Below, one piece after another: positions 1 through 64,000 of a stretch of DNA of 64,000 nucleotides (position 1 is the first letter of the stretch; each line of letters begins with the position of its first letter). Under the pieces are notes generated by a model. That model was not told where the DNA came from. It saw only the letters and a list, made by a program, of their open reading frames with translations, and searched no databases. A program made the translations under genes and the position numbers. This DNA comes from Ricordea florida (Eukaryota; Cnidaria; Anthozoa; Corallimorpharia; Ricordeidae): positions 25,645,669-25,709,668 of the forward strand of contig OX453274.1 of the NCBI GenBank assembly GCA_949710005.1, read 5' to 3'.

Positions 1-3000
1 CATCTTGCCACGCGCTGTGCACTCTCTTCTGTAAGATTTGCCCCTAGCCCCTTGAGACATGTTTTCAGAAGTTTGATAAACATTTCCATTCGATGATCAA
101 GGGAAATGTTGTGTCCTGTCTTGCCTGTGATGTTGAAGAAACGGTTCCATACCAATCTAAAAGCTAAGGATTCAGGCAGAAGGGCAGTTACTTTCACAAG
201 CAGAAGAAGAACTGTGTAGCTGTATTTGGTGCAGCCATTCACCTTGTAGATTGGGAGGACTATCTTATATAAACGCATAAGACGCTCTCCATCACCCTCC
301 TTGACTGCATCGTTAAAGTCGGTTAAGATAAGACCAAAGATGAGTTTTGCTCGATGATAATTGAACACACAGTCTTCCTTTTCACTTTTTTCTTCATCCT
401 GGTCAACTTCCATTGGCACAAAGCCATCATGTTTCCTTCTCTCGTGCCTGAAACACCCAAAACCAAGCATTAAAAATCTTTTCACAGCAAAGCAAGTACA
501 TGTAAGTAACATATAAAAATGGATGTTAAACAGGCTGTTTGCCTGATGGGCATTCATGTATCCTTTAACAGAAATTACTGAGAGTAATTTTCAAGCAAAT
601 ATAGATATTTTCAAAGAAATTTGTATTGATCAAAACTGCAGAAATAGACCTTGCTTGCTTAACTTTTACCGTAAACCCTTTACAGAGGGTGAAAGCAGGA
701 CTTACAAAAAAATCTGAATGCCCAGTTTTCAGATCCTGATCAAAAGTCTTGGGAATATTTGCTTGAAATATTATGATATCCAAGAACAAAAGACCATTGT
801 ACTGAATATTGATGTGGTTTACAGCAATACCTTTTTAAGATTGGTCTAAAGTTTAAACTGAGGATTGCTTAATAGTTGCATCATTCAACTTAAATTTTGC
901 ATGGCAAGTTCAAAATACCAGCTGGAGGAAATTAAGTTATCAGAAATTAACATTACACATGTTGTTTACAGGAATGAAAGTTTTTTTTCTACTTACTCTT
1001 TCCTTGTAGGAATGGTCCTGAATACAAAGCCACAGCCAGCTTTGCAGCAAAAGTACCCTTCTTCATCACGCTCAACAGAAGGGTGTCTTAAACCATGTTT
1101 TTCAACTTCATGTCTGTTGTCAATGAAAATAAAATATCACTGAAGTACCCATGGGTAAGCTGTGAGATTATAACACTCAAAACCCTATTACGGTAGCAGG
1201 ACTTGTAACACACACAAGATTGAGCACATTTCAAGGGCAATTTATTGAAAAACATGTCTATCTTGTACTTGACTTTAAGTGTGATATTAACAGGGACCTA
1301 CTTCAAAATTTCTCCCCACAATATCAATAATTAATCAAAAGAAAAGGTTGTGAGTAATACAATAAGCACAAAAGGGACTTCCATTGATCTAAAATATTCT
1401 TCTAACTACATGCAATACAAATTAAAAGAAAATGTATGGAGATTACTCAGGAGAATTTGTATCAGGATCCTGAGGCTGAAAGGGTTCACATTAATTATTA
1501 TGTTTAAACACATACCGCACTCTCCAAGGATGGGCAACGTAAGTTTTGCTGCAATCGGGATGCCTGCATTTGTATCCCTCTTTTCTGTTCTGGTCCAGTC
1601 GCTCCACATTATCACTTACTGTGGGCATCACCTGGTCAAACACATACTCTTCCAGATATTTTTGAATGTGCCTATAAAGCCATTGCCTTCGCTGTAGGGC
1701 AGGTTCAGCTGCATTTGGCATCTTCCCCAGTTTAGTTGGTTTGTCTATCAAAATAAAAGGGGGAAAACCAGAGTGAAGAGAGAATGTTTAAAAAACATAC
1801 CAATTGATTAATAGTTAATAAAAATGAAATTCACAGTTACATCACAGCATCTTGTAAATTATGAGAATTTATGCAACCACATACCGTAGTCATTATCAAT
1901 AAAGGCCACACAGAAAAAAGAAAACTTTCAAAAATAATATCAGTTTGGCTCTTAGCAAAATCATTTGCAATGCACTTGGCATGGCTTCCAGCAATGGTTT
2001 ACAGATGTATATTGTTTTTATGCAATGCAAATATGTATAAAATGTTTTACCTGTTTGGTCTTTCATTCCTGAGAATACCATAAATGATGCAAGGATGTGA
2101 GCTTGTAGTTCCCTGTCATGAAACTCTCTGTATGCATTAAAATCCTTTTCTGGGCCTCTTTTGGCATTAATCTTGCCAGTGCGATGCATTGAAGCACAAG
2201 TAGTACCCAGGTCACCAGCAGATGCTTCATTAAAAAATGTCTTGTATTCAATCTGAAGAAAAAATGTGTTGTTCCAGAAAATATCCATACTCCCACAGAA
2301 TTTCTTTTGGCTTCAACCTCCCTCCTCTCCCATCACAAAATTTATTAGTATCATGCACGCTTACTTGTTATTGAGCAGCTTTTCACAGCACTGCATAAAA
2401 TTTTATTATGATCCTTGTGACAATCTGAACCAATAAATCTGAAATAGCACAACATTACCTCATATAGATTTACTTTTGCATGCCAGTCTGCATGAGCAGG
2501 TTGCAAACCCTCTAGTCGGTTAAATGCATTGTCCCCATCTTTAAATATCAGTTGACAGTTACGAGCCCTTTCTTCGATTAGTTGGTCTCCATCAAAAATT
2601 ATCAAGTCAAGCAACTTTCTTGTCTCACCACTCCCTTCTGTTGGAACATACTTCTCCTGGTTACGAATAAGTAGCTCTGTCATCTCTCCAGCAACATTTG
2701 GATTTAAAAATTGAAGACCAAGCATACACTAAACGAAAAAAATAATTAAACAAATGAGAGAATTAAAGCCCAGGGGAATGAATACTCTAAGAATCTTGAA
2801 TGCGAGCCTGGATGCACATATACAGCCTGTATATGACAATACCCCTTCTACCCCCATCTTTGCGGTTTCTAGGTTTGCAGTGGTGAAGTCCACCAGTACA
2901 CAATAGGGACCTTTAGCAAAGAGGACAAGAAGGTGAACGTCAATGACCAGAAGTTTGAAAAACAAACCTTGATGCTACTGCGCATGCCCAATTGATTACG

Positions 3001-5066
3001 AGTCGTTGTCCACATATCGTACAAGACGCCATTTGTAGCTTTTTGCAATTTTAACAAGAACATTCAATGTGGCTTACAAATATTTATTACAATTTTGTTA
3101 GTGAAAACTTACAACTTCAGATTTTTCCCTTTGCTCTTGAGAAAATGGATGAGGAATATGGTGGATAATTGTGTCTTTCAGGTAGTGGAACTCAGCAAGA
3201 AATCTGGTAATGACACGGCTCACCAAGACAGTACAATCATCCTTGAAGGCATTCTGTACACCAGCAGTTGGCAGGAGCTTTTTCAACTCAAGATCTTTAA
3301 GCTGGCACTGTGGGGTTTTCTCCTCAAGACTGGCATTAGTAGGAACCCTGTCCCGAACAGCATATTGGTTTGTCCAATGAATGGACTGGTTTGAGTGCTG
3401 CCTTGTCTGGATTCGGGCTTTAACACTTAAATCAATGTTATCAGTCACCAACCTAACAAAACAAAAATGAAATTTCCCCCCCCCCACCCCCACAAAAAAG
3501 TCAAACTTTTACTCATCTCAACAATTCAGTGGCAAAAAAACTGTTTAGTTTTTTCCAAATGAAACAGTTATGAAAGATAATTAAAAAATATCTAGTGCAA
3601 ATATGAACATCAAGAAGAAAATAATGTCAGGAACATACAAGGTAAGCCCTAGTAGTAGTAAAACAATTGTCATCACTAACATACCTGTAACGTCTTAAAG
3701 TCAGTGGCTCCTCGACTTGCATACCAGTGCTGCTGCATTGATTCGCTTCCACTTCTACAGATACAGTGGCACTGGTGCTCACCTTTTCCTTTTCGACTGC
3801 TTCTTTCCACTGAAGGACTCGAGCATCGAAATGTTCTCCCATTTCCTTTTGTTTCCTGACAGTCTCCGAGTGTGACATACAGATTCCAAGTCGGTTAAGT
3901 CTGGTGAGATCTGCAGTTTTTGCTCCACTGTGAAGAAGGATTGACGAAACCCTGTAAGCAAAGGCGGACATTCGGCCGTTTCTTTTTTTCGCTAGTACAG
4001 CTGTGGCAGCGGCTATTGCGTTGATCGTCTTCCAGTCCATTTCCTTCCGCTTGTCGATCAATCCAGCGCTCCCCAGGACACAGGAATAATAAATTGGGCA
4101 TTTCTTTGATATTTCGTCTAACAGCGATTTATTTGTATACTTCACTATTTGCTCAGGGGATTTCATCGTCAGGGTGGAATTGGAATGACAGAACCACTTG
4201 AAATCTCTGTTTACCGCTTTGGTAATTGCATCCTGAAGATAAGGGAGCGCTTCTTCAACTTTAAACAGCGTGTTTACAACATGTTTCCACTTCCGCTGCA
4301 GGATGTACGTTATCATATTCGAAGCAATACTGTTTTGAGGTGTTCTTACTGTTAATCTAGAATCCGAAATGACCACCTTCATTGAACATTTCGGCTTCGC
4401 GGTAATTTCACTTTCCAGCGATGTCAATTCCTTGATGAACATATTGTCGCTCAACAGATCCTCACGAACACTCTCCACTTTATCCTTCATTCCTTCGTCC
4501 ATTGCAAGAGATCTGCGAGCGCCAAGGGAGGGTAGCTTTGTCTTGCTTCCATCATTTTTGAGGGCGGTCTTGAACTCTTTTGATTTCTGCGAGCCGTGTG
4601 GTGACTTAGACATTCGCTTGAATCTTCCTTCGTTTTCATCGTGTTCTTTGCCCTGGTCGAACTTTCCCTCATCTTCTTGTTGCTCTCCGAAAAACTGGTG
4701 AGTGCGATTGAGTTCCTGCCGTATGAACGTAATAGACGGCTCCGCGTTTCTCACTTTGGTTGCACATTTTCTGCACACACGAGGGGAAAGTGAGTCGTTT
4801 TTCAGTACTGAAAATCCCAGCCGCCCAAAAATAGTGTTTAAAGAAGGCCTTTCTTCTCCCTTCCTACAAGAGGCGTTGAAAATGTTTTCTGTGCTGATGT
4901 AGGATGTCTTAATAGGCTGTCGATCCTCTGAAAGTTCGCCAGAAGTGCAGCTTTTTGATGAAAAGTTTCCATAAATTGTTTTCAACGAGCACTTACATAG
5001 ACGACAAAAATCAGACACAGTCGGCTTTACAATATTAACCGACTTTTTTGGCGTGGAATCGTTCAT
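1..5066 (-). CDS. DUF6589-family zinc-finger protein, seven exons, 3' end outside window
   Basis: Seven minus-strand exons with consistent phases: 3685-5066, 3113-3452, 2459-2728, 2051-2252, 1516-1744, 997-1113 and 1-447 (continues off the left edge). All introns have GT/AG ends. The N-terminus has a ZAD-like cysteine set (CRLC near residue 21, CRKC near residue 98) and a basic linker. Exon 3 carries DUF6589-type signature residues (GDQLIEERAR, then RLEGLQPAHADWHAKV). Exons 5-6 form one C2H2 finger (CRHPDC...HEVEKH) and exons 6-7 a second (CKAGC...HERRKH). Exon 7 has the helical DUF6589 tail. The start is the first ATG of the long first exon. I recall this family as multicopy in cnidarians and possibly transposon-related. 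Its function is unknown. No stop or frameshift interrupts the visible exons, so it may be active. Confidence 0.85.
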
Positions 5067-5404
5067 TTCGTGTTGTCGATATTTTCAACAATCGCTCCGA
5101 TCGATTCCCGCGAAATATCACACTGGTGTATCATGTTCGAAAATAGGCGGGGTGGGCGTAGATGATGTGACCTGTCAAACTGTCACCGGGATTCAGAAAT
5201 GTTGTATGAAACCCTTGCAGTCTCTCTTTTCGCTCGTAGGTGGCGCCCACGAAACTACCGGCTCGCGGACTCCCCGCTCTCATATCGTGTTCGTTCCACA
5301 GATTTAGAGCAAAAGAGAGACTGCTCGCAGTCTAAAGGGAAAGTGGAAAGTGCGAGTGCTGAGTCACGCATCAGTGAGCAAATATTTTGCAGACAAAACT
5401 TATG
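5067..5404. other. 5' flank of the DUF6589 gene
   Basis: No gene is seen. The stretch holds the presumed promoter of the minus-strand gene. A short hairpin at 5318-5333 (AGACTGC / GCAGTCT around TC) is followed by AAA. Terminal hairpins of this kind occur near Helitron 3' ends, but the spacing here does not fit the classic pattern. Confidence 0.35.
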
Positions 5405-6345
5405 CAAATTTGTGGTCCATAGCACGGAGTCTTTCCACTTCTCGGCTTTCTTCGCTACAATTATTTTGTCTGTTTTTCACAGCACGGAGTCTTTCCGCTT
5501 CTCGGCTTTCTTCGCTACAATTTTGTCTGTTTTCCACAGCACGGAGTCTTTCCGCTTCTCGGCTTTCTTCGCTAAAATTTTGTCTGTTTTCCACACGAAA
5601 GTCTTTCCGCTTCTCGGCATTCTTCGCTACAATTTTGTCTGTTTTCCACAGCACGGAATCTTTCCGCTTCTCGGCGTTCTTCGTTAACATTTTGTCTATT
5701 TTCTCGAGCCCGGACTCTTTCTGCTTGTCGGCGTTCTTCGCTATAATTTCGTCTCCTTTCTCTTTCCCGAGCGCGCCTTCTTTGGCGATCTACTTCGCTC
5801 ATTCTTCCACAGTTTATATATATATTCTTGCTCTCTTTCCCGTTGCTCTTCACCTGAACCCTGTGTTCTGCAAATTAAATTTTCTCTGCTATTGTTTGTT
5901 GACATAGCAATCGAAATTGTTTCGTTTGTCCTTTAGTAAAACTTTAACAGTGTAGAGTAGTAATATTGTGTCTCAAAAAGACAATGAACTGAAAATTTCT
6001 TTTTCAGTCGTCAACGCAATTTCCCGCCAAAAATATGCGGGCTACCAGAAGAGCTTTCAAATAAATCACGTCACCTCGATAAGTTGACACATGAGCCCAC
6101 AATATGGTCATGTGATGCTGGTCAGTGGCTATCCCGTTTTGACAGCTGTCAATTGACCATATTGTGAATGTCCAATATAAAAGATATGGATTTGCCAAGA
6201 CAAGCCTGAGATACCCCTCCCTTCCTTTTGATAATCTCCCCTACCCTACCCAGACAATCTGTAGACGCGTACGTACGTACGTACGTACGTACGCTCGGTC
6301 AGTCACGTGACAACCAAAAGAAAAGAGGTTGACCATATTCCATAA
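5405..6345 (-). mobile_element. Repeat-protein element copy 1, with 57-bp coding-like tandem repeats
   Basis: About six tandem units of 57 bp (19 codons) lie at roughly 5415-5760. Read on the minus strand in one frame they give REAERLRAVENRQNCSEES-like repeats, preceded by an Arg-rich segment (RQRRRARERERRRNYSEE). An ATG near 5905 starts MSTNNSRE. Frames shift between units, so it is not translatable as it stands. The upstream flank 5905-6345, including a (GTAC)n run, matches an inverted copy at 48.4-49.3 kb. The Arg/Glu repeats resemble the N-terminal region of Helitron-type or PIF1-like mobile-element proteins, which is an inference only. No replication-initiator or helicase domain is present. 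Confidence 0.6.
6264..6292. repeat. (GTAC)n simple repeat
   Basis: A self-complementary CGTACGTACGTACG tract. The other copy of the element (48.43-48.47 kb) has the same tract, interrupted. Confidence 0.9.
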
Positions 6346-6359
6346 GTATACATCGTAAT

Positions 6360-6545
6360 CTTGAAAATTTCCAGACTCACTTATTAGATGAGTTTCATTG
6401 CCATTTTGATGTAATCGGACTAACCGAAACTAAAATAACATCCTCCGAAGAGTCAACAGACTTTCCAGAAATTCTTGGTTATGACTTTCTGTTTGTGTCA
6501 ACTCCTTTGAACTGTGGTGATGTTGGATTGTTGATCAATGCAATA
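6360..6545 (+). pseudogene. Non-LTR retrotransposon endonuclease fragment
   Basis: Translation gives FDVIGLTETKITSSEEST followed about 25 residues later by VSTPLNCGDVGLLINA. These match the APE-type endonuclease of LINEs (VIGxTETK...TPLxxGGVGLYI). Only about 60 residues remain, with no start and no reverse transcriptase alongside. It is a dead fragment of an unassigned LINE clade. Confidence 0.7.
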
Positions 6546-6784
6546 GCTTGCTTAATTATGAAATACTTAACAAAGTATCTACTGAAGCCTTTCAAGCCCT
6601 GTTTCTATATGTTATCGTTGGAATTATTTAAAGGCAGCGCAAGTCACCTGATTTACTTCTTAAGTATTTTTATGAAGCAATAGAGAACTTTACATCGTCC
6701 AATAAATCGTTATGTAACTTTCATTCGTCACCTAACGTTCAAGAATGTACAACAATGTGCCTTGAACACATTTTAAAACTGGTA

Positions 6785-7222
6785 TCAATGTAAATATCTG
6801 GGCATCTGTGCACATACCCCTTCCCGAAGGGACGAACCATTAGAAAAGTGATGGGGGGGGGGGGGGGGGGGGTGGGGAATTTTCAGCTTGCACGAATTTT
6901 TTTTTCGCTCACTGCTTGTGCAGGAATTTTTTTCTCAGGTGAACCCCTCTGCACGAATTTTTTTTACTACGTGTGAAAAAGTCACAATTGGACCTTCCTT
7001 CTGCATGAATTTTTTTTTACCTTCTTCCTTGCATGAATTTTTTTTCTTGGCATTTTCCCTTGCATGAATTTTTCTTTGTTTTTTTTCCCCACCCACCCCC
7101 ATCACTTTTCTAATGGTCCATCCCTAACCTAACATAGTTGTAATAAGTTAGAAAGTTAGCGTCAATGTTGGGTTGGGGGGGGGGGGGGGTAGGTGCACAG
7201 TTGCCGAGATACCTACAGTGAT
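6785..7222. mobile_element. MITE with nested inverted repeats and G-tracts
   Basis: Outer arms 6785-6820 and 7190-7222 are imperfect inverted repeats (core GTGCACAG.TGCC.AGAT). Inside them a second inverted pair, 6836-6857 and 7096-7118 (CCATTAGAAAAGTGATGGGG), is followed by G-runs. Between these lie several short direct repeats of the type CACGAATTTTTTT. It has no coding capacity, so it is a non-autonomous foldback-like element. The superfamily is unknown. Confidence 0.65.
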
Positions 7223-7701
7223 TCAAAATCTGTTTTGATTAAACTTAAATATACACTTGAAAAGAGTACACAGGAATAAAAGTAATCTAATGCACGTGAG
7301 ATTCTTAAGGGGTGTCACGTGCCAGCTAATTGTAAAACGGTACCAACTAAACCAGAATCAGGACGGTAGCCACACGTTATGTATCACGGGGGACTTTAGA
7401 TCTTTTGAAAAAAGAAAATTATCGATTTAGTCTTGATTTTTGTACAATTATGATTTTTATCGTTACAAAGTTATCTCGTTCCATTCATCGATGAACGAAC
7501 TCGTGTTTAAAACTGCTCTGCAACTTAAATTAATATTACTTTTATTAATATTTCAGAATGGTTTATAGCCAGCGGAAATATAATTTCTGACATTACTGAT
7601 CATTTTTCGCACTTCTGTGTAATGCAATTAACTAATGATAAGATGCAGATATCACAGTAAATATTTGAGAAACATGAAGGACACTTGGAAGGGAAATAGA
7701 G
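7223..7701. other. Stretch without recognisable gene
   Basis: AT-rich DNA with no supported reading frame, repeat or RNA gene. Confidence 0.5.
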
Positions 7702-7850
7702 ATTGGTTCATTGTTAGTGAGCACGGACGATTTTTCTTCACGAGTTGAGAAGAATCGAAACGAACGAATGAGCGCAGCGAACGAGTGAGTTTACTTTTAA
7801 TCACAACTAGTGAAGAAAAATGGTACGGGCGAACTAACCATGAAGTAATT
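7702..7850. repeat. Foldback element with GAGCGCAGCGAACGAGTGA loop
   Basis: Arms near 7702-7752 and 7800-7850 are inverted repeats (CGATTTTTCTTCACGAGTTGA against TCACAACTAGTGAAGAAAAATGG). The middle sequence GAGCGCAGCGAACGAGTGA also occurs in the loop of the foldback at 44.6 kb, so the two are likely related MITEs. Confidence 0.6.
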
Positions 7851-8411
7851 TGTTTATTTTATGGGTACTGAGATTTACTCCTTACAAAATATTAGTAATT
7901 CATCATGAATCACGCTGGGCTAGAAAAATCAATATATTCGGCAACAAGATGCAAAACGCACTTTGCCGCCTTTATTTTGGAGCGTACTGTATTAACATTA
8001 CATTTGAGTTATAAGTTAGTTCAAAATTTATTTCTCTAGAACGATACAAAAATTGCACGAACTGGAAATTTCTATTTTAATCCTGTTGCGAATGTCGCTG
8101 AAAGTATAAGACCCAAGTCAGTTATAAACTGTTTAAAGCGACTCGTGGATGACTCAGGAATGTCTTGTGTACGAGTTATACAATGTAAAATTACCCTGCG
8201 AAAATGACAAAATCAAATCATCAGAGTCAGAATCTAGAACTTTGTACCGCCGTACTGGAGGAGATGCTGTCGTGGATTGAATCAGACTGTTGATGGAGAT
8301 CATGTGTTAAATTGCCCTCCATGAAATACAGCGTCTTGGAAAAGCGACAGCGCTTGCTGACCTTTTTGCGGTGGTTTCAATGGGACATACATTTCTCCCA
8401 CTTTTTTGAGG
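7851..8411. other. Stretch without recognisable gene
   Basis: No coding potential, tandem repeat or RNA gene is seen. Confidence 0.5.
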
Positions 8412-8528
8412 GCTTGCGACTTACTTGCGACTTACTTACGACTTAGCTGCGACTTACTTGCGACTTACTTGCGACTTACTTGCGACTTACTTGCGACTTG
8501 CGACTTACTTGCGACTTAGCTGCGCCTT
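8412..8528. repeat. 11-bp tandem repeat (GCGACTTACTT)n
   Basis: About ten copies of an 11-bp unit, GCGACTTACTT, with a few variants (ACGACTTAGCT). It is a minisatellite just upstream of the integrase-like pseudogene. Confidence 0.9.
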
Positions 8529-8677
8529 AATGAACACCACGTGGCAACGGAAGGCCTGGTCGCCTCGTCATAAAAACGGCTTCTCCAGACGAAGAATCGT
8601 ATCGGGAGGAGGACCAGGTGTCTACGGCTTCTTCAAACTTAATTTTCGGATATTGTACTGTCCTATGATCTGTAGCT

Positions 8678-9058
8678 ATGAAGTTTATTACTATCTTCGT
8701 TTTAGTTGTTATTTGTACTGCCTCAACAGCAGTACTTCCAAATTACTCTCCTGCAATAAGGAACAATGCATTTACTCGCGAGGAGATAATAGAAAACTAT
8801 TTTAACCTTGGACTTACAGCATCGGAAATTGCATTATTTCTTGTCAGTGTCGGCACGGAATACGCATCTCGCTAAGGCATTTGAAGAGAATACTAAGGCA
8901 GTTGGGATGTACAAGACGTCGCCATCCGAGTGATCTTAATGAGGTTGTACAAGCAGTCGAGGAAGAACTGAGAGGTAGTGAAAGCCTTCTTGGATATAGG
9001 GCGATGCATCAGAGACTTATCAATCACTGTATGGTCTTGTTACCACGCGGGAAGTCGT
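8678..9058 (+). pseudogene. Integrase-like mobile-element protein, N-terminal fragment, frameshifted
   Basis: The first frame begins with a hydrophobic stretch (MKFITIFVLVVICTA), then TREEIIENYFNLGLTASEIALFL. After a short frameshift near 8850 the next frame continues HGIRISLRHLKRILRQLG...EEELRGSESLLGYRAMHQRL and stops at 9058. This helix-turn-helix plus GYRxMHQRL pattern matches the N-terminal part of cnidarian proteins with an rve-type integrase core, which I recall as abundant. The DDE catalytic core is absent. The signal-peptide-like start is probably chance or a fusion at the insertion point. Confidence 0.5.
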
Positions 9059-10261
9059 GACAAAATCAACCTTCCGTGTATCATCCGTGTTTTATGCCAG
9101 CATAACTGTACATCATTACCTTTTTCCCGGCATAACAGGTGGGGGATGGTAATGGAGCCAACAATGTTACAAAAGATCTCCTTAAGGTGCCTCCTTAAGT
9201 CTGAACTGTAACGATATTGATGAAAAAAAAAATCACTTTTTGAAAATTCAAGATTTAAAACTACTGAACACTGATTAAGAAAAAAAACACTTCTGAATCG
9301 ACTTTGCCGAATGTGCCCCTAGATGCGTGCCAAATTGAAGCAATGTACAAAATGCTAGAATTTTTTTACATAGTAACGGGCATAGCAAGGGTTGTTAACA
9401 TGTCAGAAAATGACGGAAAATGTAGATTAATTTCAAAATATTTAAATACATTGTGGGAAAGCTGTAAATAGCTGAACAGATTGACAGATTAAAATAACTT
9501 GTGAAAAGTGTCTCTTGAATAGCCATCACAGGCTTTCTCATTTCCTCTGTGAAAATAAATATTTCCTCCAATATACGTATGGTAACAGCTTCACATACTT
9601 GAGCAACTCTTTATTCCCTACGCCCCCTCCCCAAGTGCAAACTTCCATCTCCCCCCTTCCGTCACTTCTGGCTTATGAAATGCTTACCTCATGTGCACGA
9701 AACTTTAAGAGCATTTTTCTCAAATGTTTAATTTTGGATCTCAAATGTTCACTTTTGACTGACCTCACGGCAACATTTCTACATTCAAAGGCTTTTCAGC
9801 GGATCTCCTGAAATAGTATCGCGATTCAGTAAACCTAAAAATCACAACATTTTACTTGGATCACGTGACAGAAGATAATTTGTCCACTGCAGGGCTTGGT
9901 GCAAAATATTAAGGTAATGCCAAAATAAAGCATGTACAAAGCACTTTCATCAAAATTGTATTGTGAAATTTTTGGTCAATTGCTCAGACAGGATCATAAA
10001 TTCACACGCTATGTTTGTTTGGAAGTCAAATCTTGTTTCCTGATTAAGTGTTGGCGTAAATCCCTTAAAAGCTGACTTAAGTTAGAGTTGGACGATTGCC
10101 ATAGCAACCATGCCGAATAAGACCTTACCAATTACTTTTCTTTTGATGAGTGTAATCACATGCAATTGAAGTAATTAGTGTAATCACAAGCAACTGAATT
10201 GAGCAAATTTTAAGTCACTTTCCCGATAGAAATTTTTCCGAATATATAAGGCCTAATCTCC
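9059..10261. other. Stretch without recognisable gene
   Basis: Only short unsupported reading frames. Nothing familiar is seen on either strand. Confidence 0.5.
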
Positions 10262-10441
10262 ATTCAGTCTCGAACTATAATTTAAGATCCTCAGCAGCAC
10301 CAGTCATAAGTATTACTAAAGAAAGAAACACTTTTCAGGACTGTAGTGCTGCACTTTTTAGTAAATTACCTGCTAGAATTAGAAATGTAGATGACTACGG
10401 ACTTTTCTGCAGAAGTGTTAAGCAATGGCATGCTCAATAGC
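10262..10441 (+). pseudogene. LINE reverse-transcriptase C-terminal fragment with 3' UTR
   Basis: Translation reads NYNLRSSAAPVIS, then ALFSKLPARIRNVDDYGLF, then a stop after VKQWHAQ. This matches the end of LINE ORF2 proteins (YNLRS...LWNxLPxxIR...FKxxVK). A 3' UTR-like tail to about 10615 ends near AATAAAATTCATT. It is 5'-truncated. Confidence 0.65.
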
Positions 10442-10689
10442 ATTTTTAAGCGTCTACAAGTCGATTATGTATGACTACTAGTTTTGCATTTTTATTATCT
10501 AGATGTAAATATAAGTCGTTTTACAAGTATCTAATTAGTTAGGCTAGTATGGTTTTAGTATTTTAGCATATTCAAAAATGAAGAGCCACTTGGGGAAATG
10601 TCTCCAATAAAATTCATTACTCTCGTCTAAATACTCTCCACATATTCCAGCCGTGCGCAACAGCAATAACGCCAAAACAGATCATAAAA

Positions 10690-10752
10690 ACACAACTTTA
10701 TTTATCGCAGAGGTCGTGGGTTCGAATCCCGTTCAAACCTGAGTTTTTTTCA
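10690..10752 (+). repeat. tRNA-like B-box fragment of a SINE
   Basis: GGGTTCGAATCCC at 10718-10730 is a good RNA polymerase III B box, but there is no A box or cloverleaf around it. It is probably a truncated SINE. It is not a functional tRNA gene. Confidence 0.45.
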
Positions 10753-11120
10753 GGCTTCAAATTCACAGCGTCTTAAGTTGTGTACATAACTGCGATGATC
10801 AATTAATGTTACTACATATTAATCCGCAGTTCAAATACATGGTCCTTCATATATTCATTTGAACAACTTTATTTGCTATCGTGTGCTCACTGGAGGCCGC
10901 ACGGCCCCAAGAGTACAAAGAAAGAAAAAAGGACAACAAAACAATATAAAATACAAGAGGAAAAACTTTCAGACAAAATGGATTCTCAAAAGCAATCATC
11001 CTAAAGTTTAAATCCTCATTACCGAAAACGCTATTACATCTACCGGGAATGAAAGCTTCTTTTAAAGATGGAAGATCCATCCAGTCAACAATAAAATCGG
11101 AAAATTTATCGCCGCCGGCG
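10753..11120. other. 3' remainder of the DIRS-like fragment
   Basis: A short minus-strand frame runs through here without recognisable domains. The reverse-transcriptase homology stops at 11121, so this may be decayed or unrelated sequence. Confidence 0.3.
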
Positions 11121-11370
11121 CTAATCATTGTCACGTGTCATCAACTCTGAAATTGCCTCCCGAACAAAACTATCCCTACGAAGGGCGGAAGATCTATTTT
11201 CAATCGAAAACGGTAAAGGCGATTCCATAAAAAGAATCTTGTAACCATTCTGGATAATGTCTAGAACAAAGTCCGAAGCCTGGATAGTATCACGCCAAAA
11301 TGTAAAGTTCGCATGCAGTTTTCCTTGAGTAAAGCTGGATGCCTCGATATCCTGTTCAAATTCGTACTGA
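11121..11370 (-). pseudogene. DIRS-like reverse transcriptase, N-terminal fragment
   Basis: On the minus strand, GKLHANFTFWRDTIQASDFV then LDIIQNGYKILF and ENRSSALRRDSFVREAI follow the start of DIRS/Ngaro polymerases (FWRxxIxASxFVLxxxxxGYxLPF...NxxSAxxxxxFV). The frame overlaps the gag-like frame upstream in a different phase, as is common in DIRS elements. It stops before the YxDD region. There is no tyrosine recombinase. Confidence 0.6.
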
Positions 11371-12138
11371 TCCAAAAAAATAAGGTTTTGATCCTGAAGA
11401 CGACGGTTTGTCTTTGGTGGGGCACATATTGGCCCAGTGTCCTCGTTTACCGCATCGAAAGCACATGTCAAGGCCTCTGAATGAGTTGTAAGGGTATCGA
11501 CCTTGGGGACGAAAATAACTAGTAGCTGGAGGAAAAGAGCGAAACGTACCGCCAACTCTGGAGGCGCTAGAAGATGAAAGCGCAGAAGAGGAACCTGTAG
11601 GACTAGTTTTCCTCTTTTTCTCTTGCAGTGTTTTGATCTTAGCGGCGGCTCTTTTCTCCGCTTTTTTAATTTTCGAAGCGTCGGCCTCGTCGTCGGCCAA
11701 ATCGTCGCAAACAGACTCTTGCACCGTAGCCCAACCGAATTCAGATTTGTCGGCCAATTTAATAATTTTTTGCCTATTATTTAGCAAAGAAATACCTTTG
11801 TTAAGCTCTTCCTTGGCTTTAGGAATATTTCCACCTTCCAGGGCTTTCAGGGCCAAATTACTCGTCTTGGCCACTTTGCGGTTGAAACTAAACTGTTGCT
11901 CGTTTCCTTTCTTCTTGAAGACGTAATTGTCGGGCTGAAGATCCGTCGCAATTTGAACCGCTAAATCAGACTGGGCTTGAAGCAGGTTGGTCTGAAGTCC
12001 TTGGATCTGGGAGTTAACGGCTGATAAAATTGCATTCTTTGGGCATCTAAAACAGCACTCAGTTCTGGAGAAATAGAGGTGCTGGCTCCTGCTGAGTCTT
12101 CCATAATGATGAGAGCAACACAAATAAAAGCGAGTCAC
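11356..12138 (-). CDS. Gag-like zinc-knuckle protein of a DIRS-type retroelement, partial
   Basis: An open frame of 260 residues. It has an alpha-helical middle (about residues 40-130), a Lys/Ala-rich and Ser-rich linker (170-205), and a CCHC zinc knuckle CFRCGKRGHWANMC near residue 230. Zinc-knuckle proteins that precede and overlap a DIRS reverse-transcriptase frame bind element RNA. The true start is uncertain: upstream of about residue 33 the reading looks unrelated, so the 5' end is probably truncated. Confidence 0.6.
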   Translation of the reverse strand: MTRFYLCCSHHYGRLSRSQHLYFSRTECCFRCPKNAILSAVNSQIQGLQTNLLQAQSDLAVQIATDLQPDNYVFKKKGNEQQFSFNRKVAKTSNLALKALEGGNIPKAKEELNKGISLLNNRQKIIKLADKSEFGWATVQESVCDDLADDEADASKIKKAEKRAAAKIKTLQEKKRKTSPTGSSSALSSSSASRVGGTFRSFPPATSYFRPQGRYPYNSFRGLDMCFRCGKRGHWANMCPTKDKPSSSGSKPYFFGSVRI

Positions 12139-12250
12139 CTCCAGAGAAGAGCACCAAGAGGACGAATTAGCATAAAACCACTCCTAAATACCCTGTTAAA
12201 ACCCCTAGAGAGTTCATACCGACGAGAGAATATTTTTCCGAGAGAATATT

Positions 12251-13356
12251 TTACATATGGTTGCTTGACAATCGAAGTTACTCACATTTTACCCTGTTTA
12301 CCCTAATTTACCCAGTGTTGCCCACGTTTTACCCTGTTAACCCTCATTTACACTAAGTTACCCACGCTTTACCCCGTTTATCCTCATTTACCTCAAGTTA
12401 CCTACGTTTCACCCTGTTTCCCCTCAATTACCCCAAGTTACACACGTTTTACCCTGTTTACCCTCATTTACCCCAAGTTACACACGTTTTACCATGTTTA
12501 CCCTCATTTACCCCAAGTTGCTCACGTTTAACTCTGTTTACCCTCATTTACCCCAAGTTGCGCACGTCTTACCCTGTTTACCCTCATTTAACTCAAGTTA
12601 CACACGTTTTACCCTGTTAACCCTCATTTAACCCAAGTTACCTACGTTTAACCCTGTTTACAGGTAAACAGGGTAAAAGGTGGGTAACCTGGGGTAAGTG
12701 AGGGTAAACAGGGTAAAACGTGTGTAACTTGGGGTAAATGAGGTTAAACAGGGTAAAACATGTGTAACTTGAATTAAATGAGGGTAAACAGGGTAAAACG
12801 TGTGTAACTTGGAGTAAATGAGGGTAAACAGGGTAAAACGTGTGTAACTTGGGGTAAATGAGGGTAAACAGGGTAAAACGTGTGTAACTTGGAGTAAATG
12901 AGGGTAAACAGGGTAAAACGTGTGTAACTTGGGGTAAATGAGGGTAAACAGGGTAAAACGTGTGTAACTTGGAGTAAATGAGGGTAAACAGGGTAAAACG
13001 TGTGTAACTTGGAGTAAATGAGGGTAAACAGGGTAAAACGTGTGTAACTTGGGGTAAATGAGGGTAAACAGGGTAAAACGTGTGTAACTTGGAGTAAATG
13101 AGGGTAAACAGGGTAAAACGTGTGTAACTTGGGGTAAATGAGGGTAAACAGGGTAAAACGTGTGTAACTTGAGTTAAATGAGGGTAAACAGGGTAAAACG
13201 TGTGTAACTTGAGTTAAATGAGGGTAAACAGGGTAAAACGTGTGTAACTTGGAGTAAATGAGGGTAAACAGGGTAAAACGTGGGCAATTTGAGTTAAATG
13301 AGGGTAAACAGGGTAAAACGTGGGTAACTTCGATTGTCAAGGAACTATATGTAAAT
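12251..13356. mobile_element. Foldback element made of inverted arrays of a 40-bp minisatellite
   Basis: The ends are inverted repeats: TTACATATGGTTGCTTGACA at 12251 against the complement of the sequence ending at about 13355. The left arm (12285-12661) repeats a 40-bp unit on one strand (TTACCCTGTTTACCCTCATT) and the right arm (12662-13333) repeats the same unit inverted. The turning point is CTGTTTACAGGTAAACAG near 12660. ATT flanks both ends and may be a target duplication. There is no real gene: the 188-residue frame on the minus strand is repeat translation. Confidence 0.85.
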
Positions 13357-13471
13357 TAGCAGTTCGGGACGCTTGGTGGGTCTAACATGGAGGCATTACC
13401 GCCAGGTTTGTGAACAAACTCACACCTGTTGTGCAGGCTAAAATGGGCTCTACTCACTACCGCCCGATGTT

Positions 13472-13853
13472 AGGGACCTTAAGCAAGGACGACGTCGACG
13501 GTAACGAGAACGCCAAAACACAACAGGCATAATGAGCAAAAACAATGGCTCTGCACGCCCTGCACGAGCGTTTTGCATTTTGGTACATTTCGTTGCCGTT
13601 CTCTCCAAAACAACGACGTGAAATGACCAAATTAAATTTACAGTTCTCTGGAGGACGTGAGCACAAGTAGAGAAATGTTCAATTTACTCGGATAACATCA
13701 ACGCCGTTCATGCAAGATAAATTCCTGCACAGTTGGCATGAGTTTCACAAGGTGAATGTGTTGGCATAATTGCAATTTCGCTACAGTAACGCGAATTTAT
13801 GTTTCTCGTAGTCGTTCTCGTTGACGTCGGCGTCGTCCTTGCTTAAGGTACCT
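13472..13853. mobile_element. MITE with about 40-bp terminal inverted repeats
   Basis: GGGACCTTAAGCAAGGACGA at 13473 is repeated inverted at 13833-13852 (TCGTCCTTGCTTAAGGTACC). The match extends about 40 bp inward (ACGAGAACG / CGTTCTCGT). The 380-bp interior is non-coding. Confidence 0.75.
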
Positions 13854-13952
13854 GTTATCTAATGCAGACCCCGTCGACCCCGCCAGATTTGTGAACAGCT
13901 TTAGTCATGCAGAGAGAAGACTGGGCATCTCTCTATACGACCTCGGCGATCT

Positions 13953-14043
13953 ATGGGATTGTGTGTGTTTTACTTCCCTGTCTTGTTGATTCACGATGAC
14001 ATTTCTTCGTTCCGACTCATATTGTGTATGCCTTTACTCTTTG
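13953..14043 (+). CDS. Ig gene exon 1, putative signal peptide
   Basis: The ATG at 13953 opens a hydrophobic stretch (MGLCVFYFPVLLI, later LILCMPLLF) and ends at a GTGAGT donor after one base of the next codon. That phase 1 end joins exon 2 exactly. Another ATG at 13998 would give phase 0 and break the frame. It is inferred from phase and hydrophobicity and has no homology support. Confidence 0.5.
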
Positions 14044-14175
14044 GTGAGTTATTGGCTCTGGTTTCGTTCAACTTCCTCAAGTACGTTTTGCCCGACACTA
14101 GCAAGGTTTTGGCACAAGTCGTAATATAGATCATGTGGCTGGGTATTCTTACGGCAGCTCGTAATTTCCTTTCAG

Positions 14176-14553
14176 ATGCAGCAATAACATGGACCCAGCC
14201 TCCTCCTCCTCACACACCATCAGATTCATCTGATATTCGTACCGCGTACCCAGTAATATTAGTGAACGGCTCTGCGGTGGAGAGGTTAACTTGGAACTAC
14301 ACGCTGACGGGAGAAACACTCAAGGAAATATCCTGGGAAAAGAATGGAGTCATAGTTGGCATTAAAGAAGCTTCAGGTTCCACTGGCATAGTTCCCGATG
14401 GAAATAACTTGGAACATTTTAACATCAGTTCCACTGATCCAGCCACGCTGATAATTTATGATGTAACAGTGGACGATGAAGCACTATTTAGCTGTAAGGT
14501 ACAAACTAACTCTTTCAGGGAATGGTCGGACAACATACAGGTTACCATTCAAG
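14176..14553 (+). CDS. Ig gene exon 2, V-like immunoglobulin domain
   Basis: The exon follows a pyrimidine-rich acceptor (TTTCCTTTCAG) and ends at GTGAGT. It encodes 126 codons with VERLTWNYTL, then ISWEKNGVIV and DDEALFSCKVQ. The usual first Ig cysteine is replaced in LTWNY; the Trp and the second cysteine are present. It reads as an N-terminal V-type Ig domain. Confidence 0.75.
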
Positions 14554-15004
14554 GTGAGTAGCATTTTTGTCAAGTCGACTTTAAAGAATCATTACGATGA
14601 AATGCAGCTCGTACAACCTGCGAGGGCAAGTGAATTCCACTACAAAACTACGTGAATGTTTATATCTCTCTTATATTTCCTGATCTGTTATGTGGTCCGG
14701 TGGCCTGGAGCCTAGCTGTCGAATCCCATCTATAAAAAGCTTTAGTGCTTCAAAAAAGGGTGGTCTGTTTGATGAAATCACAAAGGCATGCCATTCCATA
14801 CTTTATTTCTTCCATTATAATGAATGAATGAATAACTTTAGTTAAGTGTGAAACTAAAATTATAGCAGTAAATAACCACTAAATGAGGACACTATAAATA
14901 AATTAAATTAATAAAAACTATTTACAATTGATAAAACGAATATGAAATTAATAAGATTATTTACATGTGCATAATTGTTGAGTGTGGCTTAGAACTATTT
15001 ACGG
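14554..15004. other. Intron sequence with possible LINE tail
   Basis: No exon. The tract near 14818 (TGAATGAATGAATAA) looks like a non-LTR retrotransposon tail. Flanking sequence on both sides of the MITE at 15005 could be one old LINE fragment on the minus strand, but the match is weak. Confidence 0.3.
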
Positions 15005-15149
15005 TAAGATTTCCTCACAGGTCCCTACTTCATTATGCATGTTGTAGCCGTATGGTTTCGTTCTCAGAGATGTTTGCACACTCACTTCCTAAGACAATTC
15101 AACTACGTACAGCATGCATAATGAAGTAGGGACCTGTTCAGAAATCTTA
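15005..15149. mobile_element. Short MITE, 37-bp inverted termini
   Basis: TAAGATTTCCTCACAGGTCC at 15005 is inverted at 15130-15149 (GGACCTGTTCAGAAATCTTA). The arms extend inward through CATTATGCATG / CATGCATAATG. Confidence 0.8.
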
Positions 15150-15642
15150 CCCTATTTACAAATACATACCGTTATAGACTCAATAAAATACTAAAGTGTC
15201 TATCATGTCATAAGTGTCTATCATACGTAAAATACAATCAGAACAACAAGTATCAGCCAGTAAGGAATTTAAATCAAATTTTCTAATACGCTGCCTAAAT
15301 ATAGATAATGCAGGAGAGTCATAATTACCTAAAATATGCATTGCTTGGACAAGTTTTGTAATACACAGCTAGCTTCAATGTAGAAGTATACTTACATTTA
15401 AAGTGCATATGAACCGAAAATTATTTTTATTCAGTTAAAATCTTTATAATTTAAAATTCTCGATTCCAAAGTTTGAGATGTTTTGAGTGAAAATTGCCGA
15501 TTTTATTAGCGATGGAAGTTGGCCTATTTTGTACCAAGAAATGGTCTTCAAATCGCGCGGTCAAAATACCACGTGACTGTATACCGATGACGTAAATTAC
15601 GTAATTTTGGTTGCATCTTGAATAATTCAAAACAAAGCAACT

Positions 15643-16035
15643 ATGGCGGAGAGTTCCAAAACACCGAAAGCGAAGCGAAGAGGAGGGCGATATTGCGTCG
15701 CTGGAGCCCCAAACCAGCAAAGTTGTAAAAATACCTCCTTTACTCCTGGAATACGTATGCATCAGTTTCCATCTGATCCGTCTGTGAGAGCTCAATGGCT
15801 GCAATTTGTGCGTCGCCATAGGCATGACTACAAAGACCCGACCTCGAAGTATGCTTCGTTGTGTTCGGCACATTTTGACGAATCGTGCTATGAAAGGAAG
15901 ATGTCAGTTGCCAGGTCAGTGAAGAAAGAGTACAATCTTGAAATGAGAGTCTTTTTGAAACCGACTGCCGTGCCAACGAGAGATTCTGTAACCCCTCAAT
16001 CACCAGAAAAGATAAGCCAGCGAGGAAAGAGGAAG
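15643..16035 (+). CDS. THAP-domain exon of transposon A
   Basis: MAESSK starts the frame. The THAP C2CH finger is complete: C at YCVAGAPN, hydrophobic MHQFPSD, W at AQWLQFV, C and H at LCSAHF, and the terminal AVPT box. It ends at an AAG|GTAAGA donor. THAP domains bind the ends of their own elements. No downstream DDE exons lie before the convergent gene, so the transposase is truncated. Confidence 0.75.
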
Positions 16036-16794
16036 GTAAGAATTTCATATGTTTACACGCTTAGTACCCACAAAGTACTTATGTACGCTGGCTTTATGTA
16101 CCCACAAAGCCAGCGTATCATCCATCTATAAGCCACTGCCCGAATGAATCTGGAAAAAAAAAACGATCACGGCTAAGCAAGGAAGTATTCTGAGGTCGTA
16201 TCTATAGATCTTGTCACGGACCGTGTTTTGAAAAGCATCGTGACGAGTTGCTAAACGCGAGAGAAGTTACGGCGTGTGTATGAGCATTCAGTGTCGAATA
16301 ATTTTTGTAGAACAACCGTTTCCAAAAACGAAAATAACAATAGAACACTCAAGCTACGCAGTACAGTATTCTACTGCCACATTTTCGGAGCCGTGCCTAC
16401 GCGCATGAATTTTCCCGGTTATTAATAATTTTTCCCGCAAAATTATGGTCGGCAAATGCGGTTTTAGCCCCCAATCAAAATAATTTTGTTGCAAAAGTTT
16501 GTTACTTTGCAACTTAGATTCGCAATTCATATGTTTTTGAAAAAGCCATTTAACGGAAATTATTGGACATTGCATTCTCATACAAACGCTGTAATGTCTT
16601 ACCCGTCAAGATGGCTTTCAAAACTGTGGCAAGCTCTAAACAATTAACACTTGCCCTTGTTGTCCTTGTCCTTCTAATTAAAAGCTACCCTAACAGCGCA
16701 AACACTACAGCAAAAATTTCTAGTCTGCAAAAATAATAAAGCTTGCAAGGGAGAGAATAATAAAAATATATTCGAAATTAAATTTATTGCTTAC
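16036..16794. other. Middle of transposon A, no gene
   Basis: Short inverted repeats (TACGCTGGCTTTATGTACCC, then CCCACAAAGCCAGCGTA around 16065-16115). No transposase core or third P2RX7-like exon was found. This is the likely deletion junction. Confidence 0.45.
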
Positions 16795-17388
16795 TCGTTC
16801 TCTGGAACTCCTGATCGTCGGCGGTAGCTTCGGCCATCTTTGTTTCTCAACAATGGAGCCACTTGAAGAAGAACCGTCCTGTTGCTTAGAGCTGCGTAGT
16901 CTTCATGCTGTGTTATACAGCTGATGCGTTCGATGGATCCATCGAAGACAAGCTTCCCCGATGAATGGATCACCTCTCTACAACATCGAAACTCCAGCGC
17001 CCCAACTAAATTCATGTCATTGCATTGCTCACATTGGCACCTGAGAAGGCAGGGGAAAGAATGTGGACATAAAAGACGAGCTTCTCCAAAACAAAAAATG
17101 AAAGAAAAGAAAAATGCAATACAAATTATTTTGAAATGGCTATACAAACCAGGAAGTAACTGGAAGCGTTCTTTCATATCTGGCCTCTAAAATAGTTGGT
17201 GTAAGGCCATCCGCATCGGCATCTTCGTTCTCTTCTTCCATATCTGGTTCGGCGGAGGCGTCTGCAAGAGGTTCGTCTTCATAAGGTTGAACTAGAGTAA
17301 GAACATCATCATTTTCTATTTCCTCTTCTGGATCTGTTACTTCTGAGTCGCTTTGTGCAACGCTGCTTATTTCCGAGTCGCTTGACAT
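16795..17388 (-). pseudogene. P2RX7-like C-terminal-domain gene of transposon A, last exon missing
   Basis: Exon 1 (17150-17388) encodes MSSDSEISS and a long acidic segment. Exon 2 (16795-17040) has CQCEQC, then FRCCREV, then ERISCITQHEDYAALSNRTV, matching the Cys-rich module of the P2X7 intracellular tail (CxCxxC...CCxE...CIxxHxxF). It ends at a GTAAGC donor. The exon that should carry the conserved AYRxF segment is not found. It is convergent with the THAP gene. I know of this module in cnidarian transposons but not its biochemical role. Confidence 0.65.
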
Positions 17389-17625
17389 CTCTTGTAAGCT
17401 CTTATGCGATCGTGTAAACACAAACTCCCGGTGCAACCAAACTGACGTCACTCGACCCAGTCTCCTGTAATACTTTGACCATTTTTTGTTACAAAATAGG
17501 CCAACTTTCATCGCTTATAAAATCTGCAGTTTTCACTCAAGACATCTCAAACTTTGGAATCGAGAATTTTAAATTATAAAGATTGTAAGAGAATAAAAAC
17601 AATTTTCGGTTCATATACACTTTAA

Positions 17626-19512
17626 GTATTTGTTCCTCAAACTACAATGTATAATTAGCCCCTTTGGTGCCAGAAAAACAACAACTACCTGTAAACTAGA
17701 GTGAATAGCACAGACGTACTAGTTTTGTTTGGTTTGAAGAATTTTCAGCCAGTTCAAATTGCATTCTAACATGCATAACAATAATTTTAGACAAAAAGAG
17801 ACCAAAAATCTAACTTATAGAACCAAAAAATGGTACAACAACATATTAACCATTTTATTAAAATTCGAAGCCTTTCCTTCATGGTACAAGAAAGAATTAT
17901 TTTATATTTGAAATTACTTTGCCACGTACATCAAATTTGGTTTGTCTGTTATTAGGGCCTTTTCCGGACTAAAACAAATTTGCAATTGCTGTTTTGTCCA
18001 ACTCTTTTTTAGACTTTACAGCAAACCAATGAAACCATGCAACTGAAAGTGAAATTGCCTTGGCATCTGATGCATTATATCTGGTAGTCAAGTCTCTCCT
18101 TAAATCGAATGCAGTCAAAGTGCATAACAGTTTTACATTCTCTATGAGGCATGATGTTTGCTGATACTTTTTTAATAACAATTTTTAAGCAATTCATGCT
18201 GTAACTATGTTACCATTACAATTTAGCTGATAGGCTTTGTTTCATGAGTTAACCCTTTAAGCGCCCAAGATCAATATTCATTTTCTCCTAACTGTTCTCA
18301 TATATTTGTTATGGTACTTGTGATGAGCATTTGTTAAAATATTAGTACAATTCTTTTTTTGGTGATAATTTTTGGTGAACAGTGAATAATTACTGTAATA
18401 AGAATTTGGATCCTGATCACTACTGGAACTTACAGGGTTAATGAAAGCCAATCAGACTGGTATGTAATTTGACAATCAAGAAATTGAAACATTTGCATCC
18501 TAGGATAATTGGATAATATTAGTCATTGCACTAGAGTTTGTGTTGAGTGATACGTAATTGCTTCCAAAAAAATTTCGTCAACTGTCAATGGGCTTGACAT
18601 CATTAAGACTCAGGCTACGAACGAGAGCAGCAGATCATTTCACGAGCCATTGACAACAGTGGTCCTGCTCCTTCAGGACGCGCTTTAAGTCAACTTTATC
18701 CTGTAAACTCCACTTTATCTTTTTGTGCTCCTGGCCATATTTACAAGTTCAGTCACTGCAGCATCAATGATGCCGTTCAGAAGAGCACAAGTGATATAAA
18801 GCGGCGAGGGTACAAGCGTATCTTCATCGAATTTTCAGATTCTGAGTGATCTGAAAGCGTTTTGAACGTTTAACTTTGTTTGAGAAAGATGCAATAACTT
18901 GTTTTTATTAATTTTCAAAGTTGAAAGTTTGTCAGCAGGCTATCTTTGCACAAAAATAACATTTCATTCAGCTCTTTTGTGCATTTGTAGTGATTGACTC
19001 TTTGTCAACATTAAATGGCTTCCTATGACTGATTACTCAAGAGCGCATTCAGAAATTCAGTAATTTTTCCCTCTATTTCATTAACAAGTTATCGCAATGG
19101 GCCCTTGTAGAATTAAGGATTCACTTCTGTTTTCAGAAGTTGCTGAAATTGCCCTCGTCACAATTTTACTCGGCCCCATGCGATTACCTATACTAATACA
19201 AAATGATGTTCTCTTTGAACAGAAATTATAGGTAATATTAGTTTTACCCATTACTAATTTTTTATTGTTTTGAATGATAACAACTTTCTTATGTACAATA
19301 TTAGTCTACAGATATTACACCTTAAAATTTTAATTTGGTCCCAACCTTCACCAATACTGTAAGTAATGATTTATAACAATTAAATATCAATAAGTGTATA
19401 ACAGAAACATTAAAAGGAATACTTGAAATAATAGTAATGATAATAGTAGTGATAATGATAATAAAACATAATACAGTTTCAATGATCATTATGTTTTTTC
19501 CTTTTGACACAG
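17626..19512. other. Intron of the Ig gene, nothing recognised
   Basis: AT-rich, with many short frames without support. No exon with both splice sites and Ig residues is seen. Confidence 0.5.
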
Positions 19513-19785
19513 TGGAGACCAAACTCACAAATGTAAGTGACAGTCAAGTGGAGTGTGAAGGTTCCACTGTTACTCTGTTCTGTGAGGCAACAGGCAGACC
19601 ACAGCCTAACATTACCTGGACCAGAGTATTGGATAATGGTTCTGATGGTGAAATAATTCAACATGACACCAGTGCAGTGTTGGTATTGAACAATATACAG
19701 AGAAATCAGTGTGGAACATACCGCTGTACAGCGTACAATGGAGTTGGCAGGTCATTCAATCAAACAATGAATGTGACTGTAGATT
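19513..19785 (+). CDS. Ig gene exon 3, C2-type immunoglobulin domain
   Basis: Acceptor TTTTGACACAG, donor GTAAGT, phase 1-1. Cysteines lie at VTLFCEATG and TYRCTAYN, with Trp at NITWTR. It has NIT and NQT/NVT glycosylation sites. Confidence 0.85.
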
Positions 19786-19871
19786 GTAAGTGGTACTTAA
19801 GCAGTAGTGTCTGTTTGCATGTAATGTAAATATAATAGTGTACACACTGAGCAGCTAGATGGAAAGGGAGG

Positions 19872-19930
19872 AAAAACATTTACCTACACCCATTGTATGT
19901 ACATACAATGGGTGTAGCTAAATGTTTTTA
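19872..19930. repeat. Near-perfect 59-bp palindrome
   Basis: AAAAACATTTA..CTACACCCATTGTATG reads back as CATACAATGGGTGTAG..TAAATGTTTTT around a TACA centre. It would form a long hairpin 86 bp after the exon 3 donor. Confidence 0.85.
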
Positions 19931-20172
19931 CAGCAGTACATGTAGTGCTGTTAACTGATTTACGTTTACTGAATGCTGACATTTGGGGGTGTATCAGAAC
20001 AATAGCAAAAAATCATATACATACATGTGCAATACTTTACAATGTCAGAACTCCAGTTAACTTCATACTACGTCGCTGTTTAATAGCGCTTTCTACTATT
20101 ACTAAAAATAGATTTTGAAACGTGATAACCCATGAGACCCCCGCACAGACTCAGACAAACATTGCGACCAGC
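19931..20172. other. Intron flank left of transposon B
   Basis: No gene or repeat recognised. Confidence 0.4.
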
Positions 20173-23100
20173 TTAAAGTGCTACTACGACGAAATTTTCA
20201 CATAACTTTTTTTTCAGTTCAAAAGCTAGGTAACATCCTTGAGAACTTTACTTCCAATTTTCGTTTTTGTAAGATGGCAAGAACTGTATTATTTTAGCAC
20301 TCAAACTCTTCGAATTTTCGCCCGCCATTAAAACGCCATGTTCTTGCGACCTGGTTACCAATGGCCACAGGCCAGGTCGCAATAAAACCTTCGTGACGTC
20401 ATTTTCTTAACACATGGCTAATTTCTCATACGATTCTGGCGAGTTTCTGCTTTCGCAGACTGTTATCTTTTCAATATGGTAGGAAGTCGTTGTATTGTTC
20501 AGGGATGCAGCAACCGCACAAACAGAGCGTTAGGCATTGCTCTGCATGCAAGTCCGACCGATAAGACGAGAGATATCTGGGTTCGATTTGTAAGAACTAA
20601 AAGAAAGAATTTTTTCCCTCAACCTCGGGCTCGCTTTGTTATTTGCTCGGCACACTTCGAGGAACACTGTTTTACTCGCGCCTTTGACCCAAGGCAGCGT
20701 CGGCAAATTAAACCTGGTTCTTTGCCAAGCATATGGAAAGAAGAGGAGCCATCAACACACATCGACTCCCCGAGACAGCGTCGCATGAAGGACAAGGAGC
20801 GTCAAAAGGTTAGCTTAATCTTCCAGCATTGTCGTGCACGATATGTGTGATTTTTCGCCAATTCTATTTACATTTCTTTAAAAGGAAAAGTTTGCGTATT
20901 ACAAAAAAAATGGCTTGAATTCCCAAAAGTTGGATAAATGCTTGTTGAGCTTTTCCTTTTTTTTTCGAATTTCCACTGCTTGTCATCGGGATACATTGTA
21001 CCAAAGAAGTACTAAAGTCATTCTTATTTTTTGAACAGAATACATGGCCTGCATCGCATACAAGATCGGCAGATTTCATGAAAATTGTTGAGAGCTGCGT
21101 TTACATGGGATACGTGTAGCGATAATAATAATTATTTCAAAAGATAAACAAATAGTCGAAATTTAATGCTTTACATTTTGCGAAATGCTGTAAGTTATCC
21201 GACTAACCAAACGCAAGTTTGTGTTTGATTTAGAGATAAGCTTACATATCGTATTTTTTATTTGAACAGGTTTTGAAGGAATTGCTAGAAGAGACAGCCT
21301 TGTCAGGTGCCTGCAGCACCAAGGATAATGCGAAAGAGCCGGTAAGTGATTACTATCTACATTACATGACTAAAACACGTCCAAATAGTTTATCTGAATG
21401 TATTTTTATTCGTTAATGAAGGATTTGCTGGAGGAATACGTCTCAACAGCTGCCTGCAGCACTGATGATGATGGAACTGTGCAGGTCAGTTGTCGTAATC
21501 TGTTTCTAACAATCAAACATGACCAACAACAATGTTGGAAAATTGTAACAATTATGAAAAGGGGTTAATGCACATGCACTATGTGCTAAAGAACCATGCT
21601 TTCTGAATTCTTGTAGGTTGATTCTTTGTTGACCAATGCAGGACATTCCTTGACAAATGCAGTTTTGGTTGACAATCCAGAGTCATCCAAATTGCTCAAC
21701 GAACATGAGCTGGCATGTGCACTTCAGGATGTTGCTCCCCAGGCATGCACCCCAGCTGAAGAAACAGAGGTAGTGGAGGGATCAGTGCAGAATAAGAGTC
21801 CTGAAGAATGTTCATCCTATTATCCATCCGATAAGGTATTATAGTTTGTAACCTGGCTGATTCGGGGTGTCTAATATCCAGAAAAATTGCCCCCATTTTC
21901 GTAAATGTATTCTTTCTACCTAGTAAGGAAAATATGCATTTCGAAATTTAATGTAAACAATTAACATTCTATTTCAGCCAGCCAGACAGCCAGTTTGTTC
22001 AAGTTGTACTAATCTGCGTCATCAGAAGAAAAAACTGCAGAGGCAAATACGTTGTCTGAAGACAAAACTCAGTACCAGTCAATCCACATGGGCTAACACC
22101 ATTGAAAACATTATCACAAGGGCAGAGGTAACTTCAACAGGTCAGCACTATATTGTAGTTCAAGCAACTTGGCAATTAACACTGCATTCTCACTGAGGTT
22201 ACTTATTCAAAACAACATACATTTCAGAATCTCAAACTGATGAAGTAGAAATATTGGACAACAGTGAATGTGATCTAGACAAACAGATGCACTGCTTAGA
22301 GGCCTGCATTGATGATGACAAGGGCACCGAGGAGGAGAAAGATCATCTGGATATATGTGATGAAGGAGATCCATGCTGGACACCAGAAGAAGCTGACAAT
22401 GCTTACCAGCAAGCAGGTGATGACAACTGTGATCAGGAGCCCAGGTCAAGGTACACGCTTGCAGTAGTTTGCTTACAAAGTTATTGTTACCATGAACATT
22501 TTTGAGAAAATTTTATACTCAGGAAAACAATATTACAATTATATTGTTCTTATGAATTTAACACCTTCCTTACCATATTGCTAATTTGTATGTTACAGGT
22601 TGAACTGTGAGGGGAAAAACTACAGAGAAGAACCAAAAGGAATAGTCTTTTTGTCCAAATTACTATTACTGTTTCAAACTTGCCACTGGTGCTTTGCAAG
22701 CAGTCCCATTATTTCTATTTCACAATCTGGAACCATGCTGACCATCCAATCATCTTGTACCCAATGCAAACGAGAGTTCACATGGACCAGTCAGCCCTTA
22801 ATGTTGGGGAAGTTCCCTGCTGGAAACCTCTTGCTTAGCTTTAGTATTCTGTGTTCCGGTGCATCAATAAACAAGATCTTGCTGGTGTTCAAGCACATGG
22901 GTGTACTTGTTTACAACTTCGGATCCCCACATATTTCCACCATCAACGTCACTTGCTGATACCAGCGATTGTGAAATACTGGAGAGGTTATCAGGCTGGC
23001 CTTCTGCAAAGACTCGAAGGCCAAGAGGTGGTGCTTGCTGGAGATGGCAGACACGACAGTATGGGCCATTCTGCAAAATATGACACTTACACCATATTCT

Positions 23101-24226
23101 GTTGTACCATTGGCTATATAATCCACATTGCGTTGGTACAGGTATTAATGTTACCCTCAATTAATACACACTAACAGTAATTTCAGGTATTACAGCAAAA
23201 GGGCCAAAATATGCTGTCACTAATACACTTTAGAGTACAATGCCATTTGAAACAATTTTTCCTTTCATTTTACTTTTGAACAACATCTAAATACATATTA
23301 AGCAGCATATTCATAATCAATGACCTGTTGGAAAAAAACATATTGGTAGCTCCTCTTTTCATTCCTTTTCAGGCAAATGAGGCAGGTAGCAGTTCGGCAA
23401 TGGAGTTCATGGGCCATCAACAGGCATTTACATTCCTCCTTGGGACAGCAATGATTATTACAGCCTTCATTTCAGACCGCCACTCACAGATCACAAAGTG
23501 GATGAAGGATGAATGCCCCCAAAAAATGCAGGGATCTTGGGAAGCCTGTAATTGATCATTTTTTTGACCTCTGGCACATAGGAAAAAGTGAGTTGCAAAA
23601 TGCAGTGAAAGTATTACTTTTGTTTACATCACCAGCAAATCAAGTGTAAAGACATAGTTAAGACAGCTGTAGTTATGAGCACAAAAGGTTTGAGGCATAT
23701 ACATTACCTGCTTTGTCTAATGCACAAGTTGCTTCCAATTTGGTGTAGAAATTCAAAAGATTCTTACCAAACTGAGTAAAGAAAAAGGTATGGAGGCAAT
23801 TGGTAGATGGAAAAAAGCCTGTGTTCGCCATTTTTATTGGTGTGTGACATCTACACAGCCAAAGCTTCAGGAAGTAATCCTTGCAAAGTTCCGATCCTTT
23901 CAGTATCACGTTCTGAACCAGCACACAAGCATACCAGAGAGGCTTTTCAGCAAATGTGCACATGGTGCAGTTACTACGCAACGTTTGTGGCTCACAAAAG
24001 GTAAAAATACATAGTGAAAGAGAGTTTTGTGATGTTTATGAACAAGTCATGTGTGACCTTGTTAAATTAAATAAAGAAAGCAAATTCCAAGGCAAAAGAG
24101 CATATCTCAGAAGCAAGCAAAGAACATAGCATTATAATTTGCAAAAAAATTATTAACTGTTAATCAAAATTGGAAATGTGAATTCACAGTATATTTATGA
24201 CTGCTTTATCAGTGTGAAAAGAATAG

Positions 24227-24393
24227 CCCATTTCCGAGTTGCTACATGCCTCAGTTTCATAGCGAGTCCAGGTGCAAGACCATTCAAATGGAAATGATAG
24301 AGTATTCTTATGCAAATTAAACTCATTTCCATTTGAATGGTCTTGCACCTGGACTCGCTATGAAACTGAGGCATGTAGCAACTCGGAAATGGG
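24227..24393. mobile_element. Foldback with 70-bp perfect-looking arms
   Basis: Arms 24227-24297 and 24323-24393 are complementary (CCCATTTCCGAGTTGCTACA against TGTAGCAACTCGGAAATGGG), with a 25-bp loop. It sits in an intron of the element B transposase. Confidence 0.9.
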
Positions 24394-26777
24394 AAGGGCG
24401 GGGCATTGCCATATATGGCCTATATAGGTATGTGCCGCTGTGAAGGGTATGGTTTTCGAGGAATTTACTACAGCATAGGATATATGCTATACATATAGGA
24501 TGGGGTATCGTTTTTCACAAAACTGACCAGTTGGTTGAAGATTTTATCTGGAAAAAAATCTGATAAAGTATAAATAAATCTTTTTTTTGGGAGAGAAACA
24601 ATTGCGGTATAAGGTTTTGTTGTTGCTAGACTGTGGTAGTGAACTCAGTTTCTGGAAAACAGGTACTGTAGGATATCAGTGACTTTGGGGGTTTACCCTG
24701 GTATAGGCTACGGGTTCCAGCAGCACATCCCCACCCAGACATTCCTACAGTACCCCCCCGGGGGTGTACACTAAGCCTGATATTTACTGTTTCATTTACA
24801 TCAGGTTCTGAGGTGTACAACAACCTGTGTGAGGCACTCAACAACTCTTTCTTGCTCAGGGGAATAAAACAGGCATCACCAATACAGCAGACGAGCTGCC
24901 TTGAAGGATACCACTCTGTTGTCAATCAATTTGCTCCTAAAATGTTGGCATTCTCATACCTTGGAATGAAATGCAGGTAATAATCAAATAAAATAATTAC
25001 GCTGAAAAAGAAATTAAAAGTTAAGCCTGCTTTATTAGGTTCATGTTTTTTACATTACTGATAAAAGTACTAAGTTTTGCACATTTATAGCCTTTGATGG
25101 CAATGTTACTAATAGATATGGTGTCCAGCTCAATACAGCCAAACTGAGGTAATCACAAGTATCCAGGAATCTGTCCTCTGCAGTCTATATTAAAGGTGGC
25201 AGTGTGAAGGCCTATCTAAAGAGCCTGTAAAAATTTTGCATTTAATATTTTGATTCTTCACTTTTAAACCACCAACTTATGTAAATGACAGTTAGTGATG
25301 AATTCTAAGATTATTTTTATTTGGTGCTTTCCATACTGATCCCTCACAACTTTTGCAAGTCCCTTTCATGATAAATAAGCCTTATTATTCACTTGTATTT
25401 CAGAACCATTCTAGCTGCTCTCCACTTCAATTGGAATGTGGACAGAGAGAAGCTGAAGGATCCTCAAGGCAACACTAAACTTCACGTCACTTACCCTAAG
25501 TTTAAAGAGGGGGAAGGAACAGTCAGGGAAGCCCGTGTCAAACAAAATTATGGTATGATGGGCATTTTCCTTGTGAACACTTCAGTTTAACAGAAATGGT
25601 GGGGAAACAATGTTAGATGAAAAACATAGGTTTTTGAACGTGAAAAATCAGAGGGAACTGCAGCTGTAGTTATCAATAGAATACTTTTGGATTGATGAAG
25701 AGAAACATGTGAAGGTTTGAAATAACACCCGTCATTTATCTAGCTATCAACAAGTTGTAACTTCAAATACTTGTTTAATTCAAGGTTATGTTGCTGAAAT
25801 ATTCAATACCCTGGTAACAACACCAAGGGCAGAATTGAAACAGTTAAGTGATGAGCTCAGAACTCAAGTCCCACAGCCACTTCATAGCATGCTCAAAGAC
25901 AAGGAAAGCACCGCTAAGGCGAAGGAAAAATTTTTGAGAAGGAAGAAAAGGAAGACAACAATAAGTCCACCAACATGTTCAGGTACCATGGATGCATAAT
26001 TTATATCTTTATAGGGTTACAAAATATTCAAGAAAAAAGCTTACTTACCTTAAGTGCTAACAAATGAGTTTAAATTTGGCCTGAATACTAATCACACTCA
26101 GTGTACCATAGAAAGAATTTGTGACCTTCTTTGGGAAAACGGACACTAACGCTTTTCCGTTAAACGGTCAAGAAAAACGGTTGTAAACGGATACTAAACG
26201 GTTAAGTTAACCGTTTAAACGGATAGCAAAAAATTTAAACGGTTGACCAAAGTCCAAAAACGGATAGCTAAAAGCGTTAAACGGCAGAGCAAAAAAATAA
26301 ACGGTTAGCTTAAAACGTTAAACGGTTGACCAAAGTCCAAAAACGGATAGCTTAAAGCGTTAAATGGTTGACTCGGCGAGATCGCTTGAGGAAAAACTAT
26401 CAGTCTTGCAATGTTTAACGAATATCTTTGAGCGTAAACATGAAGTATAATAACTTGGTAGATAATAACTGGGATACATTCTGTGAACGAAAAAAGTACT
26501 TTCGTATCTGATGAACTTTAGTTGGGTTAATACTTCAAAATTTATTCGTGCGCTTGCTTTCTCGCTTGTGTATTCTATTTCTGGTTAAACTATTGCCGTT
26601 TTCGTTCAACATTACGGTGATTCTCTTCTCTGACGTTTGTTGAAATAAGCATAATTTACAAAGGACAGTTTCGCTGCCAATATCTCAACATGAACGGTCC
26701 TGAATGGCTACTCCAAGAAACGCTTCAATGACAAAAACCGTAACCTCTGCGGGAAGCAAACAACTAGTGGATAATTA

Positions 26778-27833
26778 CCGTATTTATTCGCCTATAAGCC
26801 TAGCGATTCTTGCAAAAAGTTTTACTCAGTTTTGGGAATTTTTTTCCGAAAAGGGGGGTTCGGCTATAGCCGAGAGTTTTGAATAATTTTTTTCTTCGAA
26901 GCGTCATCAACAAAGTGAAAATCATCATGGACATTTCTGATTCGGCTAATAGCCAACTCAGTTTCATGAAATTATAGTAAAACACAATCATCGAGTTCCT
27001 GTGAGTCCTCGGAGTAAATTGCGTCGTCTTCCGTTCCGTCCATAGCATTGGAAATTCCACAGCTCTTTTTAAAAGACTACTTTACCATCTCCTCTGGAAT
27101 CTCTTGCCATGCTTTCTAAATCTGGCCAATCACAAGCGTTCGTTCCCACGGGTTGACAAACGAACTCACGTGCACTCGCTCGTGTGAAGAGATCGAGGGA
27201 AAACTTTTTTATCGATTTCGATGATAAACAATCAATTGAATCTACACGAAATGTTTATCCCATTTCACATGAAGCGATTAGTACTCACCTTGATCTCTTT
27301 GGTCTGAAAACCATTCTAACATCTGCTGGTCTAGCTCTGGATACTTTGGAGTAAAGCGGCTCAACTTTGTTCGTTTCGCAGACATCTTCAACTCGCCGTT
27401 GAAAAGCTTCGCCTCGTCTCTTCTCCATCGACGAACCATCGACTCGCTAATCCTGTAATCTTGGGCGATCTCTGAGTTGTTTTCAACAGCCTCAGCTTCA
27501 GCAACAACTTTGAGCGTAAAAGCCATGTTGTAAGAAGTACGGCGAACTTTTGGCATGATGAATACGATCACGGATCGGACGATATGTAAACTAACTGTTT
27601 ACAATAAACTATTGAATATTCATTTGGTTGTGTTTATTCGTTCAACAATCGACATATGTTTCCTGAGAGAGACGCTTCAAAGGTGAAATTTTTCTGTGAA
27701 ACTTTGGTCTCGGCTTATAGCCGAGAGTTTTGCAATTTTTTTTCTTTGACAAGCTTAAAGCCCATCGTCGGTTCTCTTTAAGTTTGGGGTCTCGGCTTAT
27801 AGCCGGGATCGACTTATAGGCGAATAAATACGG
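26778..27833. mobile_element. Pogo/Tigger-like element D nested in element C
   Basis: The termini CCGTATTTATTCGCCTATAA (26778) and TTATAGGCGAATAAATACGG (ending 27833) are inverted and flanked by TA, the Tc1/mariner-type duplication. A second motif GGCTATAGCCGAGAGTTTTG / GGCTTATAGCCGAGAGTTTT recurs near each end. Confidence 0.85.
27278..27571 (-). pseudogene. Pogo-type transposase, N-terminal DNA-binding part
   Basis: From the Met at 27555: MPKVRRTSYNMAFTLKVVAE, then a helix-turn-helix (ISESMVRRWRRDEAKLF) and KYPELDQQMLEWFSDQR. This is the CENP-B/brinker-like DNA-binding region seen in TIGD and pogo proteins. The frame ends after about 90 residues, so the DDD catalytic domain is missing. The element is non-autonomous. 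Confidence 0.75.
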
Positions 27834-29019
27834 TATACGTTGACAAGAAATTTTTCAATAACGCCTACAACAGGCGCAACTAACTTTTTATACCTTCACG
27901 AAACGATAGCCATCTTAAATTATTCATCATCTTCTCCTTTGTTTATTGTTGTTTTGCTGTGAAGTTGCACGAAACAAATTTGCATACGCAATGAACTGCA
28001 AATGACGTGAAACGCCGAGTGCTGAGAAGCATCAGGGTCAAATAACGCCAGAAATGATTCGCTTTCTAAAGAAGTTTGAGGTTTCAACATTACGCATTTT
28101 GGACCTTTTTGTTTCAAAACATAGCTTTGTGTCCCATAACTATCGAAAGATAATGCGCCGCAATAAAAACTTGACGGCAGCATCGGCGTCCTTACGGTTA
28201 TTCGCGACTCATTCGCCAAATTCCCGCTAGCTTGAACCAGGAAAAATACCATTCCCATAGAAATTTAAAATAGCATGCCGCCTTCAAAGGGCATTTCCTG
28301 TAAGTTACTTTATATGAAGTTTCATGGCAAATAGAAAGTCGGATCGGTGTCAAGCAACAACCGGAGTCTCCCTTTTTATAAACGGATAAGCAAACCGTTT
28401 AAACGGTTTCCCTAGAGCGTTAAACGGATGCAAATTTTTTTAAACGGATAAGCAAACCGTTTAAACGTTTTCCCTAGAGCGTTAAACGGATGCAAATTTT
28501 TTGAAACGGATAAGCGAACCGTTTAAACGGATATAAACGGATGGTAAACGGTTTCGCCGTTTAAACGGATATAAACGGATGGTAAACGGTTTCGCCGTTT
28601 AAACGGAAAAGCGTTAGTGTCCGTTTTCCCAAAGAAGGTCACATTTATTCTGTGTACAGCATTAATACAAAGTTAGCAACCACAACAAGGTACCCTGATT
28701 GTTATTAATTTGTCTGGTTGGTCTTTTGTCGGATGCCGAGCTGAAGCAGCTTCAAGACTCTGCCACAAACAGAAATGTTGAGAAAAGACCAAGGAGAGCA
28801 CCAACATGCAAAAAATGTGGTCAGCCTAGAAGAGGACATAAGAAGGGACAGTGCTCTGCTCCTACCAGGGAATAATATTAGACCTTAATCATGACATTCA
28901 CAATTGTTGGTGGCAAAGGAAACTGTATTATTAAAGGGTGGTGATACAGAATACAGTTTATTTTAATTCACCATATATACACAATGCAAAATGCTGTTAC
29001 CAAAGTTTTGCTTTAATAA

Positions 29020-30329
29020 TCAGTCCTGGGTTTCTTCCTCTTCATAGCCTGTGTACTCATTACCCACATTAGGAAATGTCTTTCGTATACTGTTGTACAC
29101 ACAGTTGGGCAGTGGAATTCTCCTTGAGGCCCCAACATACCCATAGACAAGGTGCACAAATTGGCGATATGCTACAGACCGCATGAACCTGAAATAAAAA
29201 CTGTGATGGTTAGCAGAGCACAATGCATGTAACTGTCCTTTTTGGGCCCACTGGCTCTAATGGCACATATGAAGGCAACTCATATCCTTACTTTTTTTTT
29301 CAAATAATCATTTCCGTATCCTCACATTTCGATAAATGATGACAATATACAAGTCCAGGGTTAATACAAACATGTCCTCTAATTTTTTTCTTCATTTTAT
29401 ATAGGTTGATGAAAAGTACCTATCATTTCATCTCACCAACAAAACATTGTCTGACATTAGTAAGACCTTCAATTCGCTTTGTTTTCATGATGTTGAAAAA
29501 AATATCAGAAATTAAATAATTGCACTCACTCGGACTCTGCTGCGTTTCTTTCCGTCTTTGTAGTACTGTAGGTCTTTTTAGCCGTAGTCTTGAGGCGTAT
29601 AGCTGCAGTGGAGAGGACCCAGCTGTTCAAACAACATGCTGCATAGCCTGGGTGTAAGGTGATACATTCACCTTCCTTATCGACCGCAAACATACTCTCG
29701 TTGCACCTATCCATATCTATGCAGCACCAACACTCTTCCGATTTTGTGATACGCTCAAGGGAGCAATTGGAACATTTACACCTACACAAAATGTGATGTA
29801 GAAAAGAAAGGAATCACATGATAATTTCACCCAAACGATCAGCTGCCGTAGTATTCAGCCGATATGTGCTCACTGGCCGCCGAGGTCAACGTCGCAGAAG
29901 CCATCTAAAGTGATACTGAAAAAGTTGCTGTATCTACGCTCACCATAGACTAAGCTTACTCTTTGAATTCGAGGCTGATTAACAAGGGCTACGTAATCCG
30001 TAAACGTATAACTGTGGATTATATTAAAATGCTTGTAGTATGGTGAAAGATTCTGTATTTGTTAACACGAATCAGGGCATGAGTACATACCAATTCCCAA
30101 TGTCTTCCTCTCCAGAAAAACGGCTGAGCAATATCTGCTCTTCTTCCTCCTCCAAATCCAGCTGCTGAAGATACTGTGAAACTTCTTCTTCGGTCGGAAC
30201 CGGCTCTACAGAGTCATCGTACCCAGCTATTTCGGTGGACGATGTTTCAGAGAGGCTCTCGGCCTCACTTTCGTCGCTAAAAGTATGATTACTTTCGCGT
30301 GAAGACGAAGGTGAAGGCGAACGAGACAT
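29020..30329 (-). CDS. P2RX7-like C-terminal-domain protein of element B, intact
   Basis: Three exons join in frame: 30091-30329, 29530-29781 and 29020-29188. Exon 1 encodes an acidic Ser/Glu-rich leader (MSRSPSPSSSRES...EEEEE). Exon 2 encodes CKCSNC, CWCCIDMD, ECITLHPGYAACCLNSWVL. Exon 3 encodes MRSVAYRQFVHLVYGYVG and RIPLPNCVYNSIRKTFP, then a stop. The order of Cys clusters followed by AYRQF...IPxCVxxxIRxxFP matches the cytosolic ballast domain of P2X7, here without channel segments. It has no breaks. It lies tail-to-tail with the transposase. A role in transposition is inferred only from repeated co-occurrence. Confidence 0.75.
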
Positions 30330-30721
30330 TTTGTGGCGAGAAAAAAGCAAAATATACCGAGAGGACGCTAACCGGAGTTAAGAAAATGACGTCACGAGAA
30401 CAAGACAATAGATCAAATGGCTATAACTGCAGCCCATATCGCAGGCTCACTGGAACATAAATTTGCAATGGCGGACGTAAAAAACGAACTTTTCGGAGCT
30501 AGATTTTTCCAGTTTGCGCGTGGTAAACCTTCATTTCAGTGAAAAAGTAACTTACAGTCTTTATTAATAAGTTGATTTAAATGTTTTTTTTAATAAGTAT
30601 GACATGAAAATTTCGTCGTAGTAGCACTTTAAAGGAAATGTAGGAGCGAGAGCTTTAAAATTGAAATAAAGCAATGGAAGATTTCGTCGAAAAATGACTT
30701 AGCGTTCTAAAGGGAAGCGGC

Positions 30722-32042
30722 ATGGTTGGTACCAAACACTGTTGTTGGGGTGAGTGTAAGACAGACTCAAGATATGCAGATAAATGGCCAAAATTACTCA
30801 AAGAGTTAGAGAAATCGGGGAAGAAAGTATTCATTCCTTTCCCAAAACCTTCGCGAGACATGGCAAAGTGCAAGCGTTGGCTAGTGGCTTATTCGCGTGA
30901 ATTTGTTACGGAGAAAAACATAACAAGAAACACTTATATTTGTGCTCTGAAGGCAAATCTAAGACCAGCGCAACTAAGTGGAGCACATGCTCCAAAGAGA
31001 AAAGCACCGAAAGAAAGAGAAAATTCAGCGTCAAAAAAAAACAGAAATTATTCAATGAAAACTACGAGGAACAATTATTTAACGATAATACAGTTTCTGA
31101 TGATCATGATCAGGGGTCATAAGGAGTTGAACCGACAGTCGACGAAAGCAGTTTTATTGATGAAGAATGTGTTGATGAGGAACGTGACGTGATCGATACA
31201 TACATTTACAGTAACTCTTCAGGAAAGCTGGTTTCTGATCAAGACTCTCAGACTATATATTCAAAATACGAGTTGTCTGCAAAGGTCGAAACTATGATTT
31301 TGAAAAACGACGTCTCTACAACGCAGGTACAGGGTCCTACAATAGTGAATACCTTATCTTACGAAAATATCGTGCAAGATGCAGCTCTCATGAAACACTT
31401 CACCGGCCTCAAGCCTTCCCAGTTTGAAGTTTTGCATGATTTTCTTGACGATGTTTGCCCTTTAGAGACAATCAACAACTGGAAAGCAAGGATTGCTCAG
31501 CAACAGAAAACGCAAGAACTGGCCCGAAAACTGATTTTTCATCAAGAGAAAAAGTTTTCATTTGCCTTCTGAGACTGAAGAGGGATTTTACTTTCAAAAC
31601 TATTGCAGCTCTTCTTAGTACACCAAACAGGAAAATTAACTGCTCCTATATTGGAAAGATTTTTACAACATATATTCAGTTGATGTGTGTAATTTTTAGA
31701 GACATGCAAAAGTTATGTTTCCAGAGAGAGAGCCCAATTTTGCAGGTTTCTCCCTAAGGTGTTTAAAACCATGAAGAACATACGCTGTATTGTTGATTGC
31801 ACGGAATTAAGTGTAGAATGCTCCAGGAATTTTGCCAGGCAAGGAAACACTTTCTCTTCCTATAAGCACACCAACACATTTAAGTGTCTCATTGCTGTAA
31901 CCACCAGTGGTGGAGCATGTTTTATTTCTGATTTGTTCGAGGGTGATATTGATGATGTTCGCATCTTTAAGGAAAGTGGCCTTTTGAAACACCTGAAACC
32001 ATATGACTCAGTACTGGCAGATCGTGGTTTCACTGTGCAGCA
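30722..32042 (+). pseudogene. THAP + DDE_Tnp_4-type transposase, broken
   Basis: The start MVGTKHCCWGECKTDSRYAD leads into a THAP-like finger (VFIPFPKPSRDMAKCKRW, TYIC), but the expected His-Phe after TYIC is missing. Further frames give TGLKPSQFEVLHDFL, then (shifted near 31545) LLRLKRDFTFKTIAALL, a stop near 31757, and [17 protein letters not shown]...[20 protein letters not shown]...[13 protein letters not shown]...[10 protein letters not shown]. The Asp residues in VDCTE and LADRGF are the usual DDE_Tnp_4 catalytic positions. The C-terminus with the final acidic residue is lost. Confidence 0.75.
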
Positions 32043-32129
32043 AGGATCACAAGAGGCATGAAGAACAGCACCACTGTTCACAGACAAAACGACAACAACA
32101 TTGTGCGGTTGCTCTGCTCTCATCGAAGG

Positions 32130-32706
32130 CCAAACGTGAGTCCTCACTAAACAATGGCGGATCGCCGTTTACCGTGTCCATCATATCGTGAGCAAAGCCC
32201 GAATCCACGTACTTTCTTCCCCTTTTCAAAGGTTTATTCCTCATGGGCCCCAGCCCGTCTTCGATGTCTTCAGGGTGATCGGCAACATTTTGGATGGACT
32301 CTAGCGCGTAGTAATACACGTGCCCATAGTTGGAGAGCGAAGGAATGTTTTGAGACGGAAAAACACACCAGCCAGTCGACGGAATACACGGAATGGATAT
32401 CGATCCAGAATTTGTCTTTACATCAGAATTTTCGTGAAGAACTTTGGCAGCAAACCATTTTCCATGATCGATTGCCGTATCAAGGGTGTGATAATTCCCG
32501 CTTCTCACACTGTCTCTCACTCGCTGTACAAGATCTTCTCGTTTACCGCTTGATTTTAAGCCTCTGCATTTTAGCCACCGTTTTAGCTGGTCTACAGTGT
32601 ATTCTTCCGGTTCTCTTTCAAATTTGGAGCCAGGAACGCCGTCCTCTTCGGTCAGAACTGTAAGGGAATGAAGCAAACTACTCGCCATTTCCCTTGCAGC
32701 TCTCAT
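32130..32706 (-). pseudogene. SAP-domain protein of element E, N-terminal part
   Basis: MRAAREMASSLL (or from the inner Met) leads to a SAP DNA-binding motif, YTVDQLKRWLKCRGLKSSGK then REDLVQRVRDSV, at about residues 35-67. YGHVYYYALESIQNV follows. The sequence after about residue 195 turns into unrelated Cys-rich reading at the deletion junction. In related coral genes the SAP domain is followed by SWIM or YqaJ-type domains. These are absent. Confidence 0.6.
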
Positions 32707-32790
32707 AGAAGTCGAGTTTGTTTGTCTGAGTCACGCGGGGGGTCTAAAATTTCATGACGTCATTAGTACAAAGCGCTATTGGAGATGTTT

Positions 32791-34130
32791 GCTTACCCTG
32801 GAAAGCAGGCATTCCAAGAGGTGTGGCACGAAGAAGAATAAGGAGAGAAAGGGAGAAGGGAACGCCTGCCAGTGTGTCTGATATTGACTAAAATGCCTCC
32901 TAATTATGTATTCATGAACATGTCAAAATGAAGATAAATTCCAGAGCTTGTAGATTTCGCACGCAACTTACGGTCAAAGGTCATATTTTTACCATAAAGT
33001 TTAAGATGGCGAACAAGAAATGCTGATTCTGTGTTTGTGATTTCAAAATTAGACTTGGTCTCTCTGGCAAACCAGGATTAAAATCATAATAATGAAAGTA
33101 TCTTTCATCCTTTTAAAAGAAAAGACTGCAAGGGTATAATTCTGGCAGATATTTGCAGACGACTGGGATTTACTTTGGTTCGCTGGGAAAATGTTTCAAA
33201 CCGTTGTTTTAATCCTTGCGCAAGAAAACTTAGAAATCTTAAATCTTTGTACGGGTTTTTCACTAAGGGAACGGCAAATCCTTCAACACCGGTAAAACAC
33301 TCTAATCTCCAGATAAAACTAGAACTTGGTGCAAAAATACTTGAGACCTAACACCTATTTAGAGTGTTAGTAATTTAACAATGCTCTCATACATTAAAGT
33401 TTCCCTTCCCCACTTATCAATGTTGTCACCAATGCAAAACCATGCTGAAGAGTGAAACATACAACATTGAAAGGAGGAGAGGGAGGAGGAAGCTGGAAAA
33501 TCAACAAACTTTGTGCTGGTAGTCGTTTAAAGGACGAAGAGGTGATTTTTACCGATAGTATCTCAATACTTTTGCAAGCCATTGTAGCCCGTCGTGGAGA
33601 AAAGCTAAGAAATTCAACCGTAATGATCACCGCGAAGATACAGCAATTTTTTCTCATCAAACGCTTCACAACAAGCACCACGAGCTCGAAGATGAGACGT
33701 TTTCCAAAGCCCGTTGGTAAAACCACCAACAAATCTCCCCAAACACAAGCTGCTTCAATGCTTTTTCCTGTTCTGGCTTTAGCTGTAAACCATCCCTGGG
33801 TAGAGACTCAATAATATTATTAACAGCTGTTTGATATTCATCTTCGCTAAACTTTGCTCTTATTTCTACCACTAGATGAGGCAACGTGACACTTTCTGTC
33901 AGATCTTTAAACCTAAGCCAATCAGTGTCCTTTGTTCGTGGACGAACGAGGTCCTTTCAGAATAACAATAGACACTGCCAGGCATTTTTCTTCCCTTCCC
34001 TTCCCTTCCCCCTCCTCTTTCCTTTTTTCCTCTCCCCATTCTCCTAGCGTCTCCGCATTCTTCTTTTTCCTTCGTTAGCTTTAACGCCTCTCGCCAGAGC
34101 TCTTGGAACACCTGCTTTGCAGGCTAATTT
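32791..34130. mobile_element. RecQ-bearing element F with inverted ends
   Basis: The end GCTTACCCTGGAAAGCAGGC at 32791 and the complement of the end at 34128 (AATTAGCCTGCAAAGCAGGT) match. About 100 bp of subterminal sequence (TTCCAAGAG, then purine-rich AAGGGAGAAGGGAA, then CGCCTGCCAGTGT / GCCTGGCAGTGT) is also inverted. It contains a decayed RecQ-like helicase frame on minus. Type of element not assigned. Confidence 0.6.
33394..33884 (-). pseudogene. RecQ-like DNA helicase fragment
   Basis: Two adjoining minus-strand frames read LKPEQEKALKQLVFGE and then LVVLPTGFGKRLIFELVVLV. The first looks like the RecQ Q-motif region and the second the Walker A box, with the final Ser of PTGxGKS replaced by Arg. 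A frameshift separates them near 33725. The remaining motifs are scrambled or absent. Known related frames in cnidarian repeats have about 400 residues; this one has about 100. Confidence 0.6.
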
Positions 34131-34468
34131 TTGCTAAAATGAATGAACGTTATTAATATTAATGTGGAAATGCAAACTAAACAGAACTATTAGCAATGAT
34201 ATTATACACTGTACACTGTGTATTATGTCAGTATGTAAGTCGCCTCGTTTTTGTGAATGCCTCGATTGCATGCATTACGTCAGCATAAAATCGTGACATG
34301 ACGATAGATAGATATAGAGAGATAGATTGATAGGAAAAGCAAACCTAGACTCGGCCTACCTTGCAGGTAGCCTGAGTAATAAATTATATCATTGATGATT
34401 GAACAGTAGCTAGGAGCCTTGAAAAGTGCTGTCTTGATCATGCGTTATCTGGAGCTACATGCAGTTGT
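34131..34468. other. Intron stretch, nothing recognised
   Basis: Contains a GATA/GATAGA-like simple stretch near 34304-34335. No gene. Confidence 0.45.
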
Positions 34469-34800
34469 TGTAGGTCATTTTGTTCCTTAAGTCAATTTGT
34501 TTCAACCTAGGTCAATTTGTTTCAACCTAGGTCAAGTTAGAGCAGGTACGAAACACAGCTCACAGGTCATTCCTTTACCAATACAGAGAGTATCCTGAAC
34601 ATTCATTAAAGCTAACTAATTAGACCTCAGCAAAAGTTTTTAGGTCCAATATTAGTATTTGTAAAGTGGTTAGAGCTGTCTCTGAATTGCTGAAACAATG
34701 ACCTGTGAGCTGTGTCATTGTACCTGCCCCAACTTGACCTAGGTTGAAACAACTTGATGAAGGTTGAAACAAATTGACCTAAGGATCAAAATGACCTGCA
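34469..34800. mobile_element. MITE with about 95-bp inverted termini
   Basis: TGTAGGTCATTTTGTTCCTT at 34469 mirrors AAGGATCAAAATGACCTGCA ending at 34800. The arms contain repeated TCAATTTGTTTCAACCTAGG units and end inward at CACAGCTCACAGGTCATT. Confidence 0.85.
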
Positions 34801-35028
34801 GCATAGTCACCCAGACACTATTCTTATTTGTTTTACTGGACATAAATTATTTCTGGAATTGAGGACCTGTACAGTGTACATCTGTCATGATGGGTCGTGC
34901 CTTTTGATTAAGGTATGATTAAGGTAAAGATACACGTGTTGTTGTTGTTGATTATTTGTAAGGATTATTATCATTGTTATTAATGATTGTAGGCATAAAT
35001 GTACTAAAAATCTTATGTTTCCTCTCAG
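34801..35028. other. Intron immediately upstream of Ig exon 4
   Basis: Ends with the acceptor TTTCCTCTCAG. No other feature is seen. Confidence 0.5.
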
Positions 35029-35274
35029 TTTCTCCATCGATAGATCCTCTTGCAAACCTGACAGTGCATGAAGAACAGAATGTATCGCTGTCTTGCAATG
35101 TGTCAGCAATTCCCTCTGCGTCAATTCGTTGGATTAGCCCCAGTGGGGATGTTTTAGAAGAAGCCAGCAGTACCACCTTGGTACAAATCTTAAGAAATCA
35201 ATCAGGAGAATACATTTGCGAAGCAAGCAACCGCTGCGGGAACGTCAGTGAAAGCGTGTTTATCACAGTGCAAT
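35029..35274 (+). CDS. Ig gene exon 4, I/C2-type immunoglobulin domain
   Basis: Phase 1-1. NVSLSCNVSAIPSASIRWIS carries the first Cys and the Trp, and GEYICEASNRCGNVSESV the second Cys. The extra CxxCGN pair is shared with exon 6 (EATNECGNDSESV), so these two exons are paralogous. Confidence 0.85.
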
Positions 35275-36374
35275 GTAAGTGGTAAATCAAAGTAGTTGCA
35301 CTGTTTTTAGTTACATGCTACGCATAATTATTGTGTTCTTTTAACCCGGCTGGCTTACTGAAAATGCAGAAAGCAATGTAGAACACTGCACTGTTAACTC
35401 TACAATAGTATGTTACACTGTATGTACAGTACGTATACTACACACAATTTATGTCAATTTTTTTTTAATGGAAGATTTTACATGTTAAATGTCCTTACTT
35501 AAGGCAAGTCGGGAAACAAAAAATAAAAAGAAAACGTTTTTTTATTTATGTGTAAGAGGCTCAACAATCTTTTTTGAGAAACGTTTGCTGGAGGATAGGC
35601 AATGCATATCAAAACAAAATGATATATTTTTTTTTTGTAAAGGATTAATTGTCAAGCGAAAAAAGTCTCATCTTTCTAAACACAGCACCTACTGTACAAG
35701 CTAGTCTTGAACACATGTTAGAGTAACGCACACACATTTCAAGCACATTAATGCGGCTGCTTGTCATTTGCACTGTAATTGTTCCTGCAAGTTGTAGATT
35801 GCACTTGTAAGTAATGACATGTAATAATCAATCTCACCTATTTAGCAGTATTATATTAGTAACAGCAAACATAATTTTCTTTTAGGTGAATTACTGATGG
35901 CTTTAGTACACACCCACTTAGTAATATGATCAAGGTCATACATATCCGTGAACGTCCATGCATAAGCCACCACGACGTTTTATTTAAAATTTTATTTAAA
36001 ATTCGTAGGTTTGCCTTATCTACAGTTGTACAACTGTACATTACCATCTTAGATTGGGGGCTCTGGAGGACCTCATTAATATTCTTTCAAATGTGTTCTT
36101 TGTATTTGGAATGCGATACCACTGATGTATTATTCTCTCACTTGCCATACTCATTGGAGTGTTGTACTCAAATGCCTTTCTTACAATGTAATTTTAATAA
36201 CTTAAACGCTCAAAAAATCATTTTAAGTAGGTAGTTTGCTTCGCAAAGAACTCACCTTAGGCGCCCCCTCCCCAGATCCTTGCATGCTCAGACTCCAAAG
36301 TATATGACAGCAAAATTGCTCGCATAAGGATTATCTTGTTTAAAACATATTTGTTTTGTTTTTCCTCATTCCAG
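35275..36374. other. Intron 4, nothing recognised
   Basis: AT-rich intron sequence with short unsupported frames. It ends with a TTTTTCCTCATTCCAG acceptor. Confidence 0.5.
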
Positions 36375-36635
36375 GCAAACCAGAAAATGTTGAGCTCCAG
36401 ATTACTCTAGCAGACAAAGTGTGCAAGGATGGTATGATAACACTGAAATGCTCAGCAGATGCTGTTCCTGATGTGCACACCTATCAGCTGTTTGAAAATG
36501 ACATACTGTTGGAAAACAGCAGCTTTGGAAATTTTTCTAGGAGCATGTCCATGGAGGGGAATTTCATGTTGAAATGTGCAGCCATCAACACTGTGGGGTC
36601 TTCTAACAGCCCAAGTCACGCCTTTGTTGTCAATG
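36375..36635 (+). CDS. Ig gene exon 5, divergent immunoglobulin domain
   Basis: Phase 1-1. Cysteines at MITLKCSADAV and FMLKCAAINTVGSS. The core Trp is replaced by Tyr in HTYQLFEN, as it is in exons 8 and 10 (EYMIYKD), so these form one domain subtype. Confidence 0.8.
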
Positions 36636-37839
36636 GTAGGTTGAATGTTCTGTCTCCTACTAACACACACTGCATTATTCACATCTGGGAAGAAACAGTA
36701 GTGTTAAATGAGCATACAGTAGTATGCCATACCAGGGTAGTTTTCATTATGCAAATTTCAACAATTCTGAAGCAGAGGAAATCCAGTGATAAATCTTAGA
36801 AAGTACTGCACACTGTAGATCACAGAATGGTCAACAGTAGATGTAACTGAACACACAGTTATTGTTAAAACAAGTTTTTTTTGTTTCAAGACCATGCAGA
36901 AGGATACATTTGTTTGATCAGTTACTGTAATTGTACTTATGGATAAGGGAGAATGCATGCACATCTTGGCAATAATATTGTTTGTAAAATGGCTGGTTCT
37001 GTAACAGACAAGGTGAGGCAAATCTTAACTTGTGATTGGCTACCCAAGTGGGTAAGATAGGCCTATCTTGCCCACTCAGTATTTCCCGCTTTCCCTGACT
37101 AAAACAGATTGGCCAGGTGTTTAATAAATGTAAATGATCTATTGACCAAGAGTGTTTGGTCAATATGACTGCATATTGGCCTCGTTCTTTTTGGCACTTT
37201 TATTGACCTCAGCTGCGTCGTGGTACATGTAAATAGGAACGCTAAAAGGAAAAAGACCTCAAGCTTGGTGAATAACGCGTTGCAGAAGTTGACAGAAGTG
37301 TTTTAGATAAGATAACAATAAGAACTGGTTTCAGAACTAAGTTAACTTTATAGCTGACGGTCTTTGTAATTAAACACAACATTTTCGACAGAGGAATGGA
37401 TTTAGAGACTTTACTCCCCTCGCAAACGTTTTACAACAGTTTTTTTTCGATGAGATCAGCATAACGCAACGCCAAAAACGGTTCTACACATGCATTATTT
37501 GGATTTCATTAGTACTGAAATGAAGAATGCGAAGGATAATTTCTTTTATATGATTTTTTTATGAATCATAAAGGTAACATTGGGAATAATTCTGACCAGC
37601 AATTACATCATTCAATGCCAGTGGTCATGATAGAATTATAAGAAAACAGTGATTTATCTCAATAAAATTTCTTTGAGCGAGCTGTATACAACACATAGCA
37701 GTCTCTGTAATATCTATTTAATTCTGGAAAACTAATGAAAAACTGTGAAAGTTATGGGTGTCATTTTCTTACTTTTTTGACTGTCAACCATTTTTAATTG
37801 ATAATAATTAAGAAACTGTAAAAAGCTATATACACAAGT
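36636..37839. other. Intron 5 left part
   Basis: No exon. A short palindrome lies near 37048-37077 (GTGGGTAAGATAGG / CCTATCTTGCCCAC). Confidence 0.5.
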
Positions 37840-38238
37840 TGTCCCTTTCTAATTTTGCGAAGTGCGACTTTGCGACTTCTGAGATCGGCCTTTGTATGAA
37901 ACACTCTAAAACATGGTGCAGCACAGAGCCCTGCCTCCTTGCAGCACCACGAGTACCTCTCACCACACCACGAGTACGTCTGCCAATGTTCTGTCCTCTT
38001 TGTTGAATAACATCAGCTTCCACTGACGTCATTGTTTTCATTCACATCACGGTCACGTTCGTTGATACTTCCGCTTTCATTCTTTTCTTCTTGCTCCGAA
38101 TTGCTTTCACTAGAATCTAAAACAGTCAATTTACTTTCGAGGTCGCTTTATTCACTTAGATTAATTAAATAAGTCGCAGTCAGGAAAAATTTCCTCTAAA
38201 ACTTCCTCACGATTCATCCGACGTTGTCGAGACACCAT
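37840..38238 (-). pseudogene. piggyBac-like transposase N-terminus, decayed
   Basis: The ATG at 38238 gives MVSRQRRMNREEVLEEIFPD and soon a stop. Further frames give LDSSESNSEQEEKNESGS and IQQRGQNIGRRTRGVVRGTR. The order MNREEVLEEIF, acidic stretch, then Arg/Gly-rich stretch resembles the N-terminus of cnidarian piggyBac-derived proteins. No DDD domain is present, so this is a tentative call. Confidence 0.45.
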
Positions 38239-39074
38239 CTTGGTTTTGTCACAAATATCAACAATGCCAGTGCCCACACTGTAAATTTTTTGTCAGCGGA
38301 CTGACTGTCAGGAACAATAATCACCGTACTTTTGCGTAGGATGACTGTCTAATCCATTTAACGTCCACAACGGTAGTGTAGTCACGTTTGGATACAGAAT
38401 TAGAACTTATAGTCATAAGGCGCTACCGGAAGATTCTGAGACGTAAAGTATGTACGTGACATAGCAATGTGTGGGTGTAACAACCACAAACTGGATCAAG
38501 AAACAATCTTTAGTTTATGATCGTGAGACAACAGCGGTTCTAGAGTTTATATTAATCGTGATTTCAGGAAATCTATAATTCACGTAGCATAGGAGCCGAC
38601 TTCCGATAGGAACAAATAAAAGTAGAGAACATTGTATCACTAGTTCAGATCGAAACCGCGAGAGTGTAGAACGTATGTAGAACGTGTTAGAAGAGCAATA
38701 AAGTGAATGAAACGACAGATACAGTCCTAAGTGTTGGTGAACCAGCGAGAGCGGAGATTTTCTTTAACGCAGTAGAAGATTCCGCGACCTTGACTAATAC
38801 GTTCCCAGACTCTTTTAAACAACCAGAGAACAAAACGCCGAACAACCGGGAAAAACAAAACAGCGCTTTGTAATGGACGTATATATACGTCCTGGGTAGC
38901 CGAGTGTTATATATCAGGACGTATATATACGGCCTTGGCATTCAAGGGCCGTTACGTCCTAAACTCGTGTCACGTTGTGTTCGCTTCCCGAAAATCACCT
39001 ATGTTTACAAGTTCTTCTTAGTTTTCAGGGGTATTAAAAGGCATGTATCGTACGATTATTAAGATGCAGAAAAC
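38239..39074. other. Intron stretch with possible solo LTR
   Basis: The part 38470-38760 (GTGTAACAACCACA ... GCAATAAAGTGAATG ... GGTGAACCAGCGAGAGCGG) looks like a solo LTR with a polyadenylation signal, but no partner LTR or clear TSD is present. A GGACGTATATATACGTCC palindrome is at 38876-38893 and is partly repeated at 38917. Confidence 0.3.
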
Positions 39075-39460
39075 CGCCCCCGGTTAGCTCAGTTGGTAGA
39101 GCGCCGGCCTTTCGAGCGGGAGGTCGTGAGTTCAAACCTCGGCCGGACCAACACTCAAGGTCTTAAGGATAATGTGCTGCCTTTGTTATGACATCTGCAT
39201 ATCATGATTAGACATTCTAGTCTTCTCGGATTAGAACGAAACACTGTAGGCCCCGTCTCTCAACACTGCTCTTGTGGGACGTTAAAGATCCCACAAAACT
39301 GTTCGAAAAGAGTAGGGAACGTAGACCCCGGTGATGTGGTCGACCTTTGATGAAGATTGATTGTAATTAATTAATAGGAGAATTGATGTAAAGCGCCTTT
39401 GAACATACCCATACAAAAAAGAGCGCTATACAAATTCATTATCATTTTTATTATCATTAG
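39075..39460 (+). mobile_element. tRNA-derived SINE
   Basis: The head is tRNA-like with an A box TAGCTCAGTTGG (39085-39096), a B box GAGTTCAAACC (39128-39138) and a 3' CGGCCGGACCA. It is followed by a conserved body and an AT-rich tail (TTCATTATCATTTTTATTATCATT). Placement of A and B boxes is right for pol III transcription. The long non-tRNA tail rules out a simple tRNA gene. Confidence 0.8.
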
Positions 39461-39959
39461 AAAACATATCCAGAAAGTTTACGTCGCATATTAAGAGGTA
39501 TTTCCTCGCATTGTTTTCTCGAAAACAGAATAAAATGCATGATGTTCATCACGCGAAAAGATTGAACTCATCGTGACCTTGACTGGAGAACGTACGCAGG
39601 AGCACCGGAATTCGGATCCAGACTATTCCGCGTGCTGCACATCTGTGTAAGCAAGAAATTGATATTAAAAACCGCTATACTGTTTAATGGTGGTCCTCGA
39701 TTCACACTCAAATGCTGATTTTATTTACGTCTGCCTTCACGCAACAGACGGACAAATTTTCGGACTAAATTTGCATAATTTCATATCAACCGTCCAATGT
39801 CACACACGGCATATTCAAAGCTCTTTGGGGTGTTATCATTATTCTGTTCTCCACGTGTTTTGACATTTGTAAGGTGAAATAGTCTCCCTTTTCGAGTAGA
39901 GGGCCTGAAATAAAAAAAAAAAGTATGTACTGGGAACATTGCCCCTTCAATGATCAGGC
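39461..39959. other. Intron stretch, nothing recognised
   Basis: No supported coding or repeat feature. Confidence 0.45.
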
Positions 39960-40754
39960 ACATTTAGTCATCCGTTCAGAACGTTTTCACAGCCTGTTAA
40001 ACGACTATTAATGGTTAACGAATCCGCTAAAAACAATATTTACATCCGTTCGAACGGTTTGCCAGTCCGTTCGACATTTGTTTTTACGACTATTGCTACT
40101 AATCTCGGAATCTGATTGGCTTATTTGCCGTTGTCGATGAGAGTCTAGACAACGCTGCTCGCCTCAATGCGTCACGCAATGAAATAGCCAATCAGAAACG
40201 CTAATTTTTGGAAATAAACCAATCGTATTGCGAGAAAGTTATAGACAACGTCTGCTCTTTCTTTGTGTCACGACCTTGGTCGCGCTCTGAAAAAAACATT
40301 TTCTTTCACGTTGATATTGTGGTAAAAAACAAATCGAATGTGGTTTAGCGTTGTCTGTACTCTTATAGACAACAATACGCGTCATCACAGTGATCAAAAT
40401 TTGTTACGGACTCCCGAGGCGCAGCCAAGTGAGGCCACACTCGTTGTCGATAAGAGTACAGACAACGCTTAACCAAATTCGATTTGTTAATTTACTCATC
40501 CGTTTGAACAGCTAATCAAACTGTTCAAATGATTTATTCACCCGTTCAAACGGTTTGCCAGTCCTTTCGAAATTTCTACTTATCTGTTCACAAGGCTGAC
40601 CAAACCATTCAAATGATTTATGCACCCGTTCGAACTGTTAGGGAAACCGTTCGAACGCTTCAAGAACCGTTCGTTATCCATTCGTTATCCGTGCGTTTTT
40701 GCCGTTTTAACGCGTTTCTGTTAGTGTCCGTTTTGCCTTTCACGGTCACATTTA
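39960..40754. mobile_element. Truncated relative of element C with CCGTTCGAACGG motifs
   Basis: The right end (GTTAGTGTCCGTTTTGCCTTTCACGGTCAC) is clearly related to the end of element C (GTTAGTGTCCGTTTTCCC...GGTCAC). Subterminal repeats here are CCGTTCGAACGG or CCGTTCAAACGG instead of CCGTTTAAACGG. A matching left terminus was not found. It contains an inner foldback (40328-40488). Confidence 0.6.
40328..40488. repeat. Inverted repeat, about 46-bp arms
   Basis: AACAAATCGAATGTGGTTTA...GTCTGTACTCTTATAGACAAC is complementary to GTTGTCGATAAGAGTACAGA...AACCAAATTCGATTTGTT. It is a MITE-like hairpin within the truncated element C relative. Confidence 0.8.
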
Positions 40755-40874
40755 TATACAGTGTTGCTAATAATCGTGAGAAGTTGTAGAAAACACTGCT
40801 CAATAGTGCTCAATACACATTTGTGTAGAGCGGTATATAGAATTGGGTTACTAAATGAAAACACACATGATTCA

Positions 40875-40914
40875 CTGCAACTCTGAGTTTCGTGCTTACG
40901 CACTCATCAGGCAG
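40875..40914 (-). ncRNA. Type I hammerhead ribozyme of the Penelope-like element
   Basis: Read on the minus strand: CTGC (stem I), CTGATGA, GTGC-GTAA-GCAC (stem II and loop), GAA, ACT-CAG-AGT (stem III with 3-nt loop), T (cleavage site), GCAG (closing stem I). All conserved core bases and all three stems are present with perfect pairing. Penelope-like elements are known to carry short-stem-III hammerheads in their pseudo-LTRs, on the coding strand, as here. Self-cleavage is expected, though stem I is short. Confidence 0.85.
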
Positions 40915-41128
40915 ATTTAATGAAGAAAAACCCTATCAGCTAGTATATATATATATATATATTTACAATAAGTAGAACAATAGATAAAGGTGCGCGTTAA
41001 TTACAATAGGTGAGGAAGGCGGATCTATTACAACAAAGGGATGTGTGAAGCAAACTGTCTAAACTAAAAACTAAAAACTAAGAGCGTAGGGGCGTAAAAC
41101 AATAGTTCAGTATTGTATAGGATAAGCG

Positions 41129-43264
41129 TCAATTGTTCTTTAAGTAAAACTTGTTTTCATGTCGGCACTTGGAAATTAGTTCAGATCGTTTGTTCAGGAG
41201 ATTGTTATTGCTGTGTTTGATAATATAAAGTTTTTCTGCTAGGCATAAGTCACATCGTTTACTTGAATTATTGTAGGGCGAGCTCTTGCGATGATAGACC
41301 ATTTAGTTGTGAAATTGATGTTGCTGTCTTTGAGTTGCCAGATGTACTTTGATAATTCAGTGCTGTTAGAAAGTTTTCTGTGGGTGAATGTAGACTTGTG
41401 TTGGGTATATCTCTGTTTAAGAGTTCCTTCAGTCAGTCCGATGTAGTTCTTGGATGTAGTTTGATTAGATGTCGTAGAGGTTACTTGTGCGTTGTAGATG
41501 AGGCTGGTGGTTAAGCATTTATTGTCGAGAGGGCAATTTCGTTGAGATCTGCAGTTACATAGCTTGTCGCTGCTGTCGTTGTTGTCATTATTAGGTAAGA
41601 TTTTCTTGTTATGCTTGCTTATGATGGCTCCCATATTCTCCATACAGCTATAGCTTACTTTAATGTTGTTCTTGTTGAAAAGGGTGTGATACTTGTGTTG
41701 TCGAGGAAAGTGTTTAGATACAAGCTTGAGGAAGACTTTGCCGATGTTAGTTTTCACGTTGCTGCTGAATGGAGGATTATACCAGATAATGTTACGCTTG
41801 CGGTTTCGTCTTGGTCGAGTTGCTTGTCTATGTTTGTTCTAGGAAAGGCTTGCTGTATATCCGCTGGATTTGAGGGCGTCGTCATAGGTAGTCTTAGCTT
41901 TGTTAAATTCGTCTTCGTTGCAGGAGATGTCTGAAATTCTACGGTTGATGGAGTCGGGTAGCTGCTTGATGATGTTAGGGGGATGGTTGGATTTAACGTT
42001 GATATATAAAGGCTGGTTGTTAGGCTTTCTGTAGGGGTAGTATGTTCCGTTGTTGAGGTTGAATTTGACGTCGAGGTAGTTGACAATCTTGAGGTTAGTT
42101 TGAATTGTGATGTTCAGTCCGTGGTTTTTAAAATGTCTAGTGATGTCCTTTCTAATTCTGTCGGCTTGGAGTCCCGTGATGTTCTTGAATACTGCTAGTC
42201 CGTCGTCTCTGTAAAGTCCGATGTTTTCTTTTCTGTAAATGTTACATAAGTCGTTTAGGATGAACAGGCCAACAAGCTCGCAAACTTCCGCGCCGTCGTA
42301 GCTGCCCATTGTCACGTCAAAGAAGCTGTTGTCTTTCTTGATCCATGCCTTGTCGTTGTTGAAGAGTAGTGATTTTCGTGAGTGCATGATAATGTCGGTG
42401 TCGCGGTCCGGTATGTTAGTGTACTGTTTGGCGAAGTTGATGGAGTCTGTTAGTAGCTTTTCTGTGATGGAAGGGTACAAACTTTCTATGTCGAAGACGG
42501 CAAATGTGTGTCGATTCTTGTTAGGGATGTCGGAGTACCAGTTAATTACAGAGGCTGAGTTTTTCCACTGGTTGAGGCCGGTTTTATGTCTGACAGTAGT
42601 GTTAATGTTCTCGAGTATCTGCTTGCTAATGCGCCCGATTTCGCTCTTTGCTGGGTTAATAAGGCGGCATGTGGGCTTGTTTTCGAAGTTGTCTTTATGG
42701 TCTTTTAAGGTGATGAAAGCTTGACGTTCTGCCATGCATTCAGCTCTGTCGTCGATGAGGAGGTTAGTTGCGATGTTTTTAGCTTCGTTGTTAATGTTGC
42801 GTATAATATTAGTGCTAGCTTTTTTGTAGGTAGAAGTTAAGTTGTCCATGAGTAGTTTGTCGTGCGTGGGCTTGTCGACCTCGTAGAAGTTAGTTGTTTT
42901 ATCGGCTGGGATGAAGGCTTTAGTAGAACTGTAGATTTTTTTAATGTCTTGTCGGAGTTTGTCTTGAAATTCGTCGTGTTGGTTTCTAAATTCAATGTTT
43001 TTAATCATGTCGTAGAGGTCGGATTCGAAGTTGTCGAGTTCGTCGTTGTGGGGCGGGCATTTTCTTGATCTGAATCCATAGTTGTTAGTTTCGTTATCGT
43101 CTTTGTTGTCGTTGTCTTTTTCTTTATTTCTTTCGAAGAAGAAGGCTTTCCATCGCATTCGCTTGATTAGGTTTTCGGTTTTCTCTATAAGCTTTTTTTA
43201 GGTACGAGTTTCTTGGTGGGATAGGGATGTTCTTCATAGAATAGTTGAATCGTGTCCTTTCCAT
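41129..43264 (-). pseudogene. Penelope-like reverse transcriptase with GIY-YIG endonuclease, three lesions
   Basis: The start MERTRFNYSMKNIPIPPRNS at 43264 is followed by the long body frame. RT landmarks are AVFDIESLYPSITEKL and the active site YRDDG (IGLYRDDGLAVF). A Cys cluster CNCRSQRNCPLDNKC precedes the endonuclease YIGLTEGTLKQRYTQH...ELSKYIWQLKD. The CDLC linker and the end EKLYIIK are still readable before the stop at 41129. Lesions: an extra A in an A-run near 43195, one in-frame TAG near 41838, and a one-base loss near 41283. Otherwise near full length. It copies element RNA into DNA and nicks the target. Confidence 0.85.
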
Positions 43265-43463
43265 CGTGGATAGCTGTGTTTAGCTAAAAGTGCTCGACCG
43301 CGCAATAAGACAGGAGCGGGTAATAATCGTGAGAAGTTGTAGAAAACACTGTTCAATAGTGCTCAATACACATTTGTGTAGAGCGGTATACAGTGTTGCT
43401 ATTATTTTTAAGTTGCCGATGTGATCTTGTCAGTACGTTTTCATTAATCTGTATTTTCTCTAG

Positions 43464-43709
43464 TTCCCTCAGAGGTTGCATCATTAGCCAATGTTACAGA
43501 TGAAGAAGGTGAGAGCTTCAATGTGACCTGTATGGTGATTGGAAGCCCTGCACCAGATGTTGTTTGGGTTGATGTGAAAACTGGTAATCGTACAAGTGGA
43601 AATGTATTAAACTTCACAAGTGTTAACAGAACACAAGATGGGGAATACAGATGTGAAGCAACTAATGAATGTGGGAATGACAGCGAAAGTGTCTTTGTCA
43701 TTGTGCGCT
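43464..43709 (+). CDS. Ig gene exon 6, I/C2-type immunoglobulin domain
   Basis: Phase 1-1, acceptor TTTTCTCTAG, donor GTAAGT. FNVTCMVIGSPAPDVVWVDV has the first Cys and the Trp, and GEYRCEATNECGNDSESV the second Cys. Closest in the window to exon 4. It begins about 60 bp right of the Penelope-like element. Confidence 0.85.
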
Positions 43710-44294
43710 GTAAGTTGTTTACATTAATTAATGCAAGAATGTTTGCTCCTTAATGAAACGTTGAAGCCTTTTACATATCATTGATCTATTTCTGAAAAAA
43801 AAAAGTAAACTAGCCGTCATTGTCAAACTGTGCTTTGATTATAAAGAACTACTGGTCATAAAGATGCCAACTATCACGAGAAACAAGAGGAGTGAGACAC
43901 GTCTCTAGTGTGCAAACACAAGATTTAAGGTCGATTGTTTGCATACCTGGTTGAGAATTCTGCCAAACGCGCTGAGAAGACTTGCGCATTAGACTGATGG
44001 TAGACTGTGTGTATAATCTGCTCTCAAATTCTCAGAAACGCACCTTGGTGTGAACAAGACAGCACAAGAACAGTGCATAAGTTATGTTTCTTATTAAGAG
44101 TTTCATGTGTAATAGATCAACAAAATGCCATTACCTGGATTTGAACGCGTACGAGCGACATTCTGACCTAAAGTTCATTGTGTTGAACTATATAAGGTCT
44201 TGCTGCCATGTCTATCCAGTGATATTAGGCAGGAGCTATCTAGCTAGCACCATTACCTTTTCTTGACATTCTTACTGTATATCTTTTCTTACAG
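43710..44294. other. Intron 6; left end of the duplicated segment
   Basis: From about 43835 on, this sequence resembles 50975-51020 plus 52300-52719. No other feature. Confidence 0.5.
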
Positions 44295-44537
44295 ATCCTC
44301 CAAACATTGTAACAACCTCTGTTAACCAGACTGTAAATGAAAGTGATACAGTCACTCTAAACTGTACAGCTGACAGTAAACCTCCTGCAAACATCACCTG
44401 GACAAGACTCTCTGATGGCAGTTCTGTGCCCTTTCCTCGTACAATCACTGGTAAACAGGATGAAGGATTCTACAGGTGTACTGCTAGTAATGGAGTTGGG
44501 AGCCCTGCAACGAATGATGTGTTTATTGCTGTTGAAA
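44295..44537 (+). CDS. Ig gene exon 7, C2-type immunoglobulin domain (duplicated pair, first)
   Basis: Phase 1-1. TVTLNCTADSKPPANITWTR and GFYRCTASNGVGSPA give Cys, Trp, Cys. It has several NxT/S sites. Nearly identical in layout to exon 9. Confidence 0.9.
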
Positions 44538-44577
44538 GTAAGCCAATCCTTTCACTTCTATAACATAAATAAAAGAT

Positions 44578-45115
44578 ATTACATGGCCGCGCGGAGATAC
44601 GAAATTTCTCTTTGAGTGTTGAAAAATATTTTCCGAGTGAGCGCAGCGAACGAGTGAAATATTTTTTCAACACGAGAAGAGAAATTTCGTATCTCCAAGC
44701 GGCCATGTAATGTTCTGTTTATTTTATAGATACTCATGAAATTTCCACATAAAACAACTTCGACAAATCTTCCTGGATAATCTACAAGCTCGGAAAAAAT
44801 ATCGGCGTTAAATTTTGGCTGCTCATCGAGAAAGTCACCCGTAACCGTACCGTCTTCGCACCTCGAAGACATTTTTTGAATGAAATTTCAAACGAACCGG
44901 CCACGTGCCTGAGCGGGAAGCTCTCTTGTAATTGGCTAATCATGTTGGTAACCATGGCGACACCAATATCCTCACACGTGAAAGATAAAAATAATATTTT
45001 CACTGCGCGCGATGAAGATATGACTTTTTTGTCACTGGAAAAATCCTGGTATTACATTGGTGTCTATATAATAATATTCATTTACGTAACTTATATCTGT
45101 TTCATATGCCGTTTG
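44578..45115. mobile_element. Insertion with 5' foldback, absent from the paralogous segment
   Basis: 44578-44712 is a foldback: ATTACATGGCCGCGCGGAGA against TCTCCAAGCGGCCATGTAAT, with loop GAGCGCAGCGAACGAGTGA. Alignment with the sister copy at 52963-53040 suggests the whole stretch to about 45115 was inserted. It holds no clear gene; a minus-strand 97-codon frame has no known domain. Confidence 0.6.
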
Positions 45116-45813
45116 AAAGCGGTTTGCTATTTTGATGTTCTCTTAACAGTGTAACACCATAATATTACTAACTCATCAAAATACAGTTAGTACTGGGTTT
45201 GTTCTATTTTTAAATGCACTGTGCTACATATATTTGATATTACTGGCTGTGCTGAGGTGCAAGGTTTCTTGTTCAGTGATAACAAAATAATGTTTCGCGA
45301 GTGCCGCAGCGGATGTGTAAAAATACTTGGGAATAGAGATATTGTATCCTCAGTCAACTATGAAATTTTGTTTATATATTTTATTAAATTTAGTGACATA
45401 CGTAGGAGAAAGTAAATGAATAAAATTGTTACCTGCTGGTGATGCCACATGTGCATGGTTTTACTTGTATCGATTTCCTACCACTCTGTATACCACTAAA
45501 TATGATAACATAAAATCCGTTGATTAATACATATTACAATAAATATAATTAAGTCATATGTCAATTAGTAAAGGATGACTTGCAATTTTTAAAGGGCCAT
45601 TGCTTGAATTTCAGATCAATTTTGTCTTTTGGTAATATGGACCTTTATTCACTTACTGGATAACAACACATGGAATGGGCTATTTCCACAGAAACTCAGT
45701 CAGAGCCATTATTCTGAAATAAGTTCAATTTTGAGCATAGCCAAAACTTTATCTGCAATATGTCCTCAGCCCTTCAATTTTCCAGATGTAATTTCTTTTA
45801 TTTTGTGTTTTAG
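45116..45813. other. Intron 7, shared with the paralogous copy
   Basis: Aligns with 53030-53709. No gene. Confidence 0.5.
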
Positions 45814-46086
45814 ATTTCCATCCTATTGGAACCCAAGTTATGACAACCTTACAGAACAATGCTGCAGTCGTAAATGACACATTCAATGTAACATGCACAG
45901 CAGAGGCCAACCCACCCGCTGAATACATGATCTACAAAGATGACATGTCTTTTATCATTGTCACCTCACATCCAGCTGTGCTTGAAACATCTGTCACTGA
46001 GAGGGTCAACCAAGCTCGTTACAAATGTGTTCCCTTTAACAGCTTTGGTCCTGGACCAGAGAAGGAAATTACTATTGCAGTACATT
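45814..46086 (+). CDS. Ig gene exon 8, Ig domain lacking the core Trp (duplicated pair, second)
   Basis: Phase 1-1, acceptor TTTTGTGTTTTAG. TFNVTCTAEANPPAEYMIYK has the first Cys with Tyr in place of the Trp, and ARYKCVPFNSFGPGPE the second Cys. Confidence 0.85.
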
Positions 46087-47479
46087 GTAAGTATATCGAG
46101 CCCAAAGTAATGTTCATGGATAGGTGTCCAATTTAAGAAAAATTGGACAGTTGCCAATATTGGATTTAGAGGAAGTTGTATAATTAGGACTGTTAAATTG
46201 TACTGTTTCAAAACTGGATTTAAATAAAGTGGTAATTTAACTTCGTGCCGTGCAATTTTGGTCTGAAATCTTGTGATTCAAATCGCGCGCTCGTTCGATA
46301 TTTGAAATCACGTGTATGATTTCTGACCAAATTGCTCTCCTTCTAATCAATTACTATTATTTATGAGTGCTTATTTATAGAAAATCACACCAAAATCATT
46401 TACTAATGTACAAGCAAAAATTTAATATCAAATTTCTGCACTCAGTTGCAACTGTCTGCACTTAATTTAGGTTTCTCCTTATCAGGCTGTAACCGGTAAA
46501 ATGTTCTGCTTGTGAGAGCACTTATTACCGCCTGCAAATGCTTAAAAGTCTTAAAAATACACATTAACCAAATGCTTTACCGGTTTAAAAAGGTCCCTTA
46601 CCTGTTGTGCTGAAAACTAGGGAAAACCCTGTCAATTTTAACTTTCTGCGCTGTTTGGGATTAATTGAAGTGCTCTGATCTTATCAGTGCGTGAAAGGTT
46701 TTGCATGCATATTACAGTATAAGCCTGGAAATCCTGCAAGAACGTATTTCAACAGCACCCTGTTTAGAAGCTCTGTACTTTGTTGGTTTCATCGTGGAAG
46801 TATGAAATTGTGTTCTCGTACAGAATCCAGTTGTTTCGTACCCAAATTCGGATGAATTGAACTCAGTTTGAGTCGTATCATAACCACCCTTCAGTTGATT
46901 TGTACCAGATTTCTTTGAAAGCCATACACCATAAATTTTCAAATTAGCGCCCCGGGCGCTTATTAAATGTTTTGAGGCAAGACGGGGTTGCTATAAATTC
47001 GAAGTGGGGCTCTTAGTGGAAGGTGGGCGTTTACTGGTTGGGAGGCGCTCATTAGAAGTTTGAGCCTAGGTAAAACGTTGACTTTATTTCTAGACAACCC
47101 GAACTGCAACATAGCAGTAATAAAATTGTAGTGGCAAATATATGTTAACGTTTCCCACGAGCCTGGAACGAACGTTCTTATGATGTTCTTAATGTTGCCT
47201 GTTATTCTTACGGTAAAGAATTTGATGAGTATGTGGAAGGATCATAAATTCAAGAGAATAGCAAGCTCAAGCTGGTTGGACATGCACCTAAAAAAAAGTA
47301 TTGAGATTTCTATCCTCATTTTTCATTCTTACGAGCTCATGAAGATAATCAAATCGTGGTTGAACTCGCTGCAGCCAGGAAGTATGAAAATGGGCTAGTA
47401 ACTCCTGAAACGTTCAAGGCATTTACGAAAAGCTGGCGATTGGGGGCAAAGTTTCACAAGGAAATTACAAAGAGCGCGA
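46087..47479. other. Intron 8 left part, nothing recognised
   Basis: A short inverted repeat lies near 46258-46325 (GTGATTCAAAT / ATTTGAAATCAC). A minus-strand frame near 46.8 kb is not supported by domain content. No gene. Confidence 0.45.
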
Positions 47480-48309
47480 TTGTAAGCTAAGTCTAATTCT
47501 TCTAGGAAAAAAAATATCCTGCGTGACTACCTTCAAGTATCTAGGTGTCGTTTTTGACAACTTTATGACCTGGAAGGCTCACGCGGATTATGTGTGTAAA
47601 AAGGTGGCATGCAGAGTTGGTATTTTGGGCCGCATTAGAGGTTTCTTGACAAAAGAGGTGTCTATACTAGTTCACAATACGTTGATTCTGCCATTGCTTG
47701 ATTATTGCGATGTCGCTTGGAGTAGTCTGTTACAACAAGACCAGGATAGATTACAGCGTCTGCAACACAGATCGGCGCGTATAATAACGTGTTGCACACG
47801 CTCCACTGAGGGAATGAATCAATTACGTTGGTCGAGTCTTTCCAAGAGACGCTCTTATTATAAGGTCAAGCTTGTTTTGCTTTGTCTAAACTCTTTAGCC
47901 CCAAGTTATTTTTTGACATTTTTTACCAGATTTTCGAACATTCATAGCTATTCTACCAGGCAGAGCAGTAGGTTATTGTTACCTAGGGTGAAATCAAATT
48001 TTGGGAAAAACACGTTTCTTTACAGCGGAGCGAAAATTTTTAATGAGTTGCCCACCGACATAACGAAAGCACAAGACACACAGACTTTCTGCCGCCGTGC
48101 AAAAGAGTTTTTATTATCGAAATAGTTCTTAGTGATTGTCTCTTAGTATTTAGTATTGTAAATAGATTTTTAACGTAGTTCTTAGTTTTTACAGTGTACA
48201 TGAATTTGTATTTTTAACTTAATGTTATCTATACAGGGCCCCCATGGATACCAGCTTTTAAACTGAACGGGCTACCCTGTTTAAATAAAGTTTTACTTTA
48301 CTTTACTTT
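47480..48309 (+). pseudogene. LINE reverse-transcriptase C-terminal half with 3' tail
   Basis: Opens near TTFKYLGVVFDNFMTWKAHA and runs 200 codons through LILPLLDYCDVAWSSLL, RLQRLQHRSARII, NSLAPSYF, YSTRQSSRLLLP and IFNELPTDITKA to a stop at 48125. This is the usual C-terminal region after the RT fingers in L2/CR1/Jockey-like LINEs. The tail ends with AAATAAAG and TTTAC repeats. 5'-truncated but uninterrupted in the kept part. Confidence 0.85.
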
Positions 48310-48374
48310 AAATGCCAAGTGCTTAATAGCGGGGCTCCAACGCGCGCGAAGCGCGCGTGGGACAGAGCCCCATA

Positions 48375-49300
48375 CTCATGGAATATGGTCAACCTCTCTT
48401 CATTTGGTTGTCACGTGACTGACCGAGCGTACCTACGTACCTACGTAGAATAGCGTACATACGTACGTACGCGTCTACCGATTGTACGGGTAGAGTAGGG
48501 GAGACTATCAAAAGGAAGGGAGGGGTATCTCAGGCGTGTCTTGGCAAATCCACATCTTTTACATTGGACATTCACAATATGGTCAATTGACAGCTGTCAA
48601 AACGGGATAGCCACTGACCAGCATCACATGACCATAATGTGGGCTCATGTGTCAACTCATCGAAGTGACGTGATTTATTTGGAAGCTGTCTGCTGACCAG
48701 TAATTGATTCACTAGATCGTGGGCTCAAGTCTCGAGTTCTGGTATCCCGCGTATATTTGGCGGGAAATTGCGTTGACGACTGAAAAAGAAAATTTCAGTT
48801 CATTGTCTTTTTGACAGACAATATTAGTACTCTACACTGTTAAAGTTTTACTAAAGGATAAACGAAACAATTTCTATTGCTATGTCAACAAACAATAGCA
48901 AAGAAAATATAATTCGCAGAACACAGGGTTCAGGTGAAGAGCAACGGGAAAGAGAGGGGAAGAGAGCAAGAATTAACTGGAAAGAAGGAGCGAAGAAGAT
49001 CGCCAAAGAAGGCGCGCTCGGGAAAGAGAAAGGAGACGAAATTATAGCCAAGGACGCCGACAAGCAGAAAGAACCCGGGCTCGAGAAAACAGACAAAATG
49101 TTAACGAAGAACGCCGAGAAGCGGAAAGATTCCGTGCTGTGGAAAACAGACAAAATTGTAGCGAAGAATGCCGAGAAGCGGAAAGACTCCGTGCTGTGGA
49201 AAACAGACACAATTTTAGCGAAGAACGCCGAGAAGCGGAAAGACTCCGTGCTGTGGAAAACAGACAAGATTGTAGCGAAGAACGCTGAGATACCCTGCTA
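48375..49300 (+). mobile_element. Repeat-protein element copy 2, inverted relative to copy 1
   Basis: The 5' flank (TGGAATATGGTCAACCTCTC, then a GTAC-rich tract) and the MSTNNSKEN start near 48882 match 5.4-6.3 kb in reverse orientation. The 57-bp units (about four) run 49080-49290. One frame gives REAERFRAVENRQN; the frame of the ATG gives KNAEKRKDSVLWKTDK instead, so frames have slipped. Confidence 0.6.
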
Positions 49301-50974
49301 AAAGCCATGCAAGAGAGAAACCTCGACTTGTAGGGTAAAGCAGAGAAGGTTTTTGGTCCATGATTACGAATTATAGGATTGAAGGAACCCTGAAGTTCGG
49401 TAATAGATTCTTGAGTGCCTAATAATTTTACGATTTCATTTAATAATTCAATTTGAGTGGCATCCATAACTCAATTTAATTATAACATAACAAAAAAGAA
49501 AAACATTTACATTTATTTTGCTTCCATGCAGGCTTTAAACTGGAACCTCGATATCAAGCTAAATTAAGTAAAAAATGCTAGCGGAACTGTCTAAATGTGT
49601 TTTTATATAGATAGTTATATCTAAGCCCTTTTGCATACATTTTACCATACCTTGGAGTAAACATTTATTTTACCGAGGTGTTCGTTTAAACACGAAAATG
49701 ACAAGAGTTGTGTCCTGCATTCCCCAGTAGCGTGTACAAATCCTTTAAATACATTTACGCAAATAGAATGGTTAATTTCATCAGGAATAGAATACAGTAC
49801 ATTGATAATTTGTGTTTTTTGTAGAATATACTCCATGACTTTGTAGGTAGAAAGACCGTACTAATGGTAGACGAAAGTTTAGACAAAAATCATAGCGAGT
49901 TAACCGACCTCGACACTTAACTAAAGTTAAAAACGTTTGTGAATTCCTTCGCAATATTTTAGAATGCTTTTACAGTTTAAAGTGAAATGAAAGTACTAAA
50001 CGGGAGCCCCGCTTTTAGGCTTGGCTAAATCTATATATTATGTGCTCATATGGATAATTCTTTCGGAGAAATGATAAGAAAACCTGTGCGACTTTAAACA
50101 ACTCTTAAGAAAGCCTGTACTGTAGGTCATATGACCATTCAAAGTACTGGAAATGTATATCCTACGTCATTCAGTTTCATAATTTATGGCACAGTTGTCT
50201 TGGTGCTTGGTGGGGGGCTAAAATCCTTAAGAGGGACGCTGATTTAAAGCCGGCGCTTATTGGAGCTTTTACAGTATATCACATGCAGGAAACATAGCAA
50301 GAGCAACATTGTTCTGATTCAACCAGGTCAATATAAAAGCTTGCTTGCTTTCAGTAAACTCCCGTTTATGATTTATAAGTTCTACACTTACCCAAGTTTA
50401 GTAGTTAAGTTTGATAACTCAGTCTAAATTTAAATAAATTTCTGACATTAGTACTTTGCACTTTAGTAGTTATTTTAAATATTAAAAATGTGAACGAGGA
50501 GAAAAGTGAACCAAGCATATTGTTTGCACCCGTTCGTCAAAACACTTGGTCTTCAGCTTGCTCGAGTCCAGCTTCGTGGAAAGAGGAGTCGGCCTTCCAT
50601 TTTATGTATAGTGTATAAAAATTAAATTTAACCCAGATAACGCAGTTGGTTTTATAGCGAAGAGTTTGGTGAGGTTGAAACCAACTGCTCATAAAGGGAA
50701 ACGTATCGTGTCACTTAATTGGCAAAAAAGAAGTCTTTGGCAGACAATGTATAGCATAACTACAAAATGGCCAAATTGACTAGGTTCAGATTGTCTAACC
50801 TGGCTAGAAGATGACTGAAGAGCTTCCACACTCGTTGTACCCTTTTAGAAAAGCGACATGCCACATCATTTTACACGGATATGCAGTGTACTTCAGTCAA
50901 ATTGTTCATTGAATGTATCTCTTTTTGTCCAGATGAGCCATAAAATGTCCAGTTGATGACCAACATATCAGGAG
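49301..50974. other. Intron stretch, nothing recognised
   Basis: AT-rich. Short unsupported frames only. No exon with Ig residues. Confidence 0.5.
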
Positions 50975-51020
50975 ACACAACTTGTTTTGATTACAAAGAT
51001 CTAGTGGTCGTAAAGATAAT

Positions 51021-52300
51021 AATAAATACTAATAACCTTTATTTATTACCTTTGGCATAAGAAGTACGGTAACATTACAATAAAATTTAAAAGCACTGCA
51101 AATGTATATTATATATAAGATTAAGTTATAATAGGTTAAGTTGAATTAAGTTAAGTTTAGCACTTCTAGGAATAAACGATTGTTTGTGCCTATCAGTGCG
51201 TGATACAGGTATTCTGAAGTGCGTTGCGTTTGTCTTACAAGATCTTAGGTTAAAGCCATGATCCACTGCGTTGTCTAAAAAACGTTTGCAATGATGCGCT
51301 TCAGATTCTTGAATACGTTTAAATTCTTTCCTCGTCAATTTCTGACGCCTAGTCGCAAGTGACTCAACAGTATCCCTGTCACATGTAGACATCTATTCTG
51401 CACTCTTTGTAGATCTTCATCAAAGTAGATCGGCAGCCCTCCCCAGACTGGCGAGGCATATTCTAACACAGGTCTAATCTTAGTGATGTAAGTCGTTAGA
51501 ACAATGTCCCTGGGGAGATGGGCTGTTCTGCAGACCTTAAGACAATGGATCCGTTTACACGCTTTGCTGACAATATTTGAGACGTGTGTATTCCAGTTGA
51601 GATCGTTCTGTACACACACACCCAGCAGTTTAAACACCGTAACCCTCTCCAGTTCGGAAGACCCGATACAAATAGGAGGCGGAGTTGGACAATACTTCTT
51701 GAAGGTGATCCACATATCTTTCTTCTTAGCATATATCTTTCTTCTCCATTTTATTCTGCACAGCCCATCTCTCGAGGTGAGTCACAGAATCCTGCATTTG
51801 ACTGACAGTCTTTAGAGACTAGTTCATATAGAGTGAAGTCATCAGCGTACTTGCAAGTGGATACAGGTATCCCCCTTGGGGTGCAATTCTCAATATCGTT
51901 GACATGCTTGTTAAGAAGTGTGGGAGAGATGACTCTGCCCTGAGGCACACCAGCAATCACCTCACCATGTCTGGAAAGGACTCCCGGGAGCTTAACCTGC
52001 TGCATTCTGCCTGATAAATAGCTTTGTGTCCATTTCCAAAAGCTCTTGTTGACACCCATGCAGGCGAGTTTAGTCAACAGAACACCATGATCAACTAGAT
52101 GAAAGGCTTTTCGGAAGTCCACAAAGACCACATGTACTCCATTATATGGACTACCAGAATCTGTAGCGTTATACCAGTCTTGTATGATGCTGGCAAGGGC
52201 AGTCACAGTAGATCTATCTTCCGTAAAGGCGTGTTGGGAAGCATTAAGACTTAGATCCTTTTGGTTAAGCTTAAGCGGAATCCTCTCCAATGCTAATTAT
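51021..52300 (-). mobile_element. 5'-truncated LINE in intron 8
   Basis: Minus strand. Frame 51751-52290 has the RT motifs VVFVDFRKAFHLVDHGVLL, GVPQGRVISPTLLN and YADDFTLYE. Frame 51335-51715 continues with FKLLGVCVQNDLNWNTHV and PVLEYASPVWGGLP, and 51126-51392 supplies the C-terminal basic end. Frameshifts separate the three. The 3' tail is ATT-rich near 51020-51060. The empty site is visible in the paralogous segment at 43.86 kb. Confidence 0.8.
51751..52290 (-). pseudogene. LINE reverse-transcriptase core fragment
   Basis: Holds RT motifs with the catalytic YADD intact. The expected Ser in DFxKAFDxV is altered to FHLVDH. The frame starts abruptly at the truncation point and shifts near 51750, so no full enzyme can be made. 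Confidence 0.8.
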
Positions 52301-52719
52301 GCCAATTATCGCGAGAAACGAGACTGCATCGAGTGTGCAAACACAAGACCTAAGGTTGAGTGTTTATACCTTGTCGAGAATTCTCCCAAACGCACTAGAG
52401 AAGGTACATGTACAAGTATTGGACCGAAGGTAGACTGTGTATATCACCTGCTCTCAAATCACTGAGCTCCAAGACGCAACTCGGTGTGAACAACACAGCA
52501 CAAGAACAATACATAAGCTTTGTTTCTCAGTAACAGTCTCACGTGTAATAAAGCAATATAATGCCATCACCTGGGTTTGAACCAGTGCCATTTTGATCTG
52601 AAGTTCCTTGTGTGAAACTCTACACAGGCTTGCTGCCATGTTTATTCAGTGACTTTAACCAAGAGCTTTTTAGCTGGTAGCATTTACTTCTCTTGACATT
52701 CCTATATCTTTTCTTACAG

Positions 52720-52962
52720 ATTCTCCAAGCATTGTAACGATCTCTGGTAATAAGACTGTAAATGAAAGTGATACAGTCACTCTTGACTGTACAGCTGACG
52801 GTAAGCCGTCTGAAATTATTACCTGGACAAGACTCTTTGATAGCAGTTCTGTGTCCTTTCCTCTGACAATCACTGGTAAACAGGATGAAGGATTCTACAG
52901 GTGTACTGCTACTAATGGAGTTGGGAGCCCTGCAACCAAAGATGTGTTTATTGCTGTTGAAA
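52720..52962 (+). CDS. Ig gene exon 9, C2-type immunoglobulin domain (duplicate of exon 7)
   Basis: Phase 1-1, acceptor TTTTCTTACAG identical to exon 7. TVTLDCTADGKPSEIITWTR and GFYRCTATNGVGSPA. The NIT sequon of exon 7 has become IIT. Confidence 0.9.
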
Positions 52963-53709
52963 GTAAGCCAATCCTTTCATTCCTATAATCTAATATTATG
53001 TTACATAACATGTATCAGTTTGCTCTTTCGATGTTCTCTTAACAGTGTAACACCAAAATATTACTAACCCTCCGAAATACATTTAGTACTGGCTTTGCTC
53101 TATTTGTAATAGCACCGTGCTACATATATATGATATTAAATTGCTGTGCTGAGGGGTTAAGTTCCTCTTCAAGTTCGGACAAGTGTTTCACAAGCCAAAA
53201 TGCTTTTCAACATGAATCCCCAATCAACTATGAAATTTTCTCTTTATTATATGAAAATTAGTGAGATATCAAGTACGAAGGGGTAGCAAATTTATAAAAT
53301 TGTACCCTGCTAATGATATCATACGTGTATGATATTATTTCTTTTGATTTCTTACCACTCTGTATATTAATAAATCTTATAAAATAAAATATGTTTATTA
53401 ATAAGTATTATAATAATTATAATTATAATTAAGTCATGCACATACGTCAGTTATTGAAGGATGACTTGTAATTTGTAAGGGCCATTACTTGAATTTCAGA
53501 ACAATTTTGTCTCTTGGTAATATGGAATATTTTTCACTTACTGGATAGCATCACATGGAATTCGTTATGTCTACAGAAACTGAGGAAGAGCCATTATCAT
53601 GGAATAAGGTCAAGTTTGAGCCAAAAAATTGATCGGCAATGTGGCGCACACTCTTTATGTCCTCAGCCCTGCAGTGTGCCAGATGTAATTCCTTCATTTT
53701 GTGTTTTAG
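52963..53709. other. Intron 9, sister of intron 7
   Basis: Aligns with intron 7 without the 44.6-kb foldback insertion. No gene. Confidence 0.55.
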
Positions 53710-53983
53710 ATTTCCATCCTCATGGCACCCAAGTTATGACAACCTTACAGGACAATGCTACAGTGGTAAATGACACATTCAATGTAACATGCACAGCAGA
53801 GGCCAACCCACCCGCTGAATACATGATCTACAAAGATGACATGTCTTTTATCATTGTCACCTCACATCCAGCTGTGCTTGAAACATCTGTTACTGAGAGG
53901 GTCAACCAAGCTCGCTACAAATGTGTTCCCCTTAACAGGTTTGGTCCTGGACAAGAGAAGGAAATTACTATTGCAGTACATTG
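53710..53983 (+). CDS. Ig gene exon 10, Ig domain lacking the core Trp (duplicate of exon 8)
   Basis: Phase 1-1. Nearly identical to exon 8 through TFNVTCTAEANPPAEYMIYK and ARYKCVPLNRFGPGQE. It is the last Ig exon seen; the next should lie beyond 64 kb. Confidence 0.9.
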
Positions 53984-54367
53984 TAAGTATATTATGTTCA
54001 GAGTATTTTACATTACATGGATGGCTGTTATTAAAGTACTCACAGTATAATGAGAAAAGGCATAATTTTGTGGAAGTTACAATTTGACTAATGGTGTTGT
54101 TAAATACTGAGAATCCAACGGAAGATTAGACTTGGGACGGATTAAACCAGATTAAATAATCATCCACACAAGACGTTTTCACAACATGGCAGCCATACTT
54201 AACACATGCTCAAAAGAAACCGCTGACTTACAAATACATCACACTTCCTTCCCTCACTAATAGGTGTGGTCAACAGTCCGTTAGCTAAGCACAAGACTAT
54301 TCCTAATATCAAAAAAAAAAACCAACGCAAAACTATAGAGCCTCCTGTGACTCGAATAACGGCCTTG

Positions 54368-54696
54368 TCACAGATTAAGCTTAGCTGGAGCCTTTCTTTC
54401 TCTGACTGGATATCGGCGCTCCGCCTTTCTAGTCGAGTCCCTTTGAAATGGAACTTCCATGCCTTGTGACTGCGATTGTGCTTCCACATCTGATACTTTA
54501 ACTGAGTTGTGTGCTGCATGAAGCTCAGGAACCGACTTGTGTGATACGTCAGAAACTACCGAAGGTGATTTAGCTACTGCAGCTTGAAATGAATGAGCAG
54601 TCTTCTGAGTAGCAACAAGGTTCTGACTATGGAGCTTTGCAGCGGGCTGAAATAAAACTTCAATAACACGCGGAGGTGACGTTCCCGAAGACCACC

Positions 54697-54773
<77 letters not shown>

Positions 54774-55487
54774 GATCCGGATCAGCTTGCTCTTCTGCAA
54801 GAAGACCCTAGGTCTGCAGAATATGATCAATATGGACATACTTCAGTTGTCGGCCCACTCTCACCATGTAGGTTAACGGCCCCAACCTTCTAATCACTAT
54901 GCCAGGAAGCCACTTCTCCACACCTCCCCGATTACTTTTTACACTCACGGTGTCATGCGTAGAAGGCTCACGCATCTTCACACGATTCTTGACATGTCGC
55001 TGCTGCTTGGCTTGTTGGTTTTGGACATGCTCTTGTAAGTTTGGCCGTAATATAATAAAATTATTACGAGGTTCCCGTTTTAAGACTAGTTCTGCTGCTG
55101 TGTTACCCCCGTCACCGGCTGCGGAGTGTTCCTGTACTGGAATAGACAGTTGGGTAGTTGATGCTTCACAGACTGCTGTTAATCACTCCTTCTTACACGT
55201 TAGGAATGCTTCCTCAATGCTTGCTTCAGGATTTGCACTGTGCGTTCCGCTGCCCCATTGGATGACAGGTGATAAGGAGGCACCACAGTCTGCTTAATTC
55301 CATTCAGCTTCATGGAAACTGATGAACTCACTAGAAATGAACTGCGGACCATTGTCCGAAACGACTTCTTCGGTAAGGCCATAAGCTGCAAACCACATTC
55401 TCAACTGTTCAATGGTGCTTTGACTTGTTGTAGAGGTCATATGTGCCGCCTCAATCCACTTGGAATGGCTGTTAATTAATCGAAGGA
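54368..55487 (-). pseudogene. gypsy integrase core and C-terminal tail
   Basis: The core end carries PPYHLSSNGAAERTVQILKQ, including the catalytic-region Asn/Gly and Glu. Further on lie AELVLKREPRNNF, the chromodomain-like end KWLPGIVIRRLGPLTYMVRV, and a tail ending RRYPVRERKAPAKLNL with the stop near 54368. Several frame changes occur. A (CT)n tract inside the tail encodes Arg-Glu repeats in one frame. Confidence 0.7.
54701..54771. repeat. (CT)n microsatellite inside the gypsy tail
   Basis: An uninterrupted CT dinucleotide run of about 71 bp. On the coding strand it reads GA/AG and can encode alternating Arg and Glu. Confidence 0.98.
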
Positions 55488-57569
55488 CAGGGGCGGATCC
55501 AGGATTTTACATGAGTGATTTGCAGCACCTTAACTAGGGGGGTTTGAATTTGAAATTTAGTGCTCCCAGAATGCAATTTTCCTGCATTCTGAGAGCACTT
55601 TAAGCCATTCAGACACATTAACAGTACCTCCTCAGAAAGGCATAATTCTGTACAAAAAAAAATCAATTCTGTGTACTTACACAGACAAACCAGAATAACA
55701 TTAATTTTTTTTTTGTCCAGAAATTTGCCTTTCTGTGTCTAAGGAGTCTAGCATGTGGATTAAGATTGAGGGCTACCTTTGAAAATGTAGTAGATCAAAA
55801 AATTCTGAAAGCTTTCTTACAACATCCATCATGTTTCTAACAAGTGGTAATTGGCACGTGTCAGCAACACACAAGTTAAGCCTATGATTCATACAGTGAA
55901 CGTAAAGAGCCTTGTCATGTTCAGCCCTAATAAGTGATGAAGCTCCATTCAAGCGCCCAGACATATTGCCTGCACCATCATAACACTGGCCACGACAGTC
56001 ATCCATAGATAGTCCTAAATCAGCTACAGCACCAGTTAATAAATCTTTGATAGCTGCTCCTGTTGTTCCATCCTCACAAAGGTAGAATCCTACAAACTCT
56101 TCTCTGACTGTTTTGGTCGAATCGAGAAATCTGATCACCACTGAAAGGTTTTCTTTATTTGATATGTCAGCTGCTTCGTCAGACATAATAGAAAAATATT
56201 TGTTGTCCCTGATTTCCTGTGACAAATTATTCACTATGATAGCACCCACAGTTGTAATCATCTCATTTTGAATGGTTTTAGAAATATAAGTCGCATTTCT
56301 GGGAGCGGTTTCCAGGTGATGTTTTAGTGTTTGGTCGCCGCTGTCAATTCGAAATTCTAACAGTGCATGGAAATTACCGGAAAGACTGCCATTTCCTCGA
56401 TCATCATCTCGTGTACCTCTGAGGGCTATGTTGTTTTTTTTTCGCAGAAAATTATTGTTTTAAAAAGGGATTTCAGAATTTCGCGATTTCTTGCTGTTGA
56501 AGTAAATTGTTGATCTGATGATCAATTGGAACCGCTTCTCTTCTCATGTTTCTCAGAAAATTCTCTACTGCGATCACTGCAAAATTATGCGTCTCACATT
56601 TCCCGCTGGCGTGTTTGGTAAAACGTGAAACGGCGGACGTCCAAAGTGTGAGTGGAGACTTGAAAAATTTGTCTATTTTATTCGTATTTCGCCCACAGTG
56701 GACTCCAAAACAAACACACGGTAAACAAAATGCACCATCGACATATTTAGAGTATGCTAGCCAGGGAAATCTTTTCAGCCAGCTCCACACAAAATGACGG
56801 CTAGAATTCGAACATTCCACTGACGCTGGGAAATCAAATAGCTCACCTGGTTTCCACACATTCTCTATGAACTTGAACTTGTCCTGGTCCGAATATGAGT
56901 TGATTTCCTTGAAAACCAAGCCAACATCATACTGTGAACAGTCCTCCTTCCGACAAACCATGAACTATGGACAAACTGGATCGCCTCGAACCATCATTTA
57001 TAATTAAAATTTCCCTTGTCTTCCTCCGTAGCAAGTTACTTTAACAACGACCTCTGATCGGAGCAAGAACAAACGAGGGACTTTCGGGGAGAGGCTTCCC
57101 TTCATATACGATTGTCAGTAGTTCGCACGGTAGGTTGCGTCCTGAATAGCCAATCACAACCGAGTTTGAGTAGTTCGCAAGACAATGCGAGTGATTCTGG
57201 CCAATAGAGGAGGGTTTTGAGTGATTTGTTGAAAGATCGATAAACTAACCACTCCCACCCACTGCGTACAAATTTTGTCCGATCGTGCCTACGAATTTTT
57301 TCGTGTTCTCCGAAGTCTCGACAAAGGACGAAAGCGCGCGAACGGAGATTCGTCAAATTCGTTCGGAAAGGACTGGGTTTGCTGTGTAATCGACGGTATA
57401 ACGAGATTCGACGATTTTTTTCTTTGTTTTATTTCATAATAAACACTGCAACAAGAAGGATAATTGATTTCTTAAGCTTCAAGAAACAACCTGGGAAATA
57501 ACAAACCCAGGTTTGGAAACATTTGAGTGATTTCTGGAAATCACTTGAACTACCCTGGATCCGCCCCTG
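55488..57569 (-). mobile_element. hAT-type DNA transposon, deletion derivative
   Basis: The termini CAGGGGCGGATCCAGG (55488) and CCTGGATCCGCCCCTG (ending 57569) are perfect inverted repeats, flanked by the direct repeat AAGGA (55483-55487 and 57570-57574). Some hAT subgroups (hAT5, as I recall) make 5-bp duplications. It encodes the N-terminal two-thirds of a DUF4371/ZMYM1-like transposase on minus. Confidence 0.9.
55773..56961 (-). pseudogene. hAT transposase (DUF4371, ZMYM1-like), C-terminus missing
   Basis: Frame 56473-56961 holds the TTF-type zinc region (FVWSWLKRFPWLAYSKYVDG, AFCLPCVCFG). After a frameshift near 56460 comes ISKTIQNEMITTVGAIIVNN, FSIMSDEAADISNKENLSVV and the second catalytic region GQCYDGAGNMSGRLNGASSL, then YVHCMNHRLNLCVADTC. 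The frame ends at about 55773 in LSEFFDLLHF, so the third catalytic Glu and the C-terminal dimerisation domain are lost. Confidence 0.85.
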
Positions 57570-58187
57570 AAGGAAATAATTGCCATCCGTCTCAGCAAAA
57601 TCAATGTGTACTCTTTGCCATACCCGAGTAGGCCACTTCCACGGGTACAATGGTGCAACGGGAGGCGCTTTCTGTACTGACTGGCACACCTCACAGCTTT
57701 TCACCACCAGCATAGTTTCGGCATTCAAATTAGGCCACCAGAGGTAACTTCTGACAATACTTTTCATAGCGACAATACCTGGATGCTCTTCATGCAATTC
57801 TTGCAGTAGGCTATTCCTTAATGATGGTGGAATGATAACCCGCATACCCCACAAGGCACATCCTTGCTCTACTGTTAGCTCTGTTCTCCGCCTAAAATAC
57901 GGTTTGACTTCGTCATCAGCTACAGAATTTAACCATCGTGAGAGGGTGTACTCCAAAACTCGTGACAGCACCGGGTCTCTGGTAGTGCCTCTGCTGATAT
58001 CTGATGCGTCCACAGGTAATTCATTTAAGCCTGAGAAGAAGATTTCGGCTTCTTCAGGGAAGGGTTTCTGGTTACAAGGAAGACGTGATAATGCATCTGC
58101 GTTGGCATGATCTTTAGATGGACGGTACTCCACCTGGTAATTATAATTCAATATAATTAAGGCATTTTGCGACTTTTCCAATGTCAA
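57570..58187 (-). pseudogene. gypsy RNase H end and integrase zinc-binding domain
   Basis: YNYQVEYRPSKDHANADALS marks the end of RNase H. VIIPPSLRNSLLQELHEEHP, GIVAMKSIVRSYLWWPNLNA and SCEVCQSVQ form the HHCC zinc-binding region of integrase. VWQRVHIDFAETDGNYF opens the catalytic core (first Asp) and is interrupted by the hAT insertion. This stretch has no internal stops. Confidence 0.85.
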
Positions 58188-60085
58188 AGAAACAATTGAT
58201 CAGAATTGGGGCACCTATCACCTCTAGGATATTGTATGGTTTTCACAGAAAATCCCAAATTATAACATAGCTACGTTCTTACGCGTGCTCTGATTGGCTG
58301 GCTAGTCGTGTACAAGGTCTGGTTATTGCATTGTGATGGTGCACGCTATGACGCTTTGGCATCTGGCAATGAAACTTTTTTTTTGCAGCGTTGCTTAATT
58401 TAGCCTCCTTGAAATGGTACAATTCATGAAAAAAATAAACACATGTTTAGTTACATTGTTTCTGTGAAATATTTGCCTGGTGTAAGAACGCCAGACCCAA
58501 ATGCCAAACGAATAACACTGTGTGGTACGACAACAAACCAGTTGGTTTAAACAAGCTCGACAGCACGATGGAAGAAATAAGGAAAGCCAAGGACAGTTGT
58601 TGCACCAATACATCAGTCATTCAATAGGAACCATAAACACAATTCTGTGGTACAGTGACAAAGTCCAAAACCTCATATAATGGCGATTTCACAGAACAGA
58701 AACGAGCAAAAGCTTACGTTTTTCTAATACGCTTCCTTCGGCCGTTCAGATACGCCACTGCAGAAATGGTCCTTTCGAAGCGTGGAGCAGTGTTCCGCAC
58801 TATAAGACCACATTTTGAGTCATCGTTTCAACAGCTGTCCATAATGCAATGCACTTATAGATCGAAAAAATTCCGTGACAAGACGTTTGTTTCCAACAAT
58901 CTAACACCCACTGTTTCGGATTGTTTAAATGATTTGCGAAGATATCACGGATCTACGAAAAAAACTCTACTGTAAGAATTTGTCAAAAGAGAACAATAGC
59001 CATTCTCAGGAGCCCATTACGGTGGGCGAACAACTAGGCTGTTTTCGTAAGTTGACAAGTATCGTGGGCCTAGTTTCTAAAGAAACTGGTGCCGCGTCTG
59101 TGGGGAATTGAAACAGAAGAAATTGGGATTATCAAACTAGATGATAAAGTAAGCTATAACACCGTAAGGTAAAAAGAGGGTGCTGACGTTTTGAGAGTCA
59201 GCCCTTGGTCAGCACGTATTTACTTGAGTAAGTGCTTGTTTTCTGAGCCTTACACAACGGCTTAATTTGAAGCCAAGTGCCGCTATGATGATCTAGTCGT
59301 CAAGATAAACGCTGATATAGTCCATGGGCCGAAACAAAATTTCTTACCACTTCAAGGGAAAAAGTGTGACTAGCGACAATTGAAAGAGCATCATAAGTTG
59401 TTAAATTTTGATGATAGCAATTTTGAAAGCGCCGCCTTATAATATATTTTGGAACTCAAAAAGGTAAAAAGTAGCGCTTCCACATGAAAACGAGGCTGTG
59501 GAAAAACGCTCGAGAAAAGCATCGAATTTAAAATTGAATTCGTAGTTACAGAAATTTTATGCTCACAAATGTTTCCTTTTTGTATTAATCCAATCTTGCC
59601 GATTGGATTAATACAAAAAACTTGAATTGTTTTTGGTCGAATGCGTGATTGTAATTATTTGCAATGCATCATGGGCAACTCAAGAAGGTGGACAGTGTTC
59701 CAGGTAACAGATAGTGACATCTTCTGTGTCTCTTCGTGGAATTTACGGCGGATTTTTGTTATATTTTTATGGTTGAAATCTCGAATACGCTTTTAAAAAG
59801 GTTTATTAAAAAATTAGAAGGGATTTAAGGTTATTTCAGAGCGATTTTTAAAACAACATAAAAAACTTACAGCCATTCACACATCACGGAAGTCAAGCTA
59901 TTAAACAGCCGAAAGCCCTTTAGAAGGCGGAGGCTACGAAACAATGGAAACATGCGAACTGAGCAAATACGAGGAAGAATTCCTTTTTAAACAACAACCA
60001 GAGGAAGACGGAGGTTCCTAAACAGAAAGCGAAGATGATATCCCCAATGCTCAAGAGCTCACGAAGAAGAACGACAAACAGCAAT
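58188..60085. other. Intergenic or intronic stretch with one perfect hairpin
   Basis: No gene is supported: two frames at 58.65-59.11 kb carry no known motif. The only clear structure is the hairpin at 59577-59619. Confidence 0.5.
59577..59619. repeat. Perfect 19-bp-arm hairpin
   Basis: TTTTTGTATTAATCCAATC, loop TTGCC, GATTGGATTAATACAAAAA. No mobile-element ends or gene border it. Confidence 0.95.
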
Positions 60086-60259
60086 TGGTCTCGAGGTAAC
60101 TATTTATTGAAACTTGACAACGATTTCTAAGAGAGATTTTAAGCCCAGCGAACTAGTAAAAGTATTCCTCGTGGTCGACTATGAACTCAACACCAGGTAG
60201 TCACGTGACCTAAAGATTTATTACGTGAAATACGAAGTCACGAAATGTCCTTCACATCA
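60086..60259 (-). repeat. BEL/Pao 3' LTR
   Basis: 174 bp. Aligns with the right LTR along its length with scattered differences. TG...CA ends on the minus strand. Confidence 0.85.
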
Positions 60260-60261
60260 TA

Positions 60262-60276
60262 CTCCCCCCCCCCCCT
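60262..60276. repeat. Poly-C run at the polypurine-tract position
   Basis: On the element strand this is a run of G just upstream of the 3' LTR, where the polypurine tract should lie. Confidence 0.6.
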
Positions 60277-60378
60277 CAATGGGCCAGTGGCTCATCGACC
60301 TATCAACAGGAGTTCCATGTGCTTCTATCTTAACAGTTCTCTAACGTTCTAGTCCTCTTAAAGTTCGCTATCGTTTTC

Positions 60379-60780
60379 TTATTTTTCTGCTATATCCTCG
60401 GCAAGGAGGTCCAAGGGGCAAATTCTGGTGATCGGTCTCATCAATTCTTTACGGCCGACCCTGACTTTAATAGCTCTCATGTGCTTGTCCTTTCCTGGGA
60501 AAACCGCTAGGACTCTACCGAGTGGCCACTGCCCCCGGGGTGTGTCTTGTGCCACCACTAGCACTACATCAATAATTTGGACGTCTTTCTGTTCCTTCTG
60601 CCAGTTAGGCCGACGGTTCAAGGTCGATAACCACACTCGCAGCAACCGGTTCCAAAAATGGCGCGCTAGCTTTTGTACCCGCCGCCATCGCTTCCTGGGA
60701 TTGAACTGGCCACCGTCAACAGATTCAGGAGCAAATTGGCCTCCTACCTGTCCATTCAGAAAATGATTTGGTGGTCTGAG
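60379..60780 (-). pseudogene. BEL/Pao integrase C-terminal region (DUF5641)
   Basis: NHFLNGQVGGQFAPESVDGG, then RKRWRRVQKLARHFW, then DVVLVVAQDTPRGQWPLGRV and RPITRICPLDLLAED, ending in a stop near 60379. This fits the DUF5641 tail that follows BEL/Pao integrase. It begins directly at the LINE junction near 60.8 kb. Confidence 0.8.
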
Positions 60781-60799
60781 GGATTGGCAGACTGATGGG

Positions 60800-61452
60800 T
60801 TAAAAGTCGGGAATTTATGAGTGCCTCATTAATTTATCCTTATCTTACTTATTATAACTCCACGTGGTCTTCCACTTACGTATCTAATTTAAACAGAATT
60901 TACTTTCTACGAAAGCGGGCTGTACGAGCTATCACAAATTCAGAATATCGAGCACATACTGCTCCTTTATTCTCCAAACTGGAAATTCTAGATATTTTCC
61001 AAGTTAATACGCTCGATACTGCTAAATTTATGTTTCGCTACCACAATAATCTGCTGCTCCCACTCTTCCGCAATCTGTTCATGACAAACAGTCAACTCCA
61101 TAGTTATCACACAAGAACAGCCAGTAATTATCGAGTGCATTCCTGTCGTACGAACATCAAGAAATTCACAATTCTTCACCAAGGACCTAGAATCTGGAAC
61201 TGTCTTCCTGCATCTATTAAAAACTTGTCAAGCTTTTCTGTCTTTAAGAACAAAGTGCTAGAGTTTTTATTAAAATAGATACTAAACTAGTTTAGCCGCA
61301 CTTCTTCGCAGCCCTTATTTCTTATAATATTGCGATGTCGAGGTGGCCTCTCTTTATAAGTCTGGTGGTTTCCTGAGGTCTCCTTGCCTAACAACCTGCT
61401 GTATACTGTGAAATGTATTGTAAAAAAGGGCTAATGATGATGATGATGATGA
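60800..61452 (+). mobile_element. LINE 3' end inside the BEL/Pao element
   Basis: Plus-strand frame 60817-61278: LIYPYLTYYNSTWSSTYVSN, then RAVRAITNSEYRAHTAPLFS, ILHQGPRIWNCLPASI and KNKVLEFLLK. This is the C-terminal end of an L2/CR1-like LINE ORF2. It is intact in frame and ends in a (GAT)n tail at 61434-61452. It is opposite in strand to the host element. Confidence 0.85.
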
Positions 61453-62108
61453 TTTGCTGATAACATCTGAATGTGCCCCCGCCAGCTGAGAATCCTTCGG
61501 AAGTCTCTTTCCTCTGCTCACCAACCGGTTCACTGACATCTCATAGTTGTTTGCTCTGGGCATCTGGTTTCGATGTGCATGTCTACTTCATATCGCTCCC
61601 TTCTGACCTCCACTGAGCTCTCAAATGCTTTTATCGCCGACTCTTCCTCTTCCTTCAGCATTCCCCTTTCTGTAACTGATCCAGATGAGTTCACCTCCCA
61701 AAATTTCTGCAGTACAGAGCTCAATTCCCTCTCTTGATGGTGAACGAAATAGGCCATGTTCAAATTCGTCTGCGGCACGTTGCTTCCTATCAGGTTAGGT
61801 GAACCAATACAAGTCCAGCGTAAAGCCGTCAGTCGAGCCACAGGCTCCACAGTTTGGCCACGGACATCTCTAATAGAATAATGCAACTCAGCATAGTCTA
61901 TGCCAATCAACATGTCAATGATTGGCCGAGGGCTAAGACTTGGGAACTTGATGCCTTGCAGGTGCTTCCAGTTTGCTGATTGCCCTATCCAGTTAACTAG
62001 TCGCATGTTCTTAATCACTCCTGTTGCTGTAAATGGTGAAATTCTAGCACAAGTCTTCCCATCAATCAAACTCAAGTGGCATGGTTTCAAAGGAATTGTC
62101 CTCGCCAT
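61453..62108 (-). pseudogene. BEL/Pao aspartic protease and start of RT
   Basis: PIIDMLIGIDYAELHYSIRD and VARLTALRWTCIG match the protease (DUF1758) region of Pao elements. KFWEVNSSGSV and EVRRERYEVDM, then after a frameshift RGKRLPKDSQLAGAHSDVIS, begin the polymerase. It is cut by the LINE at 61452. Confidence 0.75.
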
Positions 62109-62270
62109 TCAACACATTAACTGTGATCCTTTGTGTACTCCCCTCTAAACCGAACTCAGCAGCCACATCGCCATTGATGTACGTCTTCGTGCTTCTATCA
62201 TCTAGTAAGGCGTTTACTACCATTCTCCGCTGACCATTGCCACCACCACCGGCACAGTACGCAAGGCGAG

Positions 62271-63136
62271 TTACTCTGCTGGCTCTGGAGCTTTGGTGGT
62301 TGCCATGGCTGTTGTCAGGGAGTGCTCAGAAAGGGTACTTCGCTCCCACGCTGTGCCAGAGCTGCGTACATTCATGCCCAAATTGAAAGGTAAGCTCCTC
62401 TCTGGCTCTTGGACTAGTGACTCGCTAGCACTTCCACTATTGACCAACTGACCCCCATGCAGAGCCCGGTTGTGTGTTTTTTGACAGCCATCAATACCAC
62501 ACTGACTTTTCTGTGAGCACTGCCCTCCTCTGTGGTTTCGTCCTAGGCATCGGTAGCAAAGTCTCAGTGGTTTAGCTTTCTGCCAACGACTCTGTACATA
62601 CATCTTCATGAACTCTTGACACCTCCCCATTGGATGATCCTCTTTCTTACATACTGGACACCTTGTGCTAGCTGCCTTTCCTGACCCGTTTGTTTCACCA
62701 AAGAATGTGTGTGAGCCGTATCTTCGTTTTCCAGTCAGCCCACATAGTGTCTCTGCTGCAACAGTTTGGAACTCCGCTTCTTGTTTGATCCACTCACAAA
62801 GTGTCTCAACACATTTTATTCTTTTCTGCTCAAACACTCATCTATTGAAATTAGCAAACATTGTACAGGTCATCCTCTTTATATCTCCATTTATAAGGAC
62901 CCATTGCTAAGCTCCTCTTTTCTTCCAGCCTCTTTCAGATTTATGACAATCACATCCAGTAAGTCAGCCAACCTGTCTAGATCCTTGGTGTTTCCAAGGC
63001 CAATCGGTCGAAACTGGTCTAATTCCTTCCAGTGCAAGTTGATTTGACGACGTTGACCACCGAATTTTGTCTCCAATCTGCTCTTAGCCACTTCATAAGC
63101 CTCGGCTGAATGTCCCAAGCTCTCAACTGCTACCAA
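62271..63136 (-). pseudogene. BEL/Pao gag with zinc knuckles
   Basis: The DUF1759-like segment (AYEVAKSRLETKFGGQRRQI, KDLDRLADLLDVIVINL) is followed after a shift near 62.85 kb by CPVCKKEDHPMGRCQEF and CYRCLGRNHRGGQCSQKSQC, the paired knuckles typical of BEL gag. Frames are broken, so no full protein is made. Confidence 0.8.
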
Positions 63137-63782
63137 CGCTTATCCACATCTCCTTCGGTGCTTCTTCATTGATTTTTTCTTCCTCCTCCGACTTTACATC
63201 CCATTTTGGCGGGCTTGGATGCGACAACTCAAGTTCCGCTTCAATTTTTTTTTTTCGCAGTCTCTTTTTGCGCTGGCTAATTCCTCCTTTGCTTCTCTAA
63301 CCTCGGCTTCCATTTTTATTTGACGACGGGCGTATTCTTCTTCCATTTTTTTCTCTTACACGCTTGACAAACTCTTCCTTTTCGCGTTATCGCTCCTCGA
63401 GCTCGGTCACGCACTGGGGAGCTTTTGTTTCTTGTGAATGCAAACTACGTAATTTCCAGAAAAAGCCCGACGCTTGACTCGATAATTCCTCCTAGTTGGC
63501 ATCCAAATATTCTTGTACACTTTCTTGGTCCTCACTCAATACTTCCCCGATCTCTTCAAGCTCTCGGCTTGTTTTGTCAACACCACTCCGATCCCTAGCT
63601 TGGGATTAACATTCTCTTGGGTTTTGTCGAGTTTCTTCCTCGAAGCTCTTATTTCACGGTTGCTTGCCACCGCATCGTCTATGGCCTTCGGTCTTTCGCG
63701 GCGCTTCTTCTTCTTCGTATTCAACAGCATTTGCGCAGCCTCGGCGAATTCCCACAACTGGAACCTCGCTCTGTTAACACTA
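63137..63782 (-). pseudogene. BEL/Pao 5' leader and gag N-terminal region
   Basis: A minus-strand frame at 63536-63757 (MWEFAEAAQMLLNTKKKKRR) is rich in charged residues and could be the gag start. Several frameshifts separate it from the body. The primer-binding site should lie just inside 63783, but I could not assign a tRNA. Confidence 0.5.
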
Positions 63783-63958
63783 TGGTCTCGAGTGAACCAT
63801 TTATTGAAACTTGACAGCGATTTCTAAGAGAAATTTCGACCCTTACAAACAAGTACAAATATTCCTCGTTGTCGACAAAAACCTCCACACTAGGTAGTCA
63901 CCTGACCTAAGCAGTTTTTTGACGTCAAATACGAAGTCACGAAATGTCCTTCACATCA
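63783..63958 (-). repeat. BEL/Pao 5' LTR
   Basis: 176 bp. Same ends as the left LTR (TGATGTGAAGG...CTCGAGACCA on minus). Differences between the LTRs are scattered along the length, implying an old insertion. Confidence 0.85.
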
Positions 63959-64000
63959 GCAAGCCTCATTAATATGCATTTGTAAAAAAAACATTTCTCG

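Follow-up and report, generated by a model that had tools for sequence, protein, structure and literature searches.

Element B, at positions 20173-30632 of the window (the whole 64-kb stretch of Ricordea florida DNA analysed here), contains two convergent genes and is very probably a decayed member of the Kolobok (Kol0-type) cut-and-paste DNA transposons that carries KolX. The element family is real and multi-copy, but its type is already published: Kojima and Bao (2022; PMC9587614) describe the P2X7 "ballast" protein KolX as a product of Kol0 Koloboks, so that the pairing of genes that the earlier note considered unexpected is a known one. Element B and Kol0 Koloboks of the Kolobok-1_XT type have in common TTAA duplications, RR/YY ends and a transposase with a THAP domain and a DDE-type core (PMC9587614; PMC6004289), as well as a second gene, KolX, with similarity to the P2X7 ballast (PMC9587614); no categorical difference was found, and element B represents a further family of the cnidarian type. 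This placement is a predicted one, drawn from features rather than from a transposase tree. The convergent layout, the deletion classes and the within-genome constraint described below were not encountered in the sections of PMC9587614 consulted.

Termini, target site and transposase of element B

The 28-nt arms of element B (20173-20200 and 30605-30632) are 100% complementary, and their outer four bases are the TTAA duplication. Comparison of the arms, together with the ends of sibling copies, places the target-site duplications at 20173-20176 and 30629-30632 (neither assigned a strand), enclosing terminal inverted repeats of 24 bp at 20177-20200 (plus strand; a perfect complement of the right arm) and 30605-30628 (minus strand). 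The left end is identical in six sibling copies, whose flanks differ and five of which have TTAA on both sides; one sibling, L012, has altered ends, with TTTA and CTAT where TTAA is expected. Element B is bounded by true termini, as the earlier note had proposed, and is repeated elsewhere. The 4-bp TTAA duplication, seen in the window and in five of the six siblings at distinct flanks, and the AG...CT termini of elements A, B and relatives (5'-RR / YY-3') are those of Koloboks. A transposon with 45-bp inverted repeats, foreign to element B, is nested between transposase exons x9 and x10 (26120-28643, no strand assigned); this ~2.5-kb segment is missing from siblings L009-L012, with L009 showing the empty site, and is a later insertion.

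The left gene lies on the plus strand. Its THAP DNA-binding domain is encoded by an exon at 20476-20808 (Pfam PF05485, 49.6 bits) that is 97% identical to that of sibling L009. Downstream are x4 (22600-23141; found in two frames by tblastn with the sibling exon), with a putative first catalytic D in GDGRHDS; x5 (23373-23586), with a putative second D in SDRH and a DLWH motif; x6 (23748-24002), with a zinc-finger-like H/C region; x7 (24807-24977), with a putative catalytic E in SCLEGYHS; x8 (25405-25551); x9 (25784-25957); and x10 (28732-28863), the last exon found, with a CCHC knuckle recognized by eye. Exons x5 to x10 were located by comparison with sibling exons, and x6 and x7 are further supported by conservation. 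The GDGR, SDRH, DxWH and SCLEG blocks are common to the element B family and relatives L051 and L052, with L022 reading DLWL at the DxWH site. Together with the H/C block, these motifs would supply the DDE residues, the C/DxxH motif and the zinc finger before the last E that are expected of a Kolobok; the DDE core, assigned by motif, is putative. The window copy carries two frameshifts, near 22920 (x4) and near 23520 (x5), whereas L009-L011 have none in the same exon pieces (the stretch from the THAP exon to x4 excepted).

The THAP domain, a usual Kolobok feature detected here by Pfam PF05485 in both elements A and B, is also present in P-element transposases, and transposons of the P superfamily generate 8-bp target-site duplications. 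A P-superfamily (THAP9-like) transposon that acquired a P2X7-like gene would thus account for the confirmed THAP domain, but is an extremely improbable identity for element B, which has AG/CT ends and no 8-bp duplication (the duplication is TTAA, and the printed flanks beyond it differ), and whose scanned transposase core pieces match no Pfam transposase family, the P-element domain included; moreover, THAP is carried by Kolobok transposases as well (PMC6004289). The P-element assignment was rejected on the TTAA duplication and on the lack of P domains in the scanned pieces. piggyBac shares TTAA duplications with element B, which is set apart by its Kolobok-type RR/YY ends, its THAP domain and its full cysteine set.

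The KolX gene and the P2X7 receptor

KolX of element B is encoded on the minus strand, convergent with the transposase, in three exons: exon 1 (30091-30329), an acidic N-terminal region; exon 2 (29530-29781), containing zinc cysteines; and exon 3 (29020-29188), in which the final zinc cysteine is followed up by R and G residues that are conserved and by the stop. The latter two are supported by frame, Pfam and alignment to P2X7; the splice sites of the gene were placed by eye. The joined exons encode 219 aa with no internal stop, matching Pfam PF20478 (P2RX7_C) with E=1.2e-12 and the solved P2X7 structure with E=0.002. Among 17 KolX rows, C477, C479 and C482 are present in all and C498 and C499 in 16, and C506 and C572 are present in 16 of the 16 rows that cover them; the PF20478 match and these counts give the ballast similarity and seven cysteines of a Kol0 KolX. 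The P2X7 C-terminal ballast domain and nanor resemble KolX in their zinc cysteines, R546 and R578. In contrast to the receptor, KolX has no channel, R574 is absent (0/16 rows with the region; K583 is kept in one of 16, L044), and an arginine occupies position 566 in 16/16 rows, where rat P2X7 has F.

The earlier note's description of a multi-exon THAP transposase tail-to-tail with a channel-less gene resembling the P2X7 tail is upheld by the two Pfam matches and the convergent strands, as is its observation of an intact P2X7-like gene beside a frameshifted transposase. The latter state, which it deemed notable, is ordinary copy-level decay: in L009-L011, three copies of ~7.95 kb, KolX and transposase are both unbroken in the exons examined. 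Its picture of a transposon making use of a receptor module would imply that a host P2X7-like gene was captured, which we consider highly unlikely: the KolX gene bears no P2X channel domain, the nearest P2X channel exon match is 1.98 Mb from any listed KolX, at least 247 merged KolX hits compare with 15 matches to channel exons, which cluster at three places, and the direction given in the literature runs from transposon to receptor, the P2X7 tail being derived from KolX (PMC9587614).

Pairing and deletion derivatives across the genome

KolX was found within 12 kb of 88 of 172 listed transposase loci, against a mean of 2.19 and a maximum of 8 in 500 random placements (with a guessed length for C16), which is more than chance would give. 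KolX is convergent at 87 of these loci and tandem at one; at the other 84 of the 172, no KolX is listed within that distance. The searches scored the best 150 of 329, 150 of 217, 150 of 215 and 117 of 345 candidates, and totals are lower bounds. The pairing list comprised all 150 rows of the 329-candidate search, 108 of the 140 rows of the KolX exon-2 identity search (217 candidates; 32 duplicates of the first search or second pieces of one locus being dropped), 144 of the 150 rows of the 215-candidate search (at least 151 matches; six second pieces dropped) and 28 loci from the 117 matches of the 345-candidate search, the remainder of which were already listed or second pieces; a separate THAP list was left out of these statistics. 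Conversely, for 159 of the 247 KolX hits listed, the nearest listed transposase lies more than 12 kb away, which touches on the question of whether KolX occurs mostly outside such termini: by listed neighbours it often stands apart from the transposase, but several inspected loci (a minority of the 159) are internally deleted derivatives enclosed by matched TTAA termini.

KolX exon 2 is at least 98% identical at no fewer than seven loci among the matches listed, the window included, and such near-identical siblings indicate recent activity of the family. At 20 inspected loci, a biased sample consisting of the top matches to element B KolX besides the window, matched TTAA ends were present in 14 (with 15-16 of the 16 bases agreeing in 13 of them and 14 of 16 in L027), as judged by an end finder that was run without shuffled controls and that additionally reported, in L016, two pairs (13-14 of 16) that look like chance. 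Two deletion classes have multiplied: 3.5-kb elements with THAP and KolX that lack the transposase core (L016-L021, L023-L025), and derivatives with the transposase and KolX exon 1 only, the ballast exons being gone (L052, L053, L055-L057). KolX stops occur in six of the nine 3.5-kb copies (five share one in exon 2; that of L025 is in exon 3) and in L022, which has transposase exons; KolX is therefore not needed in cis. Since both deletion classes have multiplied, each product probably acts in trans.

Element A (15398-17625, no strand assigned), a Kolobok-type element of 2.2 kb that is flanked by TTAA and has long inverted repeats (149-bp arms, 92% complementary, by arm comparison), resembles the 3.5-kb derivatives. 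It has a THAP exon (15643-16035, plus strand; PF05485, 55.2 bits; ends by eye), KolX exon 1 (17150-17388, minus strand; splice sites by eye) and KolX exon 2 (16795-17040, minus strand; KolX profile E=4.7e-07). The earlier view that element A repeats the pair holds for the THAP exon and a KolX-like gene but not for KolX exon 3, which was sought there and not found; nothing in it matched the element B catalytic exons. Both genes point inward from the ends, so that an internal deletion spares the first exons of each; this accounts for element A and for the short elements with THAP and KolX.

Two other candidates were rejected. A tandem KolX array on C12 (L031) is not an intact gene cluster, as the unit it repeats is a split KolX frame in two parts. 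A 1541-aa open frame beside the transposase of L052, suspected to mark a composite of Kolobok and a large ORF, had endonuclease VII-like PHROG matches in one of three pieces and no Pfam match; it is a copy-specific neighbour, because four other copies of the L052 family leave the homology at one shared base and L053 runs on into KolX exon 1 and the right end. A fifth stretch, L054, yielded no match.

Constraint on KolX and its possible role

Between divergent families, silent sites are saturated under the Nei-Gojobori method (raw pS 0.72 to ~1.0, beyond correction), and counts are therefore given rather than ratios. KolX exon 2 of the window differs from that of L016 by 42.5 silent changes at 47 silent sites and 19.5 changes at 181 replacement sites; transposase exons x4-x7 of L009 and L022 differ at 183 of 253 silent and 82 of 908 replacement sites. 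The constraint on KolX is thus about that of the transposase core. Selection on the P2X7-like frame, a subject raised by the earlier note, is evident in the first of these comparisons and relaxed in L015 and L026, whose exon-2 dN/dS is 0.43-0.93 when the window or L009 serves as reference.

We propose that the THAP-DDE transposase of the left gene would recognize the element's ends and carry it into TTAA sites, and that the right gene would yield a protein that has the ballast fold and the P2X7 zinc cysteines, acting through a zinc-stabilized fold with conserved arginines. On balance we favour a role for KolX in trans, in which it helps or regulates the transposase, for example while the end complex is being assembled. 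That KolX is instead a passenger with no part in transposition is unlikely: a family that retains just exon 1 of KolX has multiplied, and so have copies in which KolX bears a stop, as a passenger would allow, but KolX is convergent in 87 of 88 paired listed loci, its replacement changes are as rare as those of the transposase core, and Kol0 is reported from vertebrates, annelids, cnidarians and sponges (PMC9587614). Slightly less doubtful is a brake or anti-host factor (a repressor, copy-number control or silencing antagonist), which the short THAP and KolX elements could supply in trans, but six of nine such copies have KolX stops. A specific form of the helper reading, offered only tentatively and less likely than not, is that KolX is a zinc-stabilized co-factor in trans within a two-component transposition system, whose arginine pocket (P2X7 positions 546, 551, 566 and 578) might bind a nucleotide or DNA end and gate assembly of the transposition complex.

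If so, the GDP site of P2X7 would be what remains, in altered form, of a switch for transposition. These copies provide a one-genome, copy-level view of KolX, from which the P2X7 tail is proposed to stem, far from P2X channels in the listed loci, and the natural deletion classes that separate KolX from the transposase make its function testable.

Structure and condition of element B

Element B (20173-30632), which the earlier note had described as a transposon carrying a THAP transposase and a convergent P2X7-tail-like gene, has perfect 28-nt inverted arms at both ends, and the outermost four bases of these arms are the TTAA target-site duplication. Six sibling copies at other genomic loci (L009-L014) align as far as the ends of element B and differ in their flanks, with TTAA on both sides in five copies and altered ends in one (L012). 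The THAP exon is the first of a multi-exon transposase; the opposite-strand gene, KolX, has three exons and encodes a 219-aa product that matches P2RX7_C, the Pfam family of the P2X7 cytosolic tail (E 1.2e-12), and also residues 457-592 of solved P2X7 (E 0.002). The window transposase contains two frameshifts; the same exon pieces are unbroken in L009-L011, in a comparison that covered the THAP exon and exons x4-x10. KolX, checked exon by exon, is open in the window and in L009-L012; L013 and L014 no longer have KolX exon 3 or the final exons of the transposase. Because approximately 2.5 kb of the window copy is a nested transposon (26120-28643, between transposase exons x9 and x10), missing in four siblings and represented by an empty site in L009, the full element is not 10.5 kb but 7,954-7,958 bp, the length of L009-L011 with both TTAAs counted.

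The nested insertion itself contains a further small element (26776-27835), bounded by perfect 23-bp ends, which makes three levels of nesting; its helix-turn-helix-like frame gives matches below Pfam cut-offs. A palindrome with 71-bp perfect arms in a transposase intron (24227-24393) falls within unbroken alignment to siblings L009-L012 and is probably an old MITE. A different element adjoins element B (30698-32061, forward strand, and 32047-32730, reverse strand), with a DDE_Tnp_4 frame (9.9e-24), a weak upstream THAP match below cut-off (E 0.06) and an antisense SAP-domain frame. Frames judged by eye to resemble immunoglobulin-domain exons (14130-14561 and 19377-19829) flank element B and the smaller element A (15398-17625), and the two elements may be intronic insertions in a host Ig-family gene.

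Genome-wide pairing and deletion derivatives

The P2RX7_C profile yielded 150 genomic matches, a lower bound with 150 of 329 candidates scored; exon 2 of the element B KolX yielded at least 140, and two transposase queries at least 151 and at least 117. In the merged matches, KolX lies within 12 kb at no fewer than 88 of 172 transposase loci (87 pairs convergent, one tandem), versus a mean of 2.19 and a maximum of 8 pairs in 500 random placements. Among the matches listed, 88 of 247 KolX hits lie within 12 kb of a transposase and the other 159 have none that close; for the 51 best P2RX7_C hits the number with a transposase in that range is 27. Matches to P2X channel exons fall at three sites, and the smallest distance from any of them to a listed KolX is 1.98 Mb. 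A separate Kolobok transposase family (L051, C9:16703000-16712899; at least 11 copies, 50-51% identity) has no listed KolX within 12 kb of any of its 11 listed copies.

Deletion derivatives account for several of the unpaired loci. A 3.5-kb family (L016-L021, L023-L025) combines the THAP exon with KolX, and the catalytic exons find no match in it. Its copies are 98.6-99.5% identical to L016, and matched TTAA ends are present in eight of nine (L025 is cut); six of nine have a KolX stop, the same one in five. Element A, with the THAP exon and KolX exons 1-2 but no exon 3 found, is like this class. In the opposite class, the transposase of L052 can be read through exon x10, L053 has KolX exon 1 alone before the right end, and L055-L057 are 99.6-99.7% identical to L053 in this part. 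Such derivatives are what convergent genes reading inward from the two ends would predict, since an internal deletion would spare the first exon of each. Both deletion classes have multiplied, suggesting that transposase and KolX may each be provided in trans.

Other loci differ in form. In L029 and L030, which form one class of KolX loci, a single exon holds the ballast domain; L030 is a TTAA-ended element of 2,284 bp with an open KolX frame, surrounded by reverse-transcriptase-like sequence (frames judged by eye). Convergent to its KolX, in the position expected for a THAP exon, is a frame with a KRSRGRP stretch, for which a Pfam scan gave no match. L031 (C12:18677000-18686900) consists of five tandem 1,829-bp units, each with the KolX frame split in two. 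A 1541-aa open frame (L052:7-4629, reverse strand) runs to the locus edge and abuts the Kolobok copy at a copy-specific junction; one piece matches an endonuclease VII-like PHROG (E 2.1e-06).

Conservation and proposed role of KolX

Between the window and L016, KolX exon 2 shows 42.5 silent changes over 47 sites and 19.5 replacement changes over 181; in exon 3, 33 codons show 17 over 23 and 6 over 76. The window compared with L022 gives similar values (43.5 and 20.5; 16.5 and 5.5). For transposase exons x4-x7, which span the putative catalytic motifs, L009 and L022 differ by 183 silent and 82 replacement changes (253 and 908 sites). By these counts the conservation of KolX is similar to that of the transposase core. 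Constraint is weaker in the C-terminal exons x8-x10 (59.2 and 62.8; 95 and 352 sites), and the THAP exon of L009 versus L016 shows 51.8 and 45.2 (72 and 261 sites). For L015 and L026, the dN/dS of KolX exon 2 relative to the window or L009 is 0.43-0.93, as expected for decaying copies.

Aligned to rat P2X7, all 17 KolX rows, element A included, retain C477, C479 and C482; C498 and C499 are present in 16 of 17, and C506 and C572 in all 16 rows covering them. GDP-contact residues, taken from PMC7016195, were counted in the 16 rows other than element A, in which no exon 3 was found and which does not align properly in this region. R546 (15/16) and R578 (16/16) are kept, and H547 (3/16), R574 (0/16) and K583 (1/16, L044) are mostly absent, the R546/R578 pattern being that which PMC7016195 describes for ballast-domain proteins outside deuterostomes. 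Position 566 is arginine in 16/16 rows and F in rat P2X7. Of two further contacts named in PMC9859053, L569 occurs in 8/16 rows; A567 falls outside the common residues.

Beyond the ends, target site, gene content, orientation and constraint of the element, all shown by the analysis, the THAP domain would bind the element ends, the DDE core would cut and paste at TTAA, and KolX would serve in trans as helper or regulator. That KolX is instead a repressor or anti-silencing factor appears unlikely, and that it is a passenger, less probable still; we lean towards a KolX that assists transposition.

Relationship to published Kolobok elements

TTAA duplications, AG/CT ends, the THAP domain and a DDE-type core with a DxWH block (DLWL in L022) agree with the descriptions of the Kolobok superfamily in PMC9587614 and PMC6004289; the core pieces scanned matched no Pfam transposase family. 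The sections of PMC9587614 on the Kol0 lineage state that it encodes a second, P2X7-ballast-like protein, KolX, that cnidarians are among its hosts and that P2X7 originated by fusion with KolX. Accordingly, element B is a member of this published Kol0 and KolX kind.
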